Shown piece by piece: positions 1-64,000 of a DNA stretch of 64,000 bases (position 1 is its first letter; each line of letters starts with the position of its first letter). Source of the DNA: Haliclystus octoradiatus (Eukaryota; Cnidaria; Staurozoa; Stauromedusae; Haliclystidae); assembly GCA_916610825.1 (NCBI GenBank), contig OU744452.1, positions 18,439,103-18,503,102 on the forward strand. The letters are read 5' to 3'. The notes below the pieces were generated by a model. The model did not search any database, had not been told where the DNA came from, and saw only the letters and a list, made by a program, of their open reading frames with translations. The translations under genes were made by a program, and so were the position numbers.

Positions 1-74
1 TAAATAACTCTCGAGAGATTCATTCGGAACTTGTGAAAAAGCTCTATAGTTATATTGAATGTCTATTTGACATT

Positions 75-515
75 AATATCATGATGGTAATTTGCGATAA
101 ATATCACACAATATAATTGCAAATTTTCGAAATAATCTTACTTCATCTTCAGGCAAATTTGTGAAAGAGAGAGTTAAAAAGTTTACATGTGTATTTATAG
201 GGAGATAGTTATATATCTATTTAAATTTATCGGAATGTATTATACTTTTTAACAATAGGGAAACAATAACTGCCGAAGAGATGATGCTATACAACTGCTA
301 ATTACGGATATACGATACAAATACAATAAATTAATTATCACAAACAAAAATAAAACATTCTCAATCAATTTATCAGCGGCAAAATGTTCCTTTAAAACAT
401 TCACATGTTCATATAATAATATCTCTTTTACAATTTGCCTGAAGATGAAATAAGATTATTTTGAAAATTTGCAATTATATTGTGTGTTTTATATCGGAAA
501 TTACCATCATGATAT
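75..515. repeat. Fold-back (inverted repeat) element
   Basis: Arms at about 75-160 and 431-515 are reverse complements over roughly 85 bp with a few mismatches; about 270 bp of AT-rich spacer lies between them. A partial third copy of the arm lies at about 21550-21600. Each arm contains CTGAAGATGAA followed about 10 bases later by GAAAA, which resembles a decayed hammerhead core. No coding sequence is seen from 1 to 1200. Confidence 0.6.
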
Positions 516-1200
516 GAAAGTCTGCTTGTCGTAAAAATATTATCATTGGTTAATACAAGCATAAAACATTCACTTTCATATTACACATTACTTTTTAAAC
601 ATAGTTAGACATATATATAGCTTTAATCAATGTTTACAATTGCAATACAATTCTAGAGAAAGGGATGAATTCATTAACTAAGGACTTATCAGGTAAATGA
701 TTATGTACAAAATACTTACTTCTGATAGGAAAGTTTCTTGGTTGAAGCTGATTGATCTAAAAAATATATGATGCCAAATGTGAATTACGGCCAAAAACTA
801 AAATATGCATGGCATGATGATGGTATCGTCCATTTACAAAACCTTGGTCCTTTTGTTTAGGAAAAATGTGATAAGAAGTTAACATTCTATCGATATTGCT
901 TACAAAGAGAGAATAACGAAAGTATGCCGATATAAAAACAATAGAATGCTGTGACAATGAAAACAATCAAGCTTAAAGTTGCTAATTAATTAAATCGCTT
1001 TCAATGTTAAGAGTCGGATCTAGCTTCATTAATTGCCAATACTTCATGCACCAGCAGGTCAAATTTTCAATTGCACTTTCGAACAACCGAAAACGTGCGG
1101 ACAGATACTATGTAATTTTTGTTACGGGTTTTCAAGTGTTTGACGACGTCCACCATGATCTCCAATGAGTGGATGGAGATATAGGTGCTAAGGTGAGTAA

Positions 1201-2011
1201 CTCCTAGGTTATACGCCGTACTTGCGAGAGGCACTCCATCAAAAATGGATCAACACGCCTGAAAGTACGGCGATTAATTTTTGGGTCGACCCAAAATCGA
1301 TGTACGGCTGATCCAGGCGTACCAAACTGAAAACAGCCGTACCGGTACGCCTGAAAAAGCAATTGGAATATACGCCGTACTTTCGTGAGGAGTACCATTT
1401 CGATTTTGGAATGTTTTCGTCATTTCCAGGGGGTTTCTGTATGAATTTCTTATTGTTTCCTGCCTGTTGCTAAGTAACAGTGGTTAGTAATGGTATCACA
1501 ACAATAGCGGTGGTGTAGCATTACGTTTTAAATTCAAATACATGAATAAACTACTGTTGTGATCACATTTGAGTATTCTTTGCCATTTTTATATTTTATC
1601 ATGATTTTATCGAAAGCAAATAATCTATCTATCAATGATATATTGTTTTTGAGCACTTTAAATATGAAAATATATTAAGTATGAAGATAATATAATCTTG
1701 AGCATCGTGTTTGTAAACCAAACATATTTTAGTGGTTTTGTAAATACGCGTATGTCGACAAATAATAATTTGCAGTAAAAACTTTGCAGATTTCGAATTA
1801 AAAAGTCTTCCTATTACGTATTCTCAGAACAGAATATCACAGCTCTTCTCACAGGAAGCGGTAAAGTTCAAACAAAAATCAACTAGTACGCCACTTTTGG
1901 ATCGGCGTATAATCCCACTTTTGTAATTTTTTGTGTTTGGTCGAATTGGTATATACGGCGTACCTAAAAAAGTTGGTACGGCTCTCGAAATTACGGCGTA
2001 TAACCTAGGAG
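1201..2011. mobile_element. MITE with 20-bp TIRs and TAA target duplication
   Basis: The ends are perfect inverted repeats of 20 bp (CTCCTAGGTTATACGCCGTA), with similarity continuing further inwards. The element is flanked by TAA at 1198-1200 and 2012-2014. A 3-bp TAA/TTA duplication is the signature of PIF/Harbinger transposons. No transposase ORF is present, so this is a non-autonomous element. Sub-terminal copies of the ACGCCGTAC motif occur near 1375. Confidence 0.7.
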
Positions 2012-2849
2012 TAAAACGGATATAATTTGCATCACATGAATCACATTCATAATGATACACCACACAATTGGCGAGACAAACATGGTCGGTCTTTTATCAC
2101 GATTTCGGAAATGGTCCTTCAATAGAATAAAAACTTTAATTTTACTGATTTTAGCCTGCTTTAGCAAGAGAATTGAATAGCTATCTTTGAATATTACAGG
2201 TATGACGCAATTCAATTATAAGAAGATGATGTTTATATATTCAACATCTGTGAATCACGAACTCTTGAAAAGTACAGAATTTTAGAATTGTAATATTCTT
2301 ATGAAAAAACCGGTTTGAATGCATTCTTCATTCTAATGTAGATTACCTATAAATTATTTATTGGTACTAGTGTGAAGTCGATCCGATAAGAAATAATGAA
2401 GATCTCCGAATATTTGAATACACGTATTCGCCCGCACGTTTATTTTATAAAGGTTCTGTACTGTCACAATTTGTTAGCCATCGTTCGCACAAACAAAAAC
2501 AACGTTTTGTTCTCTGATCTTGCCTGTTTCCCTTATAACTCATAAAATGATTACATTTCCTGATGCTTCAAGAGTCATAAGATGAGAAAGGAAATATGTC
2601 TGTTGTAAATATATATACTCTATTATATAATTAAGATTTCCAAATTTCAGTACCATAACCTGACATAGTTCTTTATGATTTGAAATTCTGCTCTTGATGC
2701 AGTTTTGTATTTTTCTAGAATAAAACGATTTTGAAAAACAATTTTCCTTAGAAATCATATTGAATCCTCAGAAAATTGGGAATCATACTAAGCTATACAA
2801 GCTTTACATCAAAAAAATTATAATTAGAGACAAAACTGAGAAATGCCAT

Positions 2850-2896
2850 TTCCATTACTCGGAGTTTCACGCATTTAATTGCGATCTTCAGACAGT
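2850..2896 (-). ncRNA. Hammerhead ribozyme-like motif, solitary
   Basis: On the minus strand CTGAAGA (2891-2885) is followed by a 3-bp CGC/GCG stem II closed by a T-T mismatch, then GAAA (2868-2865), a short ACTC/GAGT stem III and a GTA cleavage triplet. Stem I is weak (two wobbles). It matches the hammerhead family at 17.96-18.50 kb but has no partner copy nearby. Confidence 0.45.
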
Positions 2897-3230
2897 CATA
2901 CTAAAAATTAACTACGGTCAATGACTTCGATCAATGCATAAATAAACAATGACATTTATCGCTATTGTTTGATTATAATTATAAATGGTTATTGGTGGTT
3001 TAGCTTAGCAATTGAAATGGAGAATCAATGCATATAATTAGACATTGTTGACCTATAGGTCAATTTGTAGGAATGATCATTTTGTATTTTTTTTTTATTA
3101 ATATTATAGCAATTGGATAGTTATTAGCTATTGATAAGCTTAAATATCATCAACTAATTGACTTAAATAATCCTCAATATTCACAAGACAGATTAATCTT
3201 AATTCACAAACACTCTACAATCATACTTAC

Positions 3231-3545
3231 CGTTATTACGTTTATCTGGTAAAATTGAGGGTAACTGCTTGTAGTAACCTTATCTGAAATCTGATTTTCA
3301 AGAAAATTCGAATCAAATAAAATACAGAGAAACTTCTCAGTCGGAACCATAATATCAATCAATAAGCTGTTGCAGCTTTGGTGATAATCACACAGACAGG
3401 TACAATGAAACAAATTCTTTACTGTTGAAGTTTTCAATTCTTTGCCTAATGTAATAGGTAAAGTGGCGCGAATATACTTCGAATGAGTTAGAGAAGCTAA
3501 CACAGATACCAAGAAGTAACGAAGGAAAATATTATCGATTAACAT
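3231..3545 (-). CDS. Signal peptide + PAN-like cysteine-rich exon, 5' exon of a secreted protein (partial)
   Basis: Minus-strand exon ending at a consensus donor (ACG|GTAAGT, phase 0). From a Met near 3545 the product starts with a hydrophobic signal peptide (MLIDNIFLRYFLVSVLASL), then a cysteine-rich segment with spacing C-x3-C-x5-C and a later Cys. The segment aligns over its length with the exon at 12583-12906 (shared E(L/I)KT, the C-x3-C-x5-C-N block, I-x-IM, F-x-C-x-L and a terminal FY), so the two are paralogues. The spacing suggests a PAN/Apple-type fold, but the match is short. Downstream exons would lie below 3231 and I could not recognise them; no exon is visible down to position 1. 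The start Met is uncertain because an upstream Met at 3587 is in frame. Confidence 0.5.
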
Positions 3546-3926
3546 GATATGCAATATTTTTATGACTATACTTTTAATTTTTGACAATCTTTTCGAGATG
3601 ATTCTATAGTGGGAGATGTAATTGTCGCATGTAGGTTATAGATATAATCACATTGATGCTATCAGAAGACGAATGAATTTAATGCAAAATAAGAACCATC
3701 TTGATGAGATATCTTACTTTAAAATAATGATTGCTATCTATCATACGATTATACCACCTGTAATACAGCGATAGCTATTACGATAACATTTTGAAGGAAG
3801 GAGCAGACAGACTTTCAGATTGGCTGTGTAGAACTCGTGATTGCGTTGGTACTAGTCCCATTTCCCAAAAGGAGCACGATCCAATCGTTAACTGATCGTG
3901 TTGTAATGATCACTTGTGAAGGCTAT

Positions 3927-4121
3927 ATGATTAAACTGTCTCTTATGATTCTGATTGTGATATTATTGGTATTGATATTATTAATACCAACGCAATCAGA
4001 CGCTTCATCTGAACAATTTGTAAGTTTGAATGCACCCTCCCTAAAATACCCCCACAATCAACACAGGGATGAAGCTAACGATGATACGCCTTCGCAAAAA
4101 TTGGTATCGGATAACTTTTAA
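3927..4121 (+). CDS. Putative small secreted peptide or first exon of a secreted protein
   Basis: From Met 3927 the frame encodes a very hydrophobic stretch of about 22 residues (MIKLSLMILIVILLVLILL) followed by a small-residue region (QSDASS), as in a signal peptide. The frame stays open to a stop at 4121 (64 residues). It also contains a consensus donor at 4019|4020 (TTT|GTAAGT, phase 0), so this may be a signal-peptide exon rather than a one-exon gene. It lies head-to-head with the PAN-like exon at 3231-3545, about 380 bp away. No homology recognised. Confidence 0.3.
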   Translation: MIKLSLMILIVILLVLILLIPTQSDASSEQFVSLNAPSLKYPHNQHRDEANDDTPSQKLVSDNF

Positions 4122-4446
4122 CAGTGATCTTTACAATATGATCATTCAACGATTGGATCGCACTTGGGGAATTAGTACTTATAGTAATGGCGTTACAAAC
4201 TCTACTCTGTCAATCTGTAACTTGAATGTTCTTCCTGAGAAAAAATTGGAAAACATTCGCCACTGTAAAGAGTAACAGTTCTGAAAGCCTACCAAAGAGG
4301 TTCTGATTAAAAACGTTATAGTGACAATGTCAAGCATTTAAATATTATCGTGATATATTTCCCATTTCATCTGCATGTACTCATTGCTAATATATGGATA
4401 ATTAATACAAATGATTATTGAATAATAAATTATTTCTTATTAAATT

Positions 4447-5091
4447 TGTAGCAAATGACAGCGATAAAAAAAAACACGGGATTTCGCAACGTATCATATA
4501 TACACAATACACAATATCATATCTCCAATGTATCATCAGGTATCTATATATACAAATTAAAAAATTACAAATCTGTAGAGTTTGAGTTTACAAAGGAAAT
4601 TATCAAATACAATTACACGGAAACTAAACAAACAACCGGGATTTTATAGAATCCGATTGCGTGTTGATTGTTGGCTTGGTCCGCCTGTTGCAAGCATTTC
4701 ATAAATAAGACAATCAGTTTTGTTTTTGCATTTATTCAAAACACAGAAAGTGTGATAACTGTTCCTGTCACTATCACGGTTTAACTGCCCGGAACAGTCA
4801 TCACACTTTCCGTGCGTTGAATAAATGCAAAAACAAAACTGATTATCTTATTTATGAAATGCTTGCAATAAGGCGGATCAAGCCAACACTCAACACGCAG
4901 TCAGATTCTATAAAATACCGGTTGTTTGTTTAATTTGCGTGTAATTGTATTTAATAATTTCCTTTGTAAATTCAAACTCTATATATTTGTAATTTTTTAT
5001 ATTGTATTTATATACCTGATGATGCCATGAAGATATGATTTGGCGAAACGTTGTGAAATCCCGCGCTTTTTATCCATGTCATTTGTTACAA
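4447..5091. repeat. Long fold-back element (about 300-bp arms)
   Basis: Left arm 4447 to about 4765 and right arm about 4795 to 5091 are reverse complements, by eye about 85% identical, with a spacer of roughly 30 bp. The outer ends read TGTAGCAAATGAC and its near-complement. The right arm carries CTGATGATGCC ... GGCGAAACG near 5010-5045, a motif resembling hammerhead/Penelope terminal sequences but with an extra base in the core. Between this element and 7477 I see no gene. Confidence 0.6.
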
Positions 5092-5689
5092 ACAAAATGA
5101 TTATTTGTAGCTGAAATTAGTTAATTGTATACAAATTTTTTTTTAATATTTTTCATAAGTTTAACCATTTTATATTCAAATTAATAGATTGTTAAACGGT
5201 ATATATATATATGTTTCAATAGCTGACTGTGTTACATGAATATAATGAGATATGCGATAGATGATGAATAAAAATCTTGAAGTTCTTAAAAATGTTAAAT
5301 ACATAGCATTAAAACTTTCCAAAAAACCAAAAGTTAATGTGCAAATCAATGTTTTATTATTTGAATGTCTATTATTAAATATATGCTATAACTGTGAATT
5401 AATATCCAAAAGCTTGGACTTCACTAAGGGTTGCATATTTCTGTTTGATATGAATAACAAGGTAACGTCCTGCGTGCATTTCGGTCAAAAGTAAAGGCAC
5501 CACGTGTTGTTGAGTATTGAAAATCGTCGGCACACATCTGGAAATAGAAGTTCATAAATACAAATTACCATAATTATCTTTCTCTAATATCAGCATGCCA
5601 TTATAATGATATCAGACTATTATATCACATCTGATTGATACGATAATATATAATGCATTTTGTACTAATGCAGGCTTGGACTAAATAAT

Positions 5690-5940
5690 GCAGCTGTATA
5701 GGGTAAAACAGCCTTGCCCATTGAACAATGAATGCCTCACATAAAGCCTTGTTTACAATGCCAAAGCTACAACCACAGAAGATCAGGAAGGTCAAAATTA
5801 CATCGGTTTGACGGAAGGAACCTTCAAACAAAGATACACGCAGCATATTATGCCATCAAAATACAGAAAATATATTAACAGCACACAACTTTAGAATACA
5901 TTTGGAGACTAAAAGATAGGAAAGAAAACTACCTTCAAAA
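5690..5940 (+). pseudogene. Penelope-like element GIY-YIG endonuclease fragment (broken)
   Basis: Plus-strand translation gives PCPLNNECLT, then YIGLTEGTFKQRYTQH and KYRKYINSTQL, the conserved core of the GIY-YIG endonuclease of Penelope-like retroelements. It is clearly related to the copy at 18685-19121. In-frame stops follow NECLT and NSTQL, and the zinc-finger-like C-terminal part is lost, so it is a dead fragment. It lies 600 bp downstream of the fold-back element at 4447-5091. Confidence 0.75.
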
Positions 5941-7028
5941 GCCATATGCTTCTACTTCGCAAAGAGTAAGATGCTTCTTCTCGTCACCTGACTTGATACG
6001 AATAACAAGAAAATTCCCAGAAATGTATTCGGGACAGTCAAAAGAGCGAATTCTTTCCTGTGAATATGGAACGTCTTTTACGCAACTAGAAAACACAAAT
6101 ATTATCATTAACAATCAATTTCACGTCATCCCAAAGTGTTGGTTGGGGTGTTGATATCAGAGTACTTGAGACGTATAACCGTTTTCTAGTATGTATAAGT
6201 TAAACAAACTGTTTACTTTGACATTAAAAAGCTTAAAGAATGGTCGCATTTATATTCTCTTCAAAGTGCGCCTTCTGAGAGACTAGGAGGAGAGTGGATT
6301 CTCAAGAAATGCTATAATTTTCTTATTGTATAATTGTTGTTCAATTATTATTGGCTGCTTTTGCTTATTATTTGTTTTCTTGTTGAAAGCTTTCCTTTCT
6401 AATCAATGAATTTAGTGATTGTTATCCAGCTATAGGGTTTATGTTTCCAAAACTAAAATTCAATAAAGTTGGGCAGTTTGTTTTGAATTGCTATTTTCTG
6501 TCAAAGATTTTGATATACTGTAAACGTTTTTGTTTGATAGCCTGGATAGCTTCTCCAGCAATCCTTGTGATATCGTTCGGACAAACACTCTGAAAATAGG
6601 CATAAAGCCCATATGCAATTTATTTTACATTCTATGAAAGTTTAGTATAATTATTTGCTTTGATTTACTTGCTGGGTAATGCTTTGCTGTGTTGGAAACT
6701 GTGAATAAAATCAACTGATATTATCAAGATGCTCTGATCAAAGTTGCTCTGATAAATCCAATTACAGACTACACAAATCAAATAATATCATGAATGCTCT
6801 AATAAATTGATTTAGACCCGATGCAAATTACTTTTTGATTCAATGTTAAACATCTATAATAGCCGGCTACTTCGTTAGTTTTGTTATACGGGACACATGA
6901 AATATTAATTAAAGAGTACGTTTTTCGAAAACCATCGGAAAATTAATGTATTTTAGCATTCTTTGACGTGAAAATTTTTGGAAGGATAAACCATGTTCAT
7001 CAATAAAAAAGAGGACAAGCGATAGAAT

Positions 7029-7307
7029 AGATGTGATTTTGCGACGTTTGGTCATATTACTAATATGACATTCTCAATCGAAAAAAATTAAAAGGATGAA
7101 AATTAAAATACACGAATATTTAATGTTCTACCTTAGCTAATACACAAGATGTGATAACAATTTTGAATATAATGTGATAAAATTCAACAAAGAATAGGCT
7201 ATACAAATTACAAAGAAAACATATTATTGACGTAAAACAATACAATTACGCAGCAAACAAATTACTCATATTAGTACAATGACGAAACGTCGCAGAATCA
7301 CGTCTAA
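7029..7307. repeat. Short fold-back element
   Basis: Arms of about 40 bp at 7029-7068 and 7266-7307 are inverted copies around ATTTTGCGACGTTTGGTCAT and its complement. The right arm contains GACGAAACGTCGC, similar to the GAAAC-bearing arms of other fold-back elements here. The spacer is AT-rich without coding potential. Confidence 0.5.
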
Positions 7308-7477
7308 TATGTTCTTTTTAAAATTATTTTCAGGATGTTTTTCATCAATGAAATTTTCATGTTCGTACTTCTAAACTTTTATTTAAAGAACCATGGTCCA
7401 AGCTCATATGACCTTTATTTACATATTCACAGACAATTGAACTATGTTAAAGTTGATGCATGGTTAAAATACTTACG

Positions 7478-7756
7478 ATTGCACGTTGACGATGCTGGGC
7501 ATTGCATTGTGTTGAACTTGAATTGAGAAATTGTGAAGTCTGCTTTGACAACAATCAACTCGATTGTAAATGACCACTCGAGTAATTGTACACATATAAC
7601 CCAAAGAAACTTGCCACCAAGGATCAAAGTCATATGAATGCGAACATGATAAATGATTGAAATTTCCATCGGGGTTTCCATCAATAACAAATGTACATTC
7701 GGTTCCCTCGTGTAAATCAACTGACATATCGCATGAATTTTCAAACAGCATAATTT
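7478..7756 (-). CDS. Fucolectin-type (FTP / F5/8-like) lectin domain exon (partial)
   Basis: Minus-strand internal exon between an acceptor (TTTTTTAG, 7757-) and a donor (CAATC|GTAAGT below 7478), phases 1 and 2. It encodes about 92 residues of an FTP (eel fucolectin/tachylectin-4/pentraxin) domain: the DGN motif, FNHLSCSHS, DPWWQVSLG, then ITRVVIYNR-x-DCC-x-SRL and NFSIQV. Family knowledge: these domains bind fucose through conserved His/Arg residues and Ca2+; the NR-x-DCC-x-RL block is diagnostic. The domain's start and end must be in neighbouring exons I could not find. It lies on the same strand and downstream of the PAN-like first exon at 12583-12906 (phase 0 donor), so it may belong to that gene only if an intermediate phase 0-to-1 exon exists. 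Confidence 0.8.
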
Positions 7757-8814
7757 CTAAAAAATATAAAAATATTGGTTACATTGATCGCGTCGAAGTG
7801 AAGATCTATTATCCAATATCTCATGCATCTATTTTCCTCAAAATTATATCCCACATTTCTGCTTATCGACAACATACTGGCTTCGAATGTTTGAAATGAC
7901 GAGGCAAGGATGCATTGATCAGTATACATACATTGCTATGCTGGAGATCTTCAAAATTTAATTCCCTCTGTACCATTTAATCCTCCATCTATTTTATCCA
8001 GTAAAAGTTTCTTCGAAAAAAACATTTCAAGGTACAACATAGCGATGAAAAATAAACAGACTTAGGTTTAAACAACGTTTCGCAATAGCTTAATTGTATT
8101 ATTTAAATTATGACCATTATTTGCGTCAAACTTCTCAGACAGATAATCGGACTTTGACTCCTATTCTGCTATATATTTGTTAGCCGTATGTATTTGTTCG
8201 CTATCTATAACTATAGACTTTGCATTTTGACATCATGGTATGTACTTGCACGTACCAATGCTTGTGGGAAATAAGATTTATTCGAAATCAAAATTGATAA
8301 ACCAGACTATTTCTCGAGCTTTCTGTCGTGTCTTTCCGTAGCAACAGCCATGAGGACAATGCGCTGACGTGCGCACTGATGTCACTTTCCAGAGGATTAG
8401 CCTCATTTCTTGTAATCAAAACAACAAAACAAAGCAAAGACTGCTGGTCATCTAAAGTTCTTTAAAGAAGAGATTGATAACCCTGGTTGCGTTACTTTGA
8501 ACAAACCGTGACCATATAGGAAGCATTTTTATGGAAGACAGATGCCAGATGAGAAAACCCTTATTATATACTATGTAATTACATCTGTTTTTGAAACTTA
8601 TTTATTCCTCAGACAATCAGTCTAATGCAGATGCGATGTTATACATATTGCTGTAATGTGATTTGCCTTACAGGAATCGATAGTTACGAGCCCTATTAAT
8701 GACAAACAATATTTAATATATTATTGTCCTAAACTGCCTATTGATAAACAATTTCCTATATAAATATTAGACATTACATATGCAAATAGATACAGTAAAA
8801 GCCAAGCTAGCCTA

Positions 8815-9059
8815 CGTACCAGCCCCGAGGTTTTTCCTGAAACCATAGGATCTGTGAACTAATGTCTGATATTTAGCCCATCGAAAATAACACCTATATA
8901 TTATTGGTAAATTATTCACACTCCGATTAACACTCTATCACAAAAGATCAATTGTCATAGAATCACTACTCTTCGTCAATCACGTCATACTCATCAGCAA
9001 CAACTCACGCTTTAGTTCACAGATCCTATGGTTTCAGGAAAATCCTCACGGCTGATACG
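8815..9059. mobile_element. Short MITE / fold-back, about 245 bp
   Basis: Terminal inverted repeats of about 50 bp: left 8815-8862 and right 9013-9059, sharing CCTGAAACCATAGGATCTGT and its complement. The middle is AT-rich and non-coding. The target duplication is not clear. The element lies in the presumed intron upstream of the FTP exon. Confidence 0.6.
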
Positions 9060-10187
9060 CACGCTAAAGACAACCATGATTTATTAGTACTATTCTGTGT
9101 TAAACTGCACATGACACGAAAAGCGTTCTTGTCATTTCAACAGTCGTTCCGAGCTTGGAAAACAGTGAATGATCTAAAATAGGGTAGATTAAACATTAAA
9201 CATCGTCATGTATACGCGTTCAAACTAAGAAATCATTGTCACCATTCTTCATCATTCAGCTTCAGCTACCTGAATCTGTGTTGAAATTTATTCGTGTCTT
9301 GTGTCATTTTAACAATACAAATGCGAATCTCACCTGTCCTTGGCATCTTGTCCTGTATTTCTTTCGCGCTCTAAAAGTGGGATACTTCACGTGAGAAATC
9401 AATAAAAACTGTATTAACTGAAACATTTCCTAATTGCTCTCGAATCCCTATATATTTCCTACGACATGATACTCTCATATCCTTATTTAACTTATTTTTC
9501 CTAGCATTTTTGATAAATCAATTTATGACAGGAAATTACCTGTAGCCGATATAGAAATTGTGCGCCAACTGATATGTACTTGAACTTGCACGCGACTTTT
9601 TTAAACATCTATTTGACCTTCTTATCCAGAAGTTAATGTTTCTTAAAGCATCCGATAAGATTGAAAATTCTCATTTGTGATGATGTCAAGTTCGAATAGT
9701 ATAGATCGACCGAGTTTTTGAACCTATAGTTTTGTTTTAATCAATCAGATTGATAGAGCTACTTCCGTTCTAATGCAATAACAATTGGTGCACCATTGCT
9801 ATAAGCCATAACTTTTCATGGATCATGAGAACGCACACAATGAGAAAACGAGAAGGAATAGAAAAACCACGAGCCAGTGAGGCAAGTAATTTCCGCCTTA
9901 CAGCTTTCTCCGGGAGTGACTCGATTGATTCAAACCAGAAAGTGGCTCAAATAGTAGCCTCGCCCAAATTGCTTTGTAAAGCACTTATATTAAACATGTT
10001 CTTGCCTTTTTCCTGTACAAGTTATTGTTTCTGAAAAATTGCAAACCAAATTAGAAATTCTTACACAAATTATGTACACACTTCATGCTCGAATTGCAAT
10101 ATTACTTACCACAAGTTAGAAAAAGGCATTGGGCTAGAAAAATGCATAATTTTATGCAGGCTATAAATGTGAAACCTGTTATTCTTA

Positions 10188-11064
10188 GGCTAGGGTTATA
10201 TGGACGCACCGAACTCAATTGAAATTAGGTGCGACACCGAAAAGCATTAAATTCGCATTTGGGGTTATACAGACGAACCAAATGTCGACGATCTTTAAAA
10301 ACTAACCAAAATGTCACGTGATAGGAAGTAGTTTTCTTTGAATTATACCGCATGGTTTGAAACCAAAGTGTTTTGTTTGCATTATTTTTCATTTTTAGCG
10401 ATTTTTCAGTTCTATTTTGCCTATCTATAGTTTGAAACTTGTATGAAGTAGTAATCTCGAAGGTTTGCAAGCATTTTTACGGGAGACAGTTTTTGTTCTA
10501 GCAAGGCATAGTACTCAGAGCAAATTAAATGCGAATTTCCATTTAGATAACGTATTATGATAAAAGCGACCCCAATTCTAGTGCTGATGCATTGTGATTG
10601 ACTAGAAGAAAGCGTTTTTAAATGTTTTAAATCATGATTTTGGAAAACATCAGCTTCCCTGTCAGCCATCTTTCAATCATATGAACAAGTCACTATAACA
10701 ACTTCCCAAAAGCGATGTTCTTTCCATCGCAATGCCATGGAAACATCCTTTAAAATGATTTATGATTTGCACATCCCCCGGTTTATTGCCATATAAGGTA
10801 GATATAGGAGCTCAGTCACGGCACCGTGAGTGGAATGTATTTAGTTCGGTGCGATGATAGCTCGCTCGTATAACGCGGCGATGAATCTAATTCATGAAGA
10901 AGAGCTCCGCACGTCAAGCCTTGACGTGCGGAGCTAGCTTGACGCACTTAATGTTTTTTGAGGAATGTTGATGAACCGAATGATGTTATACGAAGTGCGC
11001 TATCATCAGATTTTATTCGAATGAATGAATCAATTGAGTTCGGTGCGTCCATATAACCCTAGCC
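10188..11064. mobile_element. MITE with about 35-bp TIRs and TTA target duplication
   Basis: Both ends carry GGCTAGGGTTATATGGACGC continuing into ACCGAACTCAATTGA; they are inverted and essentially perfect. TTA flanks at 10185-10187 and 11065-11067 suggest a PIF/Harbinger-type non-autonomous element of 877 bp. Inside it, 10903-10935 is a perfect 16-bp hairpin with a 1-base loop. The short ORFs inside do not resemble a transposase. Confidence 0.7.
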
Positions 11065-12048
11065 TTAGAATTTTGTCTGTATAGTTTCATCTTTTGTGGG
11101 ACGTTCACTTAGTGATAGAACGTTAGATCTATTTATGCATTAGTCAATCATGGGAATAACAGATTGACTAATGCATGATTGATTGATTACCCATGGGGAA
11201 TACCTGGAAGTTAAGAATTGGCAAATGGTAAAGCCGATTAATTTGCGTGATCGATACAAGCATATATTTTTGTTAAAAACCAAGCCACGGATAAATTTTT
11301 TTATTTTGGACTGAGTGCTTGCAAAAACGATTAAATAGTAAAGGTTATAGCATTGCAGAGTGACTTTCCTGTTGCCACAATTCATACAAATATTAAAAAG
11401 ACTATTTTAAAAACATGTACGACGCATCGTGATTGAAATAAAGATTCATTAATTCATTCATCAATTCCCTGCTATTTTCTGTGGTCGGGTGGCCTTGCTC
11501 TCAATTGACTGCTGCATATTAACGTTTGGAAGATCCGAATTATATGTAGAGAGTCTTTGCAATTGGGTCCCTTTGCAACAATAATTATATTCTCAATTAA
11601 ACATAGGGAACGCAATCAGTGCAATTAATAATACTCAGCTTGGAATGAGAATTTAAAAACCAGCTGCAGTCATAGTTAATTAATTACCATCTGCCTCAGA
11701 GAGGGCGATGAAGCGTGGCTTATAGTTTGAATACAATTATTTTACTCTATATATAGTGCTTTAATCATTATCAACTGAAAAAACTGAATTATTCAATAAG
11801 ACTTATCGAAATTTCTTAAATATAATTAAATCGATTTATTTTTGTATTCACATATTTTGTATCTAAATCAACATTTATTGTTGTTTTACAGAAATAAAAG
11901 AAATTCATTCATTCGTTCAACTGCATTATATTGTATTGTTATGATACTAAAATTTCTATGCATTCTCAGAAGTATAACATCTATATATTCTTCAAAAAAC
12001 ATTTCCTCAAACCCCGCCTCAAACAATATCTATATGAAATCCATCCTT

Positions 12049-12074
12049 TATATATATATATATATATATATATA
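12049..12074. repeat. (AT)n microsatellite
   Basis: About 13 TA units in an otherwise unremarkable AT-rich stretch. I see no gene between 11065 and 12582. Confidence 0.9.
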
Positions 12075-12582
12075 ATAAATAAATCAATAACTAGGAGCTT
12101 TATAACTTCATAAGCGGACATGACACACTCTATATATTATGGTATCTTGTTTTCCTGCATATTTTTTGAGGCAAATGTCAGTCCAGTTGTTTGGTTATTA
12201 AATTTAACATTCATAAAAGTGATTCCGCCATCAAAATTAAAAGTATATATAATCTGTAACTACAATTAGATTTCTTATATATTTACTGATGTTTTGATCA
12301 TAACTTGTGACTAACCATTCTCAAGTTAAAATCATGTTATCAATATCATATTTGTATGAATTTCTGACAGTTGCTTTAAATTTTGTTTCCCATGTATAAA
12401 TACAGTCCGTCCTACAGTGTCATGGACTTCGGATTGTGTAGTTGAAATGTTGTAAGCGTTATAGGAGTAACTATACTAGAAACTCAAACGTGAACTTGAA
12501 AAGTTACATGGCCTAAGTGTCAGATAGTGACAGATATGTGGATAAGCTATAGTGAAGTTGCAGTTATACTATAAAGACTTAC

Positions 12583-12906
12583 CGGGAAATGTAAACGATG
12601 ATAAAATTTCAAATCATTCTTCATCATTGTTAAACCCTCAGAACGATGAATAATTATTTTCACATTGTATAGTTTACATTGGAATGCTGAATTCATAATA
12701 CCAATCGAGAAGCAATTGCATTTAGTATTTGCTGTACATCTATCAGCACATTTCAAATTGCTTTTTGCGTTGATTGTTTTGATTTCTTCTTCAATCAAGA
12801 AATTTTCTTCGGAGATTATTGAGTATGTATCCCGTGTTATATTACAGTAAATAGATAATATGTTTTGGATATTCAGGATGCTCAAGAAAATAAACAAAGT
12901 TGCCAT
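12583..12906 (-). CDS. Signal peptide + PAN-like domain, 5' exon of a secreted protein (partial)
   Basis: Minus-strand exon starting after an acceptor-like ATTGCAG (exon start 12908) with Met at 12906, and ending at a consensus donor (CCG|GTAAGT, phase 0). The product begins with a signal peptide (MATLFIFLSILNIQNILS), followed by a PAN/Apple-like segment: EIKTINAK, C-x3-C-x5-C-N-C, F-x-C-x-L, ending KFYHRL. It is a paralogue of the exon at 3231-3545, with matching position of cysteines and the same phase-0 donor. An in-frame Met further upstream (12948) exists, but the acceptor and signal peptide favour 12906. The FTP exon at 7478-7756 could be a later exon of this gene, giving a PAN + fucolectin secreted lectin; that link is inference. 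Confidence 0.55.
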
Positions 12907-12908
12907 AT

Positions 12909-14408
12909 CTGCAATTATTTGAAAATGTAAGGAAAATAAATTTTGCACTTAGCCAGCGAGATTTGTCAATAAGAGACAGTGAAAATTTCTTCGTCAGAAT
13001 TTGGCCATATATTAGCTTCAACCAATCAATGTCTAAAGCGCACGTGAAATAATGATTTAACCAATCAGATTACTTATGCGATGTTTTTCCAAGTGTGAGA
13101 AAAACAATAGCCAATTTAAATCAGAGTTTTGAATGAGGATATATTACGTGATCATGCATTTATTCGTTTTTGAGAGCACTTTGCATGAAAACTGCTGTAA
13201 ATAGTTTATTGTCGAACAAGACTATAAGATTAAAAAAGGCTACACCAGTAATAATTTAAAACTGTTTCCAGAATTGTTAACAAATAAAGAAGAGCGAAAA
13301 GAATTCTGTAATACTTATTTCTCATCATTTGGATCTGCGTAAAACTTCTAAACATATAAGCAATTAAGGCTATAGTATATTTAATCAGAAATATACTATA
13401 ATGGTGTTGAACATAATAGTAGCATATGGTAATTGCAGTTTTAAAAGATACTGAAGACAAAAAAGTTATTTGATAAGTTTATGCAAGTTATTGTGATTAA
13501 TTTATGCAAACATTGTTTGTATGTTTTCAAATCAAAACAATCACATCAAACCAGTAAATGAACCATGATCAAATTTGCTAAATCATGTTATAGACTGTCA
13601 AAATATTTCTCTAATTTTCATGCTTTAAAGATATTATTTTGGTAGCTCTGTTTAAGTACTTATTATATTTTTAGTTAGTATAATATAATGAAAAAATATC
13701 CTCTTCGTGAAACATTTCAATAACAAAGTCATAGGAAAAACAGTAATTTACATTAGTGATTAAATTGATCATGTACACCATTTAAATTGTCGAAACGTCA
13801 TTCGCGTCAGTGTCACTGATGAAAATAATATACAGTTATGTATAATGGCTTAATATGTATTGAGATAGTATAAGTATAATCGTTCCTTTGTATCATAAAA
13901 CTCATTCTCTCGCAAATTGTCGCTCGTTGGCGCTTTATGATACGTCACACTCGTGAATAAAAAGTCTACAAGCTCTTCCCTAGCCTAACTCCATAAGGCC
14001 CATTATTCCGCTATGGTCTATACGAAACGGCTCTGGTAAAGTGTAGTACAGGGAGTCAGGGGGAATGTGGCACAGGTCTAGCTCTTCCCATCAAGTAATC
14101 TCTCTTTATATTACATAGCTTAAAAAGCCATTGCTCTTCACTATGGTTGCTATACGTTGTCTACATACATTCATTCGACGATAATGCTGTCAGATCAAAT
14201 AATGTATACACCAGCAATTCAACTGATTTCGATCGATTTTCTATTGATTTCATTTTAATCACAAAAATAAGGGAAAAAGCCTAATTGATTCTGTTTTACT
14301 ATTATTAAGAAGGGCAGGTACACGCAAAATTAAATTCAATTCATTTCATTCAACGGTGACATATTTTATCTATCGAGAGCAAAGCCATACAATAATATAA
14401 CGAAAAGA
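12909..14408. other. Gene-free AT-rich interval
   Basis: No ORF with recognisable homology. Contains an ATATACTATAATGG-rich stretch near 13380 and a segment near 13970-14100 (ACTCCATAAGGCCC) that resembles scattered sequence near 49730 and 58865, possibly another dispersed repeat. Otherwise I see nothing. Confidence 0.5.
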
Positions 14409-14546
14409 TGCCAGCTATGTCTGGCAGAAAAATATCATATCATTTGTTCCAAAAAAGCATTACTTAACAAAAGATCTGAGTTAATTTCAAAATGTAGGCA
14501 CGAGAATAAATTTTATTTTACTAATTATAAATCGACTAAAACATAA
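14409..14546 (+). pseudogene. Penelope-like element, C-terminal end of endonuclease domain
   Basis: The plus strand reads C-x2-CLAEKYHIICSKK, then LLNKRSELISKCRHENKF, ending at a stop at 14544-14546. This is the conserved C-terminal tail after the GIY-YIG domain of Penelope-like elements and matches the tail of the 18685-19121 copy. The upstream part is missing, so it is a truncated relic just 3' of the LINE at 14704-17844. Confidence 0.7.
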
Positions 14547-14670
14547 CCTGTAACAATTAAATGCCGCATAGGAAACGATCACAAAGAAAACACGCACATT
14601 GCGATACAATAGGCTTTATCCCATTTAACAATAGCTGCGATTTATGTAAGTTTATATCAGAGGTACCATA

Positions 14671-14691
14671 GTAGTAGTAGTAGTAGTAGTA
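14671..14691. repeat. (GTA)n tail of the adjacent LINE
   Basis: Seven GTA units lie directly beyond the 3' end of the minus-strand LINE ORF. A microsatellite tail instead of poly(A) is common for RTE/CR1/L2-type LINEs. A comparable (AGT)n lies at 48479-48497 beside another LINE fragment. Confidence 0.7.
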
Positions 14692-14703
14692 TAGACAGTC
14701 ACA

Positions 14704-17700
14704 TTATAGGAATGTGCCGTCCCTCTTACGCCTTACATATTTGCTACATAAAGAACGCCACAAAACACGGTCAGACATAGCTGACAAAGAAACTTTTAAA
14801 TAACACAATTCACGATACAAAACATTATGAAAAGATACTACTCTACCATAGCCCCGTCGAAGCATCTCCTTCGGTTGCCAATGAAGGATGTCAAGCAGCG
14901 GTTGAGGGGCATACGTCTTTGATCTTTCGATGTGACCTAAAAAAGACATCTGACGTTGGTGAGCAATAGCAGAGGCAGAAGGGGAAAGTTTCCTAAGTTT
15001 AGCAGTAGACAGTAAGTTGGGCCAATGTACTCCTAAAGCATGCCGAAGCATGGCGTCATAAGCTGAGTCAAGTCGGGTCAATAGTGAGGTTGATAGAACC
15101 CACGTTTCAGAAGCATATAATAGAACAGGTTCTATCGTGTGTCTGAACAGTCTTAACTTAACGTCAGTGTTGACATCGGACGCCCAGAATTTATTCAGAC
15201 CTCTAATGGCTGCCCAAGCCTGGCCTCTACGTTGTGTTAAATCATCTGAAGAAGATGGAAGTACAGAACCTAGGTACTTGAACGAATCTACACGTTCTAT
15301 GTCACCATTAGATGTAGCAAGGTGTGCCTGTTTTATGCCTAAAGCAATAAATTTCGTCTTAGTCGTGTTAATTGTCAAGCCTACCGTTTTACCAACCCGT
15401 TCAACTTCATCAAGAAGCTGTTGTGCTTCAGATATGCTATTTGTTAAGATAGCAATATCGTCAACGAATGAGAGGTCCGATACGCTGCGCTCTGGATGAC
15501 GTGAAGACCTACGACGATCAAGGATAAAACCGGAAGAGTCAGGACATGAAATACGAAAAACATAATCGATAAATAGTGTAAATAAAAAAGGGGACAATGT
15601 GTCACCCTGTAGTACGCCACAAGCTGTCGGGAAATCATCAGTATCACCATAGTGAGTTCTAACAAAAGCCGAAGTAGAAGAATAAAAGGACATAATAGCA
15701 TCGATAAGAACAATAGGTACATTATAGAAATCTAATATTTCTGGGATTCTGCATCTTAACACAGAGTCAAAGGCCTTTTTGAAGTCAATAAAAATTGCAA
15801 CAATGTCTTTTTGATGAGTCCTACAGCCTTCTAACAATATCCTAGCTGATAGAATTTGGCCTAAGGTTGACCGGCTATTCCTGCCACCATTTTGATTGTA
15901 TCTTAAATATGGGTCAATTACTGACGCCAGCCTTTTATGTAGAATCTTATTATTAGCTTTTCCTGCAGTACAACTTAAAGTGATACCCCTCTGTTGGTCT
16001 AGGTTTCTAGACGTGTTCTTGTTGACGGTGATGACAGCAGATCTTCGCCATTGACCCGGTACTTGTTGCTCCCCTGACAAAACGGCATTTATGATGGTAA
16101 GTAGCTCATTTTGTACAAGAGGTTCTCGAAGTGCCAGGGTGGGGATTCCATCTGGTCCAGGAGACGCAAGGGGTTTCATAGAAAATAGAATAGAGCATAA
16201 TTCGTCATTAGTAACAGGAGAAGTATTATAATTGGACATATCAGGAGGGGAGAAGTTAGGCGGTGGAGCTAATTTATTTAACGATAGTAGACAGGATGGG
16301 GGATTATATAAATCATAAAAATAATTACGAATCATACTATTTGCCTCGACAGAATCATACGCTTCAACTAATAAGGGCTTGTGGGATGGGTTCTTAAGAC
16401 GCCTTATCTCTTTCCATGCTATACAATGCTTATTACTATTACTAGCCGTTTTTACCGCTAAAATTATAGCGTTTAATTCACGCTCGATTAGGGCGTTATG
16501 AGCGGCAGCGAGATCTATTGTTTTTTGATCAACAATAGATTGTAAAAGACTGATATTGTGTATAGTAGGAGAACAATCACGTAATTGTTTTTTGGCAAGT
16601 TTCAATTCATATCTTACCTGTGTGATCATTGCGTCACTGTCCCAAGAGACGCGTGACCATTGTCTTTTCTTCCGCGGCAAAACGGTCTCGGCTGCTTTGA
16701 TGATGGCTGAGGAAAGAATGGAGAAATCACCTCTTGTGGGTTGTCCAACAAGAGAATTCTCAAGACAGTCGTTAAACGCTTGTGAAAACTCTGCCAGACT
16801 TTCCCAACAAAGGGATGACCCCGCCTTTCCTTTGCAGTACCGGATGCGTTGTTTCATGCAAGAGAAAACAAGGCGATGATCAGATGGAATAGCAAATGGT
16901 GCTATAGTATCACAATCGTAAAATAAACGTGGACAATTAGTGAGAATATAATCAAGACGTTCTTTCCGGCCTTTCGGACCAAAGAAAGTAGCACGTCTTG
17001 ACAGAGGTTTACGATACAAAGAATTTAACGGAGTAAGGTCATAGATATTAATAAGATCAATTAAATAAGGGGAATTATCATTTAAATTACGTCCTACAGG
17101 GTTTAATGACAAGGGGTAACACGCATTAAAATCACCACACAACATAATAGCATCACGGGATGGTATTTTAACTAAGATTGAAGATAACTGAGCATAGAAA
17201 AGGGAGGCCTCGATCTGTCTGACAGCAGTGGGAGAGTAAACAGAGAAAACATGTACGATACGATCAAATAATTTAACAGACAATTCTAAAATACTGGATG
17301 AATGAGACTTTACACGAACATAACGAACATCAACACACGGATTACACATAAAACCTACACCACCAACACCATAACATTCAGCAGACGATGTAATAAATGT
17401 ACATTTATTATCTAAATCAACATAACGAATAGGTTCATCGTGAATAATACGATGTTCCTGAACAGCAACAAACAAAAAATTTAACTTACGTGTGAGTGTA
17501 GCTAACTCTTTCTGTCGCCACGGACACTTCAGGGTTCTGGAGTTGAACGTAGCAATACGATTAGGCGTAGAGGGTCTTTTCGCTGAAGGAGATAATGTGC
17601 TATCTCCATTTGGAACTCGATTGCGAGATCGCAGTTCTGATCCAATAAAACTTGAAGCCTTCGGTTTGTGACGATTTCTGTTTCTATTACGATGTTCGGA

Positions 17701-17844
17701 GTTACGCTTTCTTCTTGCAGCAAGTGCTTTCTGAGAACGGAAACCTCGTCGACAAAACCTTGGCTTAAGTTTTAATTGGGGAGGTGGAATGATGGTAATT
17801 TTCTGGCTACCGCAGCAACTAATAAAAGTGCGCGTAAAGGCCAA
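14704..17844 (-). CDS. Intact non-LTR retrotransposon (LINE) ORF: AP-endonuclease + reverse transcriptase
   Basis: A single open frame of 1046 codons. Residues about 90-330 form an APE-type endonuclease (IATFNSRTL start, VAVQEHR with the catalytic Glu, GDFNACYP, and SDHRLVF at the end). Residues about 530-850 form the reverse transcriptase with IFIDFKKAFDSV (first catalytic Asp), GVLQGDTLSPFLF, and FVDDIAIL with the paired catalytic Asp. The basic N-terminus (residues 25-65) is rich in Arg/Lys. The absence of stops or frameshifts over 3.1 kb suggests recent insertion. The N-(S/V)RTL endonuclease start and microsatellite tail recall the RTE group, but I cannot assign the clade firmly. This is a mobile-element gene, not a host gene. 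Confidence 0.95.
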   Translation of the reverse strand: MAFTRTFISCCGSQKITIIPPPQLKLKPRFCRRGFRSQKALAARRKRNSEHRNRNRNRHKPKASSFIGSELRSRNRVPNGDSTLSPSAKRPSTPNRIATFNSRTLKCPWRQKELATLTRKLNFLFVAVQEHRIIHDEPIRYVDLDNKCTFITSSAECYGVGGVGFMCNPCVDVRYVRVKSHSSSILELSVKLFDRIVHVFSVYSPTAVRQIEASLFYAQLSSILVKIPSRDAIMLCGDFNACYPLSLNPVGRNLNDNSPYLIDLINIYDLTPLNSLYRKPLSRRATFFGPKGRKERLDYILTNCPRLFYDCDTIAPFAIPSDHRLVFSCMKQRIRYCKGKAGSSLCWESLAEFSQAFNDCLENSLVGQPTRGDFSILSSAIIKAAETVLPRKKRQWSRVSWDSDAMITQVRYELKLAKKQLRDCSPTIHNISLLQSIVDQKTIDLAAAHNALIERELNAIILAVKTASNSNKHCIAWKEIRRLKNPSHKPLLVEAYDSVEANSMIRNYFYDLYNPPSCLLSLNKLAPPPNFSPPDMSNYNTSPVTNDELCSILFSMKPLASPGPDGIPTLALREPLVQNELLTIINAVLSGEQQVPGQWRRSAVITVNKNTSRNLDQQRGITLSCTAGKANNKILHKRLASVIDPYLRYNQNGGRNSRSTLGQILSARILLEGCRTHQKDIVAIFIDFKKAFDSVLRCRIPEILDFYNVPIVLIDAIMSFYSSTSAFVRTHYGDTDDFPTACGVLQGDTLSPFLFTLFIDYVFRISCPDSSGFILDRRRSSRHPERSVSDLSFVDDIAILTNSISEAQQLLDEVERVGKTVGLTINTTKTKFIALGIKQAHLATSNGDIERVDSFKYLGSVLPSSSDDLTQRRGQAWAAIRGLNKFWASDVNTDVKLRLFRHTIEPVLLYASETWVLSTSLLTRLDSAYDAMLRHALGVHWPNLLSTAKLRKLSPSASAIAHQRQMSFLGHIERSKTYAPQPLLDILHWQPKEMLRRGYGRVVSFHNVLYRELCYLKVSLSAMSDRVLWRSLCSKYVRRKRDGTFL

Positions 17845-17954
17845 TAAAACTTCAAACAGAAACCGCGCGCCGAAACACGTCCGTTCTTGATGAAAGCCTC
17901 ACCTCAATGATGCACCATGTATGGTACCATGTATGTTTTTTATTATCTAGTTTT

Positions 17955-17999
17955 AACTGTCTGATGATCGCAATAAAGCGTGAAACTTCAAGTTACAGT
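17955..17999 (+). ncRNA. Hammerhead ribozyme core, type I (outer left)
   Basis: CTGATGA at 17961-17967; stem II CGC (17969-17971)/GCG (17978-17980) with AATAAA loop, closed by a T68-T81 mismatch; GAAA at 17982-17985; stem III ACTT/AAGT around a single C; cleavage triplet GTT ending 17994; stem I ACTGT (17956-17960) pairs with ACAGT (17995-17999). All conserved core bases are present. The T-T mismatch next to the core recurs in sibling copies and may lower activity. The very short stem III is typical of mobile-element type I hammerheads thought to act as dimers. Confidence 0.7.
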
Positions 18000-18206
18000 A
18001 ACAAAATGTGTAGTCCTTGACTCCTCTAGTTATATATTTACAGCTCTGTCAACAGACATTGAGCACTGTTTTACTGCTATTGAATAATATTTATTATTAT
18101 TATATATATATATATATTAATAAAGTAATTGTGTGGGCAAAACATCAATTTGAGTGCTCAATGTTAAAAGCAGAGCAATATAAATAGTATATCAAAGATC
18201 ACGAGT

Positions 18207-18252
18207 TTATTCCGTTACTCTGAGTTTCGCGTAGAGACGCTCTTCAGACTGT
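18207..18252 (-). ncRNA. Hammerhead ribozyme core, type I (inner left, minus strand)
   Basis: Minus strand: CTGAAGA (18247-18241), stem II GCGT-CTCT-ACGC, GAAA (18228-18225), stem III ACTC/GAGT with one-base loop, cleavage triplet GTA, then ACGG. Stem I is ACAGT with ACGG, with one mismatch. It is the reverse-strand counterpart of the core at 18276-18315 in the other arm of the palindrome. Confidence 0.7.
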
Positions 18253-18275
18253 TTTATTAAAATTTTTTAATAAAA

Positions 18276-18315
18276 CCGTCTGAAGAGCGTCTTTACGCGA
18301 AACTCAGAGTAACGG
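18276..18315 (+). ncRNA. Hammerhead ribozyme core, type I (inner right), canonical
   Basis: Every element fits the consensus. Stem I CCGT (18276-18279) pairs with ACGG (18312-18315). CTGAAGA is at 18280-18286 (position 7 is free in the CUGANGA consensus). Stem II GCGT/ACGC (18287-18290/18295-18298) has a CTTT loop and the normal G10.1-C11.1 pair. GAAA is at 18299-18302. Stem III pairs A302-T310, C303-G309 and T304-A308. The cleavage triplet GTA ends at 18311. The tiny stem III loop implies action as a dimer or only weakly in cis. Confidence 0.8.
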
Positions 18316-18456
18316 AATAAACTCCTGATCTTTGATCTACTATATATATATATATATATTAGATATTATCTAATAGCAAAAAATTGTGCTCGATATCATT
18401 TGACAGAGCTAAATATAATAAAATAATAAAAGGAATCAAAGACTAGACATTCATAA

Positions 18457-18497
18457 TTGTTACTAATAGTTTCATGCTTACGCAATCATCAGACAAA
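18457..18497 (-). ncRNA. Hammerhead ribozyme core, type I (outer right, minus strand)
   Basis: Minus strand: CTGATGA (18492-18486), stem II TGC/GCA with GTAA loop and the family's T-T mismatch, GAAA (18473-18470), stem III ACTA/TAGT around one T, cleavage triplet GTA ending 18461, stem I TTGT/ACAA. Compared with the outer-left copy, stems I, II and III have each changed on both sides while keeping pairing, which supports selection on the RNA fold. Confidence 0.7.
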
Positions 18498-18684
18498 TAA
18501 ACTAATTAATGAAAAACATACAGTTCCGCCTATATCGATTTACAAACCTACAGTTATTGTTTAACAGAACAAAGGATTTTGATGCTAGAAATAAATTGCA
18601 TTGTTGTTATTTCCTATTATCGCTTGGTTAGTTAGCACTGCATAAATAAATTAGAAAATATATATTATGTTTTCACGGATTTAT

Positions 18685-19121
18685 AATTAGTTAGGTAAAA
18701 TTTATTCTCATGTCTACATTTGGAAATGAGTTCAGACTTTTTATTCAATAGATCATCTTTAGTGCAAATGATGTGGTACTTTTCAATTAGGCATAGATGG
18801 CATTTTTTATTTATTGCTGTATGCTTTCGCTTTAGCTAGGCAGGTCCATTCAATTTTGTAGTTTTCTTTCCTATCTTTTAGTCTCCAAATGTATTTCGAA
18901 AGTTGTGTGCTGTTAATATATTTTCTGTGTTTGAATGACATCATATGCTGAGTGTATCTTTGTTTGAAGGTTCCCTCCGTCAAACAGATGTAATTTTGAC
19001 CTTCCTGATCTTCTGTCGTAGTAACTCTTGCCTTGTAAACAAGGCTTTCTGTGAGGCATTCATTGTTAAATGGGCAAGGCCGTTTTACCCTACAGTTGCA
19101 TTGTTTAGTATTCAGAGGCAC
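18685..19121 (-). pseudogene. Penelope-like element GIY-YIG endonuclease domain (truncated, frameshifted)
   Basis: Minus-strand translation from 19121: C-N-C-x4-PCPFNNECLTESLVYKA, then NYICLTEGTFKQRYTQH (the Y-I-G glycine is Cys here), KYINSTQLSKYIWRLKD, and EWTCLAKAKAYSN. A one-base frameshift near 18800 leads into CHLCLIEKYHIIC and ELISKCRHENKFYL. This is the GIY-YIG/zinc-binding C-terminal part of a Penelope-like retroelement. The reverse transcriptase is absent: the element is cut off at 19122 by the CR1-like LINE. The glycine change and frameshift mean it is inactive. Confidence 0.8.
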
Positions 19122-19135
19122 AATCAGAGAAATTA

Positions 19136-21470
19136 ATGGATCTGATTTCTCTATATTGTAATGTTAATTATTCCACTGTTATATGTGGGACTTTAACTTG
19201 CCGAGCATTGACTGGACAAAGGAAATATCATCTCCAGATGGTACTTCTGTTGCTAATCGCTTTGTTACTTTATTTTATGAAAATGCGCTCACACAATACA
19301 TACAAGAACCTACAAGAGGCTCTGCCATCTTAGATCTCATTTTATCAAATGACGAGTTAGCTATCATTGATGTTTCAGTCTGTGAACCTTTCTCAACCAG
19401 TGATCATGCATCTATAACATTTTCAATGAATTTTACACCAAGTATTTTAAAACCAGTATCTTATTACGATTATCCAAAAGCAAATTTTGTTGAAATAAAC
19501 CGTCATCTTGCAGATATTGATTGGATAATGTTTTTCTCTGTTTGTGCCTCTGTTCAAGACTGTTATGAACATTTCTTATCCTTATTGTATAGCATAATTG
19601 AAATTTATGTTCCTGTGAAAATTATTAATCACAAGTCAAAGACATATCCAGATTATATAAATCGTCTTCTTAGAAAGAAAAATCGTTTATGGCGTGCACG
19701 TCATCAAGTAAATGGCAAAGAAAAATACAATGAGTGCGCTAAAAAATGTAAGTTCAAGATCAAAAAATACCATCAAAACATTGAAAAGAACATTGTCAAA
19801 AAGCAAAATATGAGATCATTTTATTCATTTGTAAACAAGTCTTTGAATAAGAAAAGCGGTGTTGCACCTCTGCGTGATCATAATGGTAATCTTACAACTG
19901 ATAATTTATTAAACATACAGCTGATACTATTGCTCAACCATTATCTTATATCTTCAATTTATCATTCATGTCTGGGAATCTTCCAAGTTTATGGAAAACT
20001 GCTATTGCTTGCCCACTGTTTAAGAAACGCCCAGCTGAGATACCGTCAAACTATCGACCAATTTCAAACACCAGCGTCTTTTGTCGTCTGATGGAGTCCG
20101 TCATTAAAACAACAATGCTTGAATTTTTATTATCAAATGGTCTTATTTCCCCAGAGTAGCATGCTTTTCTTGAGAAAAAATCTACCACCACACTGTTTCT
20201 AGAAACATTGAATGATTGGACAATTGCCCTTGAACGTAGAGAATGTGTGGACGTTATATATATCGACTTGGCAAAGGCATTTGATACGGTGTCTCCATAG
20301 TAAACTGCTTCTGAAGCTTAAGGCCTATTGTATCCAAGGAGCTTTACTTGAATGGATAAAAGAATATTTATATAGTCGATCAGTGCAGATTCGTGTGGGT
20401 GAAAAGCTATCAAAATCATATCCTTGTGTCAGTGGTGTCCCACAGGGATCTGCACTTGGACCTCTTTTGTTTTTGGTGTACATAAATGATGCCCCTGAAA
20501 ATTTTCCTTTTGCCAAATGCAAACTATATTTGCTGACGGCATGAAACTATATTCAATCTACAACCTTGATAGTCAATATTACAAGGACATTGATTTGTTC
20601 CAAAGTGCTATCAAAGATTTTATTAAATGGGCGGAAACCTGGCAGCTTCGAGTTGCGGTCGAATAATGCTCTACTCTCCACATTGGAAACAGAAAACCAA
20701 ATACTATTTACCGTATGCTTGATTGTTCTATATCTAACGTTACTTCATCTGTTCCTGATCTTGGTATACATATTACTTCTGACCTTAAGTTTTCTACACA
20801 TTGTAAGATTATCACTCGTAAAGCCTATTGTTTGACAAATTATATCCTGAAATCTTTGAACTGGAATGATGCAACCCATCTTATGAAAGCTTGTCTTGTT
20901 TATGTACGCCCTGTTTTGGAGCATGCGTCTTCTATTTATTCACCTTACTTGAAAAAACATATAATTACAATTGAAAATGTTCAACAAAGATTCACAAAGA
21001 AGGTCTTTCTTCGGTGTTTTGACGACAACGAATCATCATATGACGAACGATTAAAAAATCTTAATTTGACAACCCTGGCTAGCAGGCGTTTATATTTAGA
21101 TCTTTGCCTGTTTTACAAAATTCCCGGACAAAATTATATATAGAAAAACTCACATGGAATTACCAGAGGGTATGATCCTCAAGGGCACTAACACAACTAG
21201 GAGCCATAATTTAATTTATCGCATTGACCTCGCAAAATGCGATGTACGTTACAATTTTTATTTTAATCGCGTTATTCGACATTGGAATACTCTCCCCCAA
21301 GACATTGTCATGGCAAAATCTTTATCAAATTTTAAATGGAAACTTTCCCTGTACAAAGAAAATTAAATCGTGTAATATTATAAATAGAAAATTTAATGTA
21401 AACCGCATAGTGCAAGTGTATCTAACTCCTTCTATGCGTGTATTCTTTGATTAAATTTTATATTTTATCA
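19136..21470 (+). pseudogene. Degenerate CR1-like LINE
   Basis: The plus strand contains a 5'-truncated endonuclease (WDFNLPSIDW, LDLILSNDE, TSDHASI), then reverse transcriptase pieces in shifting frames: [35 protein letters not shown], and an ADG that replaces the usual YADD-type motif. A C-terminal part includes FNRVIRHWNTLP. At least four frame changes or stops interrupt it (near 19910, 20160, 20300, 20530, 20660, 21140). The GDFN-P-IDW start and R-x-WN-LP tail are typical of CR1-group LINEs. It carries an AATAAAG near its 3' end at about 21468. Confidence 0.85.
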
Positions 21471-21843
21471 ATAAAGACACACATATATAAACACGGTTAT
21501 AAAATGGCTAAATGAAAATTAGATGAAATAAACTAAACAAAAACAATACTTCATGATGGTATATGCGATAAAAAACACACAATAATTGGCGCAACAGTTT
21601 CGATTTAATCTAAAAAAAAAAACAAAAACAAAAAAACTAAACTAAAAATAAACTAAGCAAAAAACAATAATTTTGCATTCAGGGGAGACTATTTGGGTTT
21701 ACATAGAATTAGTCTCATTTGTAGACTTGCCTCTTTCTCGATTCCGGTTTCCGACGTGATACAAACAAAGAGAACAAGGTGAGAATTTCAAAAATTCATT
21801 TCCCATTTTTTGATTTCGTGTCTGTGCTTTTTGCATTATCGAG

Positions 21844-24800
21844 TTCAACTGTTTACGCTGGCCACTCGAGTATGTGATCGATATTTATCTGGTTGTGAAA
21901 GTGAATTTAGAAATCATGTTGAAAGAGTTGTTGATACCTTTTTGAGATTTATCTCAGAACTTCATTTACCCGCTGCTTATCGTGACGACCATGTTTTGGT
22001 TTTTACGCCGGTATCAAGTTGGCGAAGATTATTAATTCATCAATTAGTCGATGATAATTCTAATAAAAGGTTGGCTACCCTGTCAATTGGAGAAGGAGAA
22101 GGTAGAAGAACAGTTGTTTATCTCGGAAAGGATTCCAGGTATGGATTTCTTAAGTAGTGTTTTGTTCGCTGATTTTTTTGAGTTGAAACTTTCACTTTTT
22201 CACAAGACAATAGATTCTAATTCCTCGATTCATTCGATCGATTTCTCATGGTTTTGCCGGTTTATAACTATTACTTGTCAATGATAGTAATGCCTGTATT
22301 TGTTTCTCTGATTTTGAAACGATGTCATCGTTAACTTGCAAGTTGTTTGGCCATTGAGCTCAATTCAAGTTTAGTGTTTGTTAAAATTGTTAATGAACTG
22401 AAAAAATTATATAGGTCTGTCTCCTATCTAAGTAGTATTTGAAGAAATTTCGATTCAATCATTCAAGTAGGTACATTTCTAATATACCTAGTGTAGAATG
22501 GTTTATTTATGTTATACGACACATTTTAGCTAAAAACCTGTAATGTCCGGGTTAAAACTTGATGATGAAATTTGTTGTTCTTTCTAACTTGCATGTTTTT
22601 CTTGGCACCAAAACAAATGTAGTCATCAAAACAAAGAATTTTGAATCTACGTGCAGGCTAATTTGCATTTTGTTCCTGATTGAGGTTTGTTTTGTTTTCA
22701 GGATTTTCAGCCTCCAACACATAACGTTTTCATACTATTTCGTTGTGAATATAAAAACAACATGCGCAAGTATTTTAGACAACAAATTATTAGAAAGGGA
22801 GAGACTGGGTTCTTGAAAGTTGCACATGCCACTTCACCTCAGTTGGGATATTTTTCAGACTACTGATTCACGTTGTCTTTTTCTCTTACACGTGCTACAT
22901 ATTTGTCTGATGTTTATCAACAGAAAACGCTCTCATGCAGCTATGATTGATGCTTCTGACAGTCCAAGTGCTTGGCCAGGAAGTTACAAAGATGATAAAA
23001 AACAGTAAGAATGTAGATATGCCTTGTAACTGCAACATTAATTTAATTTACCCATGTCTGAACTCTTTTGAGACTTTAATTTACCATTAATTCATTTGGT
23101 GAACTGGGCAATATAGGTCTGACTGGCTTAGGCCTACTTTAACTAGATTGAAAGCCTTAAAATTTATTGTGTAGCTTACCTATAATTTTACCACAAAGTC
23201 ATTTGGTGAACTAGGCAATGTAGGTCTGACTGGCTTAGGCCTACTTTGACTAGCTTGAAAGCCTTAAGATTTATTGTGTGGCTTACCTATAATTTCCACA
23301 ATATCATTTGGTGAACTAGGCAATATAGGTCTGACTGGCTTAGGCCTACTTTGACTAGTTAAAGAGCCTTAAGAAGCCTTATGTAGCTTACACATGGGCA
23401 TGTAAACCACCATCTCACAGAGGCACACCCTCTGTCTCTGTTGTTGGCGAGGATACCACTGATTATAGCTAACCTGGAACTTTTAACAGTCACTTTTGTT
23501 AGAATGATCACAAAACAATTATATCTAGAATTTTAATATGCATTTATGCGTCTAGACTAAATCTAAAATTAGTAGGCCAAAATAACTTTTCTCTCCATTC
23601 AACTTTTTATTAAGAAATTTTAAAGACCGCTGCTCCATTCATGATAAGTAGACTTGTTCCATATGCCCACAAGTAAGCCTATTTTTAGGAAACAACGTCA
23701 TCCTCTCATTACCAAAAATCCGAATGATCTATGAAAGCTTCTAGTATGTAGACCTACAATATTATATTGTAATATTTTTCTTTAAGAAAACGGCCAGATC
23801 GGGTACTTTACACTCCAAAGCGAAAAGAACAAAGCAGTCATGCTGAACGTAAATCAAATCATGGAAAGCACATACAGAAATCAGCAAGAAGTAAAAAAAA
23901 AACACGTGATACGAAAAAAACATCTTCAAGAAAAGATAACTTAACCGACAATGTTATAGATTTATCTTTGAAAGATAACCGTGTTAGTAAAGATATCGAA
24001 GAGGAATGTCATAATGTACTAGGTACTGTTTTAGACTTGGTATGTAATGGTATGTCAACACTCGCAACTAATGGAATCGAGAAATCAATCTGCTGTGAAA
24101 GTTCAGGCAGTGATACCGATACAATAAACCCCACAAATAATGGGAATATCATTAACAAACTGATGGATAACACAAGTAAACTTAACGACACACAAGAACA
24201 GGATAAAGATATTGCTACTACAAATAATTTACATGACAATGAGAAAATTGAAGCACAGGATGAAATGATTGTTAAGAATGAACAAGATTATCAATCTGAA
24301 ATAACTGCAAAATTTGTTTCAAAACTTAGAAGTGATTTAAACGAGACATATGAATTGAATAAAATCTATCAGCCAAAAGAGCAATATCGTAAACCTATCA
24401 GTTGGCGACAACCAGAAGAATATGATTCAGAAGAAGAAACTGGATTTGATGACTGGGATCATAATTGGAATGAGGATGGGGATTGTTTGGATAAATCTTT
24501 AAGAAAAGAGGTAAATATCTTGTGTTGTGTGCCTACATACCTGTATTGATACATGTATGCGTGTCTTCATTAAGCAGTGACAAGCTACCACAATTAAAAA
24601 ATAATTCCGTACTCAGGCAATTAGCCTACAAATTGCGCTTGAGTGAAGTAAATATATTGAATGAATAACTTCCTGTGGGAGATTGTTAATATTGTGTGGG
24701 AGAGGTAGGCCTGAATACCGTATGTTTATTAGACTGGTCCAAAACAAAATGAAAATTTGAAAGTTGAATTACATTCTTGATTTTAGGCCTATTGTTCTTA

Positions 24801-27465
24801 TGGGTAAGAAAACCATAACTGAAAAATTTGAATTCAAAAAAGTGTTGGGAAATGGGCGCTCGATGCCCCTCTAAATTAATACACAAAGTCAGTGGGAAAA
24901 TGCTCAAAAATTTCGAAAAAAAATAAATATATAATCATCAAGAAGGTATTTTTGAATAATTTTTTATTTCTATGAAGGAAACAATCTCAAAAATATTACT
25001 GTGGTATTTAAAAGTCTATTGGATGAGAACCTGTACTGAAAATTTTTGTTTCAAAGGGATGCATTTGAATGTACTGTATGTCTTCCATTGGGATTTTAAC
25101 AGATCATTCATGCGTGTGGTTTTCTGTTCAGTGGAGGTGTTCACAAGAGATGATAATTTAAACTGACTATGATTTATCGAATAATAGTTGGAAACTGTTT
25201 GTAATAAAAACTAATATGGACAGTTGTTTTTTGTACATTTTTGTTGGAAAATATTAGAGATGAGACGATTGCTCTGAAAATAATCGATTTTGCCGATCAT
25301 CGGCGCTATTTTTAGTAATCGAAAAATAATCGTCATCGGCAAATAAATTGATTTTTAATCGTTGAACCAATTATTATTTGACAATGAAATTTGAAACAAA
25401 AGTTGCGAAAGTCGCTACTGTTTGTTTACATCGCTTTGTAATTCAAAACATTTGAATAATTCGTCATGCCATTTGACACCTTCTATTGTTATAACGTGAA
25501 AAAGGTCAACACATTAGCGTTGATGAATAACACACGTGAGCACGGTTGAATGAATAATTTTATTTACGACAAAAAAGTGGCGGTCGAGTTAAAATTTTGA
25601 GAAAACAATTTTCACATAAAATGAAGTTGTTTCATATTATAGCAAACGTTTTTGTGAGGATTATATCATGATTGTTTTGATTGGAATACTCATCAGACTT
25701 GGAAGGATTTTCCAATCAGTTATGGGAAGAAAATCTCTTTGTTGTGTTAATGGTTTATCAAAAACATTTAATTTTGTTGAAAACTTACGCTTAACGGCTA
25801 CTGATTTACTACTACCAGTAGGCTACTAATTTCCATTTAAATTCTCATTCAAAACAAATCATTTACGATGTGAGCGTAACACATTTAATGTTTCATTTCA
25901 ATTTTGACTTGTGTGATGGAAAATATCTACGGTCCGCGTGTTGTCAGACGGCCAATATTTTGTAATGGTTTGTTTGAGTGGGAAATAATCGAAACATTCG
26001 ATTAATCGGCCGATTACTATGACTAATCTGCTGAGAACTAATCGGCTTCGAACATCGGTAAATTTGGTAATCGTCTCATCCCTAGAAAATATGAGCATAG
26101 CAATGATCCAAATTTCCAGAAAAACTAAATATGTCAACACCTTCCCATTTATCACCTAATATTAGTTTTATAGAAAGCCACACACTTCTATGGTCTGTCA
26201 AAATCACAGTGGAAGCCATGCATTCAAATGCATCACTTTGATACACAAATTTTTTGGATAAGTTCTCATCCAATAGACTTAAACAATAAAATTGAGAATG
26301 CAATTCATCTTTCAAACTTTTTTTTTGCTTATTTTTGTGACATTAATATTCAAACTTTCAACATTGAATATTATTTTATATATTAGTTAGAGACAAAAAA
26401 TTAAATAGTTTAGTTTATTTATTTATTTTTACAAATAGTTTTATTTTTCTATTTGCGAATATGTCAGTGTAGATGCGCCTTGATTTTTTAGACGCATATC
26501 TAAGGTGTCACAAATGGATCAGTCTTAAAGAACCCTCATTTTCAGGTTAAAAACCTTCTGCCCCTATGAAAAATGAAGAAATTTCCTGTGAAAAAAATCC
26601 ATGAGTTCATGGCCATTTTTTCTGGATTCATGAACAGTCACAAAGAGTCCATGGACACTTCATGAACCGGTTCGTGAACTGGTTCATGAATGTGAGATTT
26701 TGTGGAAGTTCATGAACAGTTCATGAACTTTTGGGCAATTTCATGTTGGTGAACTCATGAACTTTTTTTCCAGGGGATATTACCGACATTTCTGAAATTT
26801 GATTTACTCTAAAGCATGATGATATATATCAAGGTGTGAAATTCAAAAATGATTATTTTAAATAATAAAGCAAATTTAATTTTCTATAATATATTTCTGA
26901 ATTTATTGTCATTATGTCTGTTTTGTATATTTCAGTTAAAGAAGCTTACTGGTATCAAGCACCCAGTTGTTCATAAAACTGATTTATCTTATATCGGAAA
27001 AGAATCTGATGATCTCAATGATATTGATTCGGATGGTAAGGGATATTTGATAGCGTTTCCTACTGAAAAATTTCTTTTGAAATAACTGATTTTTTTTTTT
27101 TTTTTTTTTTGTATTTATCATTTTTCCACGAACAGGGTAAGCTTACAGCTTTTTTTCACCGGGGTGGTTGGTTAATTTGTTAGTATTTTGAAGCTTGTGT
27201 GCGTTTAATAGCCGGATGCCCTTCCTGACGCCAACCTATAGTGCTTCGGACAGGGATTGAACCCGAGACCCTGCGGGCCGTGGTCCAACACCCTAGCCAC
27301 TACACCAAGGCCGCACTTGATTTTGATTTATATAGACTGAAAAATTTATTGCTAAAAGTTTGATGATGATGTAAGAAATGGCATCGATTGCGATGTTTCA
27401 AAGCGTCTGTTCTGCGACGCGTTCATTTTGAAAAAAAGTTTGTATAACTTAAAGGTTCTGAATAA

Positions 27466-27497
<32 letters not shown>

Positions 27498-30400
27498 ATT
27501 CAAAGTTGTCTGGAGCTATTTAAAAATATTGGATAAATTTGACAAATTTGAATTGACACTTTATTCGGGCCTAATAGTGTAGTGGTTAGGGATTTGGACC
27601 TTGGCCCGCAGGGTCTTGGGTTCAACTCCTGGCAGAAGCACTATTGGTTGGGGTCAGGAACAGCATCCGGCCATTAAACTCTATAAATCCAAAAGAAAAG
27701 AAAAAACATATCGACACTTTAAACCATTGATATCCACATCATTTCTTATAAGATCAGCTTAGAACTTTCACCAATCAATATTTTCAGTTGATAGGGGAGA
27801 CCGGGTACACATCGGACGCTTTTCGGTTTCTTACTTCTAATTATTTTATTTTTCGCTCGAAACAAATAAATCGTATATCATTTAATAGCTAATGTGCCAT
27901 GTTTAAAAGAGTAAATTGTTGGAAAGTTAAATATATTCGAGTGCCGAGTATTTGATCATTCTTTTACCCCTAGTTAAGCGGGGTGACTTCGGCCAGACTG
28001 GGGTGACTCTGGACAATGAATTTAAACTCTCAACAATGCACGAAACAAATGTTTATGGACATCAATCGAAAGCTTCATCATTCATCTACTCAGAGAAATC
28101 AATGAAATTATTCATAAATTACGAACCATGCTAATATTTATAATTTCTTTAGTGCGTCGAAATAGTCATCGAAAGCCGTAGATTCAAGTGATAACTCAGC
28201 GGCCCCAAACGAAAACAAAACATGCTCGTAAATCAACAAGAGTAAACCAAACTCTTCGACATATATAAATTGAGACATATCTGTAATTAAATGCACTTCA
28301 TACTTGATTTTTCATCCACAATTTGATATTCTATTTAACTAGACCATATTATTTCCATATATTCTAAGCCCGACGGATCAGGCGTGCTCTGAAATGTTTA
28401 CACAACATCACAGCTGGAGCGTGTCAAACTTGAATGGAATGAGAAACTTGACACCCACTTAATTTCGGATTTACCATTGTTTCACAGCTTGATATTTTAC
28501 TTCTTCATCGCTTTGCTATATTTTGACGCTCTGACCGTAGTCACCCCGTTTATAAACATTGAAGAATATCATTTCTGCAGTTGAATTTTCAAAGCGCACG
28601 TGCATGAAACTTCAGTATGAGGCGCTCAACGTCACTGGCTTCAAAATGGTACCAAATATCAACATGTTGGTTGCGTGGATTTTCTTCGTCGAACTTTTTC
28701 TTCGAGAACAAATAATACACAAAAGCGGGACAAAGTTTCAAACCATAATAACTTTTTTATTACTTGATGAAATTATCTAAAATTTTGGCAATACGTATGT
28801 TTTACCTTTGTATTTAACATACTGAGGGATTGTATTTTTATTTAAACTAAAACCGCTCTGTCCGAAGTCACCCTCGTCCAAAGTCACCCCGGTATCCCCT
28901 ATACATATCAGAATCAATCATTTATTTGAAAAACGTTTTCTCAGTAGAATCCCTTATTACCTTTAATGGGCTTAAATTAAAAATGTTTGTTGGTCAATCT
29001 CCCTGAAAGTTTGTTAGCCCATGATCAATGCTTATCGGCAATCTATCTAATACTTGCCTTTATCCTGTCTGTGCCAGTAAATCGGTTTGGCACTACTGTA
29101 GTAGGCTACAACACAGACAGTCATACATTATTTATAATTGTATAGGCCAGTTTTTGAAATGATCACAGGATCGGTAGTTAAAAGTTTCAAATTTAAGGAT
29201 GAGACGAATTTTGTTGGAGATAATCGGTTCTGTATAGCTTGGGAACCATTTTCAGCAATAGAAAATAATCAACAATCACAATTTAATTTGGGAAAAAACT
29301 ACAGTGAAACCTGTCTATAACGGCCAGTTATTTAGAGGAAAATGAATTGACCACTATAGACAAGTGGCCTTTATATACAGGTTCAATTCAATAGAAAATA
29401 CTATTTTAGTAATTGCAAAAGTGACCACTATAGACAGGTGGTTGCTGTATAGAGTTGACCGTTATAACAGATTTGAACGTATACATATTGGCTATTTTAT
29501 CAATCAAATATAACACAGACACCCAAAAAGCACAACAGAACACTCACCCTACGTGCTCAGAGGTTTTTAAACTTTTGTTTACATTCATAGCCCTATTTCT
29601 CAAGACTATTCACAGAAAGTCTAAAGCTAATCATCAAAATCATAATTCTGCACATATTCCATGGATTCTTAAACTAGGGCTCAGACAGTTAACCGTTTAA
29701 ACGAATGTTTCAGCAAAAGTCTAAATAAACTAATAATCTAATTCAATTTCTCTGTAGCTGAGGGATTTCAATTGTTTTGGAATCAAGTGAATCCTAAACT
29801 AGCTGCTTTCAATGAAAATAATTCCTCTTGCATTTCGAATAAATTATGGACAGATGAGTGCAGATAAACTATTTGTGGAAATATTTCAACGTGAAGCCGA
29901 CACAATTTTTGCTATTTAATATGTATTAAGTTAATTTGACAGTCAATGAGTCATTGTTATTTTCCATTAACCAGACGTTAACCTGTTGTTTATTTCAGTC
30001 AAGTTGCTGTCGGAGCCCCCCTCCTCGTATCACCCCTAGTTAGAATCCAGCTTCCCTGCTTTTACAAGATTCTAAATTTGAAACTATTTTTGTTTGCAGT
30101 TTTAGGATGTGGAAATATCCTTGAAATTTATGGTTTTTCACCCAATTATAAAACATCTCATTTGGCTTTGGCATTGACAACGATGGGGTAAGATAGTAAG
30201 CCAGCTTATAGTATATATGCATAAACATTTATATTATACTTTACACGCTTCACCCCTACAAAACAACTGAATTAGTGCATGAGCTTTTGATGGACTTTGC
30301 TAACATGTCCTGCTGCCTTTAACATTGTTTGCTCAGTCAAAGACCTCGACTGCACTTTGCAAATTGGTGCACGATTACCCATGAACCATACAAAATCAAG

Positions 30401-32619
30401 TTTAATTTTTAATTTATTTTCAATATTTTAATTATTATCATCATAGGTTAAAAGATTATGAAATACAATGGGTCGATGATACATCTGCGTTGGTAATATT
30501 TGAAAGCATGATGGCAGGTTGGTAGTAATGTATGAAATATGATTCACAGCCAGTTCACAAGCTTGTGAATAGACTTATCACCCCAGAGAAAAACAGTGAG
30601 TTCATGAACAGTTCATGAAAATTATTTGTTGGTTTATGAACAGTTCATGAACAATCACAAACAGCTCATGAACACTTCATGAACTGGTTCGTGAATGTTA
30701 AATTGCCTAGTTAAAACACTTCATGAACTTTTTTCGCAGTGGCAGGGCCGCCGAGACAGGAGGTTAAGTAGAACAGTTGAAAATTGGCCTTATCAAGTTT
30801 TAGGGGCTGCTAGGTTTTCAAGAGACATTTCAGAGCAGAAACATTGTATGGACAGAGTGAATCAAAGTTTTCACTGGCATGTTTTCAAAATATTCAATTG
30901 CTGGAATTTCTATTGTCGGCAATGATGTTAATGTTGCTGAAACGGTTTAACCACATGTGAACTTTTCATCAACTGCCACATGGAATGAACCATTCAAACT
31001 TTATCAACAAGTTGTATGAACTCTTATTGTGTTATTCTATTGTTCTCTATGGCTATTGGCTAACCAATCATTCCCTATTGTTGAAAAACAGATTGTGTTC
31101 ACATTCACTTTTAAATTCTATATTTTATTTCAGCTGCATCTGCAATGTCTACCAAGTGTGCATATGCAAGATTACGTTATGCCGCCGATGCATCACCTGC
31201 AGCCAAAGCAAAAGCAAAATTATTCAGAGGTATGTTATGATACATTATTTTCTTTGTAGCCTTCTGAATTGCATGATAATTTTCCAGACGCATACGACTA
31301 GAGGTCTGTGAATCTGATTCTATCAGGCTTGAGTTGGATTCTTTTTATTGTGGGATCGTATTGATTCTCTTGTAATCAAATTCGGATCGGATTTCTGATT
31401 TCCTTGAAAATATTAATAATCTAGTTGACATATACACTTTCTTTGTTAATTGATCGAATAAAAACAAATTTTCTGCCTTAATTTTTCTGCTGTTTGATTA
31501 TTTACTATGCATTGAGATACAGTGTAACCCGCTTATGTGCAATTCGGATAAGTGAAATTCCCGCTTACCTGCAACCTGGCTTTGACACGCGTTAAACAAT
31601 TTTCTGGTCAAGTCCTTGGTAAACAATTTCGGATAACTGCATATTCGGATACGTGCAATTAAAACCCGTTGGCCATTTTGACTTGCACTTAAGCGGGTTA
31701 CACTGTATATATATATTGAGAAATTACAGTTTTCAGATTCAACATTTCGTGTAGGCTATATATTCAAATCGGATCAGATGAGTGGATTTTTTTCATTATG
31801 ATCTTGCTGTGAAATTGTGTATTCAGCCTTAAATAGTCAAATTAACAATGTGTACTTCTGAATACTCGATGTTGCGGCAATTGTGCAGCAAGCCGCACAG
31901 GATATCGATTAACATTTAGGCTACAAACTCAAACTGTTTGTATCGCATACGCTACTACGCTTCTATATCTATTAATTTCACTCATCAAATTGCATCTTGA
32001 TGTCAACAGGATCTCGTCGTTCATATAAACCTCGGCCTGAAACAACAGCACATGTCGCTAGAAATCTGGTTGCAAATGCTCTTGGTCTCGGCGCTAGCGT
32101 GTCGAAAGAAAGAAGAGCTGCCGATAGGGAGAAAATTAGAAAAGCAAAAGGTTAGTTTAATTTTAAATTTTTCATGTCACTATAAATTTTGTAATTATTA
32201 TTGAGGAGATTTGGAATAGTAGAGACAAAATTTTCCTTCTGTTAATTTTTATTTTTAATTTTCAGAATATAATTTTGACGTTCAGAACTTAATTTTTCAA
32301 AAATAAAAAATAGGGCTCCCCTATTTGAGTTATTGCAAAAATTGTATTTCAACATGAAATTTATACCTTGCTCAAATGTTGCCACTGCAAAACCAGTGAA
32401 ATCTAAAAGTATTGCCAACACTAATATGTGATATAAATAGCATGTTCCAATTAGGGGATGCACCAGGACTTCATCAGCAAGGTGTCCAACACCTATCAGG
32501 GGGCATTTATGCTTTTGCTTTATGATTTTGTGTGTAAACTTTAATTTTGTTTATCTATTCCTTATGTAGCTGACAAAATTGCCAGAGAAAAACACAGACG
32601 TGATATATGGGAAAGTTAA
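21844..32619 (+). CDS. R3HCC1L: R3H and coiled-coil domain protein, R3HCC1/R3HCC1L orthologue (nine exons seen; 5' end not resolved)
   Basis: Exons with matching phases: about 21844-22138, 22924-23004, 23787-24510, 26936-27035, 30100-30187, 30447-30517, 31134-31229, 32010-32150, 32570-32619 (about 548 residues). The first exon holds the R3H domain (RLLIHQLV; Arg-x3-His, single-stranded nucleic-acid binding in the family). Then come RPDRVLYTPK, a long acidic low-complexity region ending in the conserved NEDGDCLD, an RRM-like segment (ILEIYGFSP, IQWVDDTSALVIFES), and an Ala/Arg/Lys-rich C-terminus with RRDIWES before the stop. These blocks match vertebrate R3HCC1L as I know it. No ATG precedes the R3H in frame, so a further 5' exon is expected. 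The molecular function is poorly known; human R3HCC1L has been linked to the exon junction complex. Confidence 0.85.
23085..23390 (+). repeat. Tandem repeat, about 106-bp unit, nearly three copies
   Basis: Units begin at TCATTTGGTGAACT at about 23092, 23199 and 23304, each containing TAGGTCTGACTGGCTTAGGC. Copies are about 90% alike and the last is truncated. It lies in the second visible intron of the R3HCC1L-like gene. Confidence 0.8.
25255..26084. mobile_element. hAT-like non-autonomous transposon with 8-bp TSD
   Basis: Terminal inverted repeats TAGAGATGAGACGATT and AATCGTCTCATCCCTA, flanked by a perfect 8-bp duplication GAAAATAT at 25247-25254 and 26085-26092. An 8-bp TSD and the TAGNGATG-type end are hAT signatures. 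Length 830 bp, with clusters of ATCG/CGAT sub-terminal repeats and no transposase. It is inserted in the long intron of the R3HCC1L-like gene. A related terminal fragment (TTAATCGGTAAAACC ... CTCATCTCTA) lies at about 51745-51830. Confidence 0.8.
26560..26777. repeat. Dispersed repeat rich in TTCATGAAC palindromes, copy 1
   Basis: Contains repeated GTTCATGAAC/TTCATGAACAG palindromic words and ends CATGAACTTTTTTTCCAGGGG; the start CCCCTATGAAAAA is roughly its inverted complement, so this is probably a MITE. It lies in an intron of the R3HCC1L-like gene; copy 2 is at 30586-30740. Confidence 0.6.
27088..27110. repeat. Poly(T) tract
   Basis: About 22 consecutive T, just 3' of the exon ending at 27035 and next to the minus-strand SINE; possibly the oligo-A tail of that SINE read on the opposite strand. 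Confidence 0.6.
27125..27320 (-). mobile_element. tRNA-derived SINE, minus strand
   Basis: The reverse strand begins GCGGCCTTGGTGTAGTGGCT, containing an RNA polymerase III A box, followed by a B box GGTTCAATCCC about 35 bases on, then a body with GTCAGGAAGGGCATCCGGC and TTAAAC. This is the tRNA head plus conserved body of a SINE. A second copy in opposite orientation is at 27565-27690. Confidence 0.8.
27410..27496 (+). repeat. LINE 3' tail with (ATG)n
   Basis: GAAAAAAAGTTT ... GGTTCTGAATAAATGATGATGATG: the same 3' tail occurs at 33595-33655 and 38575-38640 (plus), and at about 37405-37460 and 49380-49440 (minus). All are 3' ends of one LINE family (L2/CR1-like) that terminates in ATG repeats. 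Confidence 0.65.
27565..27690 (+). mobile_element. tRNA-derived SINE, plus strand
   Basis: AGTGTAGTGGTTAGGG (A box) and GGGTTCAACTCC (B box) are followed by GGTCAGGAACAGCATCCGGCC and ATTAAAC, the same family as the minus-strand SINE at 27125-27320. The two are about 250 bp apart in opposite orientation and flank a LINE tail. Confidence 0.75.
27794..28899. mobile_element. TIR element, 1.1 kb, TA-flanked
   Basis: Ends GGGGAGACCGGGT and, inverted, GGGGATACCGGGGTGACTT; TA dinucleotides flank both. Internal copies of CGGGGTGACTTCGG near 27977 and TCCGAAGTCACCC near 28860 form sub-terminal repeats. No transposase frame is seen. It lies in an intron of the R3HCC1L-like gene. Confidence 0.6.
29302..29479. 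mobile_element. pogo/Tigger-like MITE, family B copy 1
   Basis: Starts CAGTGAAACCTGTCTATAAC, ends with the degenerate inverse, TA-flanked. It is full of CACTATAGACAGGTGG-type words. Family members: 32971-33147, 35244-35416, 36647-36822, 37490-37666, 43713-43893. Superfamily assigned from the CAG-start TIR with ATAACGG and the TA target; no transposase is present. Confidence 0.65.
30586..30740. repeat. Dispersed repeat rich in TTCATGAAC palindromes, copy 2
   Basis: Same word set as 26560-26777 (GAGTTCATGAACAGTTCATG, GAACTGGTTCGTGAATGT, ACTTCATGAACTTTTTTC). It begins 69 bp after the exon ending at 30517. Confidence 0.6.
31520..31705. mobile_element. pogo/Tigger-like MITE, family A copy 1
   Basis: 186 bp with TIRs CAGTGTAACCCGCTTA ... 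TAAGCGGGTTACACTG, TA on each side. The interior has TCGGATAAGTGAAATTCC and TTGGTAAACAATTTCGGAT. A full-length copy in opposite orientation is at 47555-47739 (185 bp) and a terminal fragment near 55122-55165. It lies in an intron of the R3HCC1L-like gene. Confidence 0.8.
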
Positions 32620-32711
32620 CATATTATTATTTCAATGAAATAATTAATTTAAAATATGCAATGTTGTATAGTTTGACTAACTTTTACAATGTTTATTATC
32701 GAGTAAAGCGT

Positions 32712-32717
32712 AATAAA
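32712..32717 (+). promoter_or_regulatory. Candidate polyadenylation signal
   Basis: AATAAA 93 bp beyond the stop codon of the R3HCC1L-like gene, in AT-rich sequence; the first such hexamer downstream of the stop. Confidence 0.45.
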
Positions 32718-32970
32718 TTAATAATATGTAATAATTTATTATAATATTCTCAAATTAAATCAGAAAGTGTATATATTTAGTCAATAGTGTTTCAGCTACT
32801 AGTGGATATGGATTTGTAAATTTGAATTATTAACTAGTGTACAATATATAATAGAATAACAGTTCAATAATATACATAATATACTGATCAGGGTGCATTT
32901 TCTTGTTCTATTTCCTAAATATAGTTTTTTAAGTGATTTTTTTATTTACTTCTGTCCTTTCTTCAATGTA

Positions 32971-33147
32971 CAGTTAAACCTGCTACAGCAGTCACTTCTA
33001 TAAAGCAGCCACCTGTCTATAGTGGTCACCCTTAGTATGTCTAAATTAGTATTTTCTATTGAATTAACCCTGTATACAAAGGTCACCAGTCTACAGTAGT
33101 CAATTTGTTTACCTCTTATAGCTGTCTGTTATATTCAGGCTTCACTG
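32971..33147. mobile_element. pogo/Tigger-like MITE, family B copy 2
   Basis: Starts CAGTTAAACCTGC, ends TTCACTG, TA on each side; the interior has CACCTGTCTATAGTGGTCAC. It lies between the R3HCC1L-like gene and DCAF17. Confidence 0.65.
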
Positions 33148-33389
33148 TACTTGTATAAGTTTTCCAGAAATGTGATAATATCAATTAATTTATATCCAGC
33201 CTAATCTAATAGTTTGGTGAAAGGGTTTGTTGTTATCGAGGTGAGTTGCTGAGAAGACATTTCCCCCGTGAAGACAGTTCATGAACGTCAAATGACCCAA
33301 TTATATTAATGAGCTGTCTTCTATAAACTCAACCATTCCATTGCCGGTCAACAATAAGAAGAATTTAACAACGATAACATAATATAATA

Positions 33390-33510
33390 ATAATAATAAT
33401 ATGGTATCTAACAGCAGTTGAGATAGTGCTCGATGTCATTTGACAGAGTGTGAATAATAATAATGGAGTCAAAGACTACGCATTAATTTTCTGTAACTTG
33501 CATAGCCATA
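33390..33510 (+). repeat. Solitary partial copy of the hammerhead palindrome arm
   Basis: GTGCTCGATGTCATTTGACA, then GGAGTCAAAGACTACGCATT and CTGTAACTTG match the outer arms of the element at 17951-18500. The hammerhead core itself is cut off. It is followed at 33595-33655 by a LINE 3' tail ending in ATG repeats. I see no gene in 32620-34175. Confidence 0.55.
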
Positions 33511-34175
33511 ATCAATTATGATAGGGTATCTCTAAACATTATAGAAGAATTATAATATTACAGGATAAGGATTATAGAATTATAATTATACATTCCAGTA
33601 AGAAAAAGCTCAAAGCTTATCGGGTGCTAAATAAATGATGATGATGATGATGATATTGTTAGATTTATTTGGACGAAGTGTAAAACACATGCTGCCCAAT
33701 GATTTTGTCATTTTGCTCTGCTAATTACACTTTACTCTCCATTAAGGGTAATGTGCTGTTCCAGAGTTAATTTAGTGTCTTCAAATCAAAGTGCTGTGAA
33801 ATTCAGCCTTAGAACATACATCCTTGGCCATAGGGACGTAATTCTATTACAATATTTATATTTTTATACTAAGGTCAAGCAATGGAACTGCTTCAGAAAT
33901 ATTTCAGAATAAGTGCAATCACTTTTAGCCCCGTCGAGAGGGTCAATCGATATGGGTTATTGATAGTCCCTAATTTGCTGTACCCCTTCAAAGGGGGTTC
34001 CATAAAATACTGATAGAGAGGTTTATTAATAAGCGCAGAAAATTATTTTCAAATCGATTGATGTGAGGTTTGTTATAAATTGTTACCTTAACCTTGTCTA
34101 TGTTTTGCTACAACTTTATATTTTTAATATAATTGAATTCTTGAAGTATTGATTAACTAATACTCTCTCTTCATA

Positions 34176-36537
34176 ATGAAGAGAAGACATTGTTTCAACG
34201 CTAATAATGATCAACGAGGAATTATTAATCTATTGTATGAAAGATCGTTATATGGCAGATGTGATTTTGCCAAACGAAATTTATGGAAAATGATATTAAG
34301 GAGCAATTTACGAACGTTCAAAATCTGCACCACATATGAATCTAATACCAAAATCTTATTAAGTGAGCCATATTTATTTGTTAATAGATATAAGAAATGG
34401 TCTCCGTTTTGTTGGTGTGATAGTCAAGTTCATTTTCTTGATTTTGAACATTCCCATTCAACTACTGCTCGCGTTGAAGACATGCTTGTTTATGAATCAC
34501 AAGGAACGTTTACTGATAATGGAAACCATTCTATACCATTTGTCATACTATTATTATCGAATGGTTATTTAATTCGATATCATTCAAACCATGATAGATG
34601 GATAAAATCTGATGAGATTAATCTTGGTCAATCTAATAGATTCAAGCATTTACAATGGACAAATGATTATAATCGTATTATTTTACGTTCAACATATTTC
34701 AATGGTCCAATATCACGTATAGGAGAAAATCCTAACTCTAAACCACTTGTAAATTTTGCAATATTTCACATAAATAATTCAAATTTAACACTCAAACATT
34801 TCTTCTCGTTATCAAAAGAAATATTTGGACAAATTGAAAACGCTGAGATTTATGATGGATTATTAATAGTTACATTGCGAAATAGGTCAATTGTTTGCTA
34901 TGATTTAGATATGATTATAAATCTAAATGAAACCTTCATTTGCAAAAGGGGGATGTCCCTAAGTCATAGTATTGAAAAAACAATAATTATCAAAGAATTA
35001 CCGCATCCTATTTCAGCGTTTAAAAATTGCTCAATGCCACTTTCATTTGGCGGACATCCTTGGCATTACATGTGTAAAAATGGACGACAGCTTTTACAAA
35101 CAAGGGTTTGTGATCTTTCAAAACAAACACTTACTGGATTACTTACAGATGACCCTTGGGACTCAGCCACTGGATCCTCAATGGTGTTCTTTTTTGAAGA
35201 CACTCAAGTATTTCACGTTGAATCAAGTAAAATATGGTATGTACAGTCAAACCTCTTGTAACGATCACCTCTATACAGCGGCCACCTGTCTATAGTGGTC
35301 ACTCTTGCAATGTTTAAGATAGTATTTTCTATTGAATCAACTCTGTATATAAAGGCCACCTGTATATGGTTAATTATCTACCTCTCGTAGCTGGCTGTTA
35401 TATACAGGTTTCACTGCATAGCCTATGACTTGGCCTTACCCCTACACAGCTAAAAGTTAATTGTATTTTTCATTCGATATACGATTTGCTACTGTAAATC
35501 TCTCTAGACCTGCTCCACATGGCCCTGTACTCCACTTTATCAACATTTGGGGAAATGCAAATTTTTTAGTGAATTTTTAATGAATGAAGTTATGCTCTCA
35601 TTACAAATAATAAGAGTGACCAAACACAGTTTAGCATGTAAGACCTAATCTGGTGATTGGTCTAATTCCATGCGTTAGGCCTACAACAAATTTTGTGACA
35701 TCTATTTAGAATTGAAAGACGTTAAAAATTAATTGCACATCGTTTCACATGTAAATTACACAAGCGTGTCTCAAATGATCTATTGTATTCTGCTTAGCTA
35801 ACGCCTCACTTTGTTCGCTGGAATTTTACAAAGCCCAGATTTAAAGAAGTGGGACTTGTGGAACTAGGCTAAATTGGCCTACTCTCTTATTGTAAACACT
35901 GGAGCCTGAATCAATTCAAATTTGAACTATCTCTAAATATATGATTGAAAGTAGATCCTATCTTGAATCCAGATTACGTAAAGAGGATCTGAATCTGATT
36001 GAGACCACATTTTGTTTGTATCAAAAGTTCTAAATCAGATTTGGATTAGATCCAGTTATCTTGATCAGGATCTTAATCCTCTCTTTTGTATCGTTATAAT
36101 ATATTTTATTTCATTGTAGCTGTTTTGGTATTAAAGATAAAGGAGATGGTTTGAAACTTCATCCAGTGTATACCATCGTGATATCTAATGAGGAGGAGGA
36201 CAACAATCGTAGAAACGAAGAAACTGTGACAAGATTTGGTCGTATGGTAGTTAAACGTTTAACAGATGAACAATTACACGAACGCAACAAGGTATTACAT
36301 AGTCTTGATTTTGAAACTGATCTCAAATTAATTGTGACATTAACTGAAGATAAATCTAGTCAAATTTTTCATGTTACTGCATATCATAGTTCTAACAGTG
36401 ATGAATTATTTAAGTTTAAAGCTGTTGGATTACGTTGCGATTATGAATATTCAGTACATATTAACGGTGATTGTATTATATGTATTGGAAAACATACAAT
36501 TGCAGAAAAATATCTCTGCGTTGTCTATCGTTTATAG
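34176..36537 (+). CDS. DCAF17: DDB1- and CUL4-associated factor 17 orthologue (two coding exons)
   Basis: Exon 1 34176-35236 and exon 2 36120-36537 join in phase 2 (TG|C, Cys) at GTATGT...TTGTAG to give 492 residues, close to the roughly 520 of human DCAF17. Family blocks seen: a mid-protein IFGQIENAEIYDGLLIVTL, the diagnostic FGGHPWHYM near residue 290, TRFGRMVVKR, and a C-terminal VHINGDCIICIGK ending CVVYRL. DCAF17 proteins are substrate receptors of the CUL4-DDB1 ubiquitin ligase and are nuclear/nucleolar in vertebrates. The Met at 34176 is the first in frame; it is preceded by a pyrimidine-rich leader. A family-B MITE begins 7 nt after the exon 1 donor. Only two coding exons is far fewer than in vertebrates. 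Confidence 0.88.
35244..35416. mobile_element. pogo/Tigger-like MITE, family B copy 3, in the DCAF17 intron
   Basis: Starts CAGTCAAACCTCTTGTAACG, ends TACAGGTTTCACTG, flanked by TA. It begins only 7 nt after the exon 1/intron junction of DCAF17, so the donor (GTATGTA) abuts the insertion and the splice-site context partly derives from the TA target. Confidence 0.7.
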
Positions 36538-36646
36538 GTCATTAAATTATTAAATTTGACTGTTTACTTTTTATTTCGTACATAGTTTCTAAGTGGGAAA
36601 CATATTTAAAATATATGATAGTGGCAAAGCAATACTCTGAGGGATA

Positions 36647-36822
36647 GTGGTCAAACCTGTTATAACGGTCACGTCTATACAGCGACCACCTGTCTATAGT
36701 GGTCACTTTTGCAATGTCTAAAGTAATATTTTCTATTGAATAAAACCTGTATATAAAGTCCACCTGTCTATAGTGGTCAATTTATCTACCTCGTAGTTGT
36801 CCGTTATATACAGGTTTTGCTG
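36647..36822. mobile_element. pogo/Tigger-like MITE, family B copy 4
   Basis: GTCAAACCTGTTATAACGGT at the left and ATATACAGGTTTTGCTG at the right, about 110 bp after the DCAF17 stop; it may lie in the 3' UTR. Confidence 0.6.
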
Positions 36823-37404
36823 TCAATGCAAGACAGATACCATGTACTGCGTAATGTTCGAAAGGATGTAAGGATGTTCTTGTACTTGCCTGCCCTTGCA
36901 CCGATGTTGTTACAGTTTCTCGATAAAGTCCTTACAATTTACTCCTACCAGCAGTGCATTTGTACCTCCTTCGAAAAAGTGATTACTTGCTGATGCCCTC
37001 ATATCTCCCCTTTCGTATGTCAATTTATCACAACATTTTAACCGGTGGATTTCCGAAATTTGAATCTCAGAGACAGAGATTATTGGTGAGGCGTTATTAT
37101 AAAATGTCTGATATATGCAACAAAACTTCTATATTGCCTCGCCAATCTCCGTCAATCGCCGCTATTCTCCAACATCCGCTAATTTTACTATACTCCTTCC
37201 ATCTGCATTCGAGCATATATTTATCAATAACTTCATGATTATGACAGATACACATGAAATCGGCTGTTAAAGTAAAATTGTAGCCTATCTGTCTAAAATT
37301 GAAGTGGAAATTTTTGAAATTCATTTGGAAAAAGTGTAATGTCACATGATCACATCGATGAATATGCCAATTATACTTTCTCTTAAATTGTTTCTATTAG
37401 TTAT

Positions 37405-37666
37405 ACTATTCATCATCATCATGATTGTTTATTCAGGACCTTTAAATCTACACAAAACTTTATTCCAAATACTCACTAATATTCTACCACAGTGAAACCT
37501 GTATATAACAGCCAGCTACGAGAGGTAGATCAATTGACCACTATATGCAGGTGGTCACTATATACAGGTTTGATTCAATAGAAAATTCTATTTTGGACAT
37601 TGCAAGAGTGACCACTATAGACAGTAGGCCGCTGCATAAAGGTGACCGCTATAACAGGTTTAACTG
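37405..37666. mobile_element. LINE 3' tail (minus) next to family B MITE copy 5
   Basis: 37405-37460 is the inverted (ATG)n LINE tail (TCATCATCATCATG, then TTTATTCAGGACC). 37490-37666 is a family B MITE (CAGTGAAACCTGTATATAAC to GGTTTAACTG). Confidence 0.6.
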
Positions 37667-38039
37667 TATACTATGTATATAGACTATACTAATCTTTCAT
37701 TGAATGAAGAATCTTGATTTATGTTTTTCGATATTCGTGATTTAAGAAACATCATGACAGTGTCTCTTGTTGCAATAATTTCCTCTTTCCTAACAAAATA
37801 GGAATCTCTATTATTTCGAGAATTGCATTTTTGATTCAAGAATCTCTTTTTGATATAAGAATATAGTTCTTGCATTGAGAAACATGTTGATGTTTCAAGA
37901 AAAAGTTTCTTGTTTTAAGAAAAATATATTCTTGCCTAGAATTTGTGTTTTTTCTATGTAGTGTAGTCTAGCTCATTATTGTGGATTTGCGTACTTTCCA
38001 TCCAAGTTTATAATATAACACACATCCTCCTTAGTTTAT

Positions 38040-38640
38040 AGTTCATTTTCATTACTGTGCTGTCGTATGGGGGAATTGCAAACAGCAACATCTTGGTCGT
38101 CTCCAGAGATTACAAAACAGAAGGATGAGAGCAGTTCTTCGTTGTGACTATCGCACTCCTGTCTCTGAGATGAGTAGTCGACTTGGTTGGCTCTCAATCA
38201 GAGACAGAATAAGATCGCACCAACTAAATTTAACCTTTCTCCTCCTCTGCTCTCCAATTTTTTCAAACGTCCAAATACCACCAGCACTTGATCCCATTCC
38301 CATAATGACTTCTACATAAAGTCGAGCCATCGCCATTCATATCAACACGCTGGTGCTCACAAATGGAATGATCTGCCGTCTGCAATAATGGAAGTCTCAA
38401 AAAGTACCGGTTTTAAATGTCTCCTCAAGAACCATATGATGAAATGATAAAACTTTATTTAACTCTCTATTTTTTATTTTGTAAATACTAAAATTTACTC
38501 CTTATCTTTGTTAATGTTTTATTTCCTGCTTATAGATATGTATGTTGTAATGTATAGCCTAATCAGTCCTTTGAAAAAAGTTTGATGTAAACTTAGAGGT
38601 TTTCTGAATAAATGATGTGATGATGATAATGATGAAGTAA
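38040..38640 (+). pseudogene. LINE (L2/CR1-like) 3' fragment
   Basis: Translations in mixed frames give LQRLQNRRMRAVL and RLGWLSIRDRI (the region after the reverse transcriptase), then HKWNDLPSAIMEVS and FKCLLKNH at the C-terminus, and a GAATAAATGATG(ATG)n-type tail. Several frameshifts; inactive. A related C-terminal piece is at 55930-56345. Confidence 0.75.
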
Positions 38641-38649
38641 GGGAGCAGA

Positions 38650-41240
38650 TTCACTATTTTGCACCATTGAGCCGTTGTCAACTGTTATCATTTCTAGGTA
38701 GTCTTGGACGAATGTGCTCTGTTTTTAGACCGAGCGCTACAGATTTATAAATTCATCTCTGGTGAGCTCCACTCCACGATAAATTTCGACTAAAACAAGA
38801 AACGGGAGAGTATTTGTGGTATTTTTATGAACATTTTATGTTAATTTCAAGTTGCCCGGAGAAACCTGCCGTTTTAGTTCTGTGGCGCTCGGTCTATTTG
38901 TCCTGAGACATTTTATTGCCCTTGCCATTGTCTTTTCCAACTTGTCCAGGCGGCTTTATGATGATTTGCTGATGTTATAAAGAAGAAAAAGTGTATGGGG
39001 TTTATTGAATTTATTGAAATACTTCATTGATAAAGGATATATGTGTTGGCCCATTTAATTAAATCTTCTTAATTTTTTTTTCTGGAATGTATTTACTGTC
39101 AAGACATCATGTAGTCCAATAGATCCAAGGCATTGAGTAGTTCATTGAGTAGTTTGAAAGGTAGAAATTGATGACAAGAGGTCTAATTGTTTCACTATTA
39201 GAAATTGATTAACAGCAGATACAAAACTAATCGTAATTAGATTTGATTTCTTGAAGAATGAAGTTAAATATGTCATGTGGTTTATCAATCAATGTCAATC
39301 AATTTCAATCCATCTTTATCGTGAAAATTGCAGAAAAAAGTTTACAAATCAACTCATGGACCCTGGAGGAAGTTAAATCTTCATGAAATCTCATTATTTA
39401 TTAGAACTGTTTTTGGAAATGATGCATATTTACAAATTGCAGGAAGGGTGTGCAGGTGTGCAATTCACAATTATGCAGTTTGTGAAGATGACTAAGTAGG
39501 CACAATGGCACGTGTTACGGGGTCTCTGACTGTATGTGACTGCAGTACTGCATGCTTTTGCCCGGAAACCCTTCCAACGGCTGGGCGGGAAAGAGGAAAG
39601 GCGCAAACGCACGTCCTCTAATGCATCCGTTACAGCTATGTTTTGCACATTAATTCCAAATATATATAGGCATATAAATAAAAATATATAATATATATTA
39701 ATCCAAGAGTTAAACCTACCTATTTGTTTCCCATTAGTTTTAATCGCGGAAATCCTGCCTATCGTAGACAAGGATTACATACTTCAAAGTAGCTATTCCC
39801 CTTGGCTATAAAATTAATCGTTTGGCACGCGGTGGGCATTTCTAGAGTAGATATGCTGGCAAAATGACAAAATGTCACTGAAATTGCCCAAGTAAATTAA
39901 CAACTTAATTATTTGAGTCAAATTTATATTTTAGTAGTATAATTTATATAATTTATCTAAATCATATCTTTACTTTGTTTTCTATCTTTTTTTTTCTCTT
40001 TTTTTCGGTTTGATTTTTTTTGAAAGCTTATTTATTCTCAAATATTTAACATTTAGTTAACAGATAGATAACATTTATAAAAGTTTACATGTAGGCCTAA
40101 AATATTTCTTCTAAACAATAATCTTTACTGTTATCATAAATCACTAACCCTTGCTTCTATAATGTATAATTGATGTGTCACTTCTTCACAATCAAATGGG
40201 AATTTTTCGATTTGTAGCTATGGTCCAACTTCTCGTTCCTCCTGGGTATTGTACCCTTCTTGAACTTTGCTGCACCGGAAATTCCTAGGTCTGGATTATA
40301 TATATTTCTTCAAATTTATAATTATCTTTTTCAATGTTTCTTCAAACTTCTTGAGATTTCAAAGTTCATCAGAAAGTCAAAATAGGAGATCCTAAAAAGT
40401 TCTAAAATTTAAATTTCCTACCCAAAACCTCCCGAATAGCATTTTTCTCAGCTGGAAAATGGATAAAATAAGTGACACATCCCCGTGTTGCCATCATACG
40501 GGATATAGGAGTAAACCCCCGGGATTTGTTTCCAAATGATGATGATATGAGAAAACGCAATTGAAACTTAGTCTAAACAAACGCAATTGGTCTACTATAT
40601 GAAATTTATGAAACTTAATGTTTATGCGAGCCCATTGAAATATACGTAGGAAATTTGGAACAAGCAAAATGTTGCTGCTGCGATTTTTGATTAAGTTTAA
40701 CGAATGTCTATAAACAGCAGACTAAACACCATAATATTGATGTCATATAGAAATCTTTCTAGGAGTTTGTGGGTGTAATATTTCTTTACTTACTTTTTGG
40801 GGACTGGTATTTTCCAAAAGTGGCTCGCCTACCAGCCTTTCTTAGTGTAAATAAGCCTATTGGGTTATATAGTTTAAGTTAATTTGATATCAAAGCCTAC
40901 TATACTGCTTGCTAAATTGAAGATCGAAAATCAGAGACATAGGAATCTTTATTTCATTTATTCATCTAAGTATGTATGCGGTTATGTATGGAACACTACA
41001 TTGTTGTTTGTATGTGGGTAAGTTTCCTTTATTTGATATACCCATTGTTTGAGACACATACAACACCAATTATCATAGCAATTTTGTTATTATTATTACT
41101 TTTTCTTTTCTTTCAAATTATTTCGATACCCTCCAGTATCTTCATCAGAGAGATTTAATCAAAGACTTATTAAAAGAACCAATTAAGCAACAAGATCACA
41201 ATTGTTGTTTGTATTATTATCATTATTAATCAATTCAAAT
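38650..41240. other. Gene-free AT-rich interval
   Basis: No credible coding exon. A 113-codon minus-strand frame at 39430-39771 has no signal peptide, splice context or recognised motif. Nothing else stands out. Confidence 0.5.
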
Positions 41241-41245
41241 TAGCA

Positions 41246-41407
41246 AACTCGTATCTTATATATACTGTATTCGCATTTAACAATGATGTTAAATAGGTAT
41301 CCTATGCGGAATTCCAAGCAATTTTTACAAAACCACGTACTCAGAAAGTTCCACGAAGATAAAAATTTCAAAGCATAAATTATGGTCCCTACAAATTTGC
41401 ATCAATT
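41246..41407 (+). repeat. Dispersed direct repeat, copy 1
   Basis: CTCGTATCTTATATATACTG through AAATTATGGTCCCTA is repeated at 43905-44066 with scattered differences (about 85% alike by eye). Confidence 0.65.
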
Positions 41408-41497
41408 TTACATGACAAAAATTTGAAGTCAAATCCAAATTGCATTGCAATGCAAAAAAATGAAATTTGAATATGATTGGCCGATAGAACAATCGAA

Positions 41498-41706
41498 TTA
41501 AAGGAGCAAAAATGACCGGCAGGCGCTACGCACTTAGGATCACGTGCACGCTTATTGTTATAACACCATGTTCATTGTTGACATGAATTTTATTACAAGT
41601 TAGGCCTGCGTATAACAATTGTTTCAAAGCGAGACGGTTGAATTACGCTAAGCATAAATTCAACTTGTGCTCGCAGCGGTCGCCGGTCAATTTTGCCCCT
41701 TTAATA
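41498..41706. mobile_element. Small MITE, about 205 bp
   Basis: Ends TTAAAGGAGCAAAAATGACC and, inverted, TTAAAGGGGCAAAATTGACC (then GGC in both). The likely target is TTAA or TA. One terminal copy (AAAGGGGCATTATTGACCGG) recurs at 50112-50131. Confidence 0.6.
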
Positions 41707-41944
41707 CCCTATGGGCTTGTGCAATTTTGAAACTTTTTGAAAAACCCACTTGATGCAAATTATTTACGAATTATTGAACTCGAAACCGTATGATTTCCTA
41801 TACAAAACGTTATGTATAAACCGTCTGAAGGGATTCTTTACATTGGAGCTCTGATATAATTCTAAATGTATGAACCAAAACCTCCATTAATGTGCCCAAT
41901 GCCAAATGCAGGGCAATATAGAATGGCTGTTTGAAAGACTGTCT

Positions 41945-42060
41945 GGATTAGTCCGTCATTCTGAGTATCGCGCAAGAACGCTCTTCAGACTGTAGATTCA
42001 GGCTGTTTTATAAAGAAACTGTCTGGAGGGCGTTCTTCCTACGCGAAACTAAACATAGTG
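41945..42060. repeat. Decayed inverted pair of hammerhead-bearing arms
   Basis: The minus strand at 41988-41950 reads CTGAAGAGCGTTCTTGCGCG followed by ATACTCAGAATGACGG: the core GAAA is GATA and the cleavage triplet is damaged. The plus strand from 42027 reads CTGGAGGGCGTTC...ACGCGAAACT, with the CUGANGA core mutated. Same family as 18205-18315, predicted inactive. Confidence 0.6.
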
Positions 42061-43375
42061 AAGGACTAAATTCATAATATTTGAGTCAACCTCTTTAAAC
42101 ATTTATACATGTTTGCATTTGTAAACAAATAAGTATACTTTAAGGTGTCTTTTAAATGTTTTATTTATAATGTATATACATGAAGGGAGCTTTAAATTCT
42201 TTACTGTTGACTGAGTGAGTAAATAAAATGTTATTAAAAAAAATACAAATAACTTGTTTTTCATTTGATTTTAATATTTACAAAAGAATTGAATGGAATT
42301 CTCTCGAAAACTTACATATTATCGTAACTATACTATATGAAATAATGTAATGTTGATGACATTTATAGATAAACGCGCTATCATCAGTCGGGTCTTAAAG
42401 ATATATCTATATTTTGTTTCTGTGGTGAGGAATATAAAAGATTAGTTAAAACCACACAGGAGTTAAGTCTTACCAGCAACACACAAACCAACGATTCGTA
42501 ATATCAGCTATACCTATATATAGCAAGACCGATAGCTCCTTGGGTTAGGGAGCGTGCATAATCTATAAGTGCGTTTTTGTAATCAGATGAACTTTTCTTC
42601 TCTAATGGATCTTACAAGATTTAAATGCTTGTGTAGTGCAGTATAACGAAATACACATTATTTGAAGGGAATTATTATTACAAGCGCATATACGGAGGGA
42701 AATGTTTTAAGTCTAATCAGAATGTCTGACCTTTTTCTCCCCTGATCTGTATATACAAGCTGTGGGAGATATTATCCAGACTAACAGCCTACAAAGGTCT
42801 CCACTTTAGCTAGCCTTTTAAATATGATACTATAGGCGACATATTACTTTCATTGCTACTATTTAAGCCACAAAATACGGTCAATTGTTATAACTATTAA
42901 AATTATCCATAAAAACGTTTATACATGACTTGCCAAATAATACCGTGATAATGCCCCGAAGGCCTGAATGGTGAAATATGAGGATTTCATTGCGGGCGTG
43001 TCCAAACCCAGAACTCATCATAAACTACACATATTTCTGAAACTGTTGACAACATCTATTGTTCAAGACGTACTTCTGATATTCCTCGAAATTATCAACC
43101 ACAGGGGGGGGGGTAACTTCAAATGGTTGGTATACGGGGACGTGCCAATTATTTTGGGTACCTTTCATGCAGTCTTTGAAATTTTTTTTTGTGGTATCTA
43201 TTTCATAATTTTCAAAATATTCGGGGTATTGTTTTTCAATGAGCACTAAAATGTTGTAAAAACCCACGAAATTGTAATCAATTTTCAAATATGCGTCAAT
43301 AATATACACATGTATGTAAGGGTGCTTAATGTTTGTTTAAGACAGAGCATAATATAGAATTGACACAAAGATGAA
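42061..43375. other. Interval without a supported gene
   Basis: Short overlapping frames on both strands at 42968-43309 (including an 8-G run near 43105) have no recognisable domain. No other structure seen. Confidence 0.4.
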
Positions 43376-43379
43376 AAGC

Positions 43380-43490
43380 CTTACTCGGAGTTGTACGCCT
43401 TTATTTTGCGATCATCAGACGGTTTCCAAGATCCCCGATCATCAGACGATCATTGAAAAGGCTTTTCCTCATCTTTGTGTCAATTCTACA
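43380..43490. repeat. Decayed hammerhead-like motif in a short fold-back
   Basis: The minus strand from 43418 reads CTGATGATCGC ... GCGTACAACTCCGAGTAAGG, where ACAA replaces GAAA. The outer sequence ATGAAAAGCC/GGCTTTTC and CATCTTTGTGTCAATTCTA is repeated inverted at 43346-43390 and 43455-43490. Confidence 0.5.
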
Positions 43491-43712
43491 TCTTATTTAT
43501 GCAGATTCAAAAACTATGTCATCAAATCGATTTAAAATCATATAACTGAATGATACATGCCGATGAATATGAGTTCACTAATTCAATTACACGTGTGCTT
43601 ATATAATTATTACGATAACGGCAAATATCCCAATATCATGTATATGTAACTCCCTTCAATACGTTGGCAGGTCTCAAGTGGAGTGTGCCACTATCAAGAA
43701 AATTTACACATA

Positions 43713-43893
43713 GAGTCAACCTGTTATAAAGGTCAACTCTATATAGCGGCCACCTGTCTATAGTGATCACTCTTGGAAATGTCTAAAATAGTATTGCAAC
43801 CTGGAGTATGAAGGCCACCTGCGTAAGTAGTCTTCAATTTAATGTGCATCTCATAGCTGCTTGGCGTTGACTATTAAATACAGGTTTCACCGT
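43713..43893. mobile_element. pogo/Tigger-like MITE, family B copy 6
   Basis: GTCAACCTGTTATAAAGGTC at the left, ACAGGTTTCACCG at the right; the most diverged copy of the family. Confidence 0.55.
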
Positions 43894-43904
43894 ATATTAA
43901 TTCA

Positions 43905-44066
43905 AACTCGTATCTTATATATACTGTATTCGCATTAACAATGATGTGCAAATAGGTATTTTGTGCGGAATTCCAAGCAATTTTTACAAAATCCTTTTAC
44001 TCAGAAATTTCCACGAAGAAAAAATGTTCAAAACAGAAATTATGGTCCCTATACAAAGTTGCATAA
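43905..44066 (+). repeat. Dispersed direct repeat, copy 2
   Basis: Matches 41246-41407 from AAACTCGTATCTTATATATA to AATTATGGTCCCTAT. Confidence 0.65.
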
Positions 44067-44133
44067 TTTATATCTTCATTATTCAAAAAGCGGATTATTT
44101 TCTTTTCACTTTCTATCAAAATATTGATAACAT

Positions 44134-44730
44134 TTGAACATCTCTGAAAAGCTCAATCGACGTAAAAAAGATGGACCTAAGAATGTGGCATTTCCCCGTG
44201 ATGCATTTAATTACCTGACGGAACCCGTTCGGATGTCGCCAAGCCTCATAAATGTAAGGGTCATTATTATTTATATGTGTATATATTCTAAAGGAAGTTA
44301 TGAAACACCAAAAATTCTTGAGGGCCTTTCAGATGAAAGCTACGGATTGTTCTGTGGTCATGTTGTTGCGTTGATTTTTATTATTAGTCTGTTGTTTTCA
44401 TTGGTCCTTGCATCAAAAATCAAATACGCGGTAGATAATCCTCTTCAAAATGACCCGCAGGTCCTTTTCTTTCAAGAAGACGAGATTGTCATAACAAAAA
44501 AACCGCTTTTTCTTCTATATATAATATTCAATGCCACGGGCAAATACCAATATCGCGATGAGAATGAAACAAGTTTATTATTTATCAACTCTTTTATTTA
44601 TTATAGATGGATGTTCTATCGAGATCATTTCATCACTAACGGCTTATTTACATCTAGATATGATTTAAAACTATTATACAATAGACAGCAACACCGGAAA
44701 TTTATCTTTGGGATCATGGCAATTATTTGA
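44134..44730 (+). CDS. Unassigned open frame, 198 codons, one hydrophobic segment
   Basis: Long for a frame in AT-rich DNA. The product has a basic N-terminus (EKLNRRKKDGPK), a strongly hydrophobic segment at about residues 73-95 (HVVALIFIISLLFSLVLAS) that could span a membrane, and a mixed C-terminus. No family recognised, no splice context established. It lies 290 bp upstream of the protease's first exon on the same strand. It may be chance or a repeat remnant. Confidence 0.25.
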   Translation: MNISEKLNRRKKDGPKNVAFPRDAFNYLTEPVRMSPSLINVRVIIIYMCIYSKGSYETPKILEGLSDESYGLFCGHVVALIFIISLLFSLVLASKIKYAVDNPLQNDPQVLFFQEDEIVITKKPLFLLYIIFNATGKYQYRDENETSLLFINSFIYYRWMFYRDHFITNGLFTSRYDLKLLYNRQQHRKFIFGIMAII

Positions 44731-45017
44731 AGCATTAAAACGGAGTCTATTCAAATCAGTGAGTTTAGTTAAATCACATGATTAAAAATGTCTTTGATGT
44801 CTTACAACGTAGACTATAATAGATTAAAACATATCAGATCTATTTAAATCAAAGAAGAAAATTATATTTTAACAATTATTGCTTGCATGGTGGTTATCTA
44901 CACTGTATGCTGATTATTGGAATTTGCACTCCATTTTTTCTTGGTCTCTATAAAGATTTTTTACAAAGACTAGAAAGTATTGTATTTATAAACATATGGT
45001 AGCAAATTGACACAGCT

Positions 45018-48000
45018 ATGATACTGTGCGGTCGTCAACCTTTACTTTACATTCTTGCAATAATTGTTTTCGGCCCTTGGTGTGCTATTTGTGAATTAAA
45101 TCGCATTGGTTTAGGTGAGTTGGCTCTATATATCGCGAACAATACCCATGTTCTCAGATATTTTATACATTCATTCGTGACGCCCTTTCATTTAATTTAA
45201 TGTACTCATTGATTGAGCATTGCAAGATCTTGTATACATATATTTTACATATTCTTTCTCAAGAAACTTATTATTCATTGTTGAGAAATTTCCAATAATA
45301 TCGTCTACTCAGATAAAATAGTATTACTTTCAATATGAACATTGATTACCATCATATATACGTGATGGTAAACGCTAATATAGGTATAGGGAGACGTAAT
45401 TTTAAGTATAATCACGATTACGATTTCCAAAGCCCTTTGAACTATAAACTCCTTTATATAATTATAAAATTATATAATATTGAGTTGAACCTTGATTGTT
45501 ATTATTTTATTACAGTCAAACTGAACTAAATTTGTTCTTACAATATGGTCCAAGCTCAACTAATTCTCCTTCATTTTTCACACATTTGAGAATCAGTGTT
45601 CTTATTTTGCCACCATATAGCATGCTGACAGGAACCATCCTGATTTACAAGATTTTAAAATATTTATAATTAACTAATTCGAATGATTTTGACGAAAATT
45701 ACACTATACGACTAATACTGTAAATTCACTAAACGGGTTCTTTTAAAAAGGGTGTATGTAGGTCCAATAGATACAGTTTTACAATGAAGTTAATTTCGTA
45801 ATTCCCTTTTCTTGGGAACTCCAAGTCCCAGTTGTAAAAGCACCAAAATATCAGGCGATTTGTATCAAGATAGCATGCTCTTATCGGAATCACATTCCTG
45901 CGGGTTAACTTCACCACGTATATATTAGACCGCAATTCCGAGTAATGCTGACATATGCAATGATATTAATATCGTTAATATATAGGAAAAAGTTTGATGG
46001 TACATTTGTTTTTCGATAAGAAATATATAATAATCGCCGTTGATAGCATAGTTTAGACCAAAGGGTATGATTTACTGTATAATTATGTTGGCGCTTGAAC
46101 ATAGAAATTGTGTCTAACTTCATGACAAAATATTAAATATAAAAATATTACTTGAAAGATATTCTTATAATGTATTTTTCTTTGCATGTATTTTTCTTTG
46201 TCAACTCAGATGGTAAATACAGGCATATATAGGTGCTATGTTACAATGATTAACGCACTGAAATATTATCTTATAATAATTAATGTAAAATGTAAATTTT
46301 AATTTTAATATTTGTTGAAAATGAATAAGTAATTATATCTTATATGATCTTGTAAATAAATACCTTTATAAAAATGAGCCCCATGATATATCCTGATTTA
46401 TGTACCAGAATATATGTATCCTATTATGTATGTGTTATATGTAAGTGTGTGTATTTTTCTTGCGCGATGGCTATTACAGACACATTTACATATACCGTAT
46501 ATATATATATACAGAGAGAAAGAGTCAAATATTACTCATTATTTATTGTTACTCAAGTTCTACGTATTTCACTGCGATTTTCAGACAGATTGAGTAAAAC
46601 GTCTTTCTGAAGATCGCAGTAAAATTCGTGAAACTTGAGTAACAGTAAAGAATGTGTAAATTTTTACTCTTTCACTATATATTATTTTTATTATTTATCG
46701 CTCTTTCAAATGAAAACATAGACATTTTACTTTTTTATTTTAACTTTTTTATTTACTTTGAATTTTCCTTCTCATTTGACAACTTTTATGTAAATTTGCT
46801 ACGAGAACAATAGGCCACCATAATAGACCACGATATGTTATCTGCCATTAGATAATCATAACTTTTAGTATGATAGGAGATACAGTTTATAGATATGGTA
46901 TTTATTAAGATACATGTTATAATGTGATAATCTGTTCTTAAATTTGGCAGAATTTTTGTCTCGATCTTAATATAAAGCTAATAAGGCTGTTAAAAATAAA
47001 GATGTGCAGTGTATATAAGCACAACCAAAATTTACATATTTTTGCTTTGTTTTTTTTTCCTTTTTTTGCATCCACGATGACGATTTGATTCATAAATTTC
47101 TATATAGGTGGAAAACAAAACTTTAGACAAATTTGCGGTGGAAAATTACAAGGCATACATGGCATGTTTCAAAGTCCATATTTTCCTGGTTCATTTGGTA
47201 GAAATATTTATTGCAAATGGGAAATCATTGTCCCTGAAAGATTCTATCAAGTAAATTTTTTCTTCGTATGGTTTGACGTTGGTACCGCAAAGAATTCAAA
47301 AAGAGAACAATGCCCTGATGATTATGTTCGGATTGAACAAGAATTTGATGGTTCTATGGAATTAGCAGGACAATACTGCGGTTTATTGAAATCATTTCGT
47401 GCTAAAGCAACATCACAAAAGGTTGAAATTGTATTAAGAGGATTTCGAAGAAGACGAAAAACAGGATTCCGCGTTGTGTGGTTTGCAACAAGAGGTAAGC
47501 CTTTTGTATGGCTCGCATATACGTTATGATGATTTTATTTTGTAAGACATTGTACAGTGTAACCCGCTTAAGTGCAATTCAAAATTGCCAACGGTTTTAA
47601 TTTCATATATCCGAATTTGCAGCTATCCGAAATTGTTTACCAAGGACTTGACCGGAAAATTGTTTAACGGGTTTCAAAGCCAGGTTGCAGGTAAGCGGGA
47701 ATTTCACTTATCCGAATTGCACATAAGCGGGTTACACTGTAGTTGCAAATATGTTGAATCTCAGTCTTGTTTTGTCTTTGTTTTGTCTTTACATTTATCA
47801 TTATTTTATATATTTAATTCCAGCCACATCTAAATTATACATTTGATATTTCTAATAAATACGGATGTGCAAATGGCTGAACACGTCCTATCATATGCAA
47901 AATGTGCCTGTTTATTGAGAGACGTGCATTTAAAACTTTTGTGACCTATAATTTCTACAAATGCTTTTTCTTATAGATTATTTGCAACAAACCATAATCC

Positions 48001-51000
48001 CTCTTAATCTCAATGTTTTCTTATCAAATTACACGGGTATTATAGTAGTAGTATTAAAATATACTGTATATTATACGTGCTGATATATAACGGCTAGTAT
48101 TACTAATGATTGTAGTCATCCGGGATTTATGTATGGATTATTTAAAATTTTGCAGCCTATTGATGTGCCACCGCTTTGCAATAAGTCAGTCAGTCACGAT
48201 AGGACAGCATATCAAATTTGAATATAAACATCTACTTTAATCACTTGACATGTGTGATAATTAATATATGATTTTTTATGTCTGCGGTGCATCTTGTATA
48301 ACATAACTGGCCCGCAAGCACTTATCAGTTCGTTAACATTTATGAAGGGTTTCATTATAAGTGGTTGTCAAAATGTCCTGAAATGAAAGCCGTTAGTTTA
48401 ATAATGGAATCATCAAAGCGTTTTCGTAATCGGATTAAAATTGAACATTCAAGATCCGAAGCCGAAAACTATACATACTAGTAGTAGTAGTAGTAGTTTG
48501 TTTATTAATGACATTTTAAACGGTAAAGTACAAGCGTAATACGTTTACATTAATTTGAATGGTATTCGTAAAAGCAACCGATTCTTGATGTCAGATTTGA
48601 TATATATACAATATACTGTATGAATTTTATAGTGAATATCGTTTTGCAAATTTAGCATGATTTTAGGGTGTGTCTATGAAAATAGATGAAAGTAGATGAA
48701 AATATAATTATATATATAATAATGTTTTTTTGTTTTTTTTAATGTAAGTTAATGTAATTATCTAAAATTTGTGATCAATTGGAAATTTGCAATTCGGTAT
48801 GTATTAGTTTTTTGAAAGCAGGTAGTTTTAAGTCCAATAATCCAGCAAACAACTTCGGTCCAACGTTGGCCTCGGTCTGTTCTTGACGATGGTAATAAAA
48901 AGTTAATATTACTTTGCAGCCTCGTTGGTATGCAGTGAGCTGTTTGCTGAAATATTGATTTCAATTCTTGGCCAAGATTGCCACTCCATGCTTTGTAAGA
49001 AGAAACAGCCATTTGATATTGAATTTCTTGATGAACTGGCAACCAATTGCATGCCCGTACAACATCGCTGATATGGTCAAATTTGCGACGACCAAATATA
49101 ATTCGTGCGCCCCAGTTTAAAACACTTCGCTGCAACTTTTGCTGGAGAGTCGTGCTGCAAGAAGACCAGACTGGAAGAGCATAGTGAGCTGGACATATAA
49201 TTGTTGTTTCTATAATACGTTGCAATATATCTGATGGTATGTCGGAAGAAAGACGACCTAGGTTTGCTAAGCGATAGCTCGCTGTACGTTGTACCTTACT
49301 GACGTGAGTTTTGAAAGTCAGACTTTCATCAAGCGTTATGGCAAGGTTTCGGCAGTTGTCAACATATATACTATAATTAACATCATCATTTATTCAGAAG
49401 CATTCAAGTAACATACAACTAAACCTTTTTTTCAAAGGACCTTTCACACCATTGCTGGCTTTAGTCAAAATACGCTAACCTAAAATATTTGTAAATGTTT
49501 TATATTTTAGTTTTCAACTATATTGATCTTCTTATTACCCCCAAGAATCGTATCGTTTCTATAAACATATGTTTTGTAGATCTTATATGACATAAATGTC
49601 AATATTGTGACATTTGTGATGACGGCTCGAGTAGTTCGAATTGTAATCACAATAGACTGTCACCGTGACCCAGAATATGATAACCATGGGATTCCAAATA
49701 CACATATACGCTATATATACGATTAGCCTCATTCCATGACGGCCCTCTTCTTCAAGCAACATTTCTACTTTACTAGATTATGCCATATATTGTTAGCTTT
49801 CTCAAGGTTCTCAACTTGACGGTGTAAATTTTATAAAACTTTCAAATCTTCCCTTTTATATTGTTCACAACCCAACAGTTTGAAAGGTTTGATTAGCATA
49901 AAGAATTTCTCCACATTTCAACATAATTTTAGCTTTATTACAATTTTCCCAAATTTCCCAAATATCGTAATGTTCGGCTCTATGTATGTGCTTCAAAATC
50001 TATCTTTACAAATCAATCTCAATAACCCCGTTAGCTTGAATATAGGACTGCAGCCGCCACATTTGCTTAAAACTATAGCTGGTTTATTACAATTATAATT
50101 GTTGGCACTTTAAAGGGGCATTATTGACCGGCGATAATTGTTTTGAAAAACATGCATTTTTTCAAAACCTCATTTTCAAACAGCAGTTGTGACATCACCA
50201 ACTAGGTTTTGGGTTTTCGTAGCGATGATTTCTGCGTAGAAGTGAATCGATGGCAGAAAAACTACAATGAAGTATGTTTTGTGATTTGCTAAGACCGTTA
50301 TTACCAAAGATATAATATGGAATGAAGCATTTCGTTGAAAGAAAGCATATAATGTAGATAATTGTGCACATTTGATACTGTTTTTTTGTTTACAAATCTA
50401 TGAATGCGATATTTCTTGCAAAGAAGAAAAAACATATCGAATCTAGCTTCATTTTGACAACATCAAATCAATGGCTTATATTTCTGTATTTCAATTACAC
50501 TGACATTACTGAACCTCAATCTAAACAAAATAAATATTATAGGTGATTTCTGGGTGATTGGATATTATGGTTTGCTACAAAATGACTCCAACCGAATTCA
50601 ATTAGTGCAGCTGCTCAGTCGTTCGTTTGTCTTCGTTTCGAACCGCGATGTTTTTGGTAAGAAATATTCTGATAAAATTTCAGACTTGTTCGCATGGATT
50701 GATGATTTTAAGGACATATATATTTCGTATTTGAAACCCTGATTGTCATCATCTTTATATTCAACTCGCATTGCTCTGCTTGTGTATTTCAAAAAATGTT
50801 ACCATATTAGAAGTTGCGTTTCAAATTCACGGCTCAAATATCATCAACTCACTGAAATAACATGACGTAAACAAAAACGCTACGAGATCAGATTTCAAAA
50901 AGTTCCATACAAAGGCTGCCGGTCTTGTTTGTCTATTTATGGTTTGGTACAGTTTGGTCCAATTCACAAGTCTCCGACCGGGTTCTCACTATACGACATT

Positions 51001-54000
51001 TTCGCTGTAGTGAACTTTTCGATATCCAGTATATACAACCTGTCGCGCAATTCAGAATTCTTTACTTTACAGATCTTATCTGAGGTTAGCAGTCCAATTC
51101 TTCAAGAACAATTATTTGATGGAATCCCTCCTCGGAGCTGACCAACTTGTGAAGTCGCCAATGGAATACGCTGATTGGTGGTTCAAGGTCTGCTAGTGAC
51201 TATTCCGAGAACGTGGTAGCATTGTCCACAAAAATGTTTCCGTCGAACCGGAGTCGAACCAGTGACCTAAGGATTTCTGTGTTACAGCCGCTACAGTCCT
51301 CCGCTCTACCAACTGAGCTATCGACGGATATTTTGACCATCTCCATGTGCAATAGCTTAATCAAATAATTCCACTGCAAGCAAATCTGAAGTCTGTGTAG
51401 AAATATAATCCTTCAGAAAATTATTCAATCACAGTGATAGATTGTATAAAATTAAATGGTAAGGCGAAATAGTCTTATTGCTTACAAAATAATGTGGACC
51501 GATTATTCCATAATGGCACTTCAACCACTTTCAGCGCTGTTCAGCAGAAGAAGGGATAAAATGAGGAATTACTCTAAACCTATATTGCCATTGACACTTG
51601 GAAGTATGCCTTAATGTAATTTTCTCCTCCAAATATTTGTCTATATATTTCTCAAGCATAATTGTTGGTCAATAAAGAGAATGACTCGACGGCTTTGCTG
51701 TAAATTTGATCATGTTGAAACTCTGTGCCATTTTTTGAAAGTTATTAATCGACCGATTATTGATTATGTCAAAACAAGCCGGTTAATCGGTAAAACCGTT
51801 TATTTCTGATTAATACGGCTCATCTCTAACAATAACCTTGCTGAGTTAATATAATGTTGATTTTTTGTATAAAGCATATTTGATTTTGCTTCTAACCATA
51901 GGTTGCGGTGGTCTTCTATATGGAAAAACCAAAGGAACAATTAATACTCCAGGATACCCTCTTTTATTTCGTTCTCATCTACGTTGTCGCTGGATCATCA
52001 ATGCACCTTATAATGATTCAACTATTAAAATTCGTTTACTGCAATTTGAAAAGTCTAGTTGGCTAGATATGTGCAAGTAAGTTATAAAATTTAAGAACTA
52101 AAACGATTATCACTCATTATTATCATACCATTGTCAAACATTGGCAATAGTGCCCCAACTCTTGCTAAAGAGATGGCTCTAATTATTAAAGTTTATATTG
52201 ATGTAAGATTTACAACATTTTAAGAAAAACTGCAAAGAAATTGCATCAGATGTATAGCTTTAAATTCAGCCAAATCTAACCCATCAACGCTGTAGTTATA
52301 GTTATTACTATAGACTTCAACATGACTTGGTTTATTCAATAGAATGGAGAAAATGACAATAAAAGATGAAAACTCAAAAAAGATTGCAGAAGTTTGTGAT
52401 AATAGCGTTTCGAATGAACTGGAAATCAATAGTCGGAAAGCATCAATATATTTTCGTGGAGATGGCTTTCGAGGATTTGGATTCTTAGCTAAATGGAATG
52501 TAGAACATCAGCTTCAAAATATGAAAGGTTAGCATAAAGTATCCCTTTTCCAAAATCATTTTCATCATGCTTCCATGATTACTACTTGAGGAATGCTTGA
52601 TAACACTAGCGAAGTATTAGAAGACATGCGTGAATATTGAAATATTGAAAGAACAATGTTGTTTTCAGTGTATATGATTTCAAGTTTTTTTTAGTCCAAT
52701 GATCGTTGGTGGACTGCTCAACTTTCATATTTATTCATTTTAGGGATGATGTGTGGTAAAGCTGACTTCTATCACACTCCAACATCACGCAAAAGAAGAG
52801 TTGTTGGCGGGAATGAAGCAGAGAAGAATTTTTGGCCGTGGCTAGTGCAGGTAAAAAATATTTACTTTAAAGAAAGAGAATGCTCGCCTGTTCCACAATC
52901 AAACAATAACCACTGATGCAATATCTGCATATTGGATTGAGTCCTGTAATTTCTTGTTGTTGTGATTTTATAGTACAATAGTTATTGGCTGTGTCATGGC
53001 AGCTGACCAGCTGCTGAAGTCGAAATAGTTATCGTCGTCTAAAATGATATTAAATCATTGTGAGTAGTCTGAGTGCTGGGGGGTCGGATTACTCGTCTAT
53101 GCACACATGTTTGTGTTTGTCTCTCAATGTGTTTATGTCCTTCAACAAGCTTGCATTTGTGCTTATGGATTGACCATCACTTATCATATAGTTAACTGAA
53201 AATGGAATATTGCATTATACATGAAAGTATTCAATAATAAATTATTGGGTGTTCCTATAGCAATACATTCTAGATTCTACCAGAGCCTTGCCTTGTGTGC
53301 CGCTCTCAGCTCCAATTGGACAGATGCAATTCACGTGATTATATTGATTTCATTCCGTCAAACGCATGCTTGCGAAATTTGAACAAGTTCAAAAGCAAAA
53401 CCTCGTTTTCAATGGCATTAGAATGGCGATTTTTGAGCCCAAAAATTTGCGTCTCCCAACTCTTATAAATAGATGGATCTGGTTTCTACACATTGACCAA
53501 TAAATGTTTTTATTTCAAATCTCTACATAGGTTGTTGCAATACTATCAGAAATTGGAAACCAGAGATCATTAGTTCGATGCGGTGGTACTATCATATCAG
53601 ATCGCTGGATAATTACCGCAGCCCACTGTGTTGAGTTTAATTGGCCAGCATTACATTACCAAATAAGATTACCAACATATTCTACTAATTCTATTGGTGG
53701 CGATATGGTCGAAGTGGAATCATTAGTTATTCATCCTAAATATACTGGTGGCTTGTATCATGATATCGCATTGATTAAAACAAAGCGAGCGATTGATTTC
53801 GACTATTATCAGGTCAGTATGTTATATCTATATTCATTTCATTCATTCATTTTTTCTTTGTATAAAGTAAACCATAAGATGTAGTTTTTCACAGGTAAGC
53901 AAAGGGAAATTATATATTAATTTAATTTACACTGATTGGCAGAATTTACATTCAACAAAAAATATCTTATAGACAATTAGAGAGGTTGAAATGACAACGC

Positions 54001-55706
54001 TAGCATTTTGAATCAATCAAAGGCTAGGGCACATTTGCCGTGTCTGTATACATATTTATGCAAGGAAGAATGTCGGAAGAAACAAGTGTAGTGCGGAAAG
54101 CACGAACCTCCTACGCGAGTGCTTTCAACGATTTACTAATGTCTTCCAACTTTACTGAATGTAGTGAATATGAAAACAAACATTTGCGAACGTATGACAA
54201 CAACCCTTTTATTAAGTAAGACAAATATCAGAATCGAAGATTGTTTAAATTGCTAAGCTCGTTCGAATTTTGAGTTAATGATTTCAAATTGAATTTCATT
54301 TCTATGTATCAATAAACGTTTGTCAATATTATTTATTTATTGATACCTTTCCTATTCCTCTTCAGCTTTGAGATCTTTGAGTCACTGACAACATTTTATC
54401 ATCAAATTTCAAGGGGAAGTTTTGAGAAATGTTTATCCCAGAATTTCCAGACTCAGGAAAAAACCAATCAAATTGCATAATTGCATGCGAATATTACATC
54501 ATATTTTTGTAATGCTTTTGTTGTTATCGTGGAATGAACTAAGCTATAACATACAAAGGGCTCATGTATGCTCATGATGGATTCTGCATTTGAAATATGG
54601 CTCCATATTTCAAACAATTTTTCAAGCATTAATGCTGGTCATTGTAGACTCATTAACGAAACTTATTGCGTTGATGACTGCATTAGACGGTGGTTGATAG
54701 CAAGTGCAACTTAATCTTATATTTGTCATTTATCTTATCTATCTTATATCCTATATTATACAGTGTCATCTGTTTAGCTTATGCAAGTCAAAATTGTCAA
54801 TGATTTCCAACAGGATTTTCATTATTATCCAAATTGGCATTTTTCCAGATTTTTTTAACAAACACTTTATAGCTTATAGGGTTTCAATAAGCGGAATGTG
54901 TCAATAGTAATACAGAGGTAGTGATATTAACGTTTAGGGACATTTCGTCCAGAGTCAAGTACTGTTTTAATCGTATACAGCATAGATAATGTGATATAGA
55001 ATCGCTTCTATTGTATATGTAATACTTGAGAACTTTTATGAAATTCTTGATTCAATTGTTAAGTTATTAATCAAAGTAAAATTGTCGATATGTTTGAACA
55101 TTGAAAAGAAAATGAAATTTACTTATCCGAATTGCGCTTAAGTTCCTTACTCTGTATAACCCTGGACTGTAACACAAAATGTAATGCTAGTATTATATAT
55201 ATCATTGAACCATCAATGAACTTAATATTCTTGTATTTCAGATTTTATCGGATCAAAATAATCCTGAATTTTGCGTTTCACATATTTTTCTGTAGGTTGT
55301 ACCAGTTTGTTTGCCAGGACGAGACGCCCCAATGAAAATCAAATCAGGACACGGCTGCTACATTACAGGCTGGGGACGGACTCAAACAAACGGCATAGCT
55401 TCATTAAAACCACTCACAGCGAAAGTAACTTATCATGGACATTGTACTCTTACTGAGGGATTCATCTGCGCAGGCGCTGATGATAATTCTAAAGGTGCAT
55501 GCGAAGGAGATTCTGGTGGTCCTTTGTTATGTGAGATTAATGAGGGACGATACTTTTTAGGGGGTGTATTATCACATGGTCCATCCCGATGTGGACACGG
55601 AGATGACTTATATATTGATACTAATTATTACCAGAAATGGATTCATGATAATATAATCCAACAGTCTAATAATGTAGATAATGAATCAGATAGAGGAAAT
55701 TATTGA
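45018..55706 (+). CDS. Secreted CUB-CUB serine protease (S1 family), seven exons, 547 residues
   Basis: Exons 45018-45114, 47108-47494, 51902-52076, 52343-52527, 52744-52850, 53531-53812, 55296-55706; phases agree at all six junctions (1,1,2,1,0,0). Exon 1 encodes a signal peptide (LLYILAIIVFGPWCAIC). Exon 2 is a whole CUB domain (phase 1-1; CGGKLQG, YCKWEI, CPDDYVRI, YCG). Exons 3-4 form a second CUB (CGGLLYG, CRWII, VCDNS, RGFGFLAKW). Exons 5-7 are a chymotrypsin-fold domain: activation site KRR|VVGG, catalytic His in TAAHC, Asp in DIALI, Ser in GDSGGP, cysteines for the usual disulfides including Cys1-Cys122. By alignment residue 189 is Gly and 226 is Asp, unlike trypsin. Likely an extracellular zymogen cut after Arg; substrate unknown. 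Confidence 0.88.
46555..46650. repeat. Decayed inverted pair of hammerhead-like motifs (intron 1 of protease gene)
   Basis: The plus strand at 46607 reads CTGAAGATCGC, then GTGAAACTTGAGTAACAG; the minus strand of the left arm reads CTGAAAATCGCAG, then a damaged GAAC core and TTGAGTAACA. Both belong to the T-T mismatch subfamily; stems I and II are broken. An (AT)n tract lies next to it at about 46496-46511. Confidence 0.5.
47555..47739. mobile_element. pogo/Tigger-like MITE, family A copy 2 (intron 2 of protease gene)
   Basis: 185 bp, perfect-looking CAGTGTAACCCGCTTA TIRs, TA on both sides; opposite in orientation to the copy at 31520-31705. It starts 60 bp after the exon 2 donor. Confidence 0.8.
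48479..49370 (-). pseudogene. LINE 3' fragment (reverse transcriptase C-terminus)
   Basis: The minus strand from about 49370: NLAITLDESLTF, SYRLANLGRLS, then a 155-codon open frame (49225-48758) with ALPVWSSCSTTLQQKLQRSV, ARIIFGRRKFDHIS, and NWLPVHQEIQYQ. This is the post-RT region of a CR1/Jockey/L2-type LINE. It ends toward an (AGT)n tract at 48479-48497. 5'-truncated and inactive; lies in intron 2 of the protease gene. Confidence 0.75.
49380..49440 (-). repeat. LINE 3' tail with ATG repeats
   Basis: The inverse of the GAATAAATGATGATG tail seen at 27410-27496, abutting the LINE fragment at 48479-49370. From here to 51151 I see no gene or clear repeat except the partial MITE end at 50112. 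Confidence 0.55.
51239..51327 (-). tRNA. tRNA-Tyr (GTA) with 16-nt intron
   Basis: The reverse strand folds as a standard tRNA: acceptor CCGTCGA/TCGACGG plus A73 discriminator, D arm GCTCAGTTGGTAGAGC, anticodon stem and loop GAGGACTGTAG ... ATCCTT with anticodon GTA, T arm GGTTCGACTCC. The 16-nt intron CGGCTGTAACACAGAA sits after position 37, the conserved place in eukaryotic tRNA-Tyr genes. A and B boxes are intact. Confidence 0.95.
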
Positions 55707-55929
55707 TTACGAATATCACTGTAATATAATTTATATTTAATCACATATAGTTTAGTTGGGAAAAGAATATTTAACTTTGTGTGTTTATCTGAGTTAGATG
55801 ATAAGCATCAAGATTTTGTACTATTTTAGAGTTGTATTGTGTCTCCTGTATAACTAGGTCTATGGTTGAAGGTGATTGCAAAACTGATTGCAAAACAATC
55901 TTCATACGTTTTCGTTCAGACTTCTTGAG

Positions 55930-56345
55930 ATGTGTTCCAAAAATATGCTGATAGAATAACGTCGTATCAACTAATGTTCGCTCATACAATAAAATTCAAA
56001 CTAACTCCTTCTTTGCTTTCCGAATTCTCCAACTATCGTATTCCACCAAAACAAGATCTCACGCCCACAATGACATATACATCAAGTCGAGCCATCGCTA
56101 TTCATTTCAAGATGATGATGCACACAAATGGAACGATGTTACCGTCTACAACGAAGGAAATCCAAAGCACGCCTACTTTTAAATGTCTCCCTGAGAAGCA
56201 CTCAGGTTCCTGAGACATTTTATACTTGCTAATCACTATGTTATTGAACCCTACATTACTAACTGATGTCTGTTTCCTGCAATCGTAGCTATGTATGCAA
56301 CATGTATCAATCCCTTGAAAAAAAAATTAAGTATGAGGACGATGA
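55930..56345 (+). pseudogene. LINE C-terminal fragment with 3' tail
   Basis: Matches the 38040-38640 fragment: ACATCAAGTCGAGCCATCGC, CACAAATGGAACGATG, TTTAAATGTCTCC and the CCCTTGAAAAAA tail. Frames are broken. It begins about 225 bp after the protease stop codon. Confidence 0.65.
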
Positions 56346-56369
56346 TTCATAGGAATTACAATCCCAATA

Positions 56370-57963
56370 GAGAGGTTTAGATTCGGAACGAATTCAAAGA
56401 TGAAGTCGAAGTTGAACTCTTTTGAAGACTGAGACGGGCTTGTCTTCGTTGCCTGCCGAAAGGGTGTTTAGATTGATAACGAAGTCACGAAGACAAAACA
56501 ATTGACGAATTTTTTACACAATGGTGGATTGGTGACTAAATGTGTTACTTGGATAGTATTTGCAGTGAAATGTATGTTAATATTTTGTTAGATGAAGCTG
56601 GCTTGAAGGGTCAAACCTGACCAGCAGCCTTTGTATTCAACTTTTTCAAAATGGAGTCTCGCAGCTTTTTTATTACTTTTTATCAATGTCATAGCATTCC
56701 TCATAATGTCATTTGAGCCGTAACAAACTTTTTAATTTTGTATGAATATTTGAAAAACAACAAGAAAACAGGAGAAAAACAATGCGAATTGAATAAGGAT
56801 AATGAAAACTATGGTAATTATGTACGACCGTGAAGCATTAACATCAATCCATGCGAAAAAGTCTGAAATTTTTATCAAAACATACACAAACCAAAGAGAG
56901 AAATACACGAAGGAATGGCAAAACTGATCAATAATAAAATACTATTTTAATTAATTTTGCTGTAGAAATTCATATACTTCACGTGTCCAGACACTACATA
57001 TGATGTTTATTTCATCTCGATCGAAGTTCCATAGTGTGATTGAAATAGAAATACAAAATAAGCTGTTGATTTGAGGTTGTGAAAATGGAGTTTCGTTTGT
57101 TTCGTTTTCTTCTTTGAAGGAATCTCGCATTGATAGTTTTGTGAACAGGAAAACAGTATCAAATATTCACTCGGATGTTCCTTTAGACAAAATTCCTTAT
57201 ACCATATAGTATACAAAAATGTTGTAGCGGTCTTTGCAAATCACGAAATTTAGGAAAAACTTTGTTATGGTTATCGCCACAGCATTTGAACAGATATCCT
57301 GATGTACAAGTGAAAGATCTTGAGTTATCGGTGGCCTTGTACCTGCTCCTACCCATTTACCACCATGTTCTGGCTCTTCAGGAAACTTGGCGTTCGTGTT
57401 ATTAAAATTATCGAAAATTAGAAATAAAGTATACGCTCGTAAGTAAAGTTCTTGTCCAAGAATAGTTCAAAAATATTTTACTACAAACACATTCTAGACG
57501 AGGCAAAGCCATGTTTGGAAACGAGTGTTTGAATTTTACGTGCACTATTCAAAGTGTGCGCGTGCAAGGTTTCCCGGTCTGTTTTGACCCTTTAATGGAA
57601 GTTTTGAAAGAATTGGAAGATGATTCCCCAGCCAGTGTTCCCTTGTTCGTCTTTGAAATTAATGCAATGTCTTTGTTTTGGAATTTGGGTCTTGTTTACA
57701 AGTTATTTACAAGTTTGAAAGACATTATTGAAAAGACTCTTTTCCGTCATAAATTGCTATGGAAACTGCCAAAACCGGGTTTACAAAGCGCGGGAAAATA
57801 AACTTCATTCGTTCTAAGCAGTACGAAGATTTCGAAAAACTTTGTTGTGAACGAAGCTGTTAGTTCAAAGTTTTTTGGGGTGATTCCCTAGAAATGCGCA
57901 ATGTGGATGAGCATCAGGACATTTCGACTTCGTCTTTGACTTCGTTCCGAATCTAAACCTCCC
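56370..57963. mobile_element. TIR element of 1.6 kb with TA flanks
   Basis: Termini match over about 40 bp inverted: GAGGTTTAGATTCGGAACGA, then AGTC/GAAGTCGAA-type words. TA dinucleotides flank it (56368-56369 and 57964-57965). Sub-terminal repeats GTTTAGATT and TTCG occur near 56465. The 96-codon frame at 57511-57801 inside it has no recognised transposase motif. Confidence 0.65.
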
Positions 57964-57965
57964 TA

Positions 57966-58935
57966 CTTAATATCTCTGAGTAAGAAGGATTACGGTCCTT
58001 TTAGGAGGAGGGTCCGCATGTTTCATATTTCATTTTTTCATATTAAATATCTCATTCAAAAAATCAACAAATATTAATTATTCATGATCTTTTTAATATT
58101 TTCAAGTTTCAAAACATTCAAGATTAGTAATACTATCATGTTTCATCATAAAAATCTTCAAATGTGTATTATTCTCTGGACCAACATTTCATGTTCGATG
58201 CAATCCTATAGGGGTCCTAATCTCTGGTATGCAAAGTCGAATTTGTGGCTTTCTATCAGAGGAATAACTTTGGCACGGATTTAACGCCGAAACAGAAAGG
58301 CAGCTGTCTCCTACAATATTGCTTCAATCAGTAGCTAATTGATTCAATTCGGCAGTAAATTGATTATTTTCTTCATTAGGAATCCTCGGTTATATTTAGC
58401 AACAAATGTTGAAATAAAGCAATGAAATATTCTGTCGCTAATCAAAATAACTTGTGCATGATTTAACAATTTTGCCGGTTTTAAACTGAATCGCTGTTTC
58501 CTAATCATTAACTTGCGGCATTGATTTAATCTCATTAATTCTACGTCAATAAACGATTACCCATAAAATAGCTTCAACGGGAGCTTGAACCTCATTCACT
58601 CTCTCCGCTCCAACTCTACACAACGAAAACTTTTATTACAACATGATCTCACAATTAGGTCAACATTTTTAAGAGGTTCTCTAATCAACTCGGAATGCTG
58701 ATGATCACCATATATATATATATATATATTGTGTATGTCATTTTATTCCTTTTTCATAATTATGTAATTGTTAATCCTGTCCATATAGATTAAATTTGAA
58801 ACATTGACATATAACTTATGACGTTATATGAGCAAATGATTATGATGACGATGTTTGTCTAGGCTCACTCCATAACGGCCCTCAACTCCATGAATACGCT
58901 CCGATGAGGGCCTAATAAAATTCGGCTAGCTAAGT
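57966..58935. other. Gene-free interval with (AT)n
   Basis: AT-rich without credible exons; (AT)n at about 58710-58730. The segment near 58865 resembles dispersed sequence at 49730 (CATAACGGCCCTC). Confidence 0.5.
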
Positions 58936-58939
58936 GATG

Positions 58940-59939
58940 CGTTCAGAATGGCTCAGGCTGAAAACATCTACATGGCCAATCACAGAGCAGAACGTTTTGT
59001 GGTAGGCATAAACTCAATGATGATTGGCTCTTGTACTTCAAGAAAACAAAGGAAATTTCTTTGCATTCATTGTTTCCAACCAAAGAGAAAACAGTATTGG
59101 ATACCCATTGGCAGTCAATATGAACAATCTGGCAGATATGTTTGCTGACTTTTTTCTTTCTAAAATAGATAGCTTTCGAAATAATCTAGCAGAGAAAAGC
59201 ATTGGAAGAGCAAATCCATATCCAGATGAGAACCTACAACATTGTGCAGACGAGTTTCGTGATTTCACTAATGTTTTCTGTAAAGATGTACAAGAAATAG
59301 TAAAAGGAATAATGAAGAAATCATGTGAAATGGACCATATACCCGCATCTATGAAAAAATCTGTGGAAAAAATATCTCAACAAAACGATCATTTAAATAT
59401 GGCGTTCCACGAGGGAGCGTCCTAGGACCCCTTCTATTCCTTTCATATATTTCACCACCACGAGACATCATCAGTAGTCATGGCATTCAATATCATTTAT
59501 ATGAAGACGATATTCAGCTATGCGCCAGCTTCAAAACAACATCAACAACTGAGGTGGACATTTCGAAATCACGCATTGAGCAATGTGTGCGTGATATCGA
59601 TGCATGGATGACACATAACGACATGAAACTTAATACACAGAAAACGGAACTGATAGTTATTAGTGGAAAACAGCGCGTGAAATCGAAATTATCAAATCTA
59701 ACGATTGGCCAAGAAATCATCAGCACATAGCAAATTGTAAAAAGCATTGGAATTACTCTTAACTCTGAAATATCAATGGAACATCAAGTTAACAAAGTGT
59801 GCAAGACATGCTATTGCCATCTACGCAAAATATCCAAAATCAGAAGATACCTCACAAGAGAAGCTGCAGAGTCTATCATACATGCTCTCATTACATCAAG
59901 ATGAGATTTCTGCAATTCTTTGTTATACAACATTCCAAC
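58940..59939 (+). pseudogene. L2-like LINE fragment cut by the duplication junction
   Basis: LADMFADFFLSKIDSF and VQEIVKGIMKKSCEMDHIP (pre-RT region) are followed, after an internal deletion near 59400, by YGVPRGSVLGPLLFLS, YEDDIQLCASF, DMKLNTQKTEL and RYLTREAAESIIHALITSR. The Y-x-DD motif is kept as YEDD but stop codons follow (59728, 59902). The reading ends at YNIP where the second tandem unit begins at 59940, so the LINE's 3' end is missing at the junction. Confidence 0.8.
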
Positions 59940-60026
59940 AAGTCGCCAATGGAATACGCTGATTGGTGGTTCAAGGTCTGCTAGTGACTATTCCGAGAAC
60001 GTGGTAGCATTGTCCACAAAAATGTT

Positions 60027-60115
60027 TCCGTCGAACCGGAGTCGAACCAGTGACCTAAGGATTTCTGTGTTACAGCCGCTACAGTCCTCCGCTCTACCAA
60101 CTGAGCTATCGACGG
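60027..60115 (-). tRNA. tRNA-Tyr (GTA) with 16-nt intron, second copy
   Basis: Identical in sequence and intron to the gene at 51239-51327, as part of the tandem unit. It starts about 90 bp inside the duplication junction. Confidence 0.95.
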
Positions 60116-60689
60116 ATATTTTGACCATCTCCATGTGCAATAGCTTAATCAAATAATTCCACTGCAAGCAAATCTGAAGTCTGTGTAGAAATATAATCCT
60201 TCAGAAAATTATTCAATCACAGTGATAGATTGTATAAAATTAAATGGTAAGGCGAAATAGTCTTATTGCTTACAAAATAATGTGGACCGATTATTCCATA
60301 ATGGCACTTCAACCACTTTCAGCGCTGTTCAGCAGAAGAAGGGATAAAATGAGGAATTACTCTAAACCTATATTGCCATTGACACTTGGAAGTATGCCTT
60401 AATGTAATTTTCTCCTCCAAATATTTGTCTATATATTTCTCAAGCATAATTGTTGGTCAATAAAGAGAATGACTCGACGGCTTTGCTGTAAATTTGATCA
60501 TGTTGAAACTCTGTGCCATTTTTTGAAAGTTATTAATCGACCGATTATTGATTATGTCAAAACAAGCCGGTTAATCGGTAAAACCGTTTATTTCTGATTA
60601 ATACGGCTCATCTCTAACAATAACCTTGCTGAGTTAATATAATGTTGATTTTTTGTATAAAGCATATTTGATTTTGCTTCTAACCATAG

Positions 60690-62600
60690 GTTGCGGTGGT
60701 CTTCTATATGGAAAAACCAAAGGAACAATTAATACTCCAGGATACCCTCTTTTATTTCGTTCTCATCTACGTTGTCGCTGGATCATCAATGCACCTTATA
60801 ATGATTCAACTATTAAAATTCGTTTACTGCAATTTGAAAAGTCTAGTTGGCTAGATATGTGCAAGTAAGTTATAAAATTTAAGAACTAAAACGATTATCA
60901 CTCATTATTATCATACCATTGTCAAACATTGGCAATAGTGCCCCAACTCTTGCTAAAGAGATGGCTCTAATTATTAAAGTTTATATTGATGTAAGATTTA
61001 CAACATTTTAAGAAAAACTGCAAAGAAATTGCATCAGATGTATAGCTTTAAATTCAGCCAAATCTAACCCATCAACGCTGTAGTTATAGTTATTACTATA
61101 GACTTCAACATGACTTGGTTTATTCAATAGAATGGAGAAAATGACAATAAAAGATGAAAACTCAAAAAAGATTGCAGAAGTTTGTGATAATAGCGTTTCG
61201 AATGAACTGGAAATCAATAGTCGGAAAGCATCAATATATTTTCGTGGAGATGGCTTTCGAGGATTTGGATTCTTAGCTAAATGGAATGTAGAACATCAGC
61301 TTCAAAATATGAAAGGTTAGCATAAAGTATCCCTTTTCCAAAATCATTTTCATCATGCTTCCATGATTACTACTTGAGGAATGCTTGATAACACTAGCGA
61401 AGTATTAGAAGACATGCGTGAATATTGAAATATTGAAAGAACAATGTTGTTTTCAGTGTATATGATTTCAAGTTTTTTTTAGTCCAATGATCGTTGGTGG
61501 ACTGCTCAACTTTCATATTTATTCATTTTAGGGATGATGTGTGGTAAAGCTGACTTCTATCACACTCCAACATCACGCAAAAGAAGAGTTGTTGGCGGGA
61601 ATGAAGCAGAGAAGAATTTTTGGCCGTGGCTAGTGCAGGTAAAAAATATTTACTTTAAAGAAAGAGAATGCTCGCCTGTTCCACAATCAAACAATAACCA
61701 CTGATGCAATATCTGCATATTGGATTGAGTCCTGTAATTTCTTGTTGTTGTGATTTTATAGTACAATAGTTATTGGCTGTGTCATGGCAGCTGACCAGCT
61801 GCTGAAGTCGAAATAGTTATCGTCGTCTAAAATGATATTAAATCATTGTGAGTAGTCTGAGTGCTGGGGGGTCGGATTACTCGTCTATGCACACATGTTT
61901 GTGTTTGTCTCTCAATGTGTTTATGTCCTTCAACAAGCTTGCATTTGTGCTTATGGATTGACCATCACTTATCATATAGTTAACTGAAAATGGAATATTG
62001 CATTATACATGAAAGTATTCAATAATAAATTATTGGGTGTTCCTATAGCAATACATTCTAGATTCTACCAGAGCCTTGCCTTGTGTGCCGCTCTCAGCTC
62101 CAATTGGACAGATGCAATTCACGTGATTATATTGATTTCATTCCGTCAAACGCATGCTTGCGAAATTTGAACAAGTTCAAAAGCAAAACCTCGTTTTCAA
62201 TGGCATTAGAATGGCGATTTTTGAGCCCAAAAATTTGCGTCTCCCAACTCTTATAAATAGATGGATCTGGTTTCTACACATTGACCAATAAATGTTTTTA
62301 TTTCAAATCTCTACATAGGTTGTTGCAATACTATCAGAAATTGGAAACCAGAGATCATTAGTTCGATGCGGTGGTACTATCATATCAGATCGCTGGATAA
62401 TTACCGCAGCCCACTGTGTTGAGTTTAATTGGCCAGCATTACATTACCAAATAAGATTACCAACATATTCTACTAATTCTATTGGTGGCGATATGGTCGA
62501 AGTGGAATCATTAGTTATTCATCCTAAATATACTGGTGGCTTGTATCATGATATCGCATTGATTAAAACAAAGCGAGCGATTGATTTCGACTATTATCAG
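60690..62600 (+). CDS. Second CUB-serine protease copy, exons 3-6 (5' exons absent, 3' exon beyond window)
   Basis: Exons 60690-60864, 61131-61315, 61532-61638, 62319-62600 are identical to exons 3-6 of the upstream gene. They encode the second CUB, the KRR|VVGG activation site and the His and Asp of the triad; the exon with the catalytic Ser would start at 64084. No counterpart of the signal-peptide exon or the first CUB exon lies between 55706 and 60690; that space holds LINE and TIR elements. Either the copy is headless, or transcripts from the upstream promoter splice exon 2 into it (both junctions are phase 1), or the duplication is an assembly artefact. Confidence 0.75.
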
Positions 62601-64000
62601 GTCAGTATGTTATATCTATATTCATTTCATTCATTCATTTTTTCTTTGTATAAAGTAAACCATAAGATGTAGTTTTTCACAGGTAAGCAAAGGGAAATTA
62701 TATATTAATTTAATTTACACTGATTGGCAGAATTTACATTCAACAAAAAATATCTTATAGACAATTAGAGAGGTTGAAATGACAACGCTAGCATTTTGAA
62801 TCAATCAAAGGCTAGGGCACATTTGCCGTGTCTGTATACATATTTATGCAAGGAAGAATGTCGGAAGAAACAAGTGTAGTGCGGAAAGCACGAACCTCCT
62901 ACGCGAGTGCTTTCAACGATTTACTAATGTCTTCCAACTTTACTGAATGTAGTGAATATGAAAACAAACATTTGCGAACGTATGACAACAACCCTTTTAT
63001 TAAGTAAGACAAATATCAGAATCGAAGATTGTTTAAATTGCTAAGCTCGTTCGAATTTTGAGTTAATGATTTCAAATTGAATTTCATTTCTATGTATCAA
63101 TAAACGTTTGTCAATATTATTTATTTATTGATACCTTTCCTATTCCTCTTCAGCTTTGAGATCTTTGAGTCACTGACAACATTTTATCATCAAATTTCAA
63201 GGGGAAATTTTGAGAAATGTTTATCCCAGAATTTCCAGACTCAGGAAAAAACCAATCAAATTGCATAATTGCATGCGAATATTACATCATATTTTTGTAA
63301 TGCTTTTGTTGTTATCGTGGAATGAACTAAGCTATAACATACAAAGGGCTCATGTATGCTCATGATGGATTCTGCATTTGAAATATGGCTCCATATTTCA
63401 AACAATTTTTCAAGCATTAATGCTGGTCATTGTAGACTCATTAACGAAACTTATTGCGTTGATGACTGCATTAGACGGTGGTTGATAGCAAGTGCAACTT
63501 AATCTTATATTTGTCATTTATCTTATCTATCTTATATCCTATATTATACAGTGTCATCTGTTTAGCTTATGCAAGTCAAAATTGTCAATGATTTCCAACA
63601 GGATTTTCATTATTATCCAAATTGGCATTTTTCCAGATTTTTTTAACAAACACTTTATAGCTTATAGGGTTTCAATAAGCGGAATGTGTCAATAGTAATA
63701 CAGAGGTAGTGATATTAACGTTTAGGGACATTTCGTCCAGAGTCAAGTACTGTTTTAATCGTATACAGCATAGATAATGTGATATAGAATCGCTTCTATT
63801 GTATATGTAATACTTGAGAACTTTTATGAAATTCTTGATTCAATTGTTAAGTTATTAATCAAAGTAAAATTGTCGATATGTTTGAACATTGAAAAGAAAA
63901 TGAAATTTACTTATCCGAATTGCGCTTAAGTTCCTTACTCTGTATAACCCTGGACTGTAACACAAAATGTAATGCTAGTATTATATATATCATTGAACCA

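Follow-up and report, generated by a model that had tools for sequence, protein, structure and literature searches.

The four hammerhead motifs found on both strands of one segment of the window (the whole 64-kb stretch of Haliclystus octoradiatus DNA analysed here) are assigned to pieces of Penelope-like elements (PLEs). We consider it probable that the locus consists of three PLE pieces placed at (TA)n, and that mirrored pairs such as the central one stem from two-ended priming of reverse transcription, with the two cDNAs joined at the ends that correspond to the RNA 5′ ends. The locus is a pile of insertions at (TA)n and not a four-ribozyme device, and its mirror-image layout looks like the scar of PLE insertion rather than a special arrangement. 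The same layout recurs in the genome with mostly different centres, and therefore marks insertion events instead of one inherited device.

Four hammerhead motifs in the window

The hammerhead cores lie where the earlier note had placed them, with CTGATGA at 17961 and CTGAAGA at 18280 on the plus strand and the minus-strand cores at 18492 and 18247; the claimed spacing of 319 bp for the plus pair and 245 bp for the minus pair is likewise correct. CTGANGA, stem II, GAAA, a 3-bp stem III and a GUH triplet were found in all four motifs, and the copy at 18207-18252 has the single stem I mismatch that had been described for it. A strict hammerhead descriptor recovered three of the four and missed this mismatched copy.

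The earlier note had proposed a search with the Rfam models. At gathering threshold, the curated Rfam models gave no hammerhead in the 64-kb window, and thus none at any of the four cores; in permissive mode the sole hammerhead match was Hammerhead_HH9 at 17948-18015 (21.7 bits, cut-off 52). Because the Rfam models stayed below threshold, we built a genome-specific covariance model, R1, which was trained on 28 motifs from this genome with the window families A, C and D excluded. R1 recovered all four window motifs, with E values between 1.6e-15 and 2e-11, and its matches bear out the call of type I hammerheads with a very short stem III:

17953..18002, plus strand: hammerhead C; R1 62.2 bits, E 1.6e-15; predicted cleavage after 17994
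18208..18255, minus strand: hammerhead A-minus; R1 48.2 bits, E 2e-11; one stem I mismatch
18272..18319, plus strand: hammerhead A-plus; R1 53.6 bits, E 5.3e-13; predicted cleavage after 18311
18453..18500, minus strand: hammerhead D; R1 56.4 bits, E 7.8e-14; predicted cleavage after 18461

Minimum-energy folding of the isolated cores produced the full three-stem hammerhead in none of the four cases, and no core was clearly more stable than its shuffles (z of −0.73, −1.43, −1.03 and −0.19). R1 also matched two motifs of the same superfamily at 2848-2899 (−), found by the descriptor too, and 43375-43426 (−); four weaker matches in the window had E values of 0.008-0.1.

Ribozyme fold and abundance across the genome

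The core pattern has at least 6,019 matches in the 262-Mb genome (2834 and 3185 on the two strands), against 0 + 0 for the reversed control; this and the other genome-wide pattern counts are lower bounds. Pairing in the training alignment extended to 93.6% of cells, compared with 87.8% in shuffles, and double changes numbered 28, compared with 10.4 (0 of 500 shuffles as high in either case). The number of pairs with a double change, 5 versus 3.8 in shuffles (95 of 500 shuffles), was not decisive. When the structure was slid along the alignment, pairing dropped to 24-48%. The CUGANGA/GAAA/GUH core of type I hammerheads is here carried on three covarying helices, and this covariation shows past or present selection on the ribozyme fold in the source elements.

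In a type I hammerhead, positions 10.1 and 11.1 are expected to pair and so close the base of stem II, and U.U there is unusual. Among 25 representative hammerheads we found U.U in 17 and G-C in 4, so that the closed pair is absent from the majority, and U.U is kept across many families. In the window, the position is U.U (unpaired) in families C (17961) and D (18492) and G-C in family A. The many U.U families are natural variants whose activity would be worth measuring.

A different hammerhead type, with a longer stem I and a GUC site, occurs at 112-895 (−) of locus L014 and also in L023 and L056. The L014 motifs are spaced by 261 and 522 bp in a single direction, possibly as a true tandem retrozyme in the same genome.

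Layout of the locus

By its sequence, the locus is composed of three PLE pieces that abut at (TA)n: C on the plus strand, the head-to-head pair A, and D on the minus strand. From left to right the order is C with its tail, (TA)n, the tail of A, the mirrored pair A, (TA)n, the tail of D, hammerhead D and the ORF remnants of D. Besides the hammerheads, the following features were placed:

17923..18096, plus strand: piece C, a solo pseudo-LTR (pLTR)-like PLE end with box TGTATGTTTTTTATT, hammerhead, AU stretch and tail stem-loop (limits by eye)
18043..18066, plus strand: tail stem-loop box of C, GCTCTG...GAGCAC (tail pattern)
18101..18120, no strand: (TA)n tract separating C from A
18154..18176, minus strand: tail stem-loop box of the left arm of pair A (tail pattern)
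18178..18262, minus strand: left (tailed) arm of mirrored pair A (inverted repeat I1, 94% over 85 nt)
18265..18349, plus strand: right (tail-less) arm of mirrored pair A, which runs into (TA)n
18386..18409, minus strand: tail stem-loop box of piece D (tail pattern)
18508..18516, minus strand: initiator-like box TTTTTCATT of piece D (native stretch common to L005, L031 and L056)
18668..18829, minus strand: PLE-like ORF remnant, C-terminal end (54 aa, 63% identity to the L078 protein)
18813..19112, minus strand: PLE-like ORF remnant, zinc-knuckle and GIY-YIG-like part (100 aa, 67% identity to the L078 protein, other frame)

Piece C lacks a mirrored partner and shares its upstream stretch with L002 and L052. 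Piece D is the 3′ end of a 5′-truncated element, in which the hammerhead adjoins the ORF remnants. All four motifs had been taken for parts of one palindrome, but a true palindrome is confined to 18178-18349 (85-nt arms, 94% complementary); the outer hammerheads belong to two different families that are about 72% alike in inverted orientation. In an RNA running from 17995 to 18311 the stem I strands would be CCGU and ACAG, with one of four positions mismatched, and in the minus-strand equivalent two of four are mismatched. A transcript of the inner palindrome is predicted to fold as a single long hairpin of −129 kcal/mol, compared with only −10.9 for the isolated 48-nt core, and the ribozyme would therefore be buried. 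A microRNA-like hairpin was rejected, as the Rfam miRNA matches stem from the long inverted repeat and all lie below their cut-offs. A tail pattern of fixed length had no match in the window, which carries no evidential weight because tail length varies.

A second, older mirrored pair, detected by R1, occupies 46499-46691 of the window, with hammerheads at 46542-46592 (−) and 46599-46649 (+); it is bordered on its left by (TA)n, a tail-like stem-loop is present solely at its right side, and its arms have clearly diverged. The window also holds two tRNA genes, at 51239-51327 and 60027-60115 (−), which lie 8.8 kb apart, have identical scores and bear an insert in the anticodon region.

The element that carries the hammerheads

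Hammerheads of this kind sit in the pLTRs of tandem PLE-like elements of about 2.5 kb. The copies have in common a box like TGTATRTTTTTCATT and, 15-20 nt further on, the hammerhead. These are followed by some 60 nt containing an AU-rich stretch, and then by the tail stem-loop and (TA)n or (AAT)n. The full-element unit of about 2.5 kb has the box TTTTTCATT, 15-20 nt, the hammerhead, an AU-rich part of about 60 nt, the tail stem-loop and the ORF. The tail stem-loop, GCUC-UG...CA-UY-GAGC, has at least 2,992 matches in the genome and none for the reversed pattern. Its third inner pair is paired in 22 of 25 cases, against a shuffled mean of 16.2; the covariation is moderate, because the best shuffle reached 23.

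At locus L085 the block is present twice, 2,516 bp apart, each copy being followed by the same open frame, which is complete once (721 codons). The second half of this ORF gave 99 scored matches among those listed, several in tandem at 2516-2519 bp and some with a nearby inverted copy. Both the tandem organisation that forms pLTRs in PLEs (with the 2516-2519-bp period) and inverted head-to-head pLTRs with a tail on one inverted copy and an AT-rich target are thus present. At L037, L078 and L079, an inverted 3′ end is fused to a 5′-truncated sense copy of the ORF (by eye). The pointer of the earlier note to PLEs proved well aimed, given the ORF remnants beside hammerhead D and the tandem elements of about 2.5 kb.

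In Pfam searches, neither the reverse transcriptase (RT) nor the GIY-YIG model matched the ORF of the hammerhead-bearing element or its homologues; what we take to be its RT and GIY-YIG motifs were recognised by eye. A clear PLE of the same genome, L077, has RVT_1 and GIY-YIG above the Pfam cut-off, and a profile comparison with the L077 family gave a weak collinear match of 226 columns that starts at the YxDD motif and extends to the GIY-YIG-like end (P 0.008, probability 4.8%; 1 of 100 column-shuffled controls as high). PDB searches with the element protein returned nothing relevant, and a single-sequence structure model of the 100-aa window fragment was too poor to use (pLDDT 47). The hammerhead-bearing element is likely to be a PLE.

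L077 itself (C2:28184500-28192000) has a 769-aa ORF and direct end repeats, each with a hammerhead-like motif, and is followed by a near-identical copy of the 1046-aa LINE ORF found at 14704-17844 of the window. Further fragments of the two PLE protein families occur in the window at 5700-5891 (+), 14370-14543 (+), 4775-4930 (+), 4766-4647 (−) and 1138-1025 (−).

Mirrored pairs of element ends

Divergent hammerhead pairs with a short spacer gave at least 665 and 668 strand-wise matches genome-wide and none in the control; one palindrome can yield one to three such matches. Convergent pairs numbered at least 69 + 69 (control 6 + 6); among the matches listed, most of these join different families, often across (TA)n. 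In a less biased sample, 8 of 37 motifs (four palindromes) lay in a strong palindrome, and most motifs were single.

The tail follows a one-sided rule. Among 42 distinct palindromes (38 from loci chosen by similarity to the window and 4 from the pattern list; alignments scoring at least 80 kept, duplicate sequences removed), the tail was on the left only in 26, on the right only in 14 and on both sides in none; two had none by regular expression, and in these the tail was seen by eye on one side, mutated (L010) or cut off (L014). One family followed genome-wide gave 46 palindromes with 26 tail matches on 26 different palindromes, none being two-tailed, and 20 of the 46 had no tail by the strict pattern. 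Independence at the rate of these 26 tails would predict about 3.7 two-tailed palindromes; the count of 0/46 alone is suggestive, and that of 0/42 is stronger.

The arms also have preferred ends. We counted only those copies of six families whose upstream stretch is known (81 in total): the inner end lay within 4 nt of the A of CATT (the box) in 45 of 60 palindromic arms versus 5 of 21 single copies, 11 of the latter running through upstream of the box. Against a strict box rule, 15 of the 60 palindromic arms end elsewhere, and all seven family D arms stop 5-14 nt short. At the outer end, the tail-less arm of family-A pairs departs from the tailed arm at the junction of TATTTATAT and TGCTCT, beside (TA)n, in 24 of 25 pairs; this end is an AU-rich site adjoining the target tract. 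Five bases inside the departure point lies column 64. An A or C stands there in 9 of 25 tail-less arms, counting L026, in which the column already falls beyond the arm end, and none of the 25 tailed arms has either base; replacement of template by target primer sequence would leave such a pattern. Before column 64, there was no base that three or more arms of the 25 family-A pairs had on one side only. Their spacers, which form the centres, are distinct in 22 of 24 cases, where the tandem-duplicated L003 and L014 and the near-identical L021/L024 are not independent, as is true of the family-A-pair and arm-end counts as well. The distinct spacers and the lack of side-specific arm bases together indicate that the pairs were mostly made anew.

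Origin of the mirrored pairs

The arrangement of tails and arm ends would be produced as follows. The PLE endonuclease would cut both strands of an AT-rich target, and each target 3′ end would prime reverse transcription inside the element RNA, one start lying at the AU-rich site, immediately 5′ of the tail stem-loop, and the second on the far side of that stem-loop. With the hammerhead still uncleaved, each cDNA would be extended across it as far as the 5′ end of the RNA, close to the box, and the two would be joined there with small losses or additions. The identity of the box with the RNA 5′ end, the use of two RNA copies and this manner of joining are inferred. Hammerheads would stand on both strands because the same element end was copied twice. 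The copies contain the ribozyme sequence uncut; since cleavage would part the RT start from the RNA 5′ end, the RNAs copied would have been uncleaved (or religated).

In vitro, a Poseidon PLE protein cuts and extends both target strands, uses two neighbouring internal sites, one on either side of the 'tail', to begin reverse transcription, and can insert RNA that has not been processed, as described in the portion of the report available to us (PMC11167929). Set beside these data, two-ended priming would be the simplest account of the arm ends. Against it, the same portion describes a Poseidon RT start that has neither target homology nor a strand difference, unlike the AU/(TA)n match and the one-tail rule seen here (PMC11167929).

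Palindromes with short centres would also be expected if the cDNA of a PLE end (or an antisense RNA) folded back at its own end and was copied into its mirror image, and such self-priming on an antisense template is proposed for the head-to-head inverted pLTRs of Adineta vaga in the available part of that study (PMC3846280). For the present pairs we judge it improbable. The copied arm should then bear the tail too, whereas two tails were found in 0 of 42 palindromes, and it cannot exceed its template, yet the tail-less arm is 10 nt longer in L006:1878 and L015:1695. Near 1210-1260 of L037, moreover, the inverted piece has a hammerhead and the sense piece has none (by eye), and few arms are of very unequal length.

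Very unlikely, in our estimate, is a non-autonomous mirrored element, MITE- or SINE-like, in which one inherited palindromic unit uses the PLE machinery. It would account for hundreds of similar palindromes and for the identical centre of three family-A copies (L008, L009 and L014), but 22 of 24 family-A spacers differ, the arms of the 25 pairs have no side-specific bases, and the same ends occur on ORF-bearing copies. A MITE was rejected by the asymmetric tail and the continuity with the ORF. Four conserved-core motifs with covarying stems might be read as a working ribozyme device on two strands, or as a retrozyme-like unit, with transcripts that undergo cleavage at each end and then circularise; the earlier note had envisaged the release of a ribozyme-bounded RNA from either strand. 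This is the least credible reading and such release is not supported: three subfamilies meet at (TA)n, the outer and inner ribozymes differ in family and their stem I strands are mismatched, a single hairpin is the predicted fold of the inner palindrome, and the layout varies between loci.

Returning to two-ended priming, we would tentatively, and with slightly less than even confidence, go further and regard the mirrored solo ends as an in-vivo record of an asymmetric PLE complex. Such a complex would cut (TA)n on both strands and start once before the tail and once beyond it, on two RNAs with uncleaved hammerheads, the ends then being joined.

Comparison with known systems

The comparisons below refer to the available parts of the papers cited. 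The closest genomic likeness is with Penelope of Adineta vaga (PMC3846280), which has solo pLTRs, AT-rich targets and pLTRs inverted head to head, with palindromes where the inverted copies meet and a short tail on one of these copies. Unlike those described there, the pairs found here often have no ORF between them, occur in hundreds and bear hammerheads, and their arms obey the one-tail rule and mostly end at the initiator-like box (PMC3846280). The word 'hammerhead' does not occur in the A. vaga paper.

Poseidon of the green anole, studied in vitro (PMC11167929), likewise forms a tandem pLTR-ORF array whose pLTR contains a hammerhead. Both systems would have in common a pair of neighbouring internal RT starts that bracket the tail, with cutting and extension of both strands (PMC11167929). 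Poseidon starts reverse transcription inside the ORF, whereas the starts proposed here would lie between hammerhead and ORF (PMC11167929); one of them would fall, unlike in Poseidon, in an AU stretch resembling (TA)n, and a palindrome seems to use one start of each kind (PMC11167929). Insertion by Poseidon in vitro was independent of hammerhead cleavage (PMC11167929).

With the minimal type I hammerheads of PLEs (PMC7761336) the present motifs share the type I core, a reduced stem III, a location in the pLTR and thousands of copies per animal genome. They are set apart by a 3-bp stem III, by U.U at 10.1/11.1 in 17 of 25, and by window copies that fall below the Rfam cut-offs, including the gathering score for type I hammerheads. 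Animal retrozymes (PMC7229834) are similarly small, at a few hundred bp per repeat, and also carry type I hammerheads, but they are tandem direct repeats, whereas here we find single or mirrored ends of an ORF-bearing element. A retrozyme was rejected for these families, which show single or divergent units in place of short tandem direct repeats each with a hammerhead. The exception among the loci is L003 (C1:3017864-3021260), where mirrored units form a secondary tandem repeat of about 525 bp, possibly the birth of a satellite. Nor is there a viroid-like single inherited unit with both ribozymes, since the centres mostly differ and side-specific bases are absent.

Hammerheads in PLE pLTRs (PMC7761336), inverted pLTRs with palindromes and a tail (PMC3846280) and internal RT starts (PMC11167929) are in print. 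In literature mainly outside subscription journals, we found neither the one-tail rule nor a meeting point at the initiator-like box described, nor any mention of ORF-less mirrored hammerhead pairs in such numbers; part of this may be covered in the primary PLE-hammerhead papers. The part of the 2026 D. virilis paper available to us mentions neither pLTR nor hammerhead.

Implications

A locus with hammerheads on both strands is not necessarily a viroid-like or retrozyme device, which makes such loci a trap for ribozyme surveys. On the way in which PLEs insert, published work offers RT start sites from in-vitro experiments and, from genomes, inverted structures that are hard to explain. With hundreds of mirrored solo ends and thousands of single ones, a conserved tail stem-loop and a preferred meeting point, this genome makes the competing models of fold-back self-priming and two-ended priming testable by counting. 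The one-tail rule, if strict, would imply that each target strand takes one of the two RT starts.
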